Shown here: positions 1-64,000 of the stretch, in pieces
Numbering within the stretch: position 1 is the stretch's first letter
Layout: each line of letters begins with the position of its first letter
Assembly: GCF_013753875.1 (NCBI RefSeq)
Contig: NZ_SMDS01000018.1
Location: forward strand, 124,001-188,000
DNA: 64,000 bases
Direction of reading: 5' to 3'
DNA from: Candidatus Pantoea persica
Lineage (GTDB): Bacteria > Pseudomonadota > Gammaproteobacteria > Enterobacterales > Enterobacteriaceae
Made by a program: the position numbers and the translations under genes
The notes under the pieces: model-generated
Database searches by the model: none
What the model saw: the letters and a program-made list of their open reading frames with translations, nothing else
Told to the model about the DNA's origin: nothing

Positions 1-610
1 ACCAAGCGCACTTCGGTCATTTTTTCGATGACCAGATAGACCTTATGGCCCAGCTTCTCGCCGATCGGCGCCAGGCAAATATATTCGCAGTCTTTATAGC
101 CGTTGCAGACGATAACCGTGCGGATTTTGCCGGCATGGGCGAGCACCGCCATCAGCTCCGCTTTGGAGCCCGCTTCGAGGCCTAGCGGCCCGCCGGAGTT
201 AACCAGCGATTTGATCACGCGCTTATGCTGGTTGACCTTGATGGGGTAGACCAGGAAGTAGTCGCCGCGGTAGCCGTAGGATTCACGCGCGCGTTTGAAC
301 ACTACGTTGATGGAACGCAGACGATGCTGCAGGATCTGCGGGAAGCAGAACAGCGCCGGCAGACGCTGGCCCTGCGCTTCGCGCTCTTTAAACAGCTTCG
401 CTAGGTCGACGCGCAGCTCAGGATCGTCCGGATTAGGGCAGACGTTGACGCGGCCAAGCTCGTTGACGTTATATGTAGTTGTTGCCCCACCAGGCAACAT
501 TATAGGTACGCAGCATTTTGCTGGCATCCTGGTCGTTCATCCTGCATTGAGCGGAGCACACCCTGTTCGCCAGCAGACGAACCCTTGATAGTCTTCATGT
601 CGTCAGACAT
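1..610 (-). pseudogene. speA: Biosynthetic arginine decarboxylase, 5' part, frameshifted
   Basis: SpeA is the PLP-dependent decarboxylase that turns arginine into agmatine, the first step of the arginine route to putrescine. The gene runs off the left edge, so only the N-terminal ~200 codons are visible. The start ATG is the complement of 608-610 (MSDDM as in E. coli). The conserved 'RSMQEVAM' stretch has lost about 8 bases near 540, and one base is inserted near 471-475 in the 'WWGNNYY' stretch, giving an early TAA. Downstream the frame reads clearly as SpeA ([29 protein letters not shown]). Extra missense changes ([10 protein letters not shown] where E. coli has KDREYIRLAL) suggest relaxed selection. 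The gene lies divergent from metK as in E. coli. The call is secure; whether the rest of the gene is also damaged cannot be seen. Confidence 0.93.
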
Positions 611-1418
611 CAAGAACCTCGAATTTCTGTTGGAATGTGAAACAGTTACGCGCTTCCGCCGCGTTCTGCCCGTTAATGAATTGCCGCATAAAACGCTTTG
701 CCCCCTGTTCCCGACGGCAAGGTCAGGATGAAAAAAGCCTGAAGCTAAGTGTAAAACACCGGGGCGAGTTAGCTATTAATGGACCCCGAATATAGCACCA
801 CATTTACCGGCAACCATCGCCAGCAAGGGTCAAAAGCTGAGTGAGATTAACCGGCGCTAGTGTCGGGATAATGACCGCAACGGGCACAGTGTCGGCAAAC
901 CGGAGAAAAGGCAGGAAAGGAAAACGCCAGCGCGCCGCTGTGGCGCTTAGAACCGCTAGAGAGAAGAGCGTGGCTCATGAATTCTGTCACCTCCACACAT
1001 GTTTTCGCATGTGGAAATAAACTGGGTCAACGTCAGAGAGGGCCTCTTACAGTGGCTACGCACGGCGGCGCCATCCTTATTCGCTGCGCCAGGCAGCAGC
1101 GGCGTTTTACACCGTCTGGGCGCCTAAAATGCAAGACGTTTCGCTGGTTTGCTGCCTTGTGGCGTCACGTTTTTTTGCCAGACATCGCCTTTTCGAAAAA
1201 TGCGGAAACAGAAAAAGGGCTGGCAATTCATTCACCCCTTAACCTAGAATGGCCGTCCAGATGGTCTTCCATCTGAACTGGTTAACATCTAGGCGGTTTC
1301 GCCTGACACACTGACACTTCTTAAACTGCTCGCGGCTTTGCCTGAAGGGGCGTCAAGTTAGTTCAACTCGCTTACGCTATGCAGTCAAATTCAAACCATT
1401 TGTAAGGTAAAGAATAGA
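611..1418. other. Intergenic region between speA and metK
   Basis: About 800 bases separate the divergent speA and metK starts. I see no convincing coding sequence. The 99-codon frame at 977-1276 has no recognisable protein features. A small hairpin (CACATG, loop, CATGTG) lies near 996-1013. The right end should carry the metK promoter and leader. E. coli also has a long spacer here with tiny leader ORFs, none of which I could match. Confidence 0.5.
1259..1293 (+). promoter_or_regulatory. Possible degenerate MetJ (met box) region upstream of metK
   Basis: Half-sites resembling the MetJ box AGACGTCT occur at 8- or 16-base spacing (AGATGGTC, TTCCATCT, TAACATCT; 4-5 of 8 matches each). metK belongs to the MetJ regulon in enterics, so the position is sensible. 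The individual matches are weak, so this is only a candidate. Confidence 0.3.
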
Positions 1419-2570
1419 ATGGCTAAACACCTTTTTACGTCCGAGTCCGTATCAGAAGGACATCCTGATAAAATCGCAGACCAGATCTCCGACGCCGTAC
1501 TGGACGCCATCCTGGAACAGGATCCCAAAGCGCGCGTAGCCTGCGAAACCTACGTGAAAACCGGTATGGTGCTGGTTGGCGGTGAAATCACTACCAGCGC
1601 CTGGGTCGATATCGAAGAGATCACCCGCAATACCGTACGTGAAATCGGTTATGTCCATTCCGATATGGGCTTTGACGCCAACTCCTGCGCCGTATTGAGC
1701 GCCATCGGTAAGCAGTCCCCCGATATCAACCAGGGCGTGGATCGCACCGATCCGCTCGAGCAGGGCGCGGGCGACCAGGGCCTGATGTTCGGCTACGCCA
1801 CTAACGAAACCGACGTGCTGATGCCAGCGCCGGTGACCTACGCGCACCGTCTGGTGCAGCGCCAGTCCGAAGTGCGTAAAAACGGTGCGCTGCCATGGCT
1901 GCGCCCCGACTCTAAAAGCCAGATCACCTTCCAATACGACAGCGGCAAAATTGTCGGCATCGACGCGGTGGTGCTTTCGACGCAGCATGCAGAAGATATC
2001 GATCAGGCGACCCTGCGCGAAGCGGTGATGGAAGATATCATCAAGCCGGTGCTGCCGAGCGAGTGGATCAACGCCAGCACCAAATACCACATCAACCCGA
2101 CCGGCCGCTTTGTGATCGGCGGCCCGATGGGCGACTGCGGTCTGACCGGCCGTAAAATTATCGTCGACACCTACGGCGGCATGGCGCGTCACGGCGGCGG
2201 CGCCTTCTCTGGCAAGGACCCGTCGAAAGTTGACCGTTCCGCAGCCTACGCGGCGCGCTATGTGGCGAAAAACATCGTTGCTGCCGGCCTGGCCGACCGC
2301 TGCGAAATGCAGGTCTCCTACGCTATCGGCGTCGCGGAGCCAACCTCCATCATGGTGGAGACCTTCGGCACCGAGAAGATTTCAACCGAGCAGCTGACCA
2401 TGCTGGTGCGCGAGTTCTTCGACCTGCGTCCTTACGGTCTGATTCAGATGCTGGATCTGCTGCAGCCGATCTACAAAGAGACCGCAGCTTATGGCCACTT
2501 TGGCCGCAAACATTTCCCGTGGGAAAAAACCGACAAGGCCGCTCAGCTGCGCGAAGCGGCAGGCCTGTAA
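1419..2570 (+). CDS. metK: S-adenosylmethionine synthetase
   Basis: MetK condenses ATP and methionine into S-adenosylmethionine, the main methyl donor and the precursor of decarboxy-SAM for spermidine; it works as a cytosolic tetramer. The 383-residue product matches the enteric family (384 in E. coli). It carries the ATP-binding GAGDQG motif near residues 116-121 and the glycine-rich loop GGGAFSGKD. The ATG is preceded by a purine-rich GTAAGG-type ribosome site. A strong terminator follows at once. The gene shows no disabling change, as expected for an essential enzyme. It sits divergent from speA and upstream of galP, the E. coli order. Confidence 0.97.
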
Positions 2571-2583
2571 GGCTGAGTTCTCT

Positions 2584-2616
2584 GCGCCGTCTCGGTTCGG
2601 GACGGCGCTTTTTTTT
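2584..2616 (+). terminator. Rho-independent terminator after metK
   Basis: A perfect 8-bp stem (GCGCCGTC at 2584-2591 paired with GACGGCGC at 2601-2608) with a 9-base loop is followed by eight T residues (2609-2616). It lies 13 bases past the metK stop. Confidence 0.92.
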
Positions 2617-2889
2617 AACCCTTTTTGACCCGCTTCAGCACTTTTTCCTTTCTGAACTACACTTCTGAAACTCGTCACGCATCAGCGTGTTACCGATTAC
2701 AAATTGAAACGCTCTATTTATCTGCTATTTAGGAATTAACCGTCGTGGTCATTACACTGAAAATGCGTTATTTTCATAATCCTTTGATAGCCGATAATCG
2801 ACGCCATGCCAGAAACTCAATAACTGCTATACCTTACTGGTTACAGAACCTTTCATAGCTGAAAATGCTGAAATTCAGGGTTTCAGTGT

Positions 2890-2905
2890 GTATAAGCGAT
2901 TACAT
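2890..2905 (+). promoter_or_regulatory. Gal operator-like site (GalR/GalS) upstream of galP
   Basis: GTATAAGCGATTACAT differs at two positions from the symmetric gal operator form GTGTAAGCGNTTACAC and lies about 80 bases before galP. In E. coli galP is repressed by GalR and GalS through such a site. Function here is inferred from match and position. Confidence 0.6.
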
Positions 2906-2983
2906 TGGGGTGATCGTCGTTACTTTATCCCTGAGAAAGTTTTTAACGTTGATAACAACAATGATGGATAACTCGGAGGCACA

Positions 2984-4381
2984 ATGCCTAGCAACACTCA
3001 CAAAAGCAGAACGTCAAACAAGGCAATGACCTTTTTTGTCTGCTTTCTTGCGGCCCTTGCAGGCCTGTTATTTGGACTAGATATCGGCGTTATTGCAGGC
3101 GTGCTGCCGTTCATCGCCAGAGATTTCAACGTGACAGCACACCAGCAGGAGTGGATCGTCAGTTCCATGATGTTTGGCGCGGCGGTCGGCGCAATCGGAT
3201 CCGGCTGGATGTCGTCGCACCTTGGCCGTAAAAAGAGCCTGATGGCGGGCGCGATCCTGTTCGTTATCGGCTCGCTCTGGTCCGCAATGGCGCCTAACCC
3301 GGAAATGCTGATTGTGGCGCGCGTGGTTCTGGGCCTGGCGGTCGGTGTCGCCTCCTACACCGCTCCGCTCTATCTCTCTGAAATTGCGCCGGAGAAGATC
3401 CGCGGCAGCATGATCTCACTTTACCAGCTGATGATTACCATCGGTATTCTTGGAGCTTACCTCTCCGACACCGCCTTCAGCGCGTCGGGCGACTGGCGCT
3501 GGATGCTCGGCATCATCACCATCCCGGCGGTGCTGCTGCTGGTGGGCGTATTCTTCCTGCCTAACAGTCCGCGCTGGCTGGCGGCGCGAGGCGACTTCCG
3601 CAGCGCGCAGCGCGTGCTGGACCGCCTGCGCGACACCAGCGAGCAGGCGAAACGCGAGCTGGAAGAGATCCGCGAAAGCCTGAAGATCAAACAGTCAGGC
3701 TGGCAGCTGTTCCAGAGCAACAGCAACTTCCGCCGCGCGGTGTTCCTCGGCGTGCTGCTTCAGGTGATGCAGCAGTTCACCGGCATGAACGTGATCATGT
3801 ACTACGCGCCAAAAATCTTCGAAATCGCGGGTTTCTCTAACACCACCGAGCAGATGTGGGGCACCGTGATCGTGGGTCTGGTTAACGTGCTGGCGACCTT
3901 CATCGCTATCGGTCTGGTGGACCGCTGGGGCCGCAAGCCGACGCTGGTACTGGGCTTCATGGTAATGGCGGCGAGCATGGGCGTGCTGGGCATCATGCTG
4001 CATATGGGCACCCACTCGCAGGGCGCGCAGTACTTTGCTATCGCCATACTGCTGATGTTTATCGTCGGCTTCGCCATGAGCGCCGGCCCGCTGATTTGGG
4101 TGCTCTGCTCGGAAATTCAGCCGCTCAAGGGACGCGATTTCGGTATTACTGTCTCTACCGCGACCAACTGGATCGCCAACATGATTGTCGGCGCCACCTT
4201 CCTGACCATGCTGAACACGCTGGGCAACGCGCCGACCGTCTGGGTCTATGCGCTGCTGAACGTCTTCTTCATCCTGCTGACGGTAATGCTGATCCCAGAG
4301 ACCAAAAACGTCTCGCTGGAGCATATTGAACGCAACCTGATGTCCGGCAAGAAACTGCGCGACATCGGTTCGCACGACTAA
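2984..4381 (+). CDS. galP: Galactose:proton symporter
   Basis: GalP is an inner-membrane MFS sugar porter that brings in galactose and glucose with protons. The 465-residue product matches the family length (464 in E. coli). It shows the sugar-porter signatures: the GRKKSL loop between helices 2 and 3, DRWGRKPT between helices 8 and 9, and PETKNVSLE after helix 12. About twelve hydrophobic segments are evident. A good Shine-Dalgarno (GGAGG) stands 6 bases before the ATG. The operator-like site upstream suggests GalR/GalS control. The reading frame is undamaged. Confidence 0.95.
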
Positions 4382-4450
4382 ACCGCTACTGTGCTTCTGT
4401 GCCGATAAGCACACAAAGGCCTGAAGCGCAACGCGGCACATCACTCCCTC

Positions 4451-4478
4451 AAGGCGGGCCGTCAGGCCCGCCTTTTTT
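4451..4478 (+). terminator. Rho-independent terminator after galP
   Basis: AAGGCGGGCC and its complement GGCCCGCCTT flank a four-base loop, and the arm runs into a T6 tract. It lies 70 bases past the galP stop. Confidence 0.92.
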
Positions 4479-4520
4479 ATTTGGTTGAGTTCTTCGCACG
4501 CACCCCCTATCCTTGCCGAC

Positions 4521-5033
4521 ATGAAAACGCCTCGTCTCCCCATTGCGCTACAGCAAGCCGTGATGCGCTCGCTGCGCCATCTCTTACAGCTTGCCTGCGA
4601 AAAGCTGGCGCTCCTCTTTGCCGAACCGGCGCTGGTTTACCAGCAGCGTGGCACGGCGGCGGGCACCGCCTGGCTGGAAAAGTGGGAGATCCACCTCAAC
4701 CCGGTGCTGCTGCTGGAAAATCAGCAGGCCTTTATCGACGAGGTGGTGCCGCACGAGCTGGCGCGTCTGCTGGTGTGGAAAGTATTTGGCCATGTGCCGC
4801 CGCACGGCAAAGAGTGGAAATGGATGATGCAGGAGGTGCTCGGCGTGCCCGCGCGCCGCATCCACCAGTTCGAAATCGACTCGGTGCGTGCCAGAACCTT
4901 CCCCTATCGCTGCGGCTGCCAGCAGCATCACCTGACCCTCAGACGCCATAACTGCGTGCTGCGCGGCGAGAGCGAATACCGCTGCGTGCGCTGCAAAAGC
5001 CTGCTGAAACCGGGCGACTATTCGCCATCCTGA
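4521..5033 (+). CDS. sprT: SprT-family zinc metalloprotease-like protein, altered HExxH
   Basis: SprT is a bacterial relative of the SprT/Spartan protease family; its role in enterics is poorly defined. The ATG at 4521 ([14 protein letters not shown]) matches the E. coli start; a TTG 12 codons upstream is less likely. The 170-residue product is full length, and the C-terminal cysteine cluster (RCGCQQHH...CVRC) is kept. The HExxH motif reads HELAR (from CAC GAG CTG GCG CGT) instead of HELAH, so the second zinc-ligand histidine is arginine. The frame is otherwise intact. Given the decay nearby, a recently inactivated protein is plausible. It sits between galP and endA as in E. coli. Confidence 0.88.
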
Positions 5034-5106
5034 GCGCTATTCCCATTCCCCTTGCTGTGCCATTCTGCTAACCTACCGCCCTTTTTACGTACCAGATGAC
5101 CACTCT

Positions 5107-5814
5107 ATGTCTCGTAAACTGATTGCCGCCGTCGCGCTGCTGCTCTCCCCTTTCGCCAGCCTAGCGGTGTCGCTGGATAACTACCATCAAAACAACTTTC
5201 AGCAGGCGAAAACCTACGCCGCCGCCATTCACGCCGACGCCCCCGGCTCCTTTTACTGCGGCTGCAAGATCAGCTGGCAGGGGAAAAAAGGGGTGCCCGA
5301 TCTACGCAGCTGCGGCTATCAGGTGCGCAAAAACGCCAACCGCGCCGGACGCATCGAGTGGGAGCACGTGATGCCCGCGTGGGAGTTCGGCCATCAGCGC
5401 CAGTGCTGGCAGAACGGCGGCCGTAAAAACTGCAGCAAAAACGCCGACTACCTCCGCATCGAGAGCGATCTGCACAACCTGCAGCCCGCGATTGGCGAGG
5501 TGAACGGCGATCGCGGTAACTTCCCCTACAGCCAGTGGAACGGCGGCGAGCAGCAGTATGGCCAGTGCGCCATGAAGGTCGACTTCAAATTCAAGCAGGC
5601 GGAGCCGCCCGCCCGCGCCCGCGGCGCCATCGCGCGCACCTATTTCTATATGCGCGACCAGTATCACCTGCGCCTGTCGCGACAGCAGACGCAGCTCTTT
5701 ACCATGTGGGACAAGCAATATCCGGTCTCCAGCTGGGAGCGCGAGCGCGACCGGCGCATCGCGCGCGTGCAGGGTAATCACAACCCGTATGTGTTGCGGG
5801 CTTGCCAGCGCTAA
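5107..5814 (+). CDS. endA: Periplasmic DNA-specific endonuclease I
   Basis: EndA cuts double-stranded DNA in the periplasm. The 235 residues equal the E. coli length. An N-terminal signal peptide of about 20 residues ends near FASLA. The catalytic [17 protein letters not shown] region with its histidine is intact, as are GEVNGDRGN and YFYMRDQY. One cysteine of the E. coli protein appears replaced by arginine (SSWERERD for TDWECERD), which might affect a disulfide. It follows sprT and precedes rsmE in the conserved order. Confidence 0.94.
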
Positions 5815-5888
5815 AATCGCTGCCTTACACTACCCTCTTTCCCGATTCCGCCGCGCCGTGGGCGCGGCGCTTAGCTTGCAGGGCCTCT

Positions 5889-6620
5889 ATGCACATACCT
5901 CGCATTTATCATTCTGAACCTCTTACTCCCGGCGACAAAATCCTGCTGGACGAAGACGCCGCGAATCACGTCGGCCACGTCCTGCGCATGGGCAGCGACC
6001 AGCGTCTGGAACTCTTTGATGGCACTAATCTGACTTTTGCGGCAGAGATCACTCTTGCGGATAAAAAGCGTGTAAAAGTAAGAGTCCTTGAAAGCCAGCC
6101 TGACGATCGTGAGTCTCCGCTTTTCCTGCATCTCGGCCAGGAGATATCGCACGGTGAAAAGATGGAGTTCACTGTTCAGAAGTCAACCGAGCTGGGCGTG
6201 AACGTGATTACGCTGCTCTTTTCCGAGCGCTGCGGCGTCAAGCTTGACGCTGAACGGCTGGCGAAAAAAATCTAGCAGTGGCAAAAAATCGCCATCGCTG
6301 CCTGCGAGCAGTGCGACCGCAACCGCGTGCCGGAAATCCGCCCGGCGATGACACTGGAGGCCTGGTGCGCGGAAGCGGACGAGGTGCTGAAACTCAATCT
6401 GCATCCGCGCGCGCAGCACAGCATCAACACGCTGCCGCAGCCGGTTAAGCGGGTTCGCCTGCTGATCGGCCCGGAAGGCGGACTGAGCTCCGAGAAGATC
6501 GCGATGACCGGCGAGCACGGCTTCACCGATATCCTGCTCGGTCCGCGCGTGTTGAGCACGGAAACCACCGCACTGACCGTGATTACGGCACTTCAGGTGA
6601 GGTTTGGCGATCTGGGTTAG
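5889..6620 (+). pseudogene. rsmE: 16S rRNA m3U1498 methyltransferase, one in-frame amber
   Basis: RsmE methylates U1498 of 16S rRNA. The ATG at 5889 ([15 protein letters not shown]) aligns with the family start. The frame is complete to the normal C-terminus ([12 protein letters not shown]) except for one TAG at 6273-6275. E. coli has glutamine there ([13 protein letters not shown]), so a single CAG-to-TAG change explains it. The SPOUT-class motifs [10 protein letters not shown] and [11 protein letters not shown] lie after the stop, so a truncated protein would be inactive. Everything else reads as functional, which implies a very recent event or, less likely, amber read-through. Confidence 0.92.
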
Positions 6621-6736
6621 GGAATAATCAGGGGTTATATTTAAGACGCGCGCAGCACCTACTTGCGTCCTGACTGGCCAGCCACGCTGGCCGCACGGAA
6701 CGGGGCGGAACAGACCGCCTCTCTGAAGAGAGAATA

Positions 6737-7681
6737 ATGATTAAACTTGGCATCGTGATGGACCCGATTGCGTCCATCAACATTAAAAAAGACTCCAGCT
6801 TCGCCATGCTGCTAGAAGCACAGCGCCGCGGTTATAAAATCCACTACATCGAGATGGCGGACCTCTCGCTGCGCAGCGGAGTAGCTTACGCCCGCACCCG
6901 CCTGCTAAGCGTCGAGCAGAACTACGAGCAATGGTACACCTTCGGCAGCGAGCAGGAGATCAAGCTGGCTAACCTTAACGTCGTGCTGATGCGTAAAGAT
7001 CCGCCGTTCGACACCGAGTTTATCTACGCCACCTATATTCTGGAGCGCGCCGAAGAGCAAGGCACGCTGATCGTCAACAAGCCGCAGAGCCTGCGCGACT
7101 GTAACGAGAAACTCTACACCGCCTGGTTCTCTGAATTCACGCCCGATACGCTGGTGACCCGCAGCAAAGAGAAGCTGCGCGCCTTCTGGCAGGAGCACGG
7201 CGATATCATCATGAAGCCGCTGGACGGCATGGGCGGCGCGTCGATTTTCCGCGTCAAGCAGGATGACCCCAACTTCGGCGTGATCACTGAGACGCTGATC
7301 AACCACGGCCAGTTTTACTGTATGGCGCAGAACTATCTGCCCGCCATCAAGGAAGGCGACAAGCGCGTGCTGGTGGTCGATGGCGAGCCGGTGCCCTACT
7401 GCCTAGCGCGCATCCCGCAGGGCGGCGAAACACGCGGCAATCTGGCAGCCGGCGGACGCGGCGAAGCGCGCCCGCTGAGCGAAAGCGACTGGGAAATCGC
7501 CCGTCGCGTCGGCCCGACGCTGAAAGCAAAAGGATTGATTTTTGTCGGCCTCGACATCATTGGTGATAAACTCACTGAAGTGAACGTCACCAGCCCGACC
7601 TGCGTGCGTGAAATCGAAGCCGCATTCCCGATCTCCATCACCGGTATGTTGATGGACGCCATCGAGAAGCGTCTGGGCTGA
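6737..7681 (+). CDS. gshB: Glutathione synthetase
   Basis: GshB joins gamma-glutamylcysteine and glycine using ATP, the last step of glutathione synthesis. The 314-residue product is near the E. coli length (316). It shows the prokaryotic N-terminal domain and the ATP-grasp fold, with [15 protein letters not shown] and the metal-binding EVNVTSPTC segment. GAGAG stands upstream of the ATG. The E. coli order rsmE-gshB-yqgE-yqgF is kept. A terminator follows, so yqgE is probably transcribed mainly from its own promoter. Confidence 0.96.
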
Positions 7682-7717
7682 GCATGACCCTAGAGCCAGG
7701 CTCCGTGATCAACCCAA

Positions 7718-7746
7718 ACCGGCGCACTCCCTGCGCCGGTCCTTTT
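7718..7746 (+). terminator. Rho-independent terminator between gshB and yqgE
   Basis: ACCGGCGCA (7718-7726) pairs with TGCGCCGGT (7732-7740) across a five-base loop, followed by CCTTTTT. Confidence 0.88.
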
Positions 7747-7763
7747 TGGTACATCGAGTGAGA

Positions 7764-8327
7764 ATGAATTTACAGCATCATTTTTTGATTGCCATGCCCT
7801 CGCTGCAGGATCCCTTTTTCAAGCGCTCCGTAGTCTATATATGCGAGCACAATGAAGAAGGTGCGATGGGTTTGATTATCAACAAGCCGATGGAAAACCT
7901 GACGGTCGAGGGGATCCTCAAAAAGCTGAAAATCACCACCGGCAAGCGCGATCCCGCGATCCGCTTGGACAAACCGGTATTCAGCGGCGGCCCGCTGGCG
8001 GAAGATCGCGGCTTTATTCTTCACTCCGCGCAGCGCACCTTCTCCTCCAGCATCCGCATCTCCGACACCACGGTGATTACCACCTCGCGCGACGTGCTGG
8101 AGTCGCTAGGCACCACGTCGCAGCCGGAACACGTGCTGGTGGCACTGGGCTACTGTGCGTGGGAGAAAGATCAGCTGGAGAGCGAGCTGATGGAGAACGC
8201 CTGGCTCACCACGCCCGCTAACAGCAATATTCTGTTCCAGACGCCGATTGCCGAGCGCTGGCGCGAAGCGGCGCGCAGCATTGGCGTCGATATCCACAGC
8301 ATCGCCAGCGATGCGGGACACGCCTGA
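7764..8327 (+). CDS. yqgE: YqgE/AlgH family protein
   Basis: This belongs to the UPF0301 (YqgE/AlgH) family, widely conserved in proteobacteria and without an established biochemical role. The ATG at 7764 gives [15 protein letters not shown], the family's exact N-terminus, and 187 residues as in E. coli. Family motifs are present: [30 protein letters not shown] and [13 protein letters not shown]. The stop overlaps the ATG of ruvX (TGATG), so translation of the two is probably coupled. Confidence 0.94.
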
Positions 8328-8743
8328 TGACGACGCAAACCCTGCTGGGCTTTGACTTCGGCACCAAAAGCATCGGCGTGGCGGTCGGCCAGCAGCTGAC
8401 CGGCAGTGCGCGCCCGCTCGCCACGCTGAAGGCGCAGGACGGCACGCCGGACTGGCAGCAGGTTGAGCGCCTGTTGAAAGAGTGGCAGCCCGATTTCGTC
8501 GTGGTCGGCCTGCCGCTCAATATGGACGGCACCGAGCAGCCGCTTACCGCGCGCGCGCGCAAGTTCGCTAGCCGCCTGCACGGTCGCTTCGGCGTACGCG
8601 TCGAGCTGCAGGACGAGCGCCTCAGCACGGTTGAGGCACGCGCCGGCCTGTTCGAGCACGGCGGCTACCGCGCGCTGAATAAAGGCTCGGTGGATTCACA
8701 GTCGGCCGCCATTATTTTGCAGGACTGGTTTGAGACCCACTGA
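8327..8743 (+). CDS. ruvX: RuvX/YqgF Holliday-junction resolvase-like RNase
   Basis: YqgF has an RNase H-like fold and is linked to 16S rRNA 5'-end processing and Holliday-junction work. The 138-residue product matches the E. coli length. Residues expected for metal binding are kept: [13 protein letters not shown] near the start, [14 protein letters not shown] in the middle, [10 protein letters not shown] and the late [10 protein letters not shown]. It overlaps yqgE and is followed by the remains of yggR on the other strand. Confidence 0.95.
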
Positions 8744-8777
8744 GATGTCACTCTGCCAGCCCTGCACCGCCAGCGGT

Positions 8778-9595
8778 TCAGCCGCTGGCGTCCGGCGCGG
8801 CGACGCGCCCTTCCCGCTGGCGCGCCCGCAGGCTCTGCTCGAAGGTCTGCATACCCGCCTGCGCGCCGGTTTGGCCGCCGATCTGATGCAGTTTGCCGTC
8901 GTGGAGCAGATTAGCGATGGCCGCCGTCGCGCGCCGCCACCAGCTTCTGAGCCATCACCCCTTTCAGGCTGCCCGCCAGCTGCGCGCGCACCAGATTTTT
9001 CTCCTCGGCGGGAAAGACGTCCACCAGCCGATCTATCGCCTGCGCTGCGCGTGTGCAGTGTCGCCAGCACCAGATGGCCGGTTTCAGCGGCGGTCAGCGC
9101 CTGGCGGATAGTGTCGCCGTCGCGCAGCTCGCCGAGCAGAATCACGTCGGGATCCTCGCGCAGCGCGCAGCCCAAAGCTGAACGAGGCGCAGTGCGCGCC
9201 GATCTCGCGCTGGCTCTGATGGATAAATTCAATCGGATCCTCCAGCGTGATGATATGCCGCGCCTGCTGGCGGTTAATGGCGTCGAACAGCGCCGCCAGC
9301 GTGGTGGATTTGCCGCTGCTGGTAACACCAGCCCATCCTCCAGCGTCAGCCAGCGCGCCGCCGCTGGCGGCAGGTGCAGGCTTTCCAGCGCCGGGCAGCC
9401 GCTCGCCGCTGGCAAGGCAGAGCGCAAAGTCGATTTGCCCCTGTACCGCCAGCTCGTCGCGCTGCTGCCGATCCAGATGCGCGGCGGCGAAGCGCGCCAG
9501 CCAGTCGGGCGCCAGCGCGGCGAATGTCCGCTGCACAGGTGCAGATCGCCGGCATTATGCTTTACACTAAGCGCCACGATTTCCTCCAACTCCAT
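8778..9595 (-). pseudogene. yggR: PilT-like type IV pilus retraction ATPase YggR, multiply frameshifted
   Basis: YggR resembles the PilT hexameric ATPase. Remains are spread over all three minus frames. They include the start [20 protein letters not shown] (ATG complement 9593-9595), a Walker A region [16 protein letters not shown], the ITLEDPIEF Walker B-like stretch, [20 protein letters not shown], and a C-terminus near [18 protein letters not shown] that ends at a TGA (complement 8778-8780). At least four frame changes separate these parts. The gene sits between ruvX and yggS as in E. coli. The long open frame on the opposite strand here is only an antisense shadow. Confidence 0.88.
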
Positions 9596-9611
9596 AGATA
9601 ATCTCCTGACG

Positions 9612-10319
9612 ATGACCTTAATCCAGCACAACCTACAGCAACTGCACCAGCGGATCCGCGCTGCCGCAGCGCAATACGGGCGCGATCCGGAAGACATTAC
9701 GCTGCTTGCCGTAAGCAAAACCAAACCTGCGAGCGCGATCGAAGAAGCGATCGCCGCCGGACAGCTCGCCTTTGGCGAAAATTACGTGCAGGAGGGAGTT
9801 GAAAAGATCGCTACGCTGGCCGCACATCAGCAGGTGCAGTGGCACTTCATCGGGCAGCTGCAGTCGAACAAAAGTCAGCTGGTGGCGGAGCATTTTGCCT
9901 GGTGCCATACTGTGGATCGCCTGAAGATCGCCCAACGCCTGAACGATCAGCGCCCGGCGTCACTGCCGCCGCTGAATGTGTTGATTCAGGTAAATATCAG
10001 TGACGAAAACAGCAAATCTGGCATCATGCTGGAGGCTTTGCCTGAGCTGGCACAGCAGATTACCGCCCTGCCGCAGCTGCGCCTGCGCGGCCTGATGGCG
10101 ATTCCGGCGCCGGAGAGCGACTATCAGCGCCAGCTGGCGGTTTGCCAGCAGATGGCCGACGCTTTCCAGTGGCTGAAGCAGCACTACCCTGACGTCGATA
10201 CACTTTCTCTAGGAATGAGCGACGACATGGAGGCGGCGATCGCCGCCGGCAGCACCATGGTACGTATTGGCACCGCAATCTTCGGCGCGCGAGATTATGC
10301 GCGCAACCCACAACAATAA
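9612..10319 (+). CDS. yggS: PLP homeostasis protein (YggS/PROSC family)
   Basis: YggS binds pyridoxal phosphate and helps keep PLP and amino-acid pools balanced. The ATG at 9612 ([15 protein letters not shown]) gives 235 residues, the usual length. The PLP lysine is K36 in [30 protein letters not shown] near the C-terminus binds the phosphate. The open frame extends far upstream, antisense to yggR, but only this start matches the family. The gene is followed by yggT with a 12-base gap. Confidence 0.95.
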
Positions 10320-10331
10320 TTGAGGAACCTC

Positions 10332-10886
10332 ATGTTAACACTGACGTTTTTAGTCAAAACGCTGATCGACCTGTACGTGATGGTGCTGCTGCTGCGCATC
10401 TGGATGCAGTGGTCGCGCTGCGATTTTTATAACCCGCTGTCGCAGTTTGTGGTGAAAATCACCCAGCCGATCATCAAGCCGCTGCGCCGCGTTATACCAG
10501 CTATCGGCCCGATTGATACCGCCTCGCTGCTGCTCGCCTTTATGCTGACCACGCTGAAATACCCGATTTTGCTGCTGATTCAGGTCGGCTTCTTTTCGGT
10601 CGATCCGACTAACCTGCTGGTCGGCCTGCTGTCGCTGCTGAAGTCCGCCGGTTATCTGGTGTTCTGGGTGATCATCATTCGCTCGCTGATGAGCTGGATC
10701 AGCCAGGGCCGCGGCCCGCTCGACTATGTGCTGATGCAGCTGACCGAGCCGCTTATGGCACCGATTCGCCGCATTCTGCCGGCGATGGGCGGCATCGACT
10801 TCTCCGCCATGATTGTGATTCTGGTGCTCTATGCCCTGAATTTCCTTGGCATGGACCTGTTCCCGGGTCTCTGGTATCTGCTTTAA
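10332..10886 (+). CDS. yggT: YggT family membrane protein
   Basis: This integral membrane protein has two tandem YGGT domains. Each domain has hydrophobic helices and a loop of the type [11 protein letters not shown] or [11 protein letters not shown]. The start ATG at 10332 ([17 protein letters not shown]) is preceded by TGAGGA. The 184 residues fit the family. The role is uncertain; it is conserved beside yggS, and a link to osmotic stress or membrane organisation has been proposed. In E. coli yggU follows; here rdgB follows directly, so yggU has been lost. Confidence 0.92.
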
Positions 10887-10903
10887 CAATGACTGAAATT
10901 GCT

Positions 10904-11497
10904 ATGCAAAAAGTTGTGCTCGCCACTGGCAATCCTGGCAAGGTACGTGAACTAGCGGATCTGCTCTCCGCCTTTGGCCTAGATATCGTGGCGCAAATCG
11001 ATCTGGGCGTAGAGTCGGCGGAAGAGACCGGCCTGACCTTTATCGAAAACGCCATCCTGAAAGCGCGTCACGCCGCGCAGATCACCGGTTTGCCCGCCAT
11101 CGCCGATGACTCCGGCTTGGCGGTGGATGCGCTGGGCGGCGCGCCCGGCATCTACTCGGCGCGCTACGCCGGCGAAGCGGCCAGCGATCGGCAGAACCTG
11201 GAGAAGCTGCTGCAGGCGCTGGAGCAGGTGCCGGACGGCGAGCGTCAGGCGCAGTTCCACTGCGTGCTGGTCTATCTGCGCCACGCGGAAGACCCGACGC
11301 CGCTGGTATTCCACGGCAGCTGGGCAGGCGAAATCACCCACGCTGCCGCTGGCGAAGGCGGCTTCGGCTACGATCCGATTTTCTACGTGCCCGCGCTGGG
11401 CAAAACCGCCGCCGAGCTGAACAAAACGGAAAAAGGCGCGGTTTCTCATCGGGGTAAAGCATTGACGCTGCTGCTGGAAGCGATGCATAATGCCTGA
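10904..11497 (+). CDS. rdgB: dITP/XTP pyrophosphatase
   Basis: RdgB hydrolyses the non-canonical purine nucleotides dITP, ITP and XTP, keeping them out of DNA and RNA. From the ATG at 10904 ([17 protein letters not shown]) the product has 197 residues, exactly as in E. coli; an in-frame ATG at 10889 would add five. The nucleotide-binding ATGNPGK, catalytic [14 protein letters not shown] and SHRGKAL motifs are intact. It overlaps hemW by 8 bases, implying one transcript. Retention here contrasts with the many decayed genes nearby. Confidence 0.95.
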
Positions 11498-12629
11498 TTT
11501 ACCGCCGTTAAGCATCTATATCCATATTCCGTGGTGCGTGCAGAAGTGCCCCTACTGCGACTTCAACTCCCATGCGTTAAAAGGCGAGGTGCCGCACGTC
11601 GAGTATGTACAGCACCTGCTGCGCGACTTGGAAAACGATCTGCCGCTGACTCACGGGCGCGAGGTGCGCACCATTTTTATCGGCGGCGGCACGCCGAGCC
11701 TGCTGAGCGGCGACGCAATTCAGATGCTGATGGACGGCGTGCGTGCGCGCCTGCCGCTGGCAGCTGACGCGGAGATCACCATGGAGGCCAATCCTAGCAC
11801 CGTGGAGGCGGACCACTTTAGCGCCTACCAGCGTGCCGGTATCAACCGCATCTCGCTCGGCGTGCAGAGCTTCAGCCCGCAAAAGCTGGAGCGGCTGGGT
11901 CGCATCCACGGCCCGGATGAGGCGAAGCGCGCCGCGCGGCTGGCGCAGGGGCTTAACCTACGCAGCTTTAACCTCGACCTGATGCACGGCCTGCCGGATC
12001 AGTCACTGGAAGAGGCGCTGAGCGACCTGAAGCAGGTGATCGCGCTCAATCCGCCGCATCTCTCCTGGTATCAGCTCACCATCGAGCCGAACACGCTGTT
12101 TGGCTTGCGCCCGCCGGTGCTGCCGGACGACGACGCACTATGGGATATCTTCGAGCAGGGGGATCGGCTGCTGACCGCCGCCGGCTATCAGCAATATGAA
12201 ACCTCCGCCTATGCGAAGCCGGGCTACCGCTGCGAGCACAACCTGAACTACTGGCGCTTCGGCGACTACCTCGGCATCGGCTGCGGCGCACACGGCAAGC
12301 TGACCCAGCCTGACGGGCGCATCGTGCGCACCGTGAAGACGCGCCATCCGCGCGGCTTTATGCAGGGGCGCTATCAGGAGAAGCAGTATGAGGTGGCGGA
12401 CGCGGAGAAGCCGTTCGAATACTTTATGAACCGCTTTCGCCTGCTGGAAGCCGCGCCGCGAGACGAGTTCAGCCGCTATACCGCCCTGAGCGAGCAGAGC
12501 ATTCGCCCGCAGATGGATGCGGCGATCGCCGCAGGCTATGTGGCGGAGAGCGCCACGCACTGGCAGATCACCGATAAGGGAAAGCTGTTCTTAAACTCGC
12601 TGCTGGAGCTGTTTCTGGCGGAGGAGTAA
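11490..12629 (+). CDS. hemW: Heme chaperone HemW (radical SAM-like)
   Basis: HemW is a CPDH-like radical SAM-fold protein that binds heme and delivers it to respiratory enzymes; it is not the coproporphyrinogen dehydrogenase itself. The 379-residue product is full length. The cluster motif [12 protein letters not shown] (C16, C20, C23) and GGGTPSLL are intact, and the HemW C-terminal domain follows. It overlaps rdgB and ends with a terminator. In E. coli yggM and ansB follow; here they are absent and yajD and an ars operon lie in their place. Confidence 0.94.
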
Positions 12630-12640
12630 AGAAAAGAACA

Positions 12641-12665
12641 AGCCGACGGAGACGTCGGCTTTTTT
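12641..12665 (+). terminator. Rho-independent terminator after hemW
   Basis: AGCCGACG (12641-12648), a GAGA loop and CGTCGGCT (12653-12660) are followed by T residues. It lies between convergent hemW and yajD. Confidence 0.92.
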
Positions 12666-12694
12666 GTGGCCGTCAGCGCGCGGTCGTCGCCCAC

Positions 12695-13069
12695 TCAGAG
12701 CCGCAAGCGCACCTCGCTGACCTTATTTCTTTTTACGATCATCGCAGTCAAATCAGCTAAGGGGTTGTAGGTGGCGACGCCCACATCTTTCTGCGCATCC
12801 TCCCCCGCCACCACGCGCGTGCCGTACAGGTCAGCTTCGGTATATTTGGCGTGTTCGTGGTCATGACTATAGAGACACAGTAACTCCCAGTTGCTGCCAT
12901 CTTCCGGGTTATTGGTATGGTCGTGATCGATATGGTGCACGGTGAGTTCGCGCAGGTTCGAGTAAACGAATTCCCGCGAGCAGCGTCCGCACACCCACGG
13001 ATAAATTTTCAGTGCTTTTTCACGGTAGCCGCTTTCCAGCCGCGCATAATTTTTGGAGATCAGTGCCAT
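12695..13069 (-). CDS. yajD: HNH-domain protein YajD, altered zinc cysteine and C-terminus
   Basis: YajD is a small HNH nuclease-fold protein of unknown role. The sequence is very close to E. coli YajD through WVCGRCSREF and HHIDHDHTNNPEDGSNWELL. Two differences stand out. The second CxxC pair reads CLYS, so one probable structural zinc ligand has become serine. The C-terminus departs from the family's short lysine-rich end after DLTAMI and runs on for about ten foreign residues, consistent with a one-base shift in the run encoding RKKK near 12727. It may be drifting. It lies convergent with hemW. Confidence 0.82.
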   Translation of the reverse strand: MALISKNYARLESGYREKALKIYPWVCGRCSREFVYSNLRELTVHHIDHDHTNNPEDGSNWELLCLYSHDHEHAKYTEADLYGTRVVAGEDAQKDVGVATYNPLADLTAMIVKRNKVSEVRLRL

Positions 13070-13111
13070 TAATGATGTTACCTGCTGAAAGGAGAAATCT
13101 TGCCTGAGATT

Positions 13112-13131
13112 CAGGCAGGCTAGCCTGCCTG
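13112..13131. repeat. Perfect 20-bp palindrome
   Basis: CAGGCAGGCT is followed at once by its reverse complement AGCCTGCCTG. It lies upstream of yajD. There is no T tract on either strand, so it is not a typical terminator. Confidence 0.7.
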
Positions 13132-13346
13132 TCAGCGGACTTCAATAGGCCCGCCCGCTCTTTTTGCCGCACGGCCGGACCGCGCCGCGGCTGGCACAGC
13201 ACGAAAATGCTCGGCCTGCTGTGGCGCGGGCGCAGCGCAAGCCTGACCCTTCGCCACGGAAAAGTTGACTCAGCAGCGGAAAGCGTTGTCAGAGACCGGC
13301 TAGCCCTTGTCGCATTGCTCGCGTCACCCGTCGCGCGCTGAAATCG

Positions 13347-13782
13347 TCAGGAGCGAATGCGCTGACCGCGCTCATCAACGACCTTTTCGCCATCTTCTTT
13401 GATATAAAGGCGCCCTGCTGCAGCTACGGCAGCTGCGGCAGAATCTCCAGCACCGCCTCGGAGGGACGGCAGAGTCTGGTGCCGAGCGGAGTCACCACTA
13501 TCGGCCAGTTGATAAGAATGGGGTGCGCTAGCATGGCGTTCAGCAGCGCCTCATCACTGAAGCGGTTTTCCGCCAGCCCCAGCTGTGTATAGGGCTCGGT
13601 ATTGCTGTGCAGCAGGTCGCGCACGCCGATCCCCATCTCCGCAATCAGTTTTTTCAGCTCGTCGCGCGACGGCGGGCTCTCCAAATAGAGGATGATGTCT
13701 GGCTCCACGCCGCTGTTGCGGATCAGCGCCAGGGTATTGCGGGAGGTGCTGCAGGCCTGTGGTAAAGGGTAACGTCAGATAT
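13347..13782 (-). pseudogene. arsC: Arsenate reductase, start lost and frameshifted
   Basis: ArsC reduces arsenate to arsenite with glutaredoxin. The body (CRPSEAVLEILPQLP, IVVTPLGTRLCRP) is clearly ArsC. Four lesions are visible. The start codon appears to be ATA (complement 13780-13782) before SDVTLYH. About four bases are lost between YHN and the active-site Cys12 region (ACSTSRN). A TAG follows LPQLP near 13430. Two extra bases precede the KEDGEKVVDERGQ tail, which ends at the TGA complement 13347-13349. It is the last gene of the arsR-arsB-arsC unit. Confidence 0.9.
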
Positions 13783-13819
13783 ACAGGGATCTCCATAAGG
13801 GGCTGCGCGGGCGCAAGGG

Positions 13820-15011
13820 TTACACAGAGAGACGCAGGGCCAGCGCGGCCAGAGTGACGAACAGCACCGGCAGGAGCATCACCATGCCTACGCGGAAATA
13901 GTAGCCCCAGCTGACGGCGATGTTTTTCTGCGCCAGCACGTGCAGCCACAGCAGAGTGGCCAGGCTGCCGACGGGGGTAATTTGGGGACCGAGATCGCAG
14001 CCGATAATATTGGCGTAAATCATCGCCTCCTTCACCACGCCCTGAGCGGCGCTGCTGTCGATAGAGCGCGTGCCGACCAGCACGGTGGGCATATTATTCA
14101 TTACCGCAGAGAGAAAAGCGGTCAGAAAACCGGTTCAGAACCGCGGCGAAGGTAATCCGTCAGCCCGGCGTTGTGCAGGCCATACACCACCAGGTACATG
14201 CCCAGCGAAAAGATGACGATCTGCCAGGGCGCGCCCTTCAGCACCTTGCGGGTGTCGATCACCTCTCCTTTGCGCGCGACCAGCCAGAGGATAAGGGCCG
14301 CCGCCAACGCGACCAGGCTGACCGGCACGCCAAGCGGCTCCAGCGCGAAAAAGCCGGCCAGCCCGTTCTGAAGGTATGAAGGTCACGAATCGCCGCTTTC
14401 GGCACCTCTAGCTTCGTCAGGTCGTAGCTCACCGGAATCTCCCGACGGAAAAAGAGGTGCAGCATGCCCAGCGTGGCGACAATGGCAACGATATTCACCG
14501 GCACCATAACGGCGGCGTATTCGCTGAAGCCCAGCGAAAAATAGTCCGCCGTGACGATATTGACCAGGTTCGAGACCACCAGCGGCAGGCTTGAGGTGTC
14601 GGCGATAAACCTCGGCACCATCACAAAGGCGAGCGTGGCGCCGGGGCTAAAGCCCATCGCCAGCAGCATGGCGATCACGATCGGCGTCAGAATCAGCGCG
14701 GCCCCGTCCAACAGGATCACCGCGGTAAACAACAGCCTGCCGCTACCGCCGGCCCAGCGGGAAACGTGCAGCGCGGCCCATTCGAAAAAGCCGGACTCAT
14801 CAAGCAGCAGGCTGATGATAATCACCGCAATAAAGGTGGCCGTGGCATTCCAGACGATCTGCCAGACAGCCGGAATATCCTCGACGTGCACCACGCCGCT
14901 CAGCAGCGCCAGCGCGGCGCCGATAAGCGCGCTTCAGCCAATGCCGAGCCCCCTGGGTTGCCAGATAACCAGTATCAGCGTCAGGACGAATATTGCGCCT
15001 GCCAGAAACAT
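13820..15011 (-). pseudogene. arsB: Arsenite efflux pump, stop and frameshifts
   Basis: ArsB exports arsenite across the inner membrane. The start [11 protein letters not shown] (ATG complement 15009-15011) and the end [10 protein letters not shown] (complement 13820) match E. coli ArsB. Lesions: a TGA where tryptophan is expected (GLGIG-stop-SALIGA) near 14935; loss of about ten codons before [11 protein letters not shown], removing GAAVAALFAN; and frame changes near 14370 and 14125. The long hydrophobic blocks between them remain recognisable. Confidence 0.9.
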
Positions 15012-15104
15012 ACCCTCTCCTTTTTTACTGCCGCCTCGAGACAGCCAGCTGCACAGTGGTCGATAAAACACATTCAATAAAATATATATGAAAGGCTAAA
15101 TTTT

Positions 15105-15446
15105 TTACAGACAAACGGGCCTGGCGCTGTCGCATTCAGCCCGCTGGCTGAGCCGCTGAATCTCTTCGCGCTGGCACAGGTAAGCCTGCTCAATCACCGC
15201 TGCGGCCCAGGCGGGCATATGGGGAGAGAGCCGATAGTGGATCCACTTGCCGTCACGCCTGTCGAGCAGCAGACCGCTCTCTCTGAACAGAGCGAGATGT
15301 TGGGATATTTTGGGCTGGCTTTGGTTCAGGATCGCCGTCAGTTCACAGACGCACAGCTCTCCTTTTTCGCACAGCAGCAGCACCAGGGTGAGCCGGGTGT
15401 CGTCAGATAGACTTTTGAAAAGCTGCAGGGGCAGAAGCGGCGACAT
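15105..15446 (-). CDS. arsR: Arsenical-responsive repressor
   Basis: ArsR is a dimeric winged-helix repressor released from DNA by arsenite. The start MSPLLPLQLFKSLSDD (ATG complement 15444-15446) gives 113 residues, the family length. The inducer-binding ELCVCEL motif keeps two cysteines; the third cysteine found in plasmid-type ArsR (E. coli Cys37) is a different residue here. The recognition helix QSQPKISQHLALFRESG is intact. It heads the ars operon. Since arsB and arsC are both broken, the repressor now controls nothing useful in this unit. Confidence 0.9.
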   Translation of the reverse strand: MSPLLPLQLFKSLSDDTRLTLVLLLCEKGELCVCELTAILNQSQPKISQHLALFRESGLLLDRRDGKWIHYRLSPHMPAWAAAVIEQAYLCQREEIQRLSQRAECDSARPVCL

Positions 15447-15840
15447 AGAGATTCCTGAGTAAGGGAGCAGGCACAGTGTTATCGCTTCCTGACGGAGTGT
15501 CAATAACATATGCCTTTATTCGCATATATTGATCGGGGCAGACTCCCTTGTCGCAGAGCAGCAGCACGGAAGCGTAAAGGCGGCGACAGCTGCTTTGGCG
15601 CTGGTGATGCCCGCTTTCCGCCCAACAGGCAGAAAACGGCGATGGCGGCGACGCGCAGGACGCTCTGGCTTACCCGCACAGTCCTCTGTCGCCGCGACGC
15701 CAGCGCCTCGCGCTTCCCGCCCTGCCTCGCATCCCGCAACTTTATCATCCACACTTAGCCTAAAGCCGTAGTCTGCGCAGCCATTGTGCTTTACACTTCG
15801 CGCCGCAAAATTGAGTAGATCAACGATTAAACAGGCGGTA
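15447..15840. other. Stretch without a recognised gene between arsR and the cold-shock gene
   Basis: About 390 bases. Open frames exist on both strands (for example 15529-15771 forward and 15516-15863 reverse), but none has a recognisable domain, ribosome site or signal sequence. It may hold the arsR promoter on the left and an eroded gene in the middle. Confidence 0.4.
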
Positions 15841-16319
15841 ATGGCGATGAACGGTACGATCACAACCTGGTTTCAGAACAAAGGCTTTGGATTTATCAAA
15901 GATGAAAACGGCGACAACCGCTACTTTCATGTGATTAAGGTCGCCAACCCTGAGCTGATCAAGAAAAACGCGGCGGTGACCTTCGAACCCACCAACAGCA
16001 AGGGCCTGTCGGCCTACGCGGTGAAGGTTGTGCCGGAGAGCAAATACATCTTTATTGCCGGCGAGCACATCAAGCTCACCTCAATCAAATCTTTCGTGGT
16101 CTTCAGCGAAGAGGTGCCGGCCGACAGCCGCATTGATAAAGAGAACACTGTGCTCTCTGTCGGCTCGCTGCTGAATAACATCCGGCCAAAAACCGACGTA
16201 AAGCCCAGCGACATGCGCTCGGTGAAAAGCTGGCGATCACCACCTTTCAGGGAACGACGCTGATCTTCTCGGAAGATGAGATCGACGTTGATGCTACGAC
16301 AAAAATGCTCAAGGTCTGA
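15841..16319 (+). pseudogene. Cold-shock-domain protein, late frameshift
   Basis: The N-terminal ~65 residues form a cold-shock domain (NGTITTWFQNKGFGFIKDENG, YFHVI), an RNA/DNA-binding OB fold. A longer C-terminal extension follows, of a kind I associate with a conserved enterobacterial family of about 155 residues. The frame breaks near 16225: the predicted tail SVKSWRSPPF departs. In the next frame the sequence continues as [18 protein letters not shown] to a TGA at 16317-16319. Restoring one base in a run of A would give the full protein. Two starts are possible (15841 MAMNGT, 15847 MNGT). Confidence 0.8.
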
Positions 16320-16383
16320 GCTCCCACAGACCGCCCCCACATTCACTGGCCCCGCGCCGCAGGCGTTACCCTGGAGACTTTTT

Positions 16384-16629
16384 ATGAACGATGAAATACC
16401 AATCAGATTTTATGACGTGGCGGATGAGTATGCGGCGGAAGCGGCTAAGCCGGTCAGCGAGTCGGAGCGCGACACGCTGGCGCACTATTTTCAGCTGCTG
16501 CTTACACGCCTGATGAATAATGAAGAGATTAGCGAAGAGGCGCAGTAGGAGATGGCCCAGCAAGCGGGCATCGACGCGCAGCGTATTGATGAGATCGCGG
16601 AGTTTCTTAATCAGTGGGGTAACGAATAG
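16384..16629 (+). pseudogene. ymjA: YmjA (DUF2543) small protein, one in-frame amber
   Basis: The sequence matches the small enterobacterial protein YmjA of unknown function: [16 protein letters not shown] at the start, [17 protein letters not shown] in the middle, DEIAEFLNQWGNE at the end. A TAG at 16546-16548 follows EEAQ; the frame then continues to the normal stop at 16627-16629. With that codon restored the product would be 81 residues, as in E. coli. GGAG stands upstream of the ATG. The single change suggests recent inactivation. Confidence 0.85.
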
Positions 16630-16767
16630 CGCCTTGCCACTGGCTTAATACCTAACAGCATGCCCGGTCGGCATGCTGTTACTGAACAAAGCGCGCCGTG
16701 TCGCGGCCTGATGGCCGAGCGGCTGGCGCACCCGCCGCCTCTCCCGGTTTCCCACCGTCTTCCTGGC

Positions 16768-17469
16768 TTACGACTTGATTCCGCTGACCAGCTGTTTACG
16801 CTGATCTTCGAGGCTGATGACGCGATTACAGACTTCCTTGCCGAAGTTTTTGAAGTCCTGCTCCTGATTGCTCCACTCCGCCTGAATCGACTGCTGCAGG
16901 CCGCCCAGATTGCCCATAATCGCCTGTAGCGGGTTGCTGCCACTCGCCTTCTTGCTGCCCATCTCGTTCAGGCTGTCCTGCAACACGCCGCCCATGATGC
17001 TCTGCACTAGGCGTTCGCCGTCGGTGCGCACCTGGTCAATGACCTGGTAGTGGAAGGTCAGGCCATCATCGCGGTGTTCGATAATGCGATTCATCTGCTG
17101 CTTCAGCTGGCCGTTAAGCGTGATCAGACGGTTGCGCACGTTGCTGTCGGCGCCGAGCTTCTCGACAATCACCTTATCCAGCGCCACGCGGCCCTTCTCC
17201 AGACGCGACGAGACGCCGGTGTCGATCCACGGCAGGTCACGACGCAGCGCGTTCTGATAGTTGATCGCCTGCTGACGCTGCGCGTTGTTTACCGCCATCT
17301 TCTGGCTGTTAAACTCAACGTCGCCCTGCGGGGAGATCTGCAAATTGCCGTTCGCACCGACCACCTGAACGCTTTGTGGCTTGATCACTACGTCATCCTG
17401 CGGTTTGACGCTGCACTCCCAGGCAGCCTGCGCCTGCGTCGCTGCCAGCAGCAGCGCGGCGATAAGCAT
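16768..17469 (-). CDS. yggN: DUF2884 family exported protein YggN
   Basis: YggN is a conserved periplasmic protein of unknown function. The 233-residue product begins with a signal peptide (MLIAALLLAATQAQA) followed by AWECSVKPQDDVVIKPQ. It aligns with E. coli YggN along its length (LPWIDTGVSSRLEKGRVALDK, GLTFHYQVIDQVR). The frame is intact. It lies two genes from trmB, as in E. coli. Confidence 0.9.
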   Translation of the reverse strand: MLIAALLLAATQAQAAWECSVKPQDDVVIKPQSVQVVGANGNLQISPQGDVEFNSQKMAVNNAQRQQAINYQNALRRDLPWIDTGVSSRLEKGRVALDKVIVEKLGADSNVRNRLITLNGQLKQQMNRIIEHRDDGLTFHYQVIDQVRTDGERLVQSIMGGVLQDSLNEMGSKKASGSNPLQAIMGNLGGLQQSIQAEWSNQEQDFKNFGKEVCNRVISLEDQRKQLVSGIKS

Positions 17470-17646
17470 TCTATGAACTATTTTCTCTCCCTAACATGTG
17501 GACCAGGCGCGGTAATGACAAGTCGGCCGTCGACGGCCAGCACGCCGCCTACGCAGCGTACTGAAGTACGTGAAAGGGCGAGCGCAGCCCGGCGTGCGTC
17601 GCGCAGCTAAGCCAGCTTGCAGCGGACTCTACGCCGGATAAAACTA

Positions 17647-17973
17647 TTAGTCCCACCAGACGTCGAAAAGTTCGGTGACCTGAATATCGTTCAGCTGACG
17701 CTCTTCCAGCCACTTTCGCACCAGCTCGCGGTGTTCGTCGGTGCACTTGCCGGTCTCCTGCAGGCAAACCAGCCCTTCCTATACCAGATAGCCACTGCCG
17801 TCATAGGCCAGCCCATTCGGTGCAATCACCTCGTTGATGAAGGCGTCGACGGTCTTGTCGATCTGCTCTTCGCTGGTGCCGTCGGCGAAACGCCAGGCAA
17901 CGGAGAAGCCCAGATCCTAAAACTCGTCGATATGCAGTTTTTTACATAAACGGCGGCTGCGTTGTGTGGCCAT
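17647..17973 (-). pseudogene. yggL: DUF469 family protein YggL, two in-frame ambers
   Basis: YggL is a small ribosome-associated protein of the DUF469 family. From the ATG (complement 17971-17973) the frame spans 108 codons to the normal end LFDVWWD. It contains two TAG codons. One replaces glutamine in HIDEF-stop-DLGFSVAWRF (near 17918); the other replaces tryptophan in GSGYLV-stop-EGLVCLQ (near 17782). No frameshift is present. One arginine has also become cysteine (RRLCKK). The start overlaps the trmB stop, so the pair was one transcript. Confidence 0.9.
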
Positions 17974-18692
17974 TATTTCACCCTATCAAACATTAAATCC
18001 CAAACGCCGTGGCCCAGTCGCTGCCCACGCTGCTCAAACTTGGTCAATGGACGTGTATCTGGACGCGGCACGTAATTCTGTGTTTTGGACTGGTTGTGAT
18101 AGCCGTCGATGCTGCTCATCACTTCCAGCATATGCTCCGCGTAGGCTTCCCAGTCGGTCGCCATATGGAAAACGCCGCCCGGCTTCAGCTTGCGCATCAC
18201 CAGCTCGGCGAACGGCACCTGCACAATGCGGCGCTTGTTGTGGCGCGCTTTGTGCCAGGGATCGGGGAAGAAGAGCTGCACCATGCGCAGCGAATTATCC
18301 GGGATCATCTTCTCCAGCACCTCTACCGCGTCGTGGCACATTACACGCAGGTTCTCAACACCCGCCTCTTTGGCCGACGCCAGGCAGGCACCGACGCCCG
18401 GTGCATGCACTTCGATGCCGAGAAAGTTCTGCTGCGGATTGTTTTGCGCCATGGTCACCAGCGAGGCGCCCATGCCGAAGCCGATCTCCAGTACGGTCGG
18501 CGCGTCACGGCCAAACAGGCGCGTCATATCCAGCGGCTCTTGTTGGAACTCCACGCCCATCTCCGGCCAGTATTGGTCGAGCGCCAGCTGCTGTCCTTTC
18601 GTCAAGCGGCCCTGGCGGCGTACAAAACTGCGAATACGGCGCAACGGCCGCCCGTTCTCATCAAATTCCGGAGTAATGACGTCATTAATCAT
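17973..18692 (-). CDS. trmB: tRNA (guanine-N7)-methyltransferase
   Basis: TrmB makes m7G46 in the variable loop of many tRNAs using S-adenosylmethionine. The 239 residues equal the E. coli length. The SAM-binding [13 protein letters not shown] motif and [13 protein letters not shown] in the catalytic region are intact. It is upstream of yggL on the same strand and divergent from mutY. Confidence 0.95.
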
Positions 18693-18850
18693 GTTGTAGC
18701 CTGCTGAGTAGCCTGTTTGGAGAAAGGCGCATTATGCAAAGTTACTAAGCAGAAGCAAGCCCTTGCAATCTTCAGGTTTACACTGGGGCTGCGCCTGTGC
18801 TGGAATGCCTGCCTGAGTGTAGAGTAATCACGGAAAATTTCCTTCTTATG

Positions 18851-19933
18851 ATGAAAGCGCCGCAGTTCGCGCAACAGGTGCTGGAGTGGTATCAGCGCTT
18901 TGGCCGCAAGACCCTGCCATGGCAGCAGGAGAAAACGCCCTATAAGGTGTGGCTCTCTGAAGTGATGCTGCAGCAGACCCAAGTCGCCACCGTTATCCCC
19001 TATTTCGAGCGCTTTATGGCGCGCTTCCCCACCGTCGGCGCGCTCGCTGCCGCGCCGCTCGACGAGGTGCTGCACCTATGGACCGGCCTAGGCTACTACG
19101 CCCGCGCGCGCAATCTGCATAAGGCGGCGAAGCAGGTGGTCGAGCAGTATCAGGGCGAGTTCCCGCGCAACTTCGACGACGTGGCGGCGCTGCCCGGCGT
19201 CGGCCGCTCTACCGCCGGCGCGATCCTGTCGCTGTCGCTCGGCCAGCACTTCCCCATTCTCGACGGCAACGTCAAGCGCGTGCTGGCCCGCTGCTACGCG
19301 GTCGGCGGCTGGCCGGGCAAAAAGGATGTCGAGAAGCGGCTGTGGGAGATCAGCGAAACCGTCACCCCGGCGCAGGGCGTCAGCCAGTTCAATCAGGCGA
19401 TGATGGACCTCGGCGCGCTGGTCTGCTCCCGCTCGAAGCAAAAATGCGAGATCTGCCCGCTGAACAGCGGCTGCGTCGCCTTCGCCAACGGCACTCAGGC
19501 GAGCTACCCCGGCAAAAAGCCGAAGCAGGTGCTGCCGGAGCGCAGCAGCTGGTTTCTGCTACTGGAGGACGGCGACGACGTCTGGCTGGAGCAGCGTCCG
19601 CCAGTGGGCCTGTGGGGCGGGCTGTTCTGCTTTCCACAGTTCACCAGCGAAGCGGCGATGCACGACTGGCTGAAGGCGCGCGGCATTCACGCCCGCCCGC
19701 AGCAGCTGACCGCTTTTCGTCACACCTTCAGCCATTTCCATCTCGATATCGTGCCGATGTGGCTTTCATGGTCATCCTCCAGGGCGGCGATGGATGAACC
19801 AGGCGGTCTCTGGTATAACTTAGCCCAGCCGCCGTCAGTGGGGCTGGCGGCGCCGGTTGAGCGGCTTCTGCACGAGCTGCATCACCCCCAACAGCTGGCC
19901 CTGCACCGACATAAGATGGAAGAGGAAAAGTAA
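18851..19933 (+). CDS. mutY: Adenine DNA glycosylase
   Basis: MutY removes adenine mispaired with 8-oxoguanine and so prevents G:C to T:A transversions. The product from 18851 ([15 protein letters not shown]) has 360 residues; another ATG precedes it. The helix-hairpin-helix [13 protein letters not shown], the catalytic aspartate in [12 protein letters not shown], the four-cysteine iron-sulfur loop (C-x6-C-x2-C-x5-C) and the C-terminal NUDIX-like domain ([11 protein letters not shown]) are all intact. It overlaps yggX by one base. Its integrity argues that a transversion mutator is not the cause of the decay here. Confidence 0.95.
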
Positions 19934-20205
19934 TGAGCCGCACGATTTTTTGCACGTTTCTACAGCGCGACGCTGAAGGTCAGGATTTTCAGCTCTACCC
20001 AGGCGAACTGGGCAAGCGCATCTACAATGAGATTTCCAAAGAAGCCTGGCAGAAGTGGATGGCCAAACAGACCATGTTGATTAACGAGAAGAAGCTCAAC
20101 ATGATGAATCCGGAAGACCGCAAAGTGCTGGAGAAGGAGATGGTGAATGTCCTGTTTGAAGGCAAAGAGGTCCACATCGAAGGCTATACGCCGCCAGAAG
20201 CATAA
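19933..20205 (+). CDS. yggX: Fe(2+)-trafficking protein YggX
   Basis: YggX is a small cytosolic protein linked to iron handling and protection of iron-sulfur clusters from oxidation. The 90-residue product carries the family start [16 protein letters not shown] with its conserved cysteine. It overlaps the mutY stop (TAATG), and a terminator follows. The order mutY-yggX-mltC is that of E. coli. Confidence 0.96.
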
Positions 20206-20209
20206 TTTA

Positions 20210-20238
20210 GGGCCTCAGCGTTGAGGCCCCTCTGTTTT
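20210..20238 (+). terminator. Rho-independent terminator after yggX
   Basis: GGGCCTCA (20210-20217) pairs with TGAGGCCC (20222-20229) across a GCGT loop, followed by CTCTGTTTT. Confidence 0.82.
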
Positions 20239-20260
20239 CCGGTTCAGGCACGTATTTACA

Positions 20261-21340
20261 ATGAATAAGAAATTATTAGCCCTGCTGGTGATCGCTCCGC
20301 TTTTAGTCTCCTGCTCAGGAAAGAAGTCTTTGCAGTATCACGAAGAGTGGGTAAAGGACACCAACGGCTTCGATATTTTAGTGGGCCAGTTTGCGCATAA
20401 TATCGAGAATATTTGGGGTATCAATGAGGTCCTGATCGCCGGACCCAAGGATTACGTCAAATACAGCGACAACTATTACACCCGCAGCCATATCAACTTC
20501 GAAAGCGGTAATATCACCATCGAGACCATTTCCGGTACCGATCCGATGGCCAGCCTGCGCCAGGCGATTATTACCACGCTGCTGATCGGCGACGATCCTG
20601 GCAACGTCGACCTCTATTCCGACGCCAACGATATCGTGATTAGCAAAGAGCCGCTGCTCTACGGCCAAGTGCTGGACAATACCGGCCAGCCAATCCGCTG
20701 GCAGGGGCGCGCGGGCACCTTCGCCGACTATCTTCTGCAGAACAAACTGCAACGCCGCGTCTCCGGCCTGTATGTGATCTACTCAGTCACCATCCCGATG
20801 GTGCCGAACCACCTCGACAAGCGTGCGCATAAGTATCTGCCGATGGTGCGCAAGGCGGCAGAAGAGTACGGCGTCGACGCCTCTCTGGTTCTGGCGATTA
20901 TGCAGACCGAGTCGAGCTTCAACCCCTATGCTATCAGCCACGCCGACGCGCTCGGCCTGATGCAGGTGGTGCAGCACACCGCGGGCGTCGATGTGTTCCG
21001 CATGAAAGGCAAATGGGGCAAGCCGAGCCGCAGCTATCTGCTCGATCCGGAGAACAATATTGACGCCGGCACCGCCTATCTGTCGCTGCTGCAGAAGAGC
21101 TATCTGGGCGGCATTCAGGATCCGCTGTCGCGCCGCTATGCGGTGATTACCGCCTATAATGGCGGCGCGGGCAGCGTGCTGCGCGTCTTCTCCATCGATA
21201 AGGATCGCGCCTTTAGTTTGATTAACAATATGTCGCCGAGTCAGGTGTATAACACCCTGACGACGCAGCATCCGTCGGCGGAGTCGCGGCGCTATCTGTA
21301 CAAGGTGAGCACGGCGCAGCGCAGCTATCATCGGTATTGA
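20261..21340 (+). CDS. mltC: Membrane-bound lytic murein transglycosylase C
   Basis: MltC is an outer-membrane lipoprotein that cleaves peptidoglycan between MurNAc and GlcNAc. The 359 residues equal the E. coli length. The signal ends in a lipobox (LLVSC, cysteine at residue 18). The family 1 transglycosylase domain holds the catalytic glutamate in [14 protein letters not shown], then ALGLMQVV and [11 protein letters not shown]. The frame is undamaged. nupG, which follows in E. coli, is missing. Confidence 0.95.
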
Positions 21341-22133
21341 TGGGTGGGTTGGCGCGATGCGCTGGCTTTGAGTGGGTTACGCCTGTCAGACGGTTGGCGT
21401 TTGCGCGTATGGACTCTGAGCTGGTTCCGGCCCCCAGGCGGCAGGGATTTTTAGCAGCCGCGCTGCCGGCGTGCGTGTTAAGGGGCTCGCCAGCCCCTTA
21501 ACAATCCCGGCTTCCGGCAGCCTCCACGCCGCGCTTCGCGCGGTCCCTTCGTTGCTTACGCCGGCCTCACGGACCAGTCGGGCCAGGCCGTCCTCTCGCC
21601 GACGTCCTGTCGGTTCGCCCTGGCCGCCGTGCACGCCTCAGCGTGTCGGATGCCTCGGCACTCCCCCGCCTGTGATTTCGTCGTTTTTATTGTCGGCTGA
21701 GCTGTCTGCGCGCGTGGTTTACATCTGAAATTAGATAGCCATGAAACATACAAGACCCGCAGCGGGGATTGTGGGGGGCCATCGAAGCCGCTGAGAGAAG
21801 GAAGGATTTCAGGACGAGCGGAAGGGATGCCGCGAAGGGGCTGTCATGAGCCAGGGATGGCGAATCCAGCCGGTCCGTCAGAAATCCTGACGGAGCGAAG
21901 GGACCCGCGCAGCGGGCAGCTGCGCTGGCCCGGGGCGCGGGTACAGCTCGGTCGCCCGCAGCGGTCGAATGCAACTGCCTCAATGTCCGGCGAACGAAAC
22001 CCGCTCATCAGCCCGCCTGCGCAGCAGGCAAAACCTCCCCCCCCTCCCCCCCGCAGCCCGGCGAACAAAACATACCTATCAGCCCCTGCGCAGCAGCCAA
22101 ACCGGCCTGGCAGGCCGGAACCCACCACCTGCT
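21341..22133. other. GC-rich structured non-coding block between mltC and speC
   Basis: Nearly 800 bases hold no recognisable gene. A tight hairpin occurs at 21480-21499 (AAGGGGCT, CGCC, AGCCCCTT). Arg/Pro/Ser-rich open frames exist in several phases without ribosome sites. C-rich runs occur near 22037-22052 (C8, T, C7). The texture, with repeated GACGAGCGGAAGGGATG-type phrases, resembles non-coding repeats I associate loosely with other Enterobacterales genomes. In E. coli nupG lies here. Confidence 0.5.
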
Positions 22134-24302
22134 CTACCGCCCGGCAGGGCGCCCCTCCACAATCATATTCGCCACCAGCTGCTTGCGGCCGTGCCCGTCA
22201 TCTTCCGTATAAACCCCCTGCAGCTCCGGCGAAAAGCCGGGCAGCTGGTTAATGCCCTCCTCCAGCGCCAAAAAATAGCGCTGCACCGCGCCGCCCCACA
22301 CTTCGCCCGGCACCACGCAGAGCACGCCCGGCGGATAGGGCAGCGCCCCTTCGGCGGCAATGCGCCCTTCCGCCTGCGCGATCGGCAGCAGCTCGACGTC
22401 GCCGCGAATATAGGCCTGATGCGCATCCTGCGGATTGACCTTCACCGCCGGGAAATGCTGCTGGCGGAACATAGCGCGCTGCAGATCCTTCACGTCGAAG
22501 TTGACGTAGAGATCGTGCATCTCCTGACAGAGCCGACGCAGGGTATAGCCCCGATAGCGCGCTTGGTTCTTGCGGTAGATGGTCGGCAGCACCTCGGCCA
22601 GCGGCGCATCCTCTTTCACATGCTGCTCGAACTGCGCCAGCATCGCCACCAGATGCGCCGTCTTCTCCGGGCTTTCCGCGGGGGTCAGCAGAAAGAGGAT
22701 TGAGTTAAGATCGCACTTCTCCGGCACGATGCCGTTCTCGCGCAGGTAGTTCGCCAGAATGGCGGCGGGAATGCCGAAGTTGCTATACTTGCCGCTCGCC
22801 GCGTCGATGCCCGGCGTGGTGAGCAGCAGTTTGCAGGGATCGACCAGATACTGATCCTGCGCGTAACCGGAGAAGCCGTGCCACTGCGCCGCCGGCGCAA
22901 AGCTGAAGAAGCGGCTGTCGCGGGCGATAACCTCCGTCGGCGCCGCCTGCCAGGCTTTGCCGTCCACCTGCTCCGGCACAAACGGCAGGATCATTTCGCA
23001 GCGGTCGAAGATCGCTTTGCGCGCCTCAATGCCGAGCGTGACGCACGACTGCCACAGCCGACGGCCCGCCTCGCCCTCATACATTTTCGCGTTGACGTCC
23101 AGCGCGGCGAACAGCGGATAAAACGGGCTGGTGGAGGCGTGCAGCATAAAGGCGTTGTTCAGCCGCTTGTGCGGGCAAAAGCGCTGCTGACCACGAATAT
23201 GGTTATCTTTTTTATGGATCTGCGAAGTCTGTGAAAAGCCCGCCAGCTGCTTGTGCACTGACTGGGTGACGAAAATGCCGGGATCGTTCTCCGTCAGCTC
23301 CAGCGTCAGCGGCGAGGTGCCCGCCATCACCGGAATAAACTGCTCATAGCCGAGCCACGCTGAATCAAACAGGATGTAGTCGCAGAGGTGGCCGATGCGA
23401 TCCACCACCTGACGCGCGTTGTAGACCGTGCCGTCGTAGGTGCCGAGCTGAATAATCGCCAGTCGGAACGGACGCGCCTCACTGGCGCGCTGCGGCGCGA
23501 CCTGGGCAATCTGCTCGCGCAGCCAGCTTTCGTCGAAGCAGTGGGCATCGATGCCGCCGATAAAGCCGAAGGGATTGCGCGCCGCCTCAAGATAGACCGG
23601 CGTGGCGCCCGCCTGGATCAGCGCGCCGTGATGGTTCGACTTATGGTTGTTGCGGTCGAACAGCACCAGATCGCCGCGCGTCAGCAGCGCGTTGGTCACC
23701 ACCTTGTTGGCGCTGGAGGTGCCGTTCAGCACAAAGTAAGTTTTGTCGGCGTTGAACACCTTCGCGGCGAACTTCTGCGCATCTTTCGCCGAGCCTTCGT
23801 GGATCAGCAGATCCCCCAGCTTTACGTCGGCGTTGCACATGTCGGAGCGAAAAACGTTTTCTCCATAGAAATCATAAAACTGGCGACCCGCCGGGTGCTT
23901 TTTAAAGAAGGCGCCGCCCTGATGTCCCGGACAGGCGAAGGTGCTGTTCTGCATATCGACATAGCGCATCAGTGTGTCGAAGAACGGCGGCAGCAGGTTC
24001 GACTCATAGTCGGCCGCCGCCGCCTCCAGCGCCGCCCACTCTTCCGCGCTGCCGTTCAGCTCGCCGGTGACGCCCGGCAGATGCATCACATCTTCCTCCC
24101 AGGCGTTGGCGACGAAAACCGGCAGATTAAAGCCGGTCTGGCACAGCAGCGTCAGCACGCCGCTGCGCGTATCGGCCAGCGAGACGACCACCGCCGCCAC
24201 GTCTGTAAAGTCAGTGTTGTCCAGCGTCACAACGTCGCGACCGGTATTAAGAGTAAGGCTGGGCGCAACGGCGGCGCTGGCGGCGATTTTCAGTGGTGTC
24301 AT
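22134..24302 (-). CDS. speC: Ornithine decarboxylase, biosynthetic
   Basis: SpeC decarboxylates ornithine to putrescine with PLP. The start MTPLKIAAS (complement 24302) best matches the family; an upstream ATG would add 15 residues. The ~722-residue product contains the N-terminal wing domain, GHQGGAFFKKHPAG, and the PLP lysine in SVHKQLAGFSQTSQIHKKD. The C-terminus carries PPGVLCVVPGEVWGGAVQRYF. The frame is intact. With speA broken, this is the only visible putrescine route in the window. Confidence 0.95.
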   Translation of the reverse strand: MTPLKIAASAAVAPSLTLNTGRDVVTLDNTDFTDVAAVVVSLADTRSGVLTLLCQTGFNLPVFVANAWEEDVMHLPGVTGELNGSAEEWAALEAAAADYESNLLPPFFDTLMRYVDMQNSTFACPGHQGGAFFKKHPAGRQFYDFYGENVFRSDMCNADVKLGDLLIHEGSAKDAQKFAAKVFNADKTYFVLNGTSSANKVVTNALLTRGDLVLFDRNNHKSNHHGALIQAGATPVYLEAARNPFGFIGGIDAHCFDESWLREQIAQVAPQRASEARPFRLAIIQLGTYDGTVYNARQVVDRIGHLCDYILFDSAWLGYEQFIPVMAGTSPLTLELTENDPGIFVTQSVHKQLAGFSQTSQIHKKDNHIRGQQRFCPHKRLNNAFMLHASTSPFYPLFAALDVNAKMYEGEAGRRLWQSCVTLGIEARKAIFDRCEMILPFVPEQVDGKAWQAAPTEVIARDSRFFSFAPAAQWHGFSGYAQDQYLVDPCKLLLTTPGIDAASGKYSNFGIPAAILANYLRENGIVPEKCDLNSILFLLTPAESPEKTAHLVAMLAQFEQHVKEDAPLAEVLPTIYRKNQARYRGYTLRRLCQEMHDLYVNFDVKDLQRAMFRQQHFPAVKVNPQDAHQAYIRGDVELLPIAQAEGRIAAEGALPYPPGVLCVVPGEVWGGAVQRYFLALEEGINQLPGFSPELQGVYTEDDGHGRKQLVANMIVEGRPAGR

Positions 24303-24882
24303 AACACAAATCCCCAACAGTGAAGGATGAGTGGGTGCCAGAGGCACGGCAATGGGGAAGCATCCCTGGCGAATAACGTCAGGCGGTGGCGGAGCAAAAG
24401 AAAGAGCCGTACCCGATAGACATCAGTAAAGCCAGATCGCTTCTGTCTTTACGCATGCCCAACAGCGAACGTTGGGCTGGCCTCACCGCATGGCGGACAG
24501 GCAGCACATGGTCAACGGGCAGGATGAGATCGCCTTGCGTGCGGGGCAAAGCGAGCGGAGGCAAGTGCGGTTGCGCATTGTTCCGGCCATCAGCGGCATC
24601 CTCATTGGCGTAGGCAAAGGGGGGGGGGAAAACAGTAATAGCATTTTTTCACAACAGCGACAACCGATCGTGCGTAAATAAATGCGCAGTAATATAAAAA
24701 CACAAATAGTTGATATAAAACAAAATAAAAATGCGCTTTTAATCAGCCTGTTTATCTTTAATTTTTGCAATATTATTCACTTCGCCGTTTTGCCCGCTGG
24801 CGCTTTTCTTTCCGTCGCCTCTTCGACTGACGACAGCGGAGGCGTAGACTCGCCAGCATCTTTTCTACCTGCCGGAGGCTGT
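24303..24882. other. speC-acuI spacer with a G10 tract
   Basis: No gene is recognised. The stretch contains the divergent upstream regions of speC and acuI and a run of ten G at 24619-24628. It turns AT-rich from about 24640 to 24780. A forward frame at 24386-24613 has no recognisable features. Confidence 0.5.
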
Positions 24883-25838
24883 ATGTTTAACGCATTAGTC
24901 ATTGAAAATGGTGAGCAAGGCTACCGCACCAACCTGAAAGCGCTCAACGAATCCCAGCAGCCCGACCATGGCGTTACCCTCGACGTCAGCTGGTCCACGC
25001 TCAATTACAAAGACGCGCTGGCCATCTGCAATAAAGGCCCGATCGTGCGCCAGTTCCCGATGGTGCCGGGAATCGACTTTGTCGGCCGCGTCACCGCCAG
25101 TCGCCATCCCGATTGGAAACTGGATGACGTGGCGCTGCTGACCGGCTGGGGCATCGGCGAGAAACAGTGGGGCGGCTTGGCGCAGAAAGCGAGCGTGCCC
25201 GGCGACTGGCTGGTTGAGGTGCCCGCCACGCTCAGCCCGCAGCAAACCATGGCGATCGGCTCGGCGGGCCTGACCGCGATGCTGTGCGTGATGGCGCTGG
25301 AAAAACAGGGCGTCACGCCGGAAATGGGACCAGTGCTGGTGACCGGCGCCAGCGGCGGCGTCGGCAGCTTCAGCGTCAGCCTGCTGTCGCGCCTGGGCTT
25401 TGAAGTCGATCGCCGCCAGCGGTCGCGCCAGCGACGAGGCGTATCTGATCGGCACGCTCGGCGCGCGCTCGGTTATCGACCGCAGCGAACTGTCGCAGCC
25501 CGGCAAGTCGCTGGCGAAAGAGCGCTGGGCGGCGGCGATCGACAGCGTCGGCAGCCATACGCTGAGCAACATGCTGGCCGCCTGCGGTATGGCGCAGGGG
25601 CTGGAGCTGCCCGCCAGCGTCGCGCCCTTTATCCTGCGCGGCGTGACGCTAACCGGCGTCGACAGCGTGATGTGTCCGAAACCGCTGCGCCAGCAGGCCT
25701 GGCAACGGCTCGGCGAGCTGCTGAACGGCGAAACGCTCACCCGCCTTACCACTGTCGTGCCGCTCAGCGAGGCAAAACAGGGCGCACAGGATCTGCTGGA
25801 CGGCAAGGTACGGCCACCTGATCGTCGACTGCCGCTAA
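24883..25838 (+). pseudogene. acuI: Acrylyl-CoA reductase (AcuI/YhdH), frameshifted
   Basis: AcuI is an NADPH-dependent medium-chain reductase that detoxifies acryloyl-CoA. The start MFNALVIENG at 24883 has a good GGAGG site. WSTLNYKDALAI, GIDFVGRV, LLTGWGIGE and the nucleotide-binding VTGASGGVGS are clear. The frame changes near 25405-25420. The remainder reads in another frame (DEAYLIGTLGARSVI, PFILRGVTLTGVDSVM). About nine codons are missing before AACGMAQG, and two bases are missing before HLIVDCR, which ends at a TAA (25836-25838). The order of domains is otherwise as in E. coli. Confidence 0.9.
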
Positions 25839-26308
25839 GCGTGCTGATGCAGGGCAACGTCGCGTAGCAGCACGTCGAGCCGCGCCAGCGCGAACTGCGC
25901 GCCCTGCTCCATCACCGATTTCGGATCGCCCTCAAAGTGGCGCATCTCCGCCACGATGCTGCCGTCCGGCAGCGCCCAGCCAAACCAGATGGTGCCGGCG
26001 GGCGTGCCGTCTTCGCCGCTGTCCGGCCCGGCGTAGCCAGTAATCGACAGGCTCACCTCACGCGCAGTCTGCTCGCTGACGGCGGTATGCGCTTCAAAGG
26101 TCTCCGGCCTGACGCCCAGCAGCTGGCTTTTCGCATTGTCGCTGTAGGTAACGAAGCCACTGGTATAGAAGTTGCCGCTGTTTTCCACCGCCGTCAGCGT
26201 CATGCTGATCAGGCCAGCAGTGCAGGATTCGGCTGTCACTAACCGCCACTCAGAGGAGAGAAGCCGCTGGCCAAGCTGCCCAGCGGCGTGGTTCAACGCA
26301 TCATTCAT
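25835..26308 (-). pseudogene. ydeJ: CinA-like nicotinamide-nucleotide amidohydrolase homologue (YdeJ type), internal deletion
   Basis: The product resembles the CinA C-terminal family (PncC/YdeJ), of which PncC deamidates nicotinamide mononucleotide. The catalytic TAESCTAGLI region and GEDGTPAGTIWFGWA are present, and the latter is closest to YdeJ. Between SEQTARE and SITGYAGP about 12 codons are missing in frame, including the helix with MVKGAR in E. coli. The reading frame stays open over about 157 residues, so the protein may be made but is unlikely to fold normally. It is convergent with acuI, overlapping by a few bases. Confidence 0.7.
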
Positions 26309-26404
26309 ATTCTGCATCCTTGTCTGTCGATTCAGAATAGAAAGCATGACTGAAATCTGGCGCGCCGCTAAGCACTAACACCATGAATAGTAAACCAAAC
26401 GGCG

Positions 26405-27204
26405 TTAGGCGCACAGCTGAATGACCGGCCTGCCGTTCTCATGGTGCGTGGCAACATGCAGCTCCGCCTGATACCAGCGGCGCAGCGTCGCTTCAGTCAT
26501 CACCTGCTGCGGCGATCCCTGCGCTATCAGCCTGCCCTGATGCAGCAGCAGGATGCGATCTCGCCCAGAGCGCGGCGAGATTCAGATCGTGCAGCACCGC
26601 GCAGACGCTGAAGTCGCCCTGCCGCGACAGGCGGTGGTGGTGCAGGCGCAGCGTTTGCTGCTGCCAGTAGAGATCGAGCGCCGGGGTCGGCTCATCGAGA
26701 AACAGCCAGCCGCGCGGCGCATCATCTCACCACAGCTGCGTCAGCACGCGCGCCAGCTGCACGCCCTGCTGCTCGCCGCCGGAGAGCAGCCGGTAGTCGC
26801 GCCCGGCGAGCGCCGTGCAGCCGGTCAGCGCCATCAACTCTTCGACGATCGCCGCCGCGCCGCTGTTCGGCCAGGGCGCGCGGCCCATGGCCACCACCGC
26901 TTCCGCGGGGCACTCGGGAAGGTCACCGAGTTTTGCTGGCGCATCACTAGCAGCGCGCCGCTGCGCCAGCCGCTCGCGCGGCCAGGCCGCCAGCGGCCGA
27001 TCCCCCAGCCGACATTCGACATTCGCCGCTGTCCGGCGCTCACAAAGCCGGTGAGCAGGCGCAGCAGCGTCGATTTGCCTGCGCCGTTCGGGGCAATCAG
27101 CGCCACCATATCTCCCGGCACCAGCGTCAGATCCAGCCCGTCGATCCGATCAGCCCGACTCAGCGCGCGGCCTCCCTGCGCATAGCACAGCGCGCTTCCA
27201 GCAT
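26405..27204 (-). pseudogene. hmuV: Hemin ABC transporter ATP-binding protein, degraded
   Basis: HmuV powers heme import. Fragments in several frames include a Walker A motif [16 protein letters not shown], the ABC signature LLSGGEQQ, Walker B with WLFLDEP, the H-loop [10 protein letters not shown] and the tail RRWYQAELHVATHHENG, ending in TAA (complement 26405-26407). Lesions include a one-base shift just after the ATG, frame changes near 27000 and 26570, and an in-frame TGA before WLFLDEP. The start overlaps the hmuU end. Confidence 0.88.
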
Positions 27205-27205
27205 T

Positions 27206-28160
27206 CTACACCTCGCTGCTGGCGCAGAATCAGCCAGAGAAAAACCAGGGGCCGCCGAGCAGGCTGGTGAGCAGCCCTACCGGCATCTCGGCAGGCACCA
27301 CAACCGTGAACCGTGCGCGCCAGCATATCTGCCAGCAGCAGCAAAATCGCCCCCGCCAGCGCCGAGCCTGGCAACATCTAGTAGCGGTGATCGCTGCCAA
27401 GGCAGAAGCGCATCACGTGCGGCACCACCAGGCCGACAAAGCCGATAATGCCGCTTACCGACACCGCCGTGCCGACCAGCATCTCGCGCTGAGTGCGCCT
27501 GACGTCGATGCCCATATAATGCGCATCCTCCTCTCTCAGCTACAGCAGATTGAGATGGCGTGCGCGCCGCTGCGTCAGCAGCAGAGCAGGCAGAATAAAG
27601 GCGGCGTAGACCGTCAGCATTGGCCACTGCGCCTGACTCAGGCTGCCCATGCCCCACAGCGACATCTGGCGCAGCTGCTGCTCGTTGCTGAGCTAGGAGA
27701 GCACGCCTACCGCCGCGCCGCGCGTTGTTGATGGCGATGCCCACTAGTAGCAGCAGGCGCGCAAGGCCGAACTATGCTAGGCGGCTGAAGCTAAAGATCA
27801 GCATCAGCGCCATCACCGCCAGGCTGCCGAGAAAGGCCGCTACCGTCGGCAGCCAGAGCGCCAGCAGCGGCGGCAGCGGCAGGTAATGGCGATCGCCACC
27901 GCCAGCCCGGCGCCGCTGCTGATGCCGAGCAGCCCCGGATCGGCGAGCAGATTGCGGAACAGCCCCTGCATCAGCGCGCCATGCCGACTCAGCACCGCCA
28001 GCAGCACGCGCGGCAGGCGGATGTTCAGCTCGCTGAACGGCGCCCGCCACAGCGCGCGTAGCGACAGGGTCATCGCCCCCAGGTTCACCGCCAACACCAT
28101 CGCCGCCAGCACGCTTATCAGCATCAGCGCCAGCCAGAGCAGCGCGCGCGGGTCATTCAT
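27206..28160 (-). pseudogene. hmuU: Hemin ABC transporter permease, degraded
   Basis: HmuU is the FecCD-type inner-membrane permease of the heme importer. The start [16 protein letters not shown] (complement 28160) and family phrases [26 protein letters not shown] and VPAEMPVGLLTSLLGGP are visible, but scattered over three frames with stops near 27770 and 27695. The ATG overlaps the hmuT stop (ATGA), as expected for a coupled operon. Confidence 0.85.
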
Positions 28161-28520
28161 GCATGCCGCGCCGCTTTCGCCGCCCTGCGCAGCTTCACGA
28201 TGGCGCCAGGCGTATCGAGGCCGAAGCCGAGCAGCGCCATCTCATCGATCACCCGCAGATTTTATGCTGGCCCGCCGGCGTCAGCGCCAGGCCCGGCAGC
28301 TGCCACACCTTCTCCTCGTCGCCGAGGGTTTTCAGCCCGTCGTCACCGATCACCACCAGATCCGGCGCGGCAGCGACGATCCTTTCCTGCGACAGCGGCT
28401 GATATTGCGGCACGCCGCCATGGCGTTGATCAGCCCCGCGCTGCGGATAGCGCCGTCGGCGGCGGTATCGCTGCCCGCCGCCAGCGCCAGCAGCAACAGC
28501 CACGGGCTCAGGCGTTTCAT
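28157..28520 (-). pseudogene. hmuT: Periplasmic hemin-binding protein, internally deleted
   Basis: HmuT carries heme to HmuUV. Only about 360 bases remain of a gene normally near 800. The signal peptide MKRLSPWLLLLALAAGS is kept. A mid-protein segment QERIVAAAPDLVVIGDDGL and the C-terminus [17 protein letters not shown] read in other frames. The intervening heme-binding lobes are deleted. It heads the hmuTUV unit; the usual upstream hmuR and hmuS are absent. Confidence 0.82.
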
Positions 28521-28578
28521 GCCGTCTCTCCCGCCGCGATCAACGAGGTGACTCTTCTTAAGCGTTACGGGAACCGCC

Positions 28579-28934
28579 ATGACCAAGAAACCGTCCGTCA
28601 CTATTTTCACTACTGCACCCAGTGTAACCGGATGCTGTGCGCCGCCTGGATGGTGCAGGAGCTGCTGCACACCTTCGCCGACGACCTCGCGGCCGTAACG
28701 CTTCGCCCCGGCACTGGCGGAATATTCGTGATTACAATTGGTGACGAGACGATCTGGGAGCACAAACGCGACGGCGGCTTTCCCGACGCCGCCGCGCTGA
28801 AGCAGCACGTGCGCCACGTCTGCTTCCCAGAGCGTTCGCTGGTCCATCTGGACAAGAAAAAAGCTGACTGGCGGCAGATGACAGGGCGCGTGCGCGGCTT
28901 AGCTGTGAGTGATCTCTTCCGCTGCCGCGTTTAG
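28579..28934 (+). pseudogene. SelT/SelW/SelH (Rdx) family thioredoxin-like protein, frameshifted
   Basis: The Rdx family has a thioredoxin-like fold with a CxxC redox motif near the N-terminus. The start MTKKPSVTI (28579) is followed by two extra T residues near 28605. In the shifted frame the sequence reads HYCTQCNRMLCAAWMVQELL, then GGIFVITIGDETIWEHKRDGG and KADWRQ. The CxxC pair survives, but the conserved tryptophan after it is arginine. The stop seems lost, and the frame runs on to 28934 into the neighbouring padR remnant. Confidence 0.78.
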
Positions 28935-29353
28935 CGTCTCGATGATGATCTCCAGCGAGCGCGGAGAGATATCTTCCTGCGACAGGCGGCCGTTCAGGGC
29001 GGTTCGCATGCGATGAATCGCCTGATCCACATCGGGAATGCTACGGTTATTTACCAGCATCGCTAGCGAGGAGAGCCGCTCAATCAGCTGTGCGATATGC
29101 GCCTGCTGTTCTGCCAGCAGCGCGCGTCCCGCCGCGTTGAGCGTATAGGCTTTACGCGACGCCTGCGCGTCTACCACGCGAATATAGCGTCCATCTCCTC
29201 CAGCCGCGTCAGGTTGGGATAGTAATGCCGGGGCTGGGGGAGTATTCGCCTTTGGACAGCTCTTCAATCGACTTGATGAGCTCATAGCTGTGCGCGTCGT
29301 TCAGGGCTAGTAAAGTACAGCATCAGCAGGCGAATATCGCTGGCATCCAGCAT
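28899..29353 (-). pseudogene. PadR-family transcriptional regulator (YqjI-like), frameshifted
   Basis: The start MLDASDIRLLMLY (ATG complement 29351-29353) leads into a winged-helix PadR domain (SYELIKSIEELSKGEYSPSPG, YYPNLTRLEEM) and a C-terminal helix region LLAEQQAHIAQLIERLSS. At least three one-base changes break the N-terminal domain, near 29308, 29222 and 29190; the C-terminal half stays open. In E. coli the PadR regulator YqjI controls the neighbouring siderophore-interacting flavoprotein YqjH. The same pairing is seen here with both genes broken. Confidence 0.85.
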
Positions 29354-29518
29354 TTTTCACGTCGTTTACGACGGACCGCCGCATCCGCCGCGCGGGGCGG
29401 AATACTGATGACACGAGAAAGCCGGATCCTGTTTCATGGCCTGCCTGAGGGGAGTATTAACGGGAGGATGATAGTAGTCCGCCGCCTGGCAAAATTCAAC
29501 ACGGGCGGCGGAGACTGC

Positions 29519-30308
29519 CTATTTCGCGTGCCAGTAAGCGACGGCGCGCACGAAGGCGGGATCGAGGCCGCGACGCTCGACAAAGTAGTCGCCGAGCGCC
29601 TTGGCGAACGTCCCTTCGCCGGTCAGCCAGACGAAAGACACCTCTTGCGGCAGGCTGATCTTATCCAGCGCGGCGATAAGCGCATCAAGCTGGCTGGCGT
29701 TCATCGCGCCGCTGCCGAGCCAGTGCGCCTCGACGCCCGCGAGATCCGGCAGGTAGTCGCGGCCGGTCGCCTCATCAACAAAGGCGAACAGGTGCAGCGA
29801 CTGCACCGTGATATCCGCCTGGCGACGCTTAAAGGCTGGCAGGCCGGTTTCGTCGCAGACATAAAGCTGAAACGCGTAGTCGGTAGGCACCACCAGCGAG
29901 CCGCGCGGGCCGCCGACGATCAGCCGATCGCACTCTTTCGCCTGCTGTGCCCAGCCGCTGGCGACGCCGCCCTCATGAATATAGAAATCGAGCGTCAGCG
30001 ACGATTCGCCGTCAAAGGCGAGCGGCGTATAGTCACGGTCACGCGCCGGCGGACGCGCGCCCTCTGCCCAGACAGATGCCCTCGTCGGTCATCTGCGGCA
30101 GCTGCAACTCTGCGCCGTTCTGCGGGAAAAAGACGTTGATATGGTCGTCAAAGCCCGGCGAGTTGAAGCCCTCCAGATCGCTGCCGTGAAAGGTTATGCG
30201 CCAGAACTGGTTGGCAATTAGTGTCTTGCTGGCGACGGTAATATGGCGAAAGCGTAGTTCGTTGCGAACGCGCTGCGGCGCGCGATGGCTGGTTGCCTGG
30301 TTCGACAT
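29519..30308 (-). pseudogene. yqjH: Siderophore-interacting FAD-binding protein (YqjH/ViuB family), one frameshift
   Basis: YqjH-type flavoproteins reduce ferric siderophores with NADPH. The start MSNQATSHRAPQRVRN and PGFDDHINVFFPQNG lie in one frame. A single shift near 30077 moves the rest (PPARDRDYTPL, IHEGGVASGWA, GGPRGSLVVPTDYAFQLYV, VWLTGEG) into the next frame to the normal end AVAYWHAK. No other lesion is obvious, so inactivation looks recent. It is paired with the PadR regulator remnant. Confidence 0.88.
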
Positions 30309-30376
30309 AGATTCTCCTTCCGCGAAACCGAACGCCTGCACAGGAGGAAACGTATCAGTGAACGACGACCGAGCGA

Positions 30377-30580
30377 TCAGGCGCGATTGTTGAAGACGTC
30401 GGCTTCCAGGCGATCCTGCTACTGCTGCGGCAGTGCATTGTCGCCCAGAATTTCATGCCGGGTGAGCTGGGCGTGCGGGTGCAGGCCAGCGGGCGGCGTA
30501 AAGGGTTCAGCCATCTGGGCGCCGGCAAAGAGCGGCAAAGCAGAAAGCGCCGTAACAAGGAACAGCGTGGTTAGTTTCAT
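30377..30580 (-). pseudogene. Small exported protein of unknown function, amber
   Basis: A 67-codon frame begins MKLTTLFLVTALSALPLFAGA, a convincing signal peptide, then PFTPPAGLHPHAQLTRHEI. A TAG interrupts it after NALPQQ near 30420, and the frame ends in TGA at complement 30377-30379. I do not recognise the mature part. It lies upstream of yqjH on the same strand. Confidence 0.5.
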
Positions 30581-30773
30581 GTTTTTCGTCGTTTTCGGGT
30601 GTGGTTCAAACAGAACCAGGAATGCAGATGAATATCCAGTCAGTCAGGACTGATACACGATATATGCACGGCTTCCGGGTCAGGAGAGGAATTTTACGTC
30701 AGGAATGGCGTTTATTTTATAAAATCGTGCGGTTTATCACGGACAACCGCACGAAAAGGATATTCAGCTCAGC

Positions 30774-31628
30774 GAGACGGGAACAGAGAATAGGCCGGTC
30801 AGCCGATCCGGCATTGGGGCTTTCATATCGATACGCAGCAGATCCTTGCCCTAGCGACACGCCACGCCCAGGCAGGCAGATGCACGTAGTAGATATCGGC
30901 GATAAAGCGCGTCAGCTGCTCCGGCTCGCCCTGCCAGGGAACCGCGGTGTACAGGCCACGCGCCGAGGTCCAGTTAACGATATGTGGCCCCATCATATCG
31001 GCGTGCTGGCTCTCTAACGCCTGAAACAGGCTGATATGCTGAGGCTCCGCCGCCAAACTGCCGGGACCATACTGAAAGCCGAGCCAGCCGCGCTCAACGC
31101 GCTGACCGGCGAGACGCACAAAGCTGCGCGCCTACCGCGCGACGGTATCGGCATGGTCGCGCACGTAGTCGCCAAATTTGCACTCCCACTCCACCACTCC
31201 ACCACTCCACCACTCCACCAATTCGCCGCGCAGCTGCAGCTCATTGCGCTCCACCAGCTGCGCCTGCCGCATTTCGCCATCAACCGAAATCGGTCCGTGA
31301 AAGCTTTTCAGCTGCAGATCGGGCACGCGACGGAAGGCGCCCGCGTCAGCGCGAAGTGATTTTTAAACACGCGGGTAAAGTTCTGCTGGTTGCTGGTTAT
31401 CGAAGCCAAAGCGCACCGCGATGTCGATCAGCGGCATGCACGTCAGGCGCAGCGCCATGGCGGAGAGCATCAGGCGACGCTTGCGCGTACAGGCCGCCAG
31501 CGTCTGAACGGTAATCTCTTTGAACATGCGCTGCATATGCCATTTGGAGTAGCCCGATTTCAGGGTAATCAGATCGATATTGAGATCGTCGGTCAGACTC
31601 GCCTCAATCCACTCCACCAGATCAGCGC
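30774..31628 (-). pseudogene. Rob-like AraC-family regulator, truncated and frameshifted
   Basis: The N-terminal AraC helix-turn-helix domain (VEWIEASLTDDLNID, SGYSKWHMQRMFKEIT, DIAVRFGFDNQQ) is followed by a GyrI-like ligand domain, as in Rob. The start is missing; the sequence begins at LVEW next to the chemoreceptor fragment. Frame changes occur near 31375, 31135 and 30855. The end reads GKDLLRIDMKAPMPDRLTG to a TGA at complement 30774-30776. An 8-base repeat expansion lies inside. Confidence 0.8.
31186..31220. repeat. Four tandem CCACTCCA units inside the Rob-like gene
   Basis: Units start at 31186, 31194, 31202 and 31210, followed by CCA. Relative to a single unit, three extra copies add 24 bases, which is in frame and inserts WSGGVVEW after ELVEW. 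Confidence 0.9.
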
Positions 31629-32454
31629 GGCAAGAGCTTCAGCGACAAGTTTCTACGCGTGGCGAAAAACAGCCGCCCGATCTGGCTGGAGGCGAACTAC
31701 GTGCCGGTGCTGGACCGCAGCGGCCGCGTAATAAAAATTATCAAGCTCGCCACCGATATCACCGTACGCATCGTCGACGCGCAGGAGCAGCGAGCCATGA
31801 CCACGGCGATTGAGCGCTCCATGGCGGTGATCGCCTTTAACCTGAAGGGGGAAGTGCTGAAGGCGAACGACAACTTCCTGAAAAAAATGGGCTATCGCGC
31901 TGATGAGGTGATCGGCCTGCCGCACAGCCGTTTCTACTCTGAGGCGCTGCGCCAGAGCGTAGAGTACAAAACCGTCTGGCAGCAGCTGAACCGCGGCGAG
32001 TTTATCTCTCGCCAGTTTCAGCGCGTCAATAAACCAGGGACGCACCGTCTGGCTGCGCGCCACTTATAACCCGGTGTTCGACGAGGAAGGAGCTCTACAA
32101 GGTAGTGAAATTCGCCACCGACGTCACCGCGCAGGTCGAGAAGAGCTAGCTGGAGCGAAACGCGGCGCAGCAGGCCTATCAAACCGCACTGCAGACCAGC
32201 TAGAGCACCCGCCACGGCGCCAGCGTCATCGAAGAGAGTGCATACCATCAACGCGCTGGCGGGCGAACTGCACGGTATCTCAGAGGATATCGCCGATCTG
32301 AGTAACTCCTCCGACCGTATCGGCGCGTGCGGGCCGTGCACGGCCGCAGCTTTGCGGTGGTGGCAAATGAGGTGCGCATGCTGGCAGCCAATATCAATAG
32401 GCCACCACGGAGATCGAAAACCGCGTGCAGCAGAATCACCTGCTGGCGTCCAGG
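31629..32454 (+). pseudogene. PAS-containing methyl-accepting chemotaxis protein, 5'-truncated
   Basis: Two PAS-type segments are visible (KSFSDKFLRVAKNSRPIWL with KIIKLATDITV; MAVIAFNLKGEVLKANDNFL with KMGYRADEVIGL). A broken receptor signalling region follows (HGRSFAVVANEVRMLAANI). The layout resembles BdlA/Aer-like soluble receptors. The 5' end is missing at the junction with the Rob-like gene. Frame changes near 32040 and 32095 and TAG codons near 32147 and 32201 disrupt it. The end merges into the GGDEF gene. Confidence 0.78.
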
Positions 32455-33012
32455 GTGCTGCAGAGCATCGGGAACCGCAGCGCGATCATTCAGCGCATCA
32501 TCCAGATGCTGGCGCGCACCCCGGCGGCGCTGATTATTCTCGATATCGATTTCTTCAAGCGCATCAACGATGAGCACGGCCATCCCGTGGGCGATCGAGT
32601 GATTATCGAGATGGTCGCGCGCATCCAGCGCAACCTGCCGCCCACCGCCAGCATCGGCCGCATCGGTGGCGAGGAGTTCACCATTCTGCTGCCCAATACC
32701 TGGCTGTCGGACGCGGTGAGCGTCGCTGGCGCTATCCTCGCCTCGCTCAACGCCTCGCCGCTCAACGCGCTGCCGGAGCAGCTGGTGACCGCCAGCCTGG
32801 GCGTCAGCTACAGCGCACCCGGCAGCGATTTCGAAACGCTCTACTACAACGCCGACGCCGCGATGTATGACACGAAAAAGCACGGCCGCAACCCGTTTTC
32901 TTCCGCTGATCGCCCTTCTGCTCGACCCTTTCTCATCCTCTGGCGTGCGCTCGTTGCCGCGCGCCGCCCTCTGTTACGCCTGAAAAACACACTGTTCCAT
33001 AAATATCTCTGA
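32455..33012 (+). pseudogene. Diguanylate cyclase (GGDEF) domain, N-terminally truncated
   Basis: A nearly full GGDEF domain runs from SIGNRSAIIQRIIQ through ALIILDIDFFKRINDEHGH to the active-site GRIGGEEFTILLPNT and YNADAAMYDTKKHGRN. GGEEF is the catalytic signature for c-di-GMP synthesis. Any sensory N-terminus is gone; the frame is open upstream into the chemoreceptor remnant (QQNHLLASRVLQ), so a deletion may have joined the two. Translation would need a cryptic start. Confidence 0.75.
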
Positions 33013-33302
33013 AGTCGCTTTTCGCGAAATTTTCCTTAAATAACAGAGAGTTTCGCCCATAGCAGTGCGCTGTTTTATTTTATGTCTATATATCTACATG
33101 TCTATATATCCGAACGTCTGTAACTAAATGATTAAATTCGATTTTATTTGCCATATTAATTCCGCTTAGCGCTGCGCATTTTCCTGCTTTAATGCAAATT
33201 CCGCCGATTACATCAGTTATTTTTCTAATTCTGGTAGTGCCGTCTTCCCCTTCCGCAATAACCTGCTAATAATTCGGACTTTTCTTAAAAGGAGATTTCA
33301 GG

Positions 33303-33776
33303 ATGAAGCTGGCAAAACCATTATTACTGTTAAGTTAAGCGTTCTTTCCCCACTGGTGCTAGCGGGCTGCCAGAGCAATGCCGACAGCTATGCGGCGAAC
33401 GTGTACGACACCACGCAGCTCAATAACAAACAAGAAACCAAAACCGTCAGCATAATCTCAGTGCTGCCGGCGAAAGTGGCGGTGGACAACACCCGCAACA
33501 AACAGGCGGCGCAATCCTGGGCGCGGTCGCGGGCAGTACAACGTTGGCACCGGTTCAGGTCTGGGCACTACCGCTGGCGCGGCGGCAGGCTCGCTGGTGA
33601 GCGACAAAACCCTAGTAGAAAGCGTCTCCCTGACCTACAAAGAGGGCACCAAAATCTATACCTCGACCCAAGTTAGCCGCACCTGCAAATTCACCTCAGG
33701 CCTGGCCGTGGTGATCTCCACCAAAAATAACGAAACGCGCATTCAGCCGAATACCGCCTGCCCGGCAAAAGCCTGA
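33303..33776 (+). pseudogene. Glycine-zipper outer-membrane lipoprotein (SlyB/Pcp-like), frameshifted
   Basis: A GGAG site precedes ATG 33303 (MKLAKPLLLL). After a shift near 33330 a lipobox VLAGCQSN follows. The glycine-rich two-helix zone (ILGAVAG, LGTTAGAAAGSLVS) is split by a further shift near 33510. The C-terminal half SVSLTYKEGTKIYTSTQ reads to TGA 33774-33776. Slippage in the first run also gives an early TAA. Confidence 0.78.
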
Positions 33777-33785
33777 GGGGGTTAA

Positions 33786-34080
33786 GTGAAACGTGTGATT
33801 TCTGTTCTGTCGCTGGTGGCCTGTAGCTTGACGGCGACGCTCAGCGCTGAAGCCGCCTCGCTGTAGGATCAGCTGGCTGCCGTGGCGGCAGTGGAAAATA
33901 CCGGCAAGGGGCAGGAGCAGTCGCTGGAAGACGCGCGCCAGGCCCGTTTCGAGCAAGAGGTGCGCGAAGAGCGCGCCGCGCGCGGATCGCTGCCGCCAGC
34001 GCCGAACGTCAGCGTCAGCGCGACTCCGCGGCCGCCGCCGACAAGGCGCGCAAGCTGGCGCTGAAGCGCGAGGCGGCGCG
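33786..34080 (+). pseudogene. Exported coiled-coil protein (DUF5384-like), amber and truncation
   Basis: GTG at 33786 begins a signal peptide (MKRVISVLSLVACSLTATL). TAG replaces a glutamine after AEAASL near 33865. The following Arg/Gln/Glu-rich sequence (EQSLEDARQARFEQEVREE) is coiled-coil-like; a shift near 33990 moves the rest to another frame. The gene stops abruptly where the PBP2 remnant begins. The DUF5384 assignment is from memory and tentative. It lies 9 bases after the lipoprotein gene. Confidence 0.55.
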
Positions 34081-34108
34081 CGGATTCAGGCCGCCGCCCC
34101 GCTCGCTC

Positions 34109-35528
34109 TTATGGCCGCTGCGCCGTTTCCACCGGCGGCGCGCTCGGCGGCGGCAGGAAGATATGATCGAGGGTCTCGTGCATCACCGGCGCGGCGGTCA
34201 CCCCTTCGTTGCCGCCATTCTCCAGAATCAGCGCCACCGCTACCTTCGGGCTGTTGAAGGGCGCAAATGCGGTATAGAAGATATGGTCGCGCAGGCGCAC
34301 CGGGATCATCTTCGCGTTATAGACCTGATTCTGCTTCAGGCTGAACACCTGCGAAGTGCCGCTCTTCGCCGCGATGCCGTAGGATGCGGTATGAAAATAT
34401 TTATAGCCGGTGCCGTTCGGCGCGTTGGCCATACCGAATATGGCGCGGCCCACCAGCCCCCAGTAAGGAGAGCGCGCGTCGCCGATTTGCGCCTGCGGCA
34501 GCGCTGGCTGATAGGGCTCCACCGTTTTGCCTCGCTCCGCTTTCGCCAGCAGGTGCGGCGCAATCACTTTGCCGTTGTTGATCAGCGCCACCATCGCCTT
34601 CACCATCTGAATTGGCGTGGCGATCCAGTAGCCCTGCCGATGCCTACCGACACCGTATCGCCCTGATACCAAGCTTTTTTGTACACCTTGAGCTTCCAGT
34701 CACGGCTCGGAAGCAGGCCGTTGTACTCTTCGTTGAGATCGATGCCGGTCGATTTACCGTAGCCGAACTGGCCAAGCATAGTATGGATGCGGTCGATGCC
34801 CATCATAAACGCCACCTGATAAAAGAAGGTGTCGGCGGACTCCTCAATCGCTTTAGTGATGTCCAGCGTGCCGTGGCCGCTCTTTTCCAGTCGCGGTAGC
34901 GGCGGTCGGTACCCGTCAGCGTCCAGGTCGGCGCGCCGAAGAAGCTGGTCTGCGGCGTAATCACGCCGGTCAGCAGCGCCGACATCGCCATATAGGGCTT
35001 CACCGTTGAGGCGGGCGGATAGAGTCCCTAGGTGACGCAGTTGATCAACGGCAGGTTTTTACCCTGATGTGCGTGCGCCAGATCCGCGCCGTAGGGGTAT
35101 TCGCGATCCTGACAGGTATCGATGGTGACGCCGGTAAAGCGGTACTTATTGACCGAGAAGCGCGCCACCTGTTCGTCAGTCATCTCCTCTTTCAGCACCA
35201 CCGGCTTGTAGCGGCTGCTCTGCGTCAGCGCCTTCAGCGTCGCCTGCATATCCTCGATCTTGTAAGGTGTCAGCATAATATCGTACCAGGTGACGTTATG
35301 CACCAGCGGGACGCCGTCGCGATCGAATATCAGCCCGCGCGTCGGCGCGATGGGGATCATTTTCATGTCGTTCTGGTTGGATCGCGTCTGGTAATAGCCG
35401 TGGTCGCGCACCTGAAAGCGATAGAGATTCAGTACCAGAATGGTGAAGCAGATAAGCACCAGCGCGAAGGCGAGCAGCGCCTTGCAGACAAACAGCTTTT
35501 CTTCAGCTTCGAAATTGCGGAAATTCAT
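34109..35528 (-). pseudogene. Second penicillin-binding protein 2 (MrdA paralogue), deleted and frameshifted
   Basis: PBP2 is the elongasome transpeptidase. The start MNFRNFEAEEKLFVCKALL resembles MrdA. After YPYGADLAH about 190 codons are missing, and the sequence resumes at the transpeptidase domain with an in-frame TAG just before GLYPPASTVKPY, where S-x-x-K survives. Frame changes follow near 34870 and 34640. The KSGT motif (IAAKSGTSQVF) is kept. The divergence from E. coli MrdA and the location next to deoD suggest an accessory paralogue, as Salmonella has, not the housekeeping gene. Confidence 0.82.
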
Positions 35529-35674
35529 TAGGCGGCATTTAGGCAGGTAAAGAGGCAGTACCAGCGGGAAGATGCACAGGAGTCGAGAAAAGTGTGTCAT
35601 TTTGTGAGAATGTTACGAATGGCACGGGGATCCCGTCCTGCGCGCTGCGCGGGACGGACAAGGCATCAGCTAAC

Positions 35675-36388
35675 TTAGTCGCCCAGCAGCACCGACTCCA
35701 GCGCGATTTTAATCATGTCGTTGAAGGTGGTCTGGCGCTCGGCAAAGGTGGTCTGCTCGTGGGTGCGGATATGGTCGGACACGGTGCAGATGGTCAGCGC
35801 CTTCGCGCCAAACTCCGCCGCCACGCCATAGATGCCCGCCGCTTCCATCTCTACGCCGAGGATGCCGTACTTCTCTATCACGTCGAACATCTGCGGATCC
35901 GGGGTGTAGAAGAGATCGGCAGAGAAGATGTTGCCGACGCGAGCCTCGACGCCGAGCGCTTTAGCGGCGTCAACCGCGTTGCGCACCGTGTCGAAGTCAG
36001 CGATGGCCGCGAAGTCGTGATCCTTGAAGCGCATGCGGTTGACTTTGGAGTCGGTGCAGGCGCCCATGCCGATCACGATATCACGCAGCTTCACGTCGGC
36101 GCGCACCGCGCCGCAGGAGCCGATGCGGATGATTTTCTTCACACCGAAGTCGGTGATCAGCTCTTTGGTGTAGATCGAGCAGGACGGAATGCCCATGCCG
36201 TGACCCATCACGGAGATTTTGCGGCCCTTATAGGTGCCAGTGTAGCCCAGCATGCCGCGCACGCTGTTCACTTCAACCGGATTTTCCAGAAAGGTTTCCG
36301 CGATGTGCTTCGCGCGTAGCGGGTCGCCCGGCATCAGCACGACGTCGGCGAAATCGCCCATTTCTGCATTAATGTGAGGAGTTGCCAT
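35675..36388 (-). CDS. deoD: Purine nucleoside phosphorylase DeoD-type
   Basis: DeoD cleaves purine ribo- and deoxyribonucleosides to base plus (deoxy)ribose-1-phosphate as a hexamer. The 237-residue product has the phosphate-binding [15 protein letters not shown] region, the family signature [12 protein letters not shown], and [11 protein letters not shown] in the nucleoside site. It follows deoB by 35 bases, as the last gene of the deo operon. The frame is intact. Confidence 0.96.
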
Positions 36389-36423
36389 GGTTGTTCATCC
36401 TTTTTTAAATTCAGCGGCACTGC

Positions 36424-37647
36424 TTACAGCATGCTCTTGCCGTAGTCCATATCGGACAGGCCAAAATAGTGCGCAATCGTCTGACCGATATCCGCGAAGG
36501 TTTCGCGGTAGCCCAGCGAGCCGGGTTTGACCTTCGGTCCGTAGATTAGAATCGGAATATGCTCGCGCGTATGCTCGGTGCCCTGCCAGGTCGGATCGCA
36601 ACCGTGGTCGGCGGTGAGGATCAGAATGTCATCCTCTTTCACCAGCCCCATCAGCTCCGGCAGACGGCGGTCGAATAGCTCCAGCCCGCTCGCGTAGCCG
36701 GCGATGTCGCGACGGTGCCCCCAGGTGGAGTCGAAATCGACGAAGTTGGTAAAGACGATCGACTGGTCGGGCGCCTTTTTCATCTGCTCGATGGTGGCGT
36801 CAAACAGTGCGTCCAGGCCGGTGGCTTTCACCTTCTGCGTGATGCCCTGATGGGCGTAGATGTCGGCGATTTTACCCACCGAAATAACTTCGCCGCCCTT
36901 CTCGTCCACCAGCTTTTTCAGCATGGTCGGCGACGGTGGCTCAACCGCCAGGTCGTGACGGTTGCCGGTACGCTCGAAGTGACCCGCCTTGTCGCCGACA
37001 AACGGACGCGCAATTACGCGGCCGATATTGTAGCCGCCCTCGGTCAGCTCTTCGCGCGCGATTTCGCACAGCTCATAGAGGCGATCGAGGCCGAAGGTCT
37101 CTTCGTGACAGGCGATCTGGAACACCGAGTCCGCCGAGGTATAGAAAATCGGCTTGCCGGTTTTCATATGCCCTTCGCCCAGCCGATCGAGGATCACCGT
37201 GCCGGAAGAGTGACAGTTGCCGAGGTAGCCCGGCAGATTTGCGCGCGCCACCAGCTTATCGAGCAGTTCCTGCGGAAAGCTGTTCTCTTTGTCGCTGAAG
37301 TAGCCCCAGTCGAACAGCACCGGCACGCCGGCGATCTCCCAGTGGCCGGACGGCGTGTCTTTGCCTGACGACAGCTCGCTGGCGTAGGCGTAGGCGCCGA
37401 TAATCTCCGCGTTGGGATCGAGGCCCATTGGGAAGCAGCCGGTGGAGAGTTCGGCGGCCTTGCCCAGACCGAGCGCGGTCATGTTCGGCAGAAGCAGCGG
37501 GCCTTTGCGCCCTTTGTCCGCTTCGCCGTTAAAGCACGCCTTGGCGATATGGCCCAGCGTGTCCGATCCTGCGTCGCCGAATTTGTCGGCGTCTTTGCTT
37601 GAGCCGATTCCAAAGGAATCGAGCACCATAATAAAAGCACGTTTCAT
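36424..37647 (-). CDS. deoB: Phosphopentomutase
   Basis: DeoB interconverts (deoxy)ribose-1-phosphate and (deoxy)ribose-5-phosphate with two Mn ions. The start [15 protein letters not shown] (complement 37647) gives 407 residues, exactly the E. coli length. Metal ligands lie in [17 protein letters not shown] and [10 protein letters not shown], and all are intact. Upstream deoA is broken and deoC is gone, so DeoB can still feed pentose phosphates from DeoD products but cannot pass deoxyribose-5-phosphate to DeoC here. Confidence 0.96.
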
Positions 37648-37839
37648 GCAAGTCTCCTGCGCCTGCGCGCGTGACAAGTCAAAAAAAAAGCGATCAGATA
37701 AGCATACCCGAATGCCTCTCCAGCCGCAGCATAAAGCCGCAATTTTGCCGCTTTACCGCACGAAGCGGGCACGAGCGGGCGGACAACACCGCAAAGCGGC
37801 ACGGTTGTCCGCCTTGCGCCGCAGACCATCCTGGCGCGC

Positions 37840-39057
37840 ACCCGGCGATAGACCACGGGCGTGGCCGCTGGCGCGCTGTCGCTCAGTGTTATCGCGGCCT
37901 TCACTGCAGCGGCGGCCTGCTCCCAGCTAGCCTCGCTGCTGGCGTGGATCATCCGCCTAGCGCGATGGTCTCGCTCAGCCCGACGCTGTAGTCGATCGCG
38001 TCGCTGGCGCGCTGCCGTCCGCCGCCCATAGCTACTACCGCCATGCCGAGCGCGCGCGTATCCATGCTGCTGACGATGCCTTCGCCATCGGCGTAGACCG
38101 CCTTGCTGAGCGTCGGCTGCGGAAGATAAGTGTCTTAGCGTTCGACAAAATCGGCCGGGCCGCCCTGCGCGGCGACCATGCGCCCGAATACCTCTGCCGC
38201 CTGGCCGTTATCCAGCACCTGCATCAGCTTGTTGCGCGCCTCCTCTTCGCTGACGGCTAGCCTGCCGGAGATCAGCATCTCGCTGCACAGCACTAGCGTC
38301 ACCTCCAGCAGGAGCGGATTGCGCGCCGCACCGGTGAGAAAGCGCAACGCTTCGCGCACTTCCAGCGCGTTGCCTGCGCTCGACGCCAGCACCTGATTCA
38401 TATCGGTGAGCAGCGCGGTGGTGGTGCAGCCCGCGCCGTTCGCCACGCCGACAACCGCCTGCGCCAGATCGATCGACGCCTCGAAGGTCGGCATAAAGGC
38501 ACCGGAACCGACTTTGACGTCCATAACCAGCGCGCCCAGCCCTTCCGCCAGCTTCTTCGCGAGAATCGAGGCGGTGATCAGCGGAATCGAGTCCACGGTG
38601 GCGGTGATATCGCGCGTGGCGTAGAAGCGCTTGTCCGCCGGCGCGAGCGAGCGGGTTTGGCCGATAATCGCCACGCCGACCTATTTAATGATCCGGCGGA
38701 AGCGATCATCGTCCGAGAAAATGTCGAAGCCCGGAATCGCCTCCAGCTTGTCGAGCGTGCCGCCGGTGTGGCCGAGGCCGAGACCGGAGATCATCGGCAC
38801 GTAGCCGCCGCAGGCGGCTACCATCGGCCCCAGCATCAGCGAGGTGACGTCGCCGACGCCGCCGGTGGAGTGCTTGTCGACCACCGGCCCGTTAAGGTTC
38901 AGCGACTGCCAGTCGAGCACCGTGCCGGAGTCGCGCATTGCCATGGTGAGCGCCACACGCTCCGGCAGCAACATATCGTGAAAAAAGATGGTCATCGCCA
39001 GCGCGGCGATCTGTCCTTCGGTAACCGTATTGTCGCGCACGCAGTTGATGAAGAAGC
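37840..39057 (-). pseudogene. deoA: Thymidine phosphorylase, 5'-deleted with stops
   Basis: DeoA splits thymidine to thymine and deoxyribose-1-phosphate. The first ~23 codons are missing; the gene begins at [11 protein letters not shown], fused to yjjV. Catalytic-region motifs [18 protein letters not shown] and [20 protein letters not shown] are kept. A TAG (complement 38681-38683) follows RRIIK, and a TAA follows FVER near 38135. The C-terminal ~12 codons before IHASSE are missing. The normal stop is not found, so the 3' limit is approximate. Confidence 0.9.
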
Positions 39058-39571
39058 GGAAGAGATTATGCGTGTTGCGCCACAGCGCGTCGGCTATCGT
39101 CTGCGGCGCTTCGGGGCGGAGTTCGCACAGCGTCTGCCACACCAGACGTGCGCGTTCCGGGCGGTTCGGCTCGCCCTGAAAACCGTGCAGCGGCATATCG
39201 GGCGCGTCGGTCTCCAGCAGCAGCGCGTCGAGCAGCGCCTCCTGACGCGTAAAATCGGGGGTCTCCATATAGAGATCGAGTCCGATCTCGCCGATCGCCA
39301 CCAGCTTCGTCGAGCGGCGCTGTAGCCGCTCCTCGAGCTGCGCTAGATGCGCCTCTTCATGGCGATCGATGGCAATGGGATGCAGGCCGAGCGCGGCGTA
39401 GAGGGCGCAATGCCGATCCGCCAGCGCCGCGATGTGCGCGAAGCGGCTGGCCTCCACCGCCGGCACGATAATGCGCGCCACGCCCGCCTCGGCGGCGCGC
39501 GCGATGCTCTTTTCCTTCTCGCCGACAAAGGGCGGGAAGTCGAAGTGGCAGTGGGTGTCGATAAATCTCAT
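39058..39571 (-). pseudogene. yjjV: TatD-family metal-dependent hydrolase YjjV, internally deleted and fused to deoA
   Basis: The start [15 protein letters not shown] carries the first metal histidines, and [10 protein letters not shown] holds the glutamate. After RQEALLDA about 75 codons are missing, with two catalytic histidines, and the frame resumes at [17 protein letters not shown] with the aspartate. It then reads NTHNLF and passes directly into deoA. In E. coli yjjW, yjjI, deoC and the deoA start lie between, so a multi-gene deletion made the fusion. The fused frame is open for 296 codons. Confidence 0.9.
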
Positions 39572-39587
39572 GCCAGCGAATCCTCAC

Positions 39588-40477
39588 CTAGTCTGCGTCG
39601 TTGCCCGCCAGCGGCGGTGTCATCACCGGCCGGTTGTAGGGCGCGTTGGCCACCGGCGCCGGCGGCGTGACCGTGGCGCAGCGCAAAAACGGCTCGGCGT
39701 CGCTCAGCCACTTGCCCAGCGTGGTGAGGAAATAGCGGCCGCAGCGGCATCCCAGATGGTAATCCTGATTCAGGGAGGCGACGCGGCTGCCCAGCGCCAT
39801 GCTCGCCGGCACGTGCGGCGGATAAATTTCAATGATACGCAGGTCGCCGGGCGGCGGCTCGATAAACTGCTGAATGTCGCGGTAGCTAGCTTCATGATGA
39901 TGCAGGATATTGATCATCGGCTGCAGTGCGCCGTCGATCAGCCAGCGCTCCATACGCCTGATCCATTTCGGCGTGTAGAACATTTGCGACGGCACGGTGC
40001 GGAGCACCACGATGGTGTCGGCGCCGCGGCCGCTTCGCGCACCAGAATGGCGTCGCTGATGCCGCCGTCGAGATCTGATCCCCTCCAGGTTGACGCCGAG
40101 CCGGTAGAAGCAGGAATGGCGCTGGAGGCTTTAATCAGATCTTGCCAGTTGGCGCTGTAGCCCGGCGTGTAGTCGTCGCTGCGGCAAGTGCACAGGTAGA
40201 ACTCGCGTCCGCCATCGAACAACAGCTTGCCGCTCTCCAGCGCCAGCGGCAGCTCGCGGCGCGTCACCTCAATCAGCCAGTCGAGATCGATCAGATTGCC
40301 GCGGCGCATAGAGATGAAAGGGATTGAATTTCGCCCGCCGGAACTCATCCAGCACGCCGGCGGTAAAAATGCCGCGCTGGCCTTGGCCCTCGCAGATCAG
40401 GGCGATTTTTGCGCTTTAAACGGGGAAAGAACTAAGGGCTCAATGGCGCCCAGCGTAACAGGAATGCGAATACCCAC
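39588..40477 (-). pseudogene. yjjU: Patatin-like phospholipase YjjU, active site deleted
   Basis: YjjU is a patatin-family lipid hydrolase. The probable GTG start (complement 40475-40477, after GAGGAG) begins MGIRIPVTLGAIEPL. One shift follows KAQK. The oxyanion motif reads EGQGQRG instead of EGGGQRG. After FNPFHLY the GTSAG serine block is deleted, and the gene resumes at RRGNLIDLDWLIE. A further shift occurs near 40080. The C-terminal half (SQMFYTPKWIRRMERWL) is open to 39588. It sits upstream of yjjV as in E. coli. Confidence 0.87.
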
Positions 40478-40644
40478 ATTTGCTCCTCGCGGAAGTTCTG
40501 AGGAGTGCCGCTGCGTTTATCCGTTTGAATTCGTCAGCATCCCGGAGAACCAGCCATGTCTTCTCCTAACCTGCCGCCAGCACAAGGGCTGGCTGGTCTC
40601 CGCTTTATGCATGCTCGTTGCAAAAATCAGAATGACTCAACCGG

Positions 40645-40806
40645 TCAGGGTCGTTTGCGGCCGGTAAACAGGCTCACGAAGAACAGAATAATACCGACAA
40701 CGAAGACAATTTTAGCCGCCCATGCTGCCGTACCGGCGAGGCCGCCAAATCCTAACGCCGCCGCGATCAGTGCAATTACCAGAAAAATAATACCCCAACG
40801 AAACAT
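40645..40806 (-). CDS. ytjA: DUF1328 small membrane protein YtjA
   Basis: A 53-residue protein with two hydrophobic helices, almost identical to E. coli YtjA ([20 protein letters not shown], ending MGRKRP or TGRKRP). The ATG complement 40806 has an AGGAGA site; the upstream in-frame ATG is unlikely. One glycine is replaced by tryptophan (GTAAWAAKI). The function is unknown; it lies downstream of osmY as in E. coli. Confidence 0.93.
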
Positions 40807-40881
40807 AAGCCTCTCCTTACCATAGTGAAATCGAACTGCTCGTTTCTTTCCCATTTTGGGTGTTGTTGTGTCAGCGCGATG

Positions 40882-41478
40882 TTAAGACTTCACGGTCAGG
40901 TCATTCTTAACGCTTTTGACGCCTTCAATGGCTTTAGCGATGCTTTCTGCGCGATCGGACTGCGCCCGATTAGCAACCGTTCCTGAAAGCTGAACAACGC
41001 CGTCGGTGGTTTCCACCTTGATATTGCGCGACGGAACGATGTCATCGGCTAACAGTTTAGCCTTAATTTCACTGGTCGTTGCCGCATCGTCAGCATAACC
41101 TTTCAAACTAGATGATTTGCTGTCTCTGACGTGTAGCTTGTTGCTAACGGATTTAACGCCTTCCACTTTTTGTACGACGGCGACGGCTTTTTCAGCCTGA
41201 TCCTGCGAGGTAACGAAACCGCTCAGGGTCACCACGCCTTCGTAAGTTTTCACGGAAATATCCTTACTTTTTATTGCTTCGTCATCCACCAAAGCCGCTT
41301 TGGCTTTTGCGGTGATGGAGCTATCATCCATAAATCCATCGACTTTTTTCATAGAACTATTGATTTTCGCACCGGCATTATCTGCGCTTTGCTGGGCTTT
41401 CTGCGTTAGCGAATCGTCAGCCAGGGCGGAGCCGAACATTACCGCCATTAGCGTCTGGGCAATCTTAGTCTTATTCAT
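40882..41478 (-). CDS. osmY: Periplasmic osmotically inducible chaperone OsmY
   Basis: OsmY is a periplasmic two-BON-domain protein induced by osmotic and stationary-phase stress. The start [15 protein letters not shown] (complement 41478) gives 198 residues. BON repeats are clear ([17 protein letters not shown] and [17 protein letters not shown]). The signal peptide is shorter than in E. coli: cleavage would fall after GSALA, with the usual ATGSAYA stretch missing, so export may be less efficient. Confidence 0.93.
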
Positions 41479-41737
41479 CGATATCGTCCTTCTGTCAGTT
41501 AGCTCACCCACAACAGCGGGCGCAACAGCAGCAAACGGCGCTGCTGCGTAGTTGGACGTAAGGGAGAAGCAGCTTCTCTTTTGCCGTCCGACAGAATGAT
41601 CATAGTTGATATTTCGCGTTTTGCTGGATTAACTGGTTGATTGCATGCCAGTTAGAATGAAAATCAGAGTTTTTAGGAGGAGTCTGGAGCGAGGCGACAG
41701 GGCCAGCCAATGCTGGATGGCCTTGTTGGCGAGAAAA

Positions 41738-43321
41738 TTAATGCTCACGAGTTTTGCGGAACACCACGTCAGGATAGCGTTCCTGCGTAATGTTCAGGTT
41801 CACCATGGTTGGCGCGATGTAGGTCAGGTTGTCACCGCCGTCCAGCGCAAGGTTAACTTCATTCTTGCGCTGGAATTCGTCGAACTTTTTGGCATCGCTG
41901 CATTCCACCCAGCGCGCCGACGAGACGTTGATCGCTTCGTAGATCGCTTCGACGTTGTATTCGCTTTTCAGACGCGCAACTACCACGTCGAACTGCAGCA
42001 CGCCGACCGCGCCGACAATCAGATCGTTATTTTGTACCGGACGAAACACCTGCACCGCACCCTCTTCCGACAGCTGCACCAGCCCTTTCAGTAGCTGCTT
42101 CTGCTTGAGCGGATCGCGCAGGCGAATGCGGCGGAACAGCTCCGGCGCGAAGTTCGGAATGCCGGTGAACTTCATGTTTTCACCCTGGGTAAAGGTGTCG
42201 CCGATCTGGATGGTACCGTGGTTGTGCAGGCCGATGATGTCGCCCGGCCAGGCCTCTTCCACGTGCGAACGGTCGCCCGCTATAAAGGTCAGAGCGTCGG
42301 AGATCACTACATCTTTGCCGGTTCGCACCTGGCGCAGTTTCATGCCCTTCTCATATTTCCCGGAGACCACGCGCATAAAGGCGACGCGGTCGCGGTGTTT
42401 CGGGTCCATATTGGCCTGAATCTTGAACACGAAGCCGGAGAATTTCTCGTCCTCCGCGCTCACGGTGCGCACATCGGTGGCGCGCGGCATCGGCGCCGGC
42501 GCCCAGGAGACCAGACCGTCGAGCATATGGTCGACGCCGAAGTTGCCCAGCGCGGTGCCGAAGAAGACCGGCGTGATTTCGCCGCTCAGGAACAGCTCGC
42601 GATCGAATTCGTGCGACGCGCCCTTTACCAGCTCCAGCTCTTCACGCAGCTGCACCGCCAGCTCTTCGCCGACCGCACTGTCCAGCTCTGGATTATCCAG
42701 CCCTTTAACGATGCGCACATCCTGAATGGTATGCCCTTTCCCCGACTGATAGAGGTAGGTTTCGTCGTTATAGAGGTGATATACCCCCTTGAACAGCTTG
42801 CCGCAGCCGATAGGCCATGTGATGGGCGCGCAGGCGATCTTCAGCTCGCTCTCGACCTCATCCAGTAGCTCCATCGGATCGCGGATGTCGCGGTCGAGTT
42901 TGTTCATAAAGGTCAGGATCGGCGTATCGCGCAGACGGGTGACTTCCATCAGCTTGCGGGTACGATCCTCGACGCCTTTCGCCGCGTCGATAACCATCAG
43001 GCAGCAGTCCACCGCCGTCAGGGTGCGGTAGGTATCTTCCGAGAAGTCTTCGTGCCCCGGGGTGTCGAGCAGGTTAACCAGGCTCTCGCGATAGGGGAAC
43101 TGCATCACGGAGGTGGTGATAGAGATGCCGCGCTGTTTCTCCATCTCCATCCAGTCGGACTTGGCGTGCTGGCTGGAGCCGCGGCCTTTTACCGTACCGG
43201 CGGTCTGGATCGCCTGTCCGAACAGCAGCACCTTTTCGGTGATGGTGGTTTTACCCGCATCGGGGTGCGAAATGATCGCAAAGGTGCGGCGGCGCGACAC
43301 CTCTTGCATGAAATCAGACAT
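41738..43321 (-). CDS. prfC: Peptide chain release factor 3
   Basis: RF3 is a GTPase that recycles RF1 and RF2 from the ribosome. The start [15 protein letters not shown] (complement 43321) gives 527 residues. GTPase motifs [17 protein letters not shown] and NKLDRDIRD are intact. The rest aligns with E. coli RF3 to the final REH. It heads the prfC-osmY-ytjA-yjjU order. RF3 loss increases stop read-through, so its presence argues against a damaged termination system. Confidence 0.96.
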
Positions 43322-43585
43322 GAGCGCGTTCTTCTCATCGAGGCAACATCGCTGGAGAGGACGCTGCGGAGTAATCATGATGGCTGGAAATCCGGCAGGT
43401 AAACGGAGCCAAGCGTGACCAAAGCGTCAGGCGGCGGAGAGATGCGCGTTCTACATGAGCGGCGTTTCCGGCCACCTAGTCTCTGCTCTGTTAAGGTGGC
43501 TATAGCATACAATATTTCGCGCGCGGCGGCAAACAGGGGCAGCGGAAAATTGTTGGCGGCGTCAGCGGTTCCGCCGCCAGAGAAA

Positions 43586-43603
43586 GCCCGCCAGCAGGCG
43601 GGC
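43586..43603 (-). terminator. Terminator-like hairpin after the M20 remnant
   Basis: GCCCGCC and GGCGGGC with a four-base loop, followed on the minus strand by TTTCTC. It lies 12 bases past the M20 stop. Confidence 0.65.
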
Positions 43604-43614
43604 AAGCGGTGGCG

Positions 43615-44370
43615 TTAGCCCAACGTCCTTTTTACGCAGGCCTTAAAGGTATCGACCCCAATCTCCAGCGCGTTCAGGTCGAAGCGCATATAGGGATGAT
43701 GCAGCCCCGCAGGTTAGTGCCCAGCTCCCAGAAGCCCGCCTTGACGCCGGGGCGCTTTACCGGATTATAGAAGAAGTCCTCGCTACCCGGCGTGGTTTTC
43801 GCGTCCAGCAGCCCCTCTTCCCCCTGCACGTCGCGGATCGCCGCGCGGATCAGCGCGGCGACGCTGTGCTGAATCGCCTGGGTCACCTTCTCTTTCAGCT
43901 CCGTCATCGGCGCGTTCTCCTGCGAGCGCAGATCCCATACCACGCGCGCCAGGTCAGTCATCGAGTTGGTGACGCCAGCGTCGCACAGAAAACGGGTCGC
44001 CTTGACACCAAAAGTCAGGCCCGGCGCGAGATGAATGGCGTTGACCGCCTGCAACACCGTGTCCAGCGTTTTGACGCCGAGATGCGGACGCGCGGCGTGC
44101 GCGGGGTGCCTTTAATGGTAGCCTCCATCCAGTGTCGAGCAGGCGGAGTAGAGCACTGCCGGCGTCGCCTGCCCTACCACGCATTCCTCCAGCGGGCGCA
44201 GATGAAAGCCGAGGATCATCTCAACGTCATCCAGCACGCCGGCGTCCAGCTCTTTCGCGGGCTGAAAAAAATTTTTTAGGCGCCCTTTTTAACCGCGCCC
44301 TCCGCCAGCAGCTCCTGCGCGGCGGTCAGCACCACCGATGAGTGACCGTCGTGGCCGCAGGTTGTGGCGC
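43615..44370 (-). pseudogene. M20-family amidohydrolase, 5'-truncated and frameshifted
   Basis: M20 enzymes hydrolyse amide-linked amino acids with two metals. The remnant begins at TCGHDGHSSVVLTAAQELL, the metal-binding HDGH motif, directly after the yjiG fragment. Lesions: a TAA after VKKGA near 44275, frame loss around 44110-44120, and a shift near 43715 that moves the end (GLHHPYMRFDLNALE, ACVKRTLG) to another frame. TTPGSEDFFYNPVKRPGVK is well kept. I associate the sequence with amidohydrolases of the indole-3-acetyl-aspartate/aminobenzoyl-glutamate type; the substrate is uncertain. It is paired with yjiGH transport-like genes. Confidence 0.78.
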
Positions 44371-44745
44371 GCGCAGGCGGCCCATATATGGCAGCTGCGA
44401 TCCCATCAGGAAAATCGCGGGCGCGAGGATGGTGATATCCTCGCCGGTCAACAGCCCTTTGCTCAGCAGGCTCACCGCCACGCCAGTGCCCACAGAGGAG
44501 GAGAGCCAGGTGGTCAGCAGCACGGTGATCGCCTCGCCCGGCAGGCCGAACAGCCCCATCACCGGGGCGAAAAGCTGGCCGAGAAAAGGCATAATGCCGA
44601 GCAGATTCAGTACTTCCGCCAGCACATAGGCCATAACCATGTTGGGCATCAGGTTATGAATGGTAATATGAAACCCTTTACGCGCGCCGGTCACGAATAT
44701 ATCAAAAGGGTTCTGGCTGACTTTTACCGCGCCGTTATTTTCCAT
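44371..44745 (-). pseudogene. yjiG: YjiG-family nucleoside-recognition membrane protein, 3'-truncated
   Basis: YjiG belongs to a membrane family with a nucleoside-recognition (gate) domain. MENNGAVKVSQNPFDIFVTG begins it. Hydrophobic blocks NLMPNMVMAYVLAEVLNLLG and GLFGLPGEAITVLLTTWLS follow, ending in LMGSQLPYMGR. There the sequence passes into the M20 remnant, so the last ~35 codons are gone. It overlaps the yjiH stop by about ten bases. Confidence 0.8.
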
Positions 44746-45409
44746 GATTGAAATCATTTTTATAAACACTGTTTAACACACAACGCGTCAGCGCCGCACC
44801 GACAAATTTAAGAACGAACATTAGGGTGAGCGGAATAATAATCGGCAGCGTCATAGAGGCGAACAGCGCCGAGCCGATGGCGAAATAGTTATTGATTAAG
44901 CCGGCGCCGGAATATTGCCAGGCGCTCATTACCACAATCTCTTTTTTCGTCACCTGGCCGCGGTCATAAATCTCTTTGGTCAGCGCCGCGCCCGCGTCGG
45001 TGCTTTGCGGATCGGTGATCAGCGCCAGCCCGCAGCGCCCCGGCAGCCCCATCAGCGACTGAAGCAGCGGCGTCAGCAGCTTGTGTGCCGCGCGCATTGC
45101 GCCGTAGTGGGTGAAAATATCCAGAATGCCCAGCGCCAGCATCACCGTCGGCGTCAGCGACAGCGCAAACAGAAAGCCCGCTTTGGCGCTCAGGCCGCCT
45201 GCGCCGAGTAAAGGTGTTGCTGGCGGGATCTTTCATGGTGCCGAAGCTGCCGCCCAGCGTAGTGAAGTCAAACGCGCCCAGCCAGTGAAAGCCATCTACC
45301 TGATAAAGTAATCCTGAAAAAAACAGAATAGCGATAATCAGCGCCAGATAGCTGCCTTATACTGGCAGAGATGTGCTCGCCGGTCAGCACTATTTTTTCG
45401 TCAGTCATG
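44735..45409 (-). pseudogene. yjiH: YjiH-family membrane protein, frameshifted
   Basis: The start MTDEKIVLTGEHISASI (complement 45409) breaks near 45355. The next frame reads YLALIIAILFFSGLLYQVDG and breaks again near 45212. The rest (SLTPTVMLALGILDIFTHYG, CVLNSVYKND) is open to 44735. YjiH and YjiG usually work as a pair; here they probably moved a substrate of the M20 enzyme. This is an inference from gene order. Confidence 0.8.
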
Positions 45410-45824
45410 CTTTTACCTGCTAAATAGAGTGAATAGTTGCAGTATATGGAACTCAACAGGTCGCAAGATTTATGCCAGCCCCTGAAAAGCGTCGATTTTG
45501 TAAATAAAATTTTCTGCCTGCCGCCGTTTCCGCTAAATAATGTTCAAATATGCGCCAGTTAATATTGCGCGGCGTCTTACCGGATAGTGCCGCCGCTGCA
45601 CGCTAATTGTACAGGCGATTTGCCCCGTTATGGTGCAGCTTGCACAAACGAACATTGCGTCAGAAATGATAATCGATCGCATTCAAATAGCTGAATAATT
45701 CTAGTTAAATCATATTGATAACAGGAAAGTTTTTCATAAAAACGCTTTCAATCGTCGCGCCTCCTAATGCATAATTCGCCGCTTCTCACCTGTCTGAATA
45801 ATGCTCTTAAAAAGGAATCGCCGC
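45410..45824. other. Intergenic region between yjiH and ftnA
   Basis: About 400 bases, AT-richer toward ftnA, holding the divergent promoters. A possible Fur site is listed separately. No gene is seen. Confidence 0.5.
45662..45680 (+). promoter_or_regulatory. Possible Fur box upstream of ftnA
   Basis: AGAAATGATAATCGATCGC contains the core AATGATAATC of the 19-base Fur consensus, with 12 of 19 matches. In E. coli Fur acts positively on ftnA. Weak but well placed. Confidence 0.35.
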
Positions 45825-46337
45825 ATGCTGACTGCTGAAATGACCGCTCGTCTCAACGATCAACTTAACCTCGAATTTTTCTCCGCGAATCTCTATCTGC
45901 AGATGAGCGCATGGTGCAGCGACAAAGGCCTGGAAGGCGCGGCGGCGTTTCTGAAAGAGCACTCTCGCAAAGAGATGGAGCATATGCAGCGCCTGTTCGA
46001 TTACCTGAGCGATACCGGCGCGATGCCGGTGCTAGGCACCATCGCCGCGCCGCCGGTCGCCTATAACTCGCTGCCGGAACTACTGGAGCAGGCGCTGGAG
46101 CACGAGAAGCTGATCACCAGCAAAATCAACGAAATGGCGCATGCAGCGATCACCTCGCTCGACTACTCAACCTTTAACTTCCTGCAGTGGTACGTGGCCG
46201 GACAGCACGAAGAAGAGAAGCTGTTTAAAACTGTGCTGGATAAGCTGGCGCTGGTAGGCAACAAAGGCAAAGGCCTGTTCCTGATCGATAAAGATCTGGC
46301 GCGTATGAATGCGGAAAGCCACGGCGGTAACGGCTGA
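45825..46337 (+). CDS. ftnA: Non-heme bacterial ferritin
   Basis: Ferritin stores iron in a 24-mer cage. The start [15 protein letters not shown] at 45825 gives 170 residues; an upstream in-frame ATG adds eight. The ferroxidase ligands E17 (LNLEFFS) and the E/H pair in [14 protein letters not shown] are present, as is [15 protein letters not shown]. The frame is intact. It is the one iron gene kept in a region where heme and siderophore functions are broken. Confidence 0.94.
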
Positions 46338-46589
46338 GGCAGCTTGCGCAGGCGGGATGGCCGAGGCGCAAAGGCGCTTAACGCATTCCTGCTCGCTCAG
46401 CCCGCACGGGTACGCATCTTATCCCTGAGGTTCGTCCGTGCTGGGCCAAAGCGCGGTGTTGGTCAAAACTGCTCCCGAGGTGATATCCCTGCCGCAGGAC
46501 GCCTTGCTCTCTGAGCTATCCTGCCCGTACGGCCCGCACGGTGTGTTCAGAGCGGTCTACCAGGACCGCCCGGCGCGGCCCTAAAGGCT
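46338..46589. other. Unresolved stretch after ftnA
   Basis: No gene is recognised. A forward frame around 46440-46584 lacks a clear start and any known match. It may be an eroded gene tail. Confidence 0.35.
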
Positions 46590-46746
46590 AAACCGCGCGC
46601 CCTGCTCGCCGTTGATCGCGCTTCAGCAGCACGCGCATCAGGCCCGCCTGCAGCACAAAGATGCGCAGCAGATGGCGGTTATCCACCTTCAGCTCGACAA
46701 AATGATCCGTATGCTGATTCAGCGTCCAGTTCTTCAGGGTTTTCAT
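46590..46746 (-). pseudogene. Glycoside hydrolase family 31 (alpha-glucosidase-like), N-terminal stub
   Basis: MKTLKNWTLNQHTDHFVELK (ATG complement 46744-46746) through LLRIFVLQAGLMRVLLKRD resembles the N-terminus of an enterobacterial GH31 alpha-glucosidase-like protein, based on memory. Only about 50 codons remain of several hundred, and the catalytic barrel is deleted. It follows an MFS transporter remnant, a pairing typical of sugar catabolism units. Confidence 0.6.
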
Positions 46747-46756
46747 AGCGGTATCA

Positions 46757-47830
46757 TTATTGTTCAGCGCTGCGCTGACGACGTTCGGCGATAAACATCA
46801 CCAGGAAAATCGCGCCCACCAGGTCGAAAAAGCCCATGGCGACGAACAGCGGATTGAAACCAATGGTGTCGGTGGCGACGCCGATAATCAGGGAGAAGAT
46901 AAAGCTGGCGATCCCGGTGTAGGAGCCGAGCATGCCGTTCACCATCGCCATCTGGAGGCGATCGAAACGCTCCACCACCAGCGCGCTCAGCATGCAGGAG
47001 ATCCCCTTATGGCCGAAGCCGCCGATGGAGATCAGGGCGATCGCCAGATAGGGATCTTTGACCAGCGTCATCAGCGCCGCGCCGGTGATCGAACTGGCGA
47101 CGATAAGAGTTAACGCGCGTCAGGCCGAACCACTTCACGTAGATTTTGGTGATATAGCCGCTGGCGACGCTGCCGAGATCGGCGGCGAGAAACGGCAGCC
47201 AGGCGAACATTACGATCTGCTTGAGATCCATGCCGCGCTCGTTGGCCAGGTAGAGCGGCACCCAGAAGCTCAGTACCGCCCAGGCGGGTTCGGTGGGGAA
47301 GGCCGGAATCTTCTCTTTGCCGATGGTTTTCAGCGCCTGGAAGAAGGGTAGCTTTTCCCCCACCGCCTCGTTGTCCTGGGTAATCCAGGTGCGCTCTTCG
47401 TCAGAAAGGCGCGTATGTTTTTCCGGCGACTGGTAGCTCCACAACCAGAGTCCGACCCACAGCAGCCCCAGCCCGCCGGTAAGCAGAAACGCCCCCTGCC
47501 AGCCAAAAGAGATATGCGCCACGTAGATAATCGGCGGCGCCAGCATCGCGCCGATCGAGAAGCCGATGCCCGCCCAGCCCACCGCCACCGGACGCTCTTT
47601 TTTCGGGAACCAGTCGCCGATCGCCTTGGCGTTGGCGGGGGTAGCGGCCGCTTCCGACGCGCCCATGACGAAGCGCAGCAGCGCCAGGTGCAGCCAGCTG
47701 CCCGCGCCAGCGTGCAGCTGGCAGGTGACCGACCAGATCAGCGCGCATATTCAGAAAGCCCATCTTCAGGCCAATGACGTCAATCAGCCAGCCGCACAGC
47801 GGCTGAAACAGGGTGTATAGGCGACATCCT
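46757..47830 (-). pseudogene. MFS sugar-acid transporter (ExuT/ACS family), truncated and frameshifted
   Basis: The sequence resembles anion:cation symporters for hexuronates. It begins mid-gene at LFQPLCGWLIDVIGLKMGF. A shift near 47755 leads to ASEAAATPANAKAIGDWFPK and WAGIGFSIGAMLAPPI. A shift near 47110 leads to GGFGHKGISCMLSALVVE and FNPLFVAMGFFDLVGA. The first ~70 codons are missing. It probably formed an operon with the GH31 gene. Confidence 0.78.
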
Positions 47831-47893
47831 TACTACGCAAAACACGCCGCCCGCAGGAAACTATACGGACAGCGTGGTGGTGGATTTGGCGTT

Positions 47894-49210
47894 TTAGACA
47901 GAGGCGTTGACGGGCGTCGCGGCGCGGTGGTGCGCGCGATACTGTTTCACCATGCGGCCAATCAGCAGCGTGCCGATCAAGCCGCAGACGGCGGCGAAGG
48001 TCAGCCAGACGCCAGGCATCGCTTTATCGCCGGTGGAGTGGATCAGGTAACTGGAGACGGCGGGGGTAAAGCCGCCAAACAGTGCAGTCGCCAAGCTGTA
48101 GGCGAGGGAGAAGCCGGAGGCGCGCACCTCAGCGGGCATGATCTCCGCCAGATAGACCACCATCGCGCCGTTATAGCTGGCGTAGAGGAAAGAGAGCCAC
48201 AGCTCCGCCTCCAGCAGATGCGCAAAAGTCGGCGATCCCACTAGCCAGTGCAGCACTGGCCAGGTGGTGAGGATCATCAGTACGGTAAAGGTAATCAACA
48301 GTGGACGGCGGCCGATGCGGTCCGACAGCGCGCCCATCAGCGGCAGCCAGATCAGGTTGGAGACGCCGACGCACAGCGTCACTAGGAAGCTCTGCTTGTC
48401 GCTCATCATCAGCACGGTTTTGCCAAAGGTCGGGGTAAAGGCGGTGATCATATAGAACATCACCGTGGTGGTGACCACCATCAGCATACCCGCCAGCACC
48501 AGCGCCCAGTTGCTCACCAGCGAACCCATAATCTGCCGCATGGTCGGATGCTGTTTGCGCTGACTGAAAGCTTCGGTCTCTTCCAGCATGCGTCTGATCC
48601 AGAACAGGAACGGCACGATCATGCAGCCGATAACCAACGGAATACGCCAGCCCCACTCGGTGACCGCCTCTTTCGCCAGCAGATGGTTCAGCAGCAGGCC
48701 GAGCAGCGCGGCGAAGATCACCGCAATCTGCTGGCTGCCCGACTGCCAGCTGACAAAGAAGCCCTTGCGCCCTTTTGGCGCGACTTCCGCCAGATAGACC
48801 GAGACACCGCCCAGCTCCACCCCGGCGGAGAAACCCTGCAGCAGACGGCCCAGCAGGCTCAGGATCGGCGCGGCGGCGCCCAGCGTGGCGTAGCCCGGCA
48901 CCAGCGCGATAGTCAGCGTGCCGATCGCCATCAGGCCCAGCGTTAGTAGCAGCCCTTTGCGGCGGCCATGGTAGTCGATATAGGCGCCCAGCACGATGGC
49001 GCCCAGCGGCCGCATCAGGAAACCGGCGCCGAAGGTCATCAGGGTTAACATCAGCGAGGCGAATGGATCGTCGCCGGGAAAGAAGGTTTTGGCAATGGCG
49101 GTGGCGTAGTAGCCAAACACCATAAAGTCATACATTTCAAGAAAGTTACCGCTGGTAACGTTAAAGATGGTTCGGGCGCTGCCCTGAGTCTTTGTCTGGC
49201 TCATATTCAT
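47894..49210 (-). CDS. Citrate/tricarballylate-type proton symporter (MHS family MFS)
   Basis: The 438-residue product resembles CitA and TcuC symporters of the metabolite:H+ family: TSGNFLEMYDFMVFGYYAT at helix 1, YIDYHGRRKGLL between helices 2 and 3, GRLLQGFSAGVELGGVSVYL in helix 4, ALSDRIGRRPLL. Twelve hydrophobic segments are present and the frame is intact. The start MNMSQTKTQG is chosen; MSQ two codons later is possible. No catabolic partner (tcuA or tcuB) is nearby, so the substrate remains open. It is one of the few intact accessory genes here. Confidence 0.85.
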   Translation of the reverse strand: MNMSQTKTQGSARTIFNVTSGNFLEMYDFMVFGYYATAIAKTFFPGDDPFASLMLTLMTFGAGFLMRPLGAIVLGAYIDYHGRRKGLLLTLGLMAIGTLTIALVPGYATLGAAAPILSLLGRLLQGFSAGVELGGVSVYLAEVAPKGRKGFFVSWQSGSQQIAVIFAALLGLLLNHLLAKEAVTEWGWRIPLVIGCMIVPFLFWIRRMLEETEAFSQRKQHPTMRQIMGSLVSNWALVLAGMLMVVTTTVMFYMITAFTPTFGKTVLMMSDKQSFLVTLCVGVSNLIWLPLMGALSDRIGRRPLLITFTVLMILTTWPVLHWLVGSPTFAHLLEAELWLSFLYASYNGAMVVYLAEIMPAEVRASGFSLAYSLATALFGGFTPAVSSYLIHSTGDKAMPGVWLTFAAVCGLIGTLLIGRMVKQYRAHHRAATPVNASV

Positions 49211-49448
49211 AGTTGCTTCCCGCATTTTTTTACTATTTACCCTGACCGAGCCGGAAATAACGTAATGGCACTCACCATTTCACTCCATAACATTGAAACA
49301 AAAAGTAACAAAAAATTAACCTCGTAATTATGCAGCATGATTCACCATTGCAGGGCGCTACGCCCCTTTCTTACGACTAAAGGCAGCGCTTTAACCTTGT
49401 CTATGATGTCGCTCGAAAGGCTACCTTCAGAAACCGCTCCAGCGCCCT

Positions 49449-49568
49449 AAAGTGGATGAACGAGCACGAGGAGTAAAGCCTCCCGCACTGCGCCATAACA
49501 AAGGGCCTTACCGACAGCACCCAAAGCCTGAAAGCGGATGAGCGGGACCGAGGAGCAAAGCGTCCCGC
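49449..49568. repeat. Two imperfect 38-base direct repeats
   Basis: Copies at 49449-49486 and 49531-49568 share the pattern AAAGYGGATGARCG, then CGAGGAGYAAAGC and TCCCGC, with about seven mismatches and an 82-base period. Confidence 0.75.
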
Positions 49569-49709
49569 GACAGGGGTGTCGAGGGCCGAGCCGGCAGGAA
49601 TGCCGCCTTTTGCGTCTTTGCGATCGGGCCCGCTTACCCGCGCCGGCACCGATCCCCTAAACAACTCCCGGCAACTTCTCGCCCACAAAAAAGGGCAGCC
49701 CTCAGGATG

Positions 49710-49736
49710 CTCTCTCTCTCTCTCTCTCTCTCTCTC
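49710..49736. repeat. C(TC)13 dinucleotide microsatellite
   Basis: Uninterrupted CT/TC repeat of 27 bases, unusual in enterobacterial DNA. It lies about 30 bases before the end of the exbD remnant. Confidence 0.95.
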
Positions 49737-49766
49737 CACTCGCAAAACTTACCCTGCTCGCAGAAC

Positions 49767-50068
49767 CTACTTCGCGGCGCTCTCCATCCCCATCAGACCG
49801 ATCTTGAGATAACCCGCGCCACGCAGCTTATCCATCGCGCTCATCAGGGTCTCATAATCGACCGACTTATCGGCCTGGAAGAAAATCGTCGTCTCTTTAT
49901 TGCCCTGAGTCTGGCTGTTGAGCACCTCAACCAGCGTCTCTGGCGTCACCTAATCGTTGCCAATATAAAACTGCTTATCAGCCTTAATCGACAGGTAAAC
50001 CGATTTTTCCGGACGCGGCTGTAGCGCGCTGGTCGAGACGGGCAGATTAACGCGAACATCCACGGTCG
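49767..50068 (-). pseudogene. exbD: ExbD, 5'-deleted, fused to exbB, amber
   Basis: ExbD works with ExbB and TonB to energise outer-membrane iron receptors. The remnant starts at VDVRVNLPVSTSALQPRPEK; the membrane helix with its essential aspartate (VTPFIDVMLVLL in E. coli) is deleted. A TAG (complement 49950-49952) separates FYIGND from VTPETLVEVLN. The C-terminus TTIFFQADKSVDYETLM is otherwise normal. Confidence 0.92.
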
Positions 50069-50568
50069 CCAGCAGCGCTTCGGCGATGCCGGGCGCGACC
50101 ACCGCCAGGTTGGTGGTCTGGGTCTGGGCGATGCCGATAAAGGGTGCGACGGAGCCGATGGTGGTGAGGAAGCCGTTGCCGCGGCCAGCGTGACGGCTGA
50201 AGGCGGCGACGCGGCGCTCAAGGCGGAAGCTGGTGCGTTCTTTAATGCCGTCGGTATATTCAACGCCTGCGGAGAGCGCCAGTTCGTTTTGCGTGTGGTT
50301 AAGCAGCGCCGCGCTGTGGCTGTGGCTGTGGGGTTTGAATTGCGCAGCGGCACGCGAGGCATCGCCTAACTTCCGGGCTTTGCCCTGCGCCAGCTGCTCA
50401 CTTTTCAAACGGCGCTTTGCCGCGCTGATTTCGGCAAACTTTCCAAAAAATCGCTCAGGTCACGACCAAAGCCAGCAACAGGCCGATCATTACCACTTTT
50501 ACCACGATATCAGCATGTTGATACATGCCCCAAACGGAGAGGTCCGTTTGCATCAAGTCACTGGCTAC
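50069..50568 (-). pseudogene. exbB: ExbB, deleted, stop, fused to exbD
   Basis: ExbB is the pentameric membrane channel of the TonB motor. The start region reads DLMQTDLSVWGMYQHADIVV. A TGA replaces tryptophan before AIF near 50458, and a base is gained just after. KERTSFRLERRVAAF is clear. About 14 codons (VGLFGTVWGIMNS in E. coli) are missing between APF and IGIAQ. After GIAEALLAT the gene jumps into exbD. The last helices are gone. Confidence 0.92.
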
Positions 50569-50638
50569 CACGCTGCGTCTCCAACTTCATATGCAGGAAT
50601 AATAGATAAGCGTGAATAATAGCAAAAAACGGCGAATT

Positions 50639-50657
50639 GATAGTAGTTCTCATTACT
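50639..50657 (-). promoter_or_regulatory. Possible Fur box upstream of exbB
   Basis: On the minus strand AGTAATGAGAACTACTATC matches the 19-base Fur consensus at 13 positions and lies about 75 bases before exbB, where Fur control is expected. Confidence 0.5.
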
Positions 50658-50883
50658 ATTTACAATCAGCGAGACTGCATGTTAAGGGCTTTTTATAAAT
50701 TTTACGCCGATTTTCAGTTCCATTTCAAAAATGTGATTTCTAATACAAATTTATTAAAATGTAGTTTTAAATGTAAACTTATTCATTCAATCAGCATTAC
50801 TGCATTTTCACTGTGCCCGTTTTGCCTATTCTGGCAGCACGCGACCGCTTCATGCCCTCCTCTAACCTGCCCGGAGAAAAATA

Positions 50884-51456
50884 ATGAGAGTCAATAAATG
50901 GATCCTTGCCGCTTCCGTTGCTGCCGCGCTTGGCCTTAGCGCCCGCGCCGCGTCGGCGATAAGTGTTGATAAGTGGCGGAAGTGCAACCTGCGGGCTATT
51001 CCACCGTCGTCGCATTACAGCATATGGGCGACAAGCTGAAACAGGCCATCAACGGGCGGCTGGAGATGCGCGTCTACGCAGGCGGCGTGCTGGGCGACGA
51101 AGATCAGACCCCGCAGCAGGTTCATTTGTCGCTCATAACTATCTGCCCGTGGCGAAGTACTACACTCTGACCGGCCACTTTATCCAGCCGGAGATGATCC
51201 TCTTCTCCAAAGCCTCCTAGGCGCGCCTGTCACCGGAAGATCAGGCGCTGCTGAAAAAGCTGGGCAAGGTGGCGCAGGATGAGGAACGCTAGCTGTGGGC
51301 CACCTACACCCAGCAGTCAATTGAAAAAAGGAAAGCGGGCGGCGTCACCTTCCAGGAAACCGACCGGGACTATTTCATGAAGGCGACGCAGCCGGTGCGC
51401 GATCAGTTCGGCGGCAAATATCAGGATCTGATGATGCGATCGCTGACGTCAAATAA
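50884..51456 (+). pseudogene. dctP: TRAP transporter substrate-binding protein (DctP family), deleted
   Basis: The periplasmic receptor of a tripartite C4-dicarboxylate-type uptake system. The signal peptide MRVNKWILAASVAAALGLSA follows a GGAGA site. Frames change near 50970. A large internal deletion occurs near 51120, between DEDQT and VAHNYLPVAKYYTL. TAG codons replace tryptophan (KAS-stop-ARLSPEDQ) and glutamine (EER-stop-LWATYTQQ), and a shift follows near 51430. It ends at TAA 51454-51456. It is first in a dctPQM operon lying between exbB and metC, which are adjacent in E. coli. Confidence 0.85.
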
Positions 51457-51501
51457 CCTTTCCCGCCTCGCGTTCTGCGCGGCGTTTCTCTGGTAACGCA
51501 T

Positions 51502-52011
51502 ATGACACGCTATTAACGTCTGATGGATGGGCTCTACCTGCTGTGCATGGGCATCGCTGCTGTGGCGCTACTAATTAATGGTGACGGTGATCCCCATAGG
51601 CATCTTCGCCCGCTACGTACTTAACGGTGCGCTGGCCTGGCCGGAGCCGGTCGCCATTATCTGCATGATCATTTTTACCTTTATCGATCGGCGCGCCGGT
51701 CGGCTATCGCGCCAGCACCCATATCTGCGTATCCATGGTGACCGACCGCGTGCCGCCCGGCGCGCAGCGCATGATGCTGCGCCTGTGCGATCTGCTGATG
51801 GTGGCGACCTGCCTGATCATCTTCCAGGCCAGCTATAGCCTATGAGGCAATGTGGATCCAGCCGCTCACCTCGCTGCCCTGAGTGACCTACGGCGAGATG
51901 TACCTGCCGATCCCGATTGGGGCGCTGTTTACCCTGCTGTTTGTTGTTGAGCAGCTGCTGAACGGCGATCAAAGCCAGCGGCCGGTGGTGGTTTTGGGCG
52001 GAACACACTGA
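51502..52011 (+). pseudogene. dctQ: TRAP transporter small permease (DctQ family), degraded
   Basis: The four-helix small membrane subunit. MTRY is followed at once by TAA where glutamine is likely. Frames shift near 51572, 51690 and 51835. The end reads in one frame YEAMWIQPLTSLP, then a TGA in place of tryptophan, then VTYGEMYLPIPIGALFTLLF to TGA 52009-52011. VTVIPIGIFARYVLNGALAW is well kept. Confidence 0.83.
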
Positions 52012-52020
52012 GGAACAACC

Positions 52021-53283
52021 ATGGACGCACTGATATTGATCGGCACTCTGATTGTGCTGCTGCTGTTGGGTTTTCCCGTCGGCCTGAGCGCCTTTATCGG
52101 CGCCTGGTGGATTGAGCTGCGGCTAGAGGCGGTGATCATTCAGATCACCAACGGGGTGAACAAGTTTTCGCTGCTGACCATTCCCTTCTTTATCCTCGCG
52201 GGTGCGATTATGGCGGAGGGCGGCATTGCGCGACGGCTGGTGAACTTTGCCTATATTTTTGTCGGCTTTATTCGCGGCGGGCTATCGCTGGTGAATATCG
52301 TCGCCTCGACCTTTTTCGGTGCCATCTCCGGCTCGTCGGTGGCGGACACCGCCTCGATCGGCTCGGTGATGGTCCCGCAAATGGAGCAGAAGGGCCACCC
52401 GCGCGACTTCGCGGCGGCGGTGACCGCCAGCGGATCGGTGCAGGCGGTGCTGACGCCGCCCAGCCACAACTCGGTGATCTACTCGCTGGCGACCGGCGGC
52501 GTGGTAACCATCTTCTCACTGTTCGTCGCCGGCATTTTTCCCGGCCTGCTGCTAGGGCTCTGTCTAATGGTGATGTGCCTCGCCTTTGCGCGCAAGCGCA
52601 GCTATCCCAAAGGCGAGCGCATCCCGTTCCGCCAGGCGGTGAAGATCTTTTTAGACGCCTTCTGGGGCCTGCTCACCATCGTGATTATCCTCGGCGGCAT
52701 CTTTACCTACTCGGAGTCGGCGGCCATCGCCTGCATCTAGGCGTTTTTCGTCACCATGTTTATCTACCGCGACTTTAAGTGGAAGCAGCTGCACATTCTG
52801 CTGTTCCGTACCATCAAGACGGTGACCATCGTGATGGTACTGATCGCCTTCGCGGCGGGCTTCGGCGCGATGATGACCTTTATGCAGCTGCCGACCATCA
52901 TCACCGATGCCTTTACCAGACTCTCGGGCAACAAGTATATCATTCTGATGTGCATCAACGTGCTGCTGCTGGTGATCGGCACACTGATGGATATGGCGCC
53001 GATTATCCTTATCCTGACGCCGGTGCTGCTTCCGGTGGCAACGGCGCTGGGTATCGATCCGGTGCACTTCGGCATGATCATGATGACCAACCTCGGCATC
53101 GGGCTGATCACACCGCCGGTGGGCACGGTGCTGTTTGTCGCCAGCGCGGTGAGCAAGCAGAAGATCGAACAGGTAGTGAGTGCGATGCTGCCCTTCTACG
53201 GCGTGCTGTTTGTAGTGCTGATGCTGATTACCGATGTCCCCGCCATCTCGCTCTGGCTACCGCATCTGATGGGGGTCATGTAG
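52021..53283 (+). pseudogene. dctM: TRAP transporter large permease (DctM family), single amber
   Basis: The 12-helix channel subunit. The frame from ATG 52021 (MDALILIGTLIVLLLLGFP) to TAG 53281-53283 spans 420 codons, the family length, with just one interruption: TAG 52738-52740 in AIACI-stop-AFFVTMF, where tryptophan is usual. IPFFILAGAIMAEGG, FGAISGSSVADTASIGSVM and PPVGTVLFVASAV are intact. Its partners are badly damaged, so the whole system is dead whatever the fate of this codon. Confidence 0.9.
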
Positions 53284-53435
53284 CGCGGTCGCTGCCTCTG
53301 GCCGCAGCTGCGACGCACCCTGTAAACCAGCCTGCCCGGCAACGGGCAGGTTCTGAATATCGGGATTTAGGATCAACCCTGACCGGCGATTCGTGGTAAC
53401 GTGAAGGCTTTGCGGTAAGCGGCAGGCAGAGAACG

Positions 53436-54629
53436 ATGACAACAAAAAAAATCGACACCACCTTAGTCAGTGCAGGACGCAGCAAGCGTTACACCCAGGG
53501 CGCGGTCAACAGCGTAATCCAGCGCGCCTCGTCGCTGGTTTTCGACAGCGTCGCCGATAAACAGCGTGCCACCGAGGGACGCGCCAAAGGCGAGCTTTTC
53601 TATGGCCGTCGCGGCACCCTCACCCACTTCGCCCTGCAGGACGCCATGACCGAACTGGAAGGCGGCGCCGGCTGCGTGCTCTATCCCTGCGGCGCGGCGG
53701 CGGTAGCCAACGCCATCCTCTCTTTCGTAGCGACAGGCGACCACGTGCTGATGTGCGGCGCGGTCTATGAGCCAACCCAGGACTTCTGCACGCAAATCCT
53801 CAGCAAGCTCGGCGTCACCACCACCTTCTACGATCACAGCATCGGCAGCGACATCGGCTCACTGGTGCGCCCCGAGACGCGCGTGGTGTTTCTCGAATCC
53901 CCGGCCTCCATCACCATGGAGGTGCAGGATACCGCGAGGATTGTCGCAGCGGTGCGCGCCAAAGCGCCTGGCGCGGTGATCATGATGGACAACACCTGGG
54001 CGGCGGGCGTTTTCTTCAATGCGCTGGCGCACGGCATCGATATTTCGATTCAGGCGGGCACCAAATACCTGATCGGCCACAGCGACACAATGATCGGCAC
54101 CGCGGTGGCGAATGCGCGCTGCTGGGATCGGCTGCGCAAGAACTCCTATCTGATGGGCCAAACGGTGGACGCTGACAGCGCCTATATGGCGAGCCGCGGC
54201 CTGCGCACGCTGGCGACGCGCCTGCGTCAGCATGAGGCGAGCGCGCTGCAGGTGGCGGAGTGGCTGGCGGCGCGGCCGGAAGTGGCGCGCGTTAACCATC
54301 CGGCGCTGCCGCAGAGCAAAGGGCACGACTTCTGGAAGCGCGACTTCAGCGGCAGCAGCGGCCTCTTCTCGTTTGTGCTGTATGAAAAACTGAGCAGCGA
54401 AAAACTGGCGCATTATCTCGATCGCTTCCACCATTTCAGCATGGCCTATTCGTGGGGCGGCTATGAATCGCTGATCCTCGCGAATCAGCCGGAAGAGCTG
54501 GCGGCGATTCGTCCTGCGGGCGGCGTGGACTTTACCGGCACGCTGGTGCGCCTGCATATTGGTCTGGAGCACGTTGACGACCTGATTGCCGATCTGGCAG
54601 TAGGCTTTGAACGCCTGACGCAGGCGTAA
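53436..54629 (+). CDS. metC: Cystathionine beta-lyase
   Basis: MetC cleaves cystathionine to homocysteine, pyruvate and ammonia with PLP, in methionine synthesis. The 397-residue product is full length. Cofactor-site motifs [16 protein letters not shown] and [11 protein letters not shown] are present, with the PLP lysine in [14 protein letters not shown]. The frame is intact. It precedes yghB as in E. coli. With metK also intact, the methionine-SAM line seems kept. Confidence 0.95.
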
Positions 54630-54731
54630 CCTAAACAGAACCTCAATTACAACACGGCGTCCGGCGGCGGATCAAAACGCCAGGTTGGATTGCCGCTAAA
54701 ATAGATTCCTTGTGACTCGATGGGATAGCAG

Positions 54732-55394
54732 ATGGGTATTTTACACGAGATTGTTCATGCGCTCTGGCATCAGGATTTTGCCGCGCTGGCCGATCCAAAT
54801 GTGGTTTGGGTAGTTTACGGCGTGATGTTCCTGACGCTGTTTCTGGAAAACGGGCTGCTGCCCGCCTCGTTTTTGCCGGGCGACAGCCTGCTGCTGCTGG
54901 CAGGGGCGATGGTCGCCAAAGGGGTAATGGATTTCGTGCCAACCATGGTGATCCTCACCACGGCCGCCAGCCTCGGCTGCTGGCTGAGCTATTTGCAGGG
55001 ACGCTGGCTCGGCAATACGCGGCTGGTAAAAAGCTGGCTGATGCACCTGCCGGCGCAGTATCACCAGCGCGCGTGGCAGCTGTTCAACCGCCACGGCCTG
55101 ATAGCGCTGCTGGTGGGCCGCTTCCTGGCCTTCGTCCGCACCATTCTGCCTACAATTGCGGGCATCTCCGGGCTGCAGAATGTCCGCTTTCAGCTGTTCA
55201 ACTGGCTGAGCGGACTGCTGTGGGTGGCGATTGTGGTGGCGTTCGGCTACGGCATCAGTCAGGTGCCCTTTATCAAACGCCATGAAGATCAGGTGATGGT
55301 GATCCTAATAGTACTGCCGATGGTGCTGCTGTTCGCTGGCCTAGCGGGCAGCATCGCGGTGATCTGGAAAAAACGACGGCAAAAAAGGGCCTGA
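54732..55394 (+). CDS. yghB: DedA-family membrane protein YghB
   Basis: DedA proteins support membrane potential, envelope integrity and cell division, with YghB and YqjA partly redundant; lipid-carrier flipping has been proposed for the family. The 220-residue product has E-x-G-L-P-like [20 protein letters not shown] (here starting ENG), the conserved [19 protein letters not shown] loop and several membrane segments. The frame is intact, and the stop lies inside a hairpin shared with yqhC. Confidence 0.94.
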
Positions 55395-55410
55395 CAAGGG
55401 GCGTCAGGCC
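55382..55410 (-). terminator. Terminator between convergent yghB and yqhC
   Basis: GGCCTGAC and GTCAGGCC (55388-55395 and 55403-55410) form a stem with a 7-base loop. Read on the minus strand it is followed by CTTTTTT. Both genes' stop codons lie inside the stem. Confidence 0.78.
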
Positions 55411-56342
55411 TGCGGCTCCGCTATCGTCTGACGCACGCGACTGATCTCTTCGCCCGGTGTGACGCCAAAGTAGCGCTTAAACTCCTGCGAGAAGATGGGC
55501 TTTCATAGCCCACTCGCACCGCCGCGCCCGCCTTCAGCCCGTCATGCAGCATCAGCAGCCGCGCCTGATGCAGCCGGTAGCGCTTCAGATACTGCAGCGG
55601 AGAAGTTTGCGTCATCACCTTGAAGTTATGGTAAAACGCCGACACGCTCATATTCACCTCTGCCGCCAGCGCATCGACGCTGAGGTTATCCGTATAGTGA
55701 TTCTCAATACGGCGCAGCGCACTGGCGATCTGGCTGAACTGCGTATGGCGGCTCACCAGCGACAGCAGTGCCCCGCCCGTCGGTCCGGTCAGCACGTAGT
55801 AGATGATTTCCTGCACAATCTGCGGCCCCAGCCCGCGCGCGTCGCGCGGATTGGCTATCACATCCAGCAGGCGCTCCGCCACGCACAGCATCGGCTCGGT
55901 GAGCCACACCAAATGAATGCCGGAAGTTTGTAGCTGCGGTTGGAACTCCTCGTCGTCGCCAATCTCAATCAGCAGATCCTGTAGCCTGGCGGTATCGACC
56001 GTCAGGAACATGCCGGCGAGGGGTTCTTCCGCCGACGCCCAGGTTTCGCACTCCACCGGCAGCGGCAGCGGCAGCGGCAGCGGCAGCGGCAGCGGCAGCG
56101 GCACGGTAAGCATCAGGTATTTTGTTGCGTCGTAGGTAAAAACGGTGCTACCGAGATAGCCGGTTATTGCTGCCCTGAAACAGAATAACGATACCGAGCC
56201 AGTACATAATCGGCGTGCGCGGCTGATACTGGTTGACTTAAATCAGGCTGACGTTTTCCACTGGACAAAGGCGGTTGCGTCCGTGGGTCATCAGGGTCAC
56301 GACCTAGTTTACCAGGTACTGACACAGAGCTTCGTGCGCCAT
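55404..56342 (-). pseudogene. yqhC: AraC-family regulator YqhC, stops, shifts and repeat expansion
   Basis: YqhC activates yqhD and dkgA in response to aldehydes. The sequence aligns with E. coli Yqh[65 protein letters not shown]. Lesions: stop codons near 56303 and 56237, a shift near 56160, and loss of two bases near 55500 in the second helix-turn-helix (GYESPS to [16 protein letters not shown]). A hexanucleotide expansion adds Leu-Pro repeats. Its target yqhD is absent and dkgA is broken, so the whole aldehyde response is lost. Confidence 0.9.
56058..56102. repeat. Seven GGCAGC units in yqhC
   Basis: Seven perfect GGCAGC copies plus GGC. On the coding strand they give seven Leu-Pro pairs where E. 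coli YqhC has one (VPLPFECE). Confidence 0.95.
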
Positions 56343-56519
56343 GCATCTCTCTCATGGAGTAAAGAAGCCAGACTGCTGCGAAATTCGCCACCAAAAAAGA
56401 GAAACATGCAAGACTTCCGCAGGCTCAGGCAGGGCGAGAAGTGGAATTGCCGCCCACAATAAGGTTTATTGACTAGACACTTAAGCCTCTCAGATTCACT
56501 GCAACAGAAAGGAGCACCT

Positions 56520-57346
56520 ATGGCAGATCAACCGATTATCAAACTGCATGACGGAAATATGATACCGCAGCTGGGGCTTGACGTGTGGAAGGCGAGCAAT
56601 GAAGACGCCCACCGCGCGGTGCTGAAAGCGCTGGAGGTCGGCTACCGCTCGATCGATACCGCCGCGGCCTATAAAAACGAAGAGGCGATCGGAAAAGCGT
56701 TGCAGAACACCGACGTTGCGCGCGACGATATTTTCGTCACCACCAAGCTGTGGAATGACGACCAGCAAAACGTGCAGCAGGCGATGGAAACCAGCCTGCA
56801 AAAGCTGCAGCTGGAGCAGGTCGATCTCTATCTTATGCACTGGCCGTGCCTGGAGAAAGATCACTACGTCGACGCCTGGAAAGAGATGATTAAGCTGCAG
56901 CAGCAGGGCCTGGCGAAAAGCATCGCGTCTGTAACTTCCACGAAGCGCACCTGAAGCGCCTGCTGGATGAGACCGGCGTCTCGCCGGTGGTTAACCAGAT
57001 CGAGCTGCATCCGATGCTGCAGCAGCGCACGCTGCATGTGTGGAACGCCATGCATCAGATCCGGACCGAGTCCTGGAGCTCGCTAGCGCAGGGCGGCAAA
57101 GGGGTATTCGATCAGAAAATTATCCGCTAGCTGGCGAACAAGTACGGCAAGACGCCGGCGCAGATCGTGATCCGCTGGCATCTCGACAGCGGCCTGGTGG
57201 TGATCCCGAAATCGGTCACCCCTGCGCGCATCGAGGAGAACTTTGCAGTGTTTGACTTCCGTCTGGAGAAAACGGAGCTGAGCGAGATTGCGAAGCTGGA
57301 CAGCGGCAACCGTCTGGGGCCGGATCCGGAAACCTTTAACGGCTAA
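56520..57346 (+). pseudogene. dkgA: 2,5-diketo-D-gluconate reductase A, frameshift and amber
   Basis: DkgA is an NADPH aldo-keto reductase acting on methylglyoxal, beta-keto esters and diketogluconate. The start MADQPIIKLHDGNMIPQLG at 56520 has a good AGGAG site. SIDTAAAYKNEEAIG (catalytic Asp/Tyr) and VDLYLMHWP are intact. One base is lost near 56923 in KSIGVCNF. The rest (VVNQIELHPMLQQRTLH, IVIRWHLDSGLVVIPKS) continues in the next frame, with a TAG replacing a residue after QKIIR at 57128-57130. It ends at TAA 57344-57346. Confidence 0.92.
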
Positions 57347-57395
57347 CCGTTACGCGCGCTGTCGCCCTGACAGCGCGCCCTTGCCGTCGACGGCC

Positions 57396-58819
57396 TTACG
57401 CGGTCGGCTGCACCAGTAGCTGCCCCGCCGTGCCGAGATCGGTCAGCTCCAGCGTCTGGCTGTAGTAGACGTAGGGGAAATGATCTGATGAGCTTTGCGG
57501 AAAACTCACCAGCAGCTCCACCTCGCCGTCCCCCCCTACCGTATCTTTCCAGCCGCGATCTTCGCCCATCGGCTGCGCACCGTTGACGCTCTTAATCAGA
57601 AATATCGCGCCCTGAATATGCATCGACTGCGGACGATCGGCGCGCAGGATCCAGCGTTCAAAGGTGCCCTGCTGCACTGTGGTGTCGATACGGTTCATAT
57701 CCCAGTGCGCGCCATTGATGCCTGGCGCGCCGTCGTCAAGGCGGAACTCGCGCGTGCGCGTCGCCGCGCCGTCGAGGATCTAGTCCGCCAGCAGGCGCAT
57801 CGGCAGGTTATCGGTGACCAGTGGCAGCAGGCCGGTGGGACGCAGCGTCAGCACCAGCGTGTTGGTGAGAATGGACTAAGGTTCAAACAGGCCGCACAGC
57901 CGGTCCATAATGCCCGCCGCCGTGCCCGCAGTAATCGATACCTCGTCGCCCTGCGACATATCGAGCAGCACTTCGCGACGCTCGCCCGGCGCCAGCGAAA
58001 GCTGCTGCACCGCCACCGGCGCGGGCAGGAAGCCCTGATCGTTGGCGATGACGGTAAAGGGACGGTTATCACTTAGCGACATCTGATAGCGACGCGCGTT
58101 CGACGCATTGAGCAGGCGCAGACGCACCCAGCCGCGCGACACCTCGACAAAGGGGTTCTGCACCCCGTTAACCAGCAGCACGTCGCCGAGGAAGCCGCTA
58201 TCCTGCGGCGGATCGTAGGCTGGCGTGCCGAAGTTATCGAGGCGTTTGTCCTGAATGATCAGCTGAAAGTCATCCACGCCGTAGTGGTGCGGCAGCGGCA
58301 GCTGCTTGCTCACCTCATCCTCAATCAGCCACATGCCCGCCAGCCCGTTATAGACGTGCGGCGCCATGCGGTTCGGCGTATTGGCGAGGTACCAGCAGGT
58401 GGCGGCGTTCTGGCGAATCGTCAACACCGGCGCCCAGTCGACCCCGGCGGACATAATGCGCGCCGCGCCGCCTGCCAGCGCGCCCGGCACCTGCAGACCT
58501 CTGACGGTCATCGCCACCGGCTCGTTAAGGCGATTGCTGTAGATCAGCTTGACGTCGTCGCCGTTGTAGACGCGCACCGTGGGTCCAAGATAGAGGCCAT
58601 TGACTCCCCATACCGGCACCTTGTTATTGTCGCCGAGAAACGACCAGTGGCTGCGCATCAGCGTCAGAAACAGCGGCTGGCCGCGACGCGATTCGATAAG
58701 CGGCGGCACCGGCAGCGGCGTATCGCCGCCAGGAGCGGAGGCGGCGCGGCAGGCAAAAGACCTGCGCCGAACGCCGCGCCAGAAGAAAGCTGGATAAACT
58801 GTCGTCTGCTGAAAGACAT
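57396..58819 (-). pseudogene. ftsP: Cell division protein FtsP (SufI), frameshift and two ambers
   Basis: FtsP is a Tat-exported multicopper-oxidase-fold protein that stabilises the divisome under stress. The start carries a Tat signal (MSFSRRQFIQLSSGA). A shift near 58740 moves the mature protein (TPLPVPPLIESRRGQPLF) to another frame. Two TAG codons follow, in FEP-stop-SIL (near 57877) and LLAD-stop-ILDG (near 57780). The remainder to GQLLVQPTA is aligned. FtsP is dispensable in E. coli except under stress. Confidence 0.92.
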
Positions 58820-58959
58820 AGAACGTCAAACCCTTTACGCGTGTACGCGTGGCGCCTGCGCGCCAGCCAGTTGTTATTCTTGATTTATTGCTGTATTGCG
58901 TCGCTGCGCGGATTGCGCGCCGCGTGCATCCGTGCGGGTGCCGGCGAAGCGCTAGCCGG

Positions 58960-59697
58960 TCAGAGCTTACCGCTTTTTTCGCGCGCCTCAACTTCGGCGT
59001 TGAGCGCTTCCAGTTTATCCATCATCAGTTCGCGGCAGTGGGTCGCCAGCTTGCGCACCGATTGGTTGGTGTAGCCGCTGGTATCCACCGGCGGCAGCAT
59101 CTCGACGACAACCAGGCCATTGTTCAGGCGGTTCAGGTTGATCTTACCGTGAGTGTTGGAGACCACGATAGGTATAATCGGCACTCCTGCCGCCACGGCC
59201 GCATGGAAGGCGCCGGTTTTAAAAGGTAGCAGACCGCGGCCGCGGCTGCGCGTGCCTTCCGGGAACATCCAGAACGAAATGCGCTTCTTTTTGAACTGAT
59301 CGACCAGCTGGCCGATGGTGCCGTGCGCCTTGGTGCGGTTATCGCGGTCGATCAGCAGGTTGCCGGTCAGCCAGTAAAGCAGGCCGAAAAACGGCACCCA
59401 CAGCAGGCTCTTTTTGCCCACCGTCACCGTGGTCGGCTGCAAGATCTTCGCCGCGGTGATCATATCGTAGTTGTTCTGGTGGTTGGCGATATAGATGGCG
59501 TTGCCGTAGCTTTCCGCGTCGGTCGGCTTGCGCAGCTCTACTTTGACGCCGAACACGCCCGATAGGCGGCCGAACAGATGGCCGAAAGTCGCGACGTGGC
59601 GCGGATTGCGCGGCGAGAACAGACACCAGATACAGCCGAAAACACAGACCAGTATCGAGTAGATAACAATAAAGATGGTGCGCAGTATCAGTAACAT
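58960..59697 (-). CDS. plsC: 1-acyl-sn-glycerol-3-phosphate acyltransferase
   Basis: PlsC acylates lysophosphatidic acid to phosphatidic acid at the inner membrane and is essential. The start MLLILRTIFIVIYSIL (complement 59697) gives 245 residues, as in E. coli. The acyltransferase motifs ANHQNNYD (H-x4-D) and WMFPEGTRSRGRG are intact. It lies between ftsP and parC as in E. coli. Confidence 0.96.
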   Translation of the reverse strand: MLLILRTIFIVIYSILVCVFGCIWCLFSPRNPRHVATFGHLFGRLSGVFGVKVELRKPTDAESYGNAIYIANHQNNYDMITAAKILQPTTVTVGKKSLLWVPFFGLLYWLTGNLLIDRDNRTKAHGTIGQLVDQFKKKRISFWMFPEGTRSRGRGLLPFKTGAFHAAVAAGVPIIPIVVSNTHGKINLNRLNNGLVVVEMLPPVDTSGYTNQSVRKLATHCRELMMDKLEALNAEVEAREKSGKL

Positions 59698-59740
59698 ATA
59701 TCCCTCTTTATAGCGCGGCGGAACCGGTCCGCCGCGTGGC

Positions 59741-62014
59741 TCAGGCTTCGCTCTCGCCGCTGCCGGCACGCGCTGGGGCATCCAGCTCCACCTTGTCGAT
59801 ACGCTGCAGGCCGCGCGGCAGCAGCGTGCCGCGGCGTCCGCGGTCGGCGCGGAATTTCTGTAGCTCTTCGCTGCACAGCACCAGCTTGCGCTTGCTAACG
59901 TAGAGCGTGACCACGCTGCCCGGCTGCAGGATCAGCAGCGACGCCAGCTTATCGTTGCCCGCCGCCGCGTCCGCCGCAGGAATGGAGATAATCTTGTTGC
60001 CCTTGCCCTTCGACATCCGCGGCAGTTCGCCCACCGGGAACATCAGCATGCGTCCCGCCTGGGTGATCGCCAGCAGCATGTCATCTTCGTGATGCACCGC
60101 CAGCGGCGTCATCACGCGCGCGTTGTCCGGCAGCGTCAGCAGCGCCTTGCCGGCGCGGTTACGCGACACCAGGTCGGCGAAGGTGCAGATAAAGCCATAG
60201 CCAGCGTCGGAGGCCATCAGCAGCTTCTGGTCGTCCGCCTCCATCAGCACCTGCTCCACCACCGCGCCCGGCGGCGGCGTCAGCTTGCCGGTGAGCGGCT
60301 CGCCCTGCCCGCGCGCCGACGGCAGCGAGGTGGGATCGAGCGTGTAGCTGCGTCCGGTGGAGTCGATAAAGACGACCGGCTGATTGCTCTTGCCGCGCGC
60401 CGATGCCAGATAGCTGTCGCCCGCTTTATAGCTCAGCCCGGACGGATCGATGTCAGGCCCTTTGGCACTGCGCACCCAGCCCATCTGCGACAGCACGATA
60501 GTGACCGGCTCGGACGGCATCAGCTCGTTATCGCTCAGCGCTTTCGCCTCTTCGCGCTCGTTGAGCGGCGAACGGCGATCGTCGCCATAGGCGGCGGCGT
60601 CTGCCTGCAGCTCTTTCTTCAGCAGGGTGTTCATCTTGCGCTCGGAGGCGAGGATCGCCTGAATCTGATCGCGCTCTTTCTCCAGATCGCTCTGCTCGCC
60701 GCGGATCTTCATCTCCTCCAGCTTCGCCAGGTGGCGCAGCTTGAGCTCCATGATCGCTTCCGCCTGGGTTTCGCTGATGCCAAAGCGCAACATCAGCACC
60801 GACTTCGGCTTATCTTTGCTGCGGATTATGTGGATCACTTCGTCGATATTGAGGAAGGCGACCAGCAGGCCCTCAAGAATATACAGGCGGCGCAGCACGC
60901 GCTCAAGGTGATAGTTAAGGCGACGCTTGACGGTGTCGCGGCGGAACACCAGCCACTCCGACAGGATCTCGTGCAGGTTCTTAACCGCCGGACGGTTGTC
61001 CAACCCGATCATATTGAGGTTAACACGGTAGCTCTTCTCCAGATCGGTGGTGGCGAACAGGTGGTTCATCACCTGATCGAGATCCACGCGGTTGGAGCGC
61101 GGCACGATCACCAGACGTGTCGGGTTTTCGTGATCCGCCTCGTCACGCAGATCCTCTACCATCGGCAGCTTTTTGTTGCGCATCTGGGTGGCGATCTGCT
61201 CCAGCACGCGCGCGCCGGAAACCTGATGCGGCAGCGCGGTGATAATCACCTCGCCATCCTCTTTTTTCCACACGGCGCGCTGGCGGATAGAGCCGCGCCC
61301 GTTCTGATAGATTTTGCGGATCTCCTCGCGCGGCGTGATGATCTCCGCCTCGGTGGGGAAATCGGGGCAGTGCACGATATCCAGCAGCGCGTCGAGGCTG
61401 GTATTGGGCTTATCGATCAGCGCCATCGCCGCCTGCGCCACTTCGCGCAGGTTGTGCGGCGGAATATCGGTGGCCATGCCGACCGCGATGCCAGTAGTGC
61501 CGTTCAGCAGGATATTCGGCAGCCGCGCCGGCAGCATTTTCGGCTCCTGCAGCGTGCCGTCGAAGTTCGGCACGAACTCGACGGTGCCCTGGCCCAATTC
61601 GCCGAGCAGCACTTCCGCATATTTAGAGAGGCGCGATTCGGTATAGCGCATCGCTGCAAAGGATTTGGGATCGTCCGGCGCGCCCCAGTTGCCCTGGCCG
61701 TCTACCAGCGGGTAGCGGTAGGAGAAGGGCTGCGCCATCAGCACCATCGCTTCGTAGCAGGCGCTGTCGCCGTGCGGATGGTATTTGCCCAGCACGTCGC
61801 CCACGGTACGCGCCGATTTCTTGAATTTCGCGCTGGCGCTAAGGCCCAGCTCTGACATGGCGTAAACGATACGGCGCTGCACCGGCTTCAGTCCGTCGCC
61901 GATATAGGGCAAGGCGCGATCCATGATGACGTACATGGAGTAGTTCAGGTACGCGTTTTCGGTAAATTTGTGCAGGGCAAGACGCTCTGCACCATCCTGC
62001 GTCAATTCACTCAT
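59741..62014 (-). CDS. parC: DNA topoisomerase IV subunit A
   Basis: ParC is the DNA-cutting subunit of topoisomerase IV, needed to unlink daughter chromosomes. The start [16 protein letters not shown] (complement 62014) gives 757 residues. The catalytic tyrosine is in [11 protein letters not shown] (about residue 124). The quinolone-region [10 protein letters not shown] shows the sensitive-type serine. The C-terminal beta-pinwheel is present. The frame is intact; parE would follow ygiN just beyond the window by E. coli synteny. Confidence 0.97.
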
Positions 62015-62147
62015 TAAGCTTTTATCCTCACTTCGTGGCCCGCAATGGCGGAACACCCGGCGGTTATTTGGCGAGGATAGTACCTTAATCGCCGGGATTA
62101 GTCACAGGGGAAGCGCGGCGTGGCGCACGATAACCGGGCAAGGCGCA

Positions 62148-62894
62148 TCAGCGCGCCACGATGCGGGCATATTCGCCGGTGGCGGTGCTGAGGTGCAGCC
62201 ACTGATCGATATAGGCTTTCCAGCTCATATCGTCGCGCGGGATCATGTAGGTTTTCTCGCCGTACTGCAGCAGCGCCTGCGGATTGACGGCGCAGAGCTG
62301 CGGGTAGCGCTGCTGCTGGTAGAGCGCCTCGGAGGCGTCAGTGATCATCACGTCCGCCTTGTTGTCCACCAGTTGCTGGAAGATGGTGACGTTATCGTGC
62401 AGCGCCAGCGTCGCTCGCGGCAGATAGCTGTGCACGAACGCCTCATTGGTGCCGCCCGCCGGCTCGATCAGGCGCACGCCGGGCGCTTTGAGCTGCTCAA
62501 GGGTAGCGTATTTCGCCTTGTCGGCGCAGCGCACCAGCGGGATTTTGCTGTCGACGCCGAGCGGCTCGGCGAACCAAGCCGTGCGCTGGCGCTTCAGGGT
62601 GACCGAGACGCCGCCCAGCGCGATATTGCACTGCTTCTCGCTGAAATCCTGCGACAGCGTTTTCCAGTTGGTCGGCACCCAGCGGATCTGCGCGTCGAGG
62701 CTGGCCGCCAGCGACTGCGCCATGCTGATGTCCAGCCCCTCGTACTGCCCGTTCGGCCGTAGACAGGTGTAAGGCTTGTAGTCGCCGGTGGTGCAGACCT
62801 TCAGCATTTTGCTGGCGAGGAGCTGATCCAGGCGAGAGTCCGCCTGCGCGACGCCGCTGGCCAGCGGCAGCAGAGTAAACAGCGTTTTAGTCAT
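62148..62894 (-). CDS. pheC: Periplasmic cyclohexadienyl dehydratase
   Basis: PheC converts prephenate or arogenate to phenylpyruvate or phenylalanine and has a periplasmic solute-binding-protein fold. The 248-residue product has a short signal (to GVAQA) and the family phrases RLDQLLASKMLKVCTTGDYKP, FSEKQCNIALGGVSV, PGVRLIEPAGGTNEAF and DNVTIFQQLVDNKADVM. Periplasmic PheC is known from Erwinia herbicola/Pantoea and Pseudomonas. A plain amino-acid-binding protein is the alternative, but the match to PheC is close. In E. coli ygiS lies in this place. Confidence 0.82.
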   Translation of the reverse strand: MTKTLFTLLPLASGVAQADSRLDQLLASKMLKVCTTGDYKPYTCLRPNGQYEGLDISMAQSLAASLDAQIRWVPTNWKTLSQDFSEKQCNIALGGVSVTLKRQRTAWFAEPLGVDSKIPLVRCADKAKYATLEQLKAPGVRLIEPAGGTNEAFVHSYLPRATLALHDNVTIFQQLVDNKADVMITDASEALYQQQRYPQLCAVNPQALLQYGEKTYMIPRDDMSWKAYIDQWLHLSTATGEYARIVAR

Positions 62895-63057
62895 TTTTTA
62901 TTGAGTCGTGGTCGATGTGTGTGGCCGGAGTGTGGCATATTCGGCTGGATTATTGCTTGCAGAGCAAAATTGTTGTGACCAGCCTCCCATTTTTCTGCCG
63001 CCGCTTCGCGCGTAAAGTAAAGTAGCGGCCTGAACGCAACACAAGAGAGATTATCGC

Positions 63058-63639
63058 ATGAGCAAAATCCTTATCATCGACGGCGGCAAAACCTTCGCCC
63101 ACTCCAAAGGCGAGCTGAACCATACCCTGACCAAGGTGGCGGCCAGCCAGCTGCAAGACTTAGGCCATGAGCTCAGTGTCACCGTCGCCGACAGCGACTA
63201 TGTAGTGGCGGACGAAGTGCAGAAGTATCTCGACAGCGACATGGTGATCTACCAGATGCCGGGCTGGTGGATGGGCGAACCCTGGACGGTGAAACGCTAC
63301 ATCGACGAGATCTTTACCGAAGGCCACGGCAAGCTTTACGCCAGCGACGGCCGCACCCGCTCAGACGCCAGCAAGAAGTACGGTTCCGGCGGCCTGATTC
63401 AGGGCAAAAAATATATGCTGTCGCTCACCTGGAACGCGCCGCTGGAGGCCTTTACCGATCCGGATCAGTTCTTCGAAGGCGTCGGCGTCGACGGGCTTTA
63501 CCTGCACTTCCACAAGGCGAATCAGTTCCTCGGCATGGAGCCGCTGCCGACCTTTATCTGCAACGACGTCATCAAGCAGCCGGACGTGCCGCGCGATATC
63601 GCGCGTTATCGGACTCATCTCAGCGAGATCTTTGCTTAA
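63058..63639 (+). CDS. mdaB: NADPH-quinone reductase (modulator of drug activity B)
   Basis: MdaB is an FAD-containing two-electron quinone reductase that protects against quinone stress. The 193 residues equal the E. coli length. MPGWWMGEPWTVKRYID and GSGGLIQGKKYMLSLTWNAP are conserved. AGAGAG stands before the ATG. It is followed 32 bases later by ygiN. Confidence 0.95.
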   Translation: MSKILIIDGGKTFAHSKGELNHTLTKVAASQLQDLGHELSVTVADSDYVVADEVQKYLDSDMVIYQMPGWWMGEPWTVKRYIDEIFTEGHGKLYASDGRTRSDASKKYGSGGLIQGKKYMLSLTWNAPLEAFTDPDQFFEGVGVDGLYLHFHKANQFLGMEPLPTFICNDVIKQPDVPRDIARYRTHLSEIFA

Positions 63640-63671
63640 CTTAAACCGGAACCGCAAATGAGGATGCGTAG

Positions 63672-63980
63672 ATGCTAACGGTAGTTGCTGAGATTTGTCT
63701 TAAACCCGGACGTCGCGATGCCGTGCTCGCGGCGGTCCGCGCGCTGATCCCGCCAGTGCTCGAGGAAGAGGGCTGCTACCAGTATGACGCACTGGTGGAT
63801 CATCAGGCGCAGGTGCCGTGGAAGCATAACTCGCCCGACTCCATCTTTATGCTGGAGCAATGGGAGTCACTGCGCCATCTGGAGCAGCATCAGCAGATGC
63901 CGCATATGGAAACGCACCGCGCGATCATCAAAGATGATGTGGTGGACTTGAAAATCCTAGTGCTGGAGCCGACGGCATAA
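63672..63980 (+). CDS. ygiN: Quinol monooxygenase YgiN
   Basis: YgiN is a small antibiotic-biosynthesis-monooxygenase-fold enzyme that oxidises menadiol, thought to form a quinone redox cycle with MdaB. The 102-residue product starts MLTVVAEICLKPGRRDAV and keeps the fold's residues (EEEGCYQYDA, FMLEQWESLRHLEQH). The frame is intact and the order mdaB-ygiN is that of E. coli. Confidence 0.94.
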   Translation: MLTVVAEICLKPGRRDAVLAAVRALIPPVLEEEGCYQYDALVDHQAQVPWKHNSPDSIFMLEQWESLRHLEQHQQMPHMETHRAIIKDDVVDLKILVLEPTA

Positions 63981-64000
63981 GCTAACGCGCCATCTCGAGC

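Follow-up and report, generated by a model that had tools for sequence, protein, structure and literature searches.

An open reading frame of 296 codons in the genome of Candidatus Pantoea persica joins the beginning of yjjV to a piece of deoA, and the question is whether this chimera is a working protein, a bridge for transcription of the deo genes that follow it, or a by-product of a decaying genome. The frame lies in a stretch of 64,000 nucleotides (the window; positions 124001–188000 of contig C10), taken from an assembly of 2.85 Mb in 23 contigs with a completeness of 98.03%. The frame was most likely the result of ordinary genome decay. We give a probability of about 0.9 to the reading that two pseudogenes have merged here into a chimera without function, in a Pantoea genome undergoing reduction of the kind seen in insect symbionts; under this reading, deoB and deoD would have been kept and transcribed from an internal promoter, as judged from sequence comparison.

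Composition of the yjjV::deoA frame

In the open reading frame list, the frame is on the minus strand, with its ATG at 39571 and its TAG ending at 38681; this agreed with the extent given in the first-pass annotation, where the strand was not stated. The plus-strand frame over 38681–39571 was not open (two stops on translation); a 222-aa ORF was likewise open on the strand opposite to the yjjV::deoA frame. The frame starts at the ancestral yjjV start, follows yjjV up to about codon 254 with 83 internal codons missing, continues with deoA residues ~23–147 (E. coli numbering) and ends at a TAG within deoA. Three pieces were distinguished, all on the minus strand. The 5′ piece of yjjV (39217–39571; codons 1 to ~118) matched nt 1–355 of yjjV from the relative G009 in blastn as well as Pfam TatD_DNase, and it carries DTHCHFDF and GEIGLD. 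The 3′ piece of yjjV (39064–39236; codons ~196 to ~254) matched nt 585–750 of the same gene, with its end placed by eye, and carries ETDAPDMP. The 5′ piece of deoA (38681–39060) was delimited by alignment and by the match to PDB 1azy, and the TAG occupies 38683–38681.

Both halves were recognized by family models in NCBIfam. The YjjV-type hydrolase model PRK11449 matched the frame in two stretches (E=3.6e-69; the best covered residues 1–116), and the thymidine phosphorylase model TIGR02643 matched residues 171–296 (E=3.4e-69). These E-values indicated that the halves are homologous to yjjV and deoA and not chance resemblances. All matches were partial. Pfam TatD_DNase was also found in two stretches, the best of which (residues 4–115) covered profile positions 1–112 of 253, while residues 172–216 matched the helical domain of pyrimidine phosphorylases and residues 228–296 matched only positions 1–72 of 253 of their alpha/beta domain. 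The TIGR02643 score of the frame was 233.8 bits, below the cut-off of 570.7, compared with 751.3 for the intact DeoA of G009. For NF008522 (YjjV), the frame scored 232.8 bits against a cut-off of 481, which is a strict one, as the intact YjjV of G009 (438.7 bits) was likewise under it.

Set against the known enzymes, the frame shares the N- and C-terminal segments of YjjV (NF008522; PDB 1zzm aligned with the first half in two pieces), but the 83 central codons are missing. It shares residues 22–147 of DeoA (TIGR02643; PDB 1azy, the E. coli thymidine phosphorylase, aligned over these residues with the second half) and lacks the start and everything beyond residue 147 of 440. The metal ligands of the TatD family are HxH, Glu, His, His and Asp. 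No continuous TatD domain with all of these ligands was present in the frame: the profile match was split, its middle was missing, and the missing codons include those for both central His segments, which read VILHSR and VVHGF in G009 YjjV. The catalytic residues of E. coli thymidine phosphorylase, which we take to be Arg171, Ser186 and Lys190, were absent, since the alignment to E. coli DeoA covers residues 22–147 only. The motifs that survived were the TatD DTHCHF in the yjjV half and a 10-letter Deo segment in the other half. Both predicted catalytic centres of the fusion are incomplete, as the first-pass annotation had also recognized, and its description of the frame as probably a by-product draws its support from these missing parts.

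Ancestral gene order and the two deletions

The order yjjV-deoC-deoA-deoB was found in all 11 regions from genomes of the same genus, some of them with broken genes. As read from the comparison with relatives, the ancestral order here is yjjV-deoC-deoA-deoB-deoD. Neither yjjW nor yjjI lay between yjjV and deoC in any of the 11 same-genus regions or of 13 loci named Pantoea, which indicated that the E. coli arrangement was not the local ancestor. In all, 91 loci were examined; 80 of these were named ones picked for their resemblance to the frame, and at least two genomes were counted twice. In this set, 28 loci carried yjjW, with no locus named Pantoea among them, and two further loci carried a partial yjjI. 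The loss of yjjW and yjjI in the window lineage was rejected because both were absent from the same-genus and named Pantoea loci. Thus, of the deletion first described relative to E. coli (yjjW, yjjI, deoC and the deoA start), the loss of deoC and of the deoA start stood, and that of yjjW and yjjI did not.

When DNA spanning the junction was used as a query, 59 of the 61 genomes of the genus gave a match, and only the match of the window itself spanned the junction. None of the 60 other genomes did so; 58 of them matched in part, with yjjV and deoA apart or with the deoA side alone (G010, G068, and G073), and no yjjV-deoA fusion was present among these 58. The neighbours are intact and separate in relatives and the lesions are unique to the window lineage, which is the pattern of a pseudogene chimera.

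Two in-frame deletions account for the frame, as had been proposed from the window alone. Their breakpoints were read from blastn to G009 yjjV, from the alignment and from comparison of the relatives' sequences. The first removed 249 bp (83 codons) from yjjV, as aligned to G009. At its site (39217–39236), where both arms match, the arms are alike over about 20 bp, and in the relative G007 they share an exact 11-bp direct repeat; this deletion probably arose between short direct repeats. The second, seen in the alignment, has its breakpoints near codon 254 of yjjV and, in E. coli numbering, near codon 22 of deoA; compared with G009, it measures about 1.1 kb. It took away the last ~4 codons of yjjV, the deo promoter region, the whole of deoC and the first ~22 codons of deoA. 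The intergenic region removed carries, in the relatives' copies, sequences recognized in the alignment that we take to be CRP/CytR- and DeoR-like. The arms at the junction (39060–39071) share ~2 bp, as judged by eye, and this deletion probably arose with almost no homology. An in-frame outcome is expected for one deletion in three. Therefore, a frame that stays open across two deletions, with a neutral chance of ~1/3 × 1/3, is not improbable. In the window genes scored as broken, 34 of 128 indels were multiples of three, a count that includes alignment noise and some wrong-strand ORF picks.

The genes on both sides of the junction were damaged. Directly upstream, yjjU (39568–40477, minus strand), which is presumably patatin-like, was a pseudogene with several indels in the alignment, including one of 122 bp; in G009, the yjjU stop overlaps the yjjV start. 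Downstream, the rest of deoA (37831–38680, minus strand) was a pseudogene with an in-frame TAA at 38137–38135 and a 28-bp gap near 37951. In G009 numbering, the lesions of deoA were the TAG at codon 152 that ends the frame, the TAA at codon 334 and the 28-bp gap at nt 1184; TGA, TAG and TAA were counted in the protein-level match. A terminator-like hairpin follows deoA, with −14.0 kcal/mol in G009, −12.1 in P. piersonii and −10.5 in the window.

No match to deoC was found anywhere in the organism's own assembly, by protein search or with the family model TIGR00126, and the pyrimidine phosphorylase model TIGR02644 matched only the broken window copy of deoA in this genome; a second deoC or deoA copy elsewhere was ruled out by these searches. 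Across the genus, deoC was matched in 58 of 61 genomes, the exceptions being the source genome itself (G000), G013 and G067, and the TIGR00126 search found it in 10 of 14 control genomes. Two other TatD-family copies, named in part by their position, were observed in the source genome: one beside what we take to be tatB/tatC-like genes (L141 8762–9109, G000:C20) has a TAG inside the match, and one presumed to be ycfH-like (L142 882–1673, G000:C11) is open over 263 aa.

Constraint on the fused pieces and the sequence before deoB

To count changes on the window branch, we used the sites at which G009, G007 and P. piersonii agree. The fused pieces had 31 nonsynonymous changes, including the TAG, and 27 synonymous ones, with an omega of 0.293; the omega of deoA downstream of the TAG was 0.277, that of deoB+deoD 0.100 and that of prfC 0.070. 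By piece, the omega of the frame was 0.464 for the 5′ part of yjjV, 0.147 for the 3′ part (9 changes) and 0.215 for the 5′ part of deoA. The nonsynonymous to synonymous counts were 31:27 in the fused pieces and 20:20 in the rest of deoA (Fisher P 0.84). Constraint in the frame did not exceed that in the remainder of deoA.

In relatives, the omega of the fused pieces was 0.000 (G009), 0.118 (G007), 0.056 (P. piersonii), 0.247 (G008), and 0.375 (G014), and the window count of 31:27 differed from the pooled 10:44 of G009, G007 and P. piersonii (P 0.0002). The omega of deoB+deoD was likewise raised in the window (0.100; P 0.001) against P. piersonii (0.020), G007 (0.037), and G009 (0.008), and dividing the omega of the fused pieces by that of deoB+deoD gave 2.9 for the window, against 2.8 (P. 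piersonii), 3.2 (G007) and 2.5 (G008). G008, whose yjjV and deoA have no stop, did not differ from the window in the fused pieces (Fisher P 0.74). The whole window branch was elevated and G008 was similar, so omega did not show a loss of constraint specific to the frame, and branch dN/dS does not settle the function of the fused pieces. The case for a non-functional product comes from the missing parts of both enzymes and not from omega.

Both deoB (36424–37647, minus strand; phosphopentomutase, 407 aa) and deoD (35675–36388, minus strand; purine-nucleoside phosphorylase, 237 aa) were intact, with no stops or gaps, and they scored 623.8 bits for TIGR01696 (cut-off 341.2) and 404.3 bits for TIGR00107 (cut-off 232.25), respectively. 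A conserved promoter-like element, GGTATGCTTATCTGATC, is found upstream of deoB (37692–37708, minus strand), and its commonest form in relatives is GGTATACTGATCTGATC. The −10-like element sits 44 nt upstream of deoB. With up to 5 mismatches and within 150 bp upstream of deoB, the GGTATACTGATCTGATC core was present in 82 of 90 loci of relatives, Escherichia included, and exact in 42; it was missing in the other eight, from Proteus (5), Serratia, Edaphovirga and Edwardsiella. In a shuffle control, 0 of 2000 had fewer than 3 mismatches. The window has two changes in the element: the −10-like hexamer reads TATGCT instead of TATACT, and outside it a G is replaced by T. The TATGCT variant was also observed in G068, the E. 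servus symbiont (L080, L132). The G014 element has four mismatches, and deoB and deoD are kept there nonetheless.

A block of 68 columns before deoB was nearly invariant in close relatives, and the window had changed at 2 of the 63 sites that are identical in five relatives. The chance of so few changes was P 0.0006 at a rate of 0.1745, the window-branch dS of the fused pieces, and P 0.012 at a rate of 0.123, that of deoB+deoD. The changes were 1/63 in G016, 6/62 in G014 and 6/63 in G008, the latter two not unusual at either rate. The element before deoB escaped a simple sigma-70 scan, probably for lack of a good −35 hexamer to accompany it. It is plausible that the conserved element is an internal deoB promoter. 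This reading follows the precedent of what we take to be an internal promoter of deoB in E. coli; no paper on an internal deo promoter upstream of deoB (deoP3) was found in a literature search. With such a putative promoter, transcription through the fusion would not be needed for deoB and deoD. The first-pass annotation had suggested that transcription of the frame may still serve these genes, which is possible and, given the element directly upstream of deoB, unnecessary.

Genome reduction and the nature of the chimera

The genomes of the genus (61) spanned 3.9–6.6 Mb except for the source genome, G014 (2.4 Mb), G067 (1.4 Mb), and G073 (2.4 Mb, 74% complete). Positions 15720–63990 of the window (48 kb) were collinear with 107 kb of P. 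piersonii (G061:C21:222869–329454), with many genes missing or broken. The gaps relative to P. piersonii were about 8, 20, 17, and 6 kb, some of which may instead be insertions in P. piersonii, and there were many frameshifts. In a rough tally of 108 genes, 54 were absent, 39 broken and 15 intact; the underlying pick of the longest ORF was greedy, with wrong-strand choices (e.g., prfC and deoD), and the 54 include some genes from beyond the collinear stretch. At 34109–35528, a gene resembling that for penicillin-binding protein 2 (PBP2), of 625 aa in relatives, has lost 402 bp in one deletion and carries smaller indels as well as a stop.

According to PMC8032781, Pantoea symbionts of stink bugs have reduced genomes with many pseudogenes. 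The likeness of the erosion pattern to these symbionts suggested that the window organism is insect-associated; the genus is the same, the genomes are reduced and rich in pseudogenes, and deoC and deoA are broken in G068 and G014. However, the yjjV::deoA junction was present in neither G068 nor G014, and G014 keeps deoC in parts. Lesions common to the window and G014 were sought, and no stop in yjjV or deoA was shared.

Three other explanations of the frame were weighed. That the chimera works as a protein, or keeps the function of one part such as a truncated TatD-type fold or a DeoA dimerization piece, is hardly credible: the frame is open over 296 codons from the ancestral yjjV start, conserved motifs are left in both halves and omega did not demonstrate a loss of constraint, but the middle of the TatD profile is missing, DeoA is cut at 147 of 440, constraint is no higher than in the rest of deoA and no relative has the junction. 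It is also very improbable that the junction or the stops come from an assembly or sequencing error. In the assembly, the junction lies inside a 343-kb contig with both sides fitting the ancestral order, deoC is absent from the whole assembly and other window genes carry lesions too.

The fusion might instead have been kept as a bridge by which a promoter upstream of yjjU or yjjV drives deoB and deoD after loss of the deo promoter. All of these genes are on one strand, deoB and deoD are intact although the deo promoter region was deleted, and the element before deoB has two changes. We consider such a bridge unlikely, since the 2/63 changes before deoB lie below the synonymous rates and make an internal promoter plausible and the bridge unnecessary, and the promoter upstream of yjjU/yjjV is only hypothetical. 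In addition, a transcript running through ~1.7 kb of pseudogene with stops would be prone to premature termination. The reading of an inert chimera is preferred here. Its product, if any, would lack two TatD metal-ligand segments and all of thymidine phosphorylase past residue 147 and would do nothing. Transcription of deoB and deoD would start from the putative promoter just upstream of deoB and would not pass through the fusion, and both genes may be retained for the salvage of ribose-phosphate and purine nucleosides.

In the account given in PMC3258297, DeoA splits thymidine, DeoB turns deoxyribose-1-phosphate into the 5-phosphate and DeoC degrades the 5-phosphate. With deoC missing and deoA broken, the breakdown of thymidine and deoxyribose looks lost in the window organism. 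It is plausible that ribose-phosphate salvage was kept, as deoB and deoD are retained in the genome, together with a uridine-phosphorylase-like gene (G000:C20) that is open over 261 aa. In the genus survey, deoC was sought in all 61 genomes and deoA, deoB and deoD in 14 of these. In G014, deoC and deoA were broken and deoB and deoD kept; in G068, deoC and deoA were broken and deoD was split; G005 had a split deoA, a broken deoB and an intact deoC; and G013 had no deoC, deoA, deoB or any close deoD match. A general rule of deoC and deoA lost with deoB and deoD kept was rejected because G068, G005 and G013 are broken differently. A narrower proposal is quite doubtful. It holds that some reducing Pantoea lineages have repeatedly, and under mild selection, given up the deoxyribose branch (deoC and deoA, and with them thymidine breakdown) and kept the ribose branch (deoB, deoD, and the udp-like gene). 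In the window lineage, one deletion would then have struck both genes of the deoxyribose branch together with the old promoters, moving deoB-deoD to an internal promoter.

The frame shows clearly how a decaying genome comes, through in-frame deletions, to contain a chimeric ORF that might be listed as a protein by automated annotation. The loss of deoC and deoA is thereby assigned to the window lineage, which retains deoB and deoD, and the conserved sequence before deoB is a candidate promoter that could make this loss tolerable.
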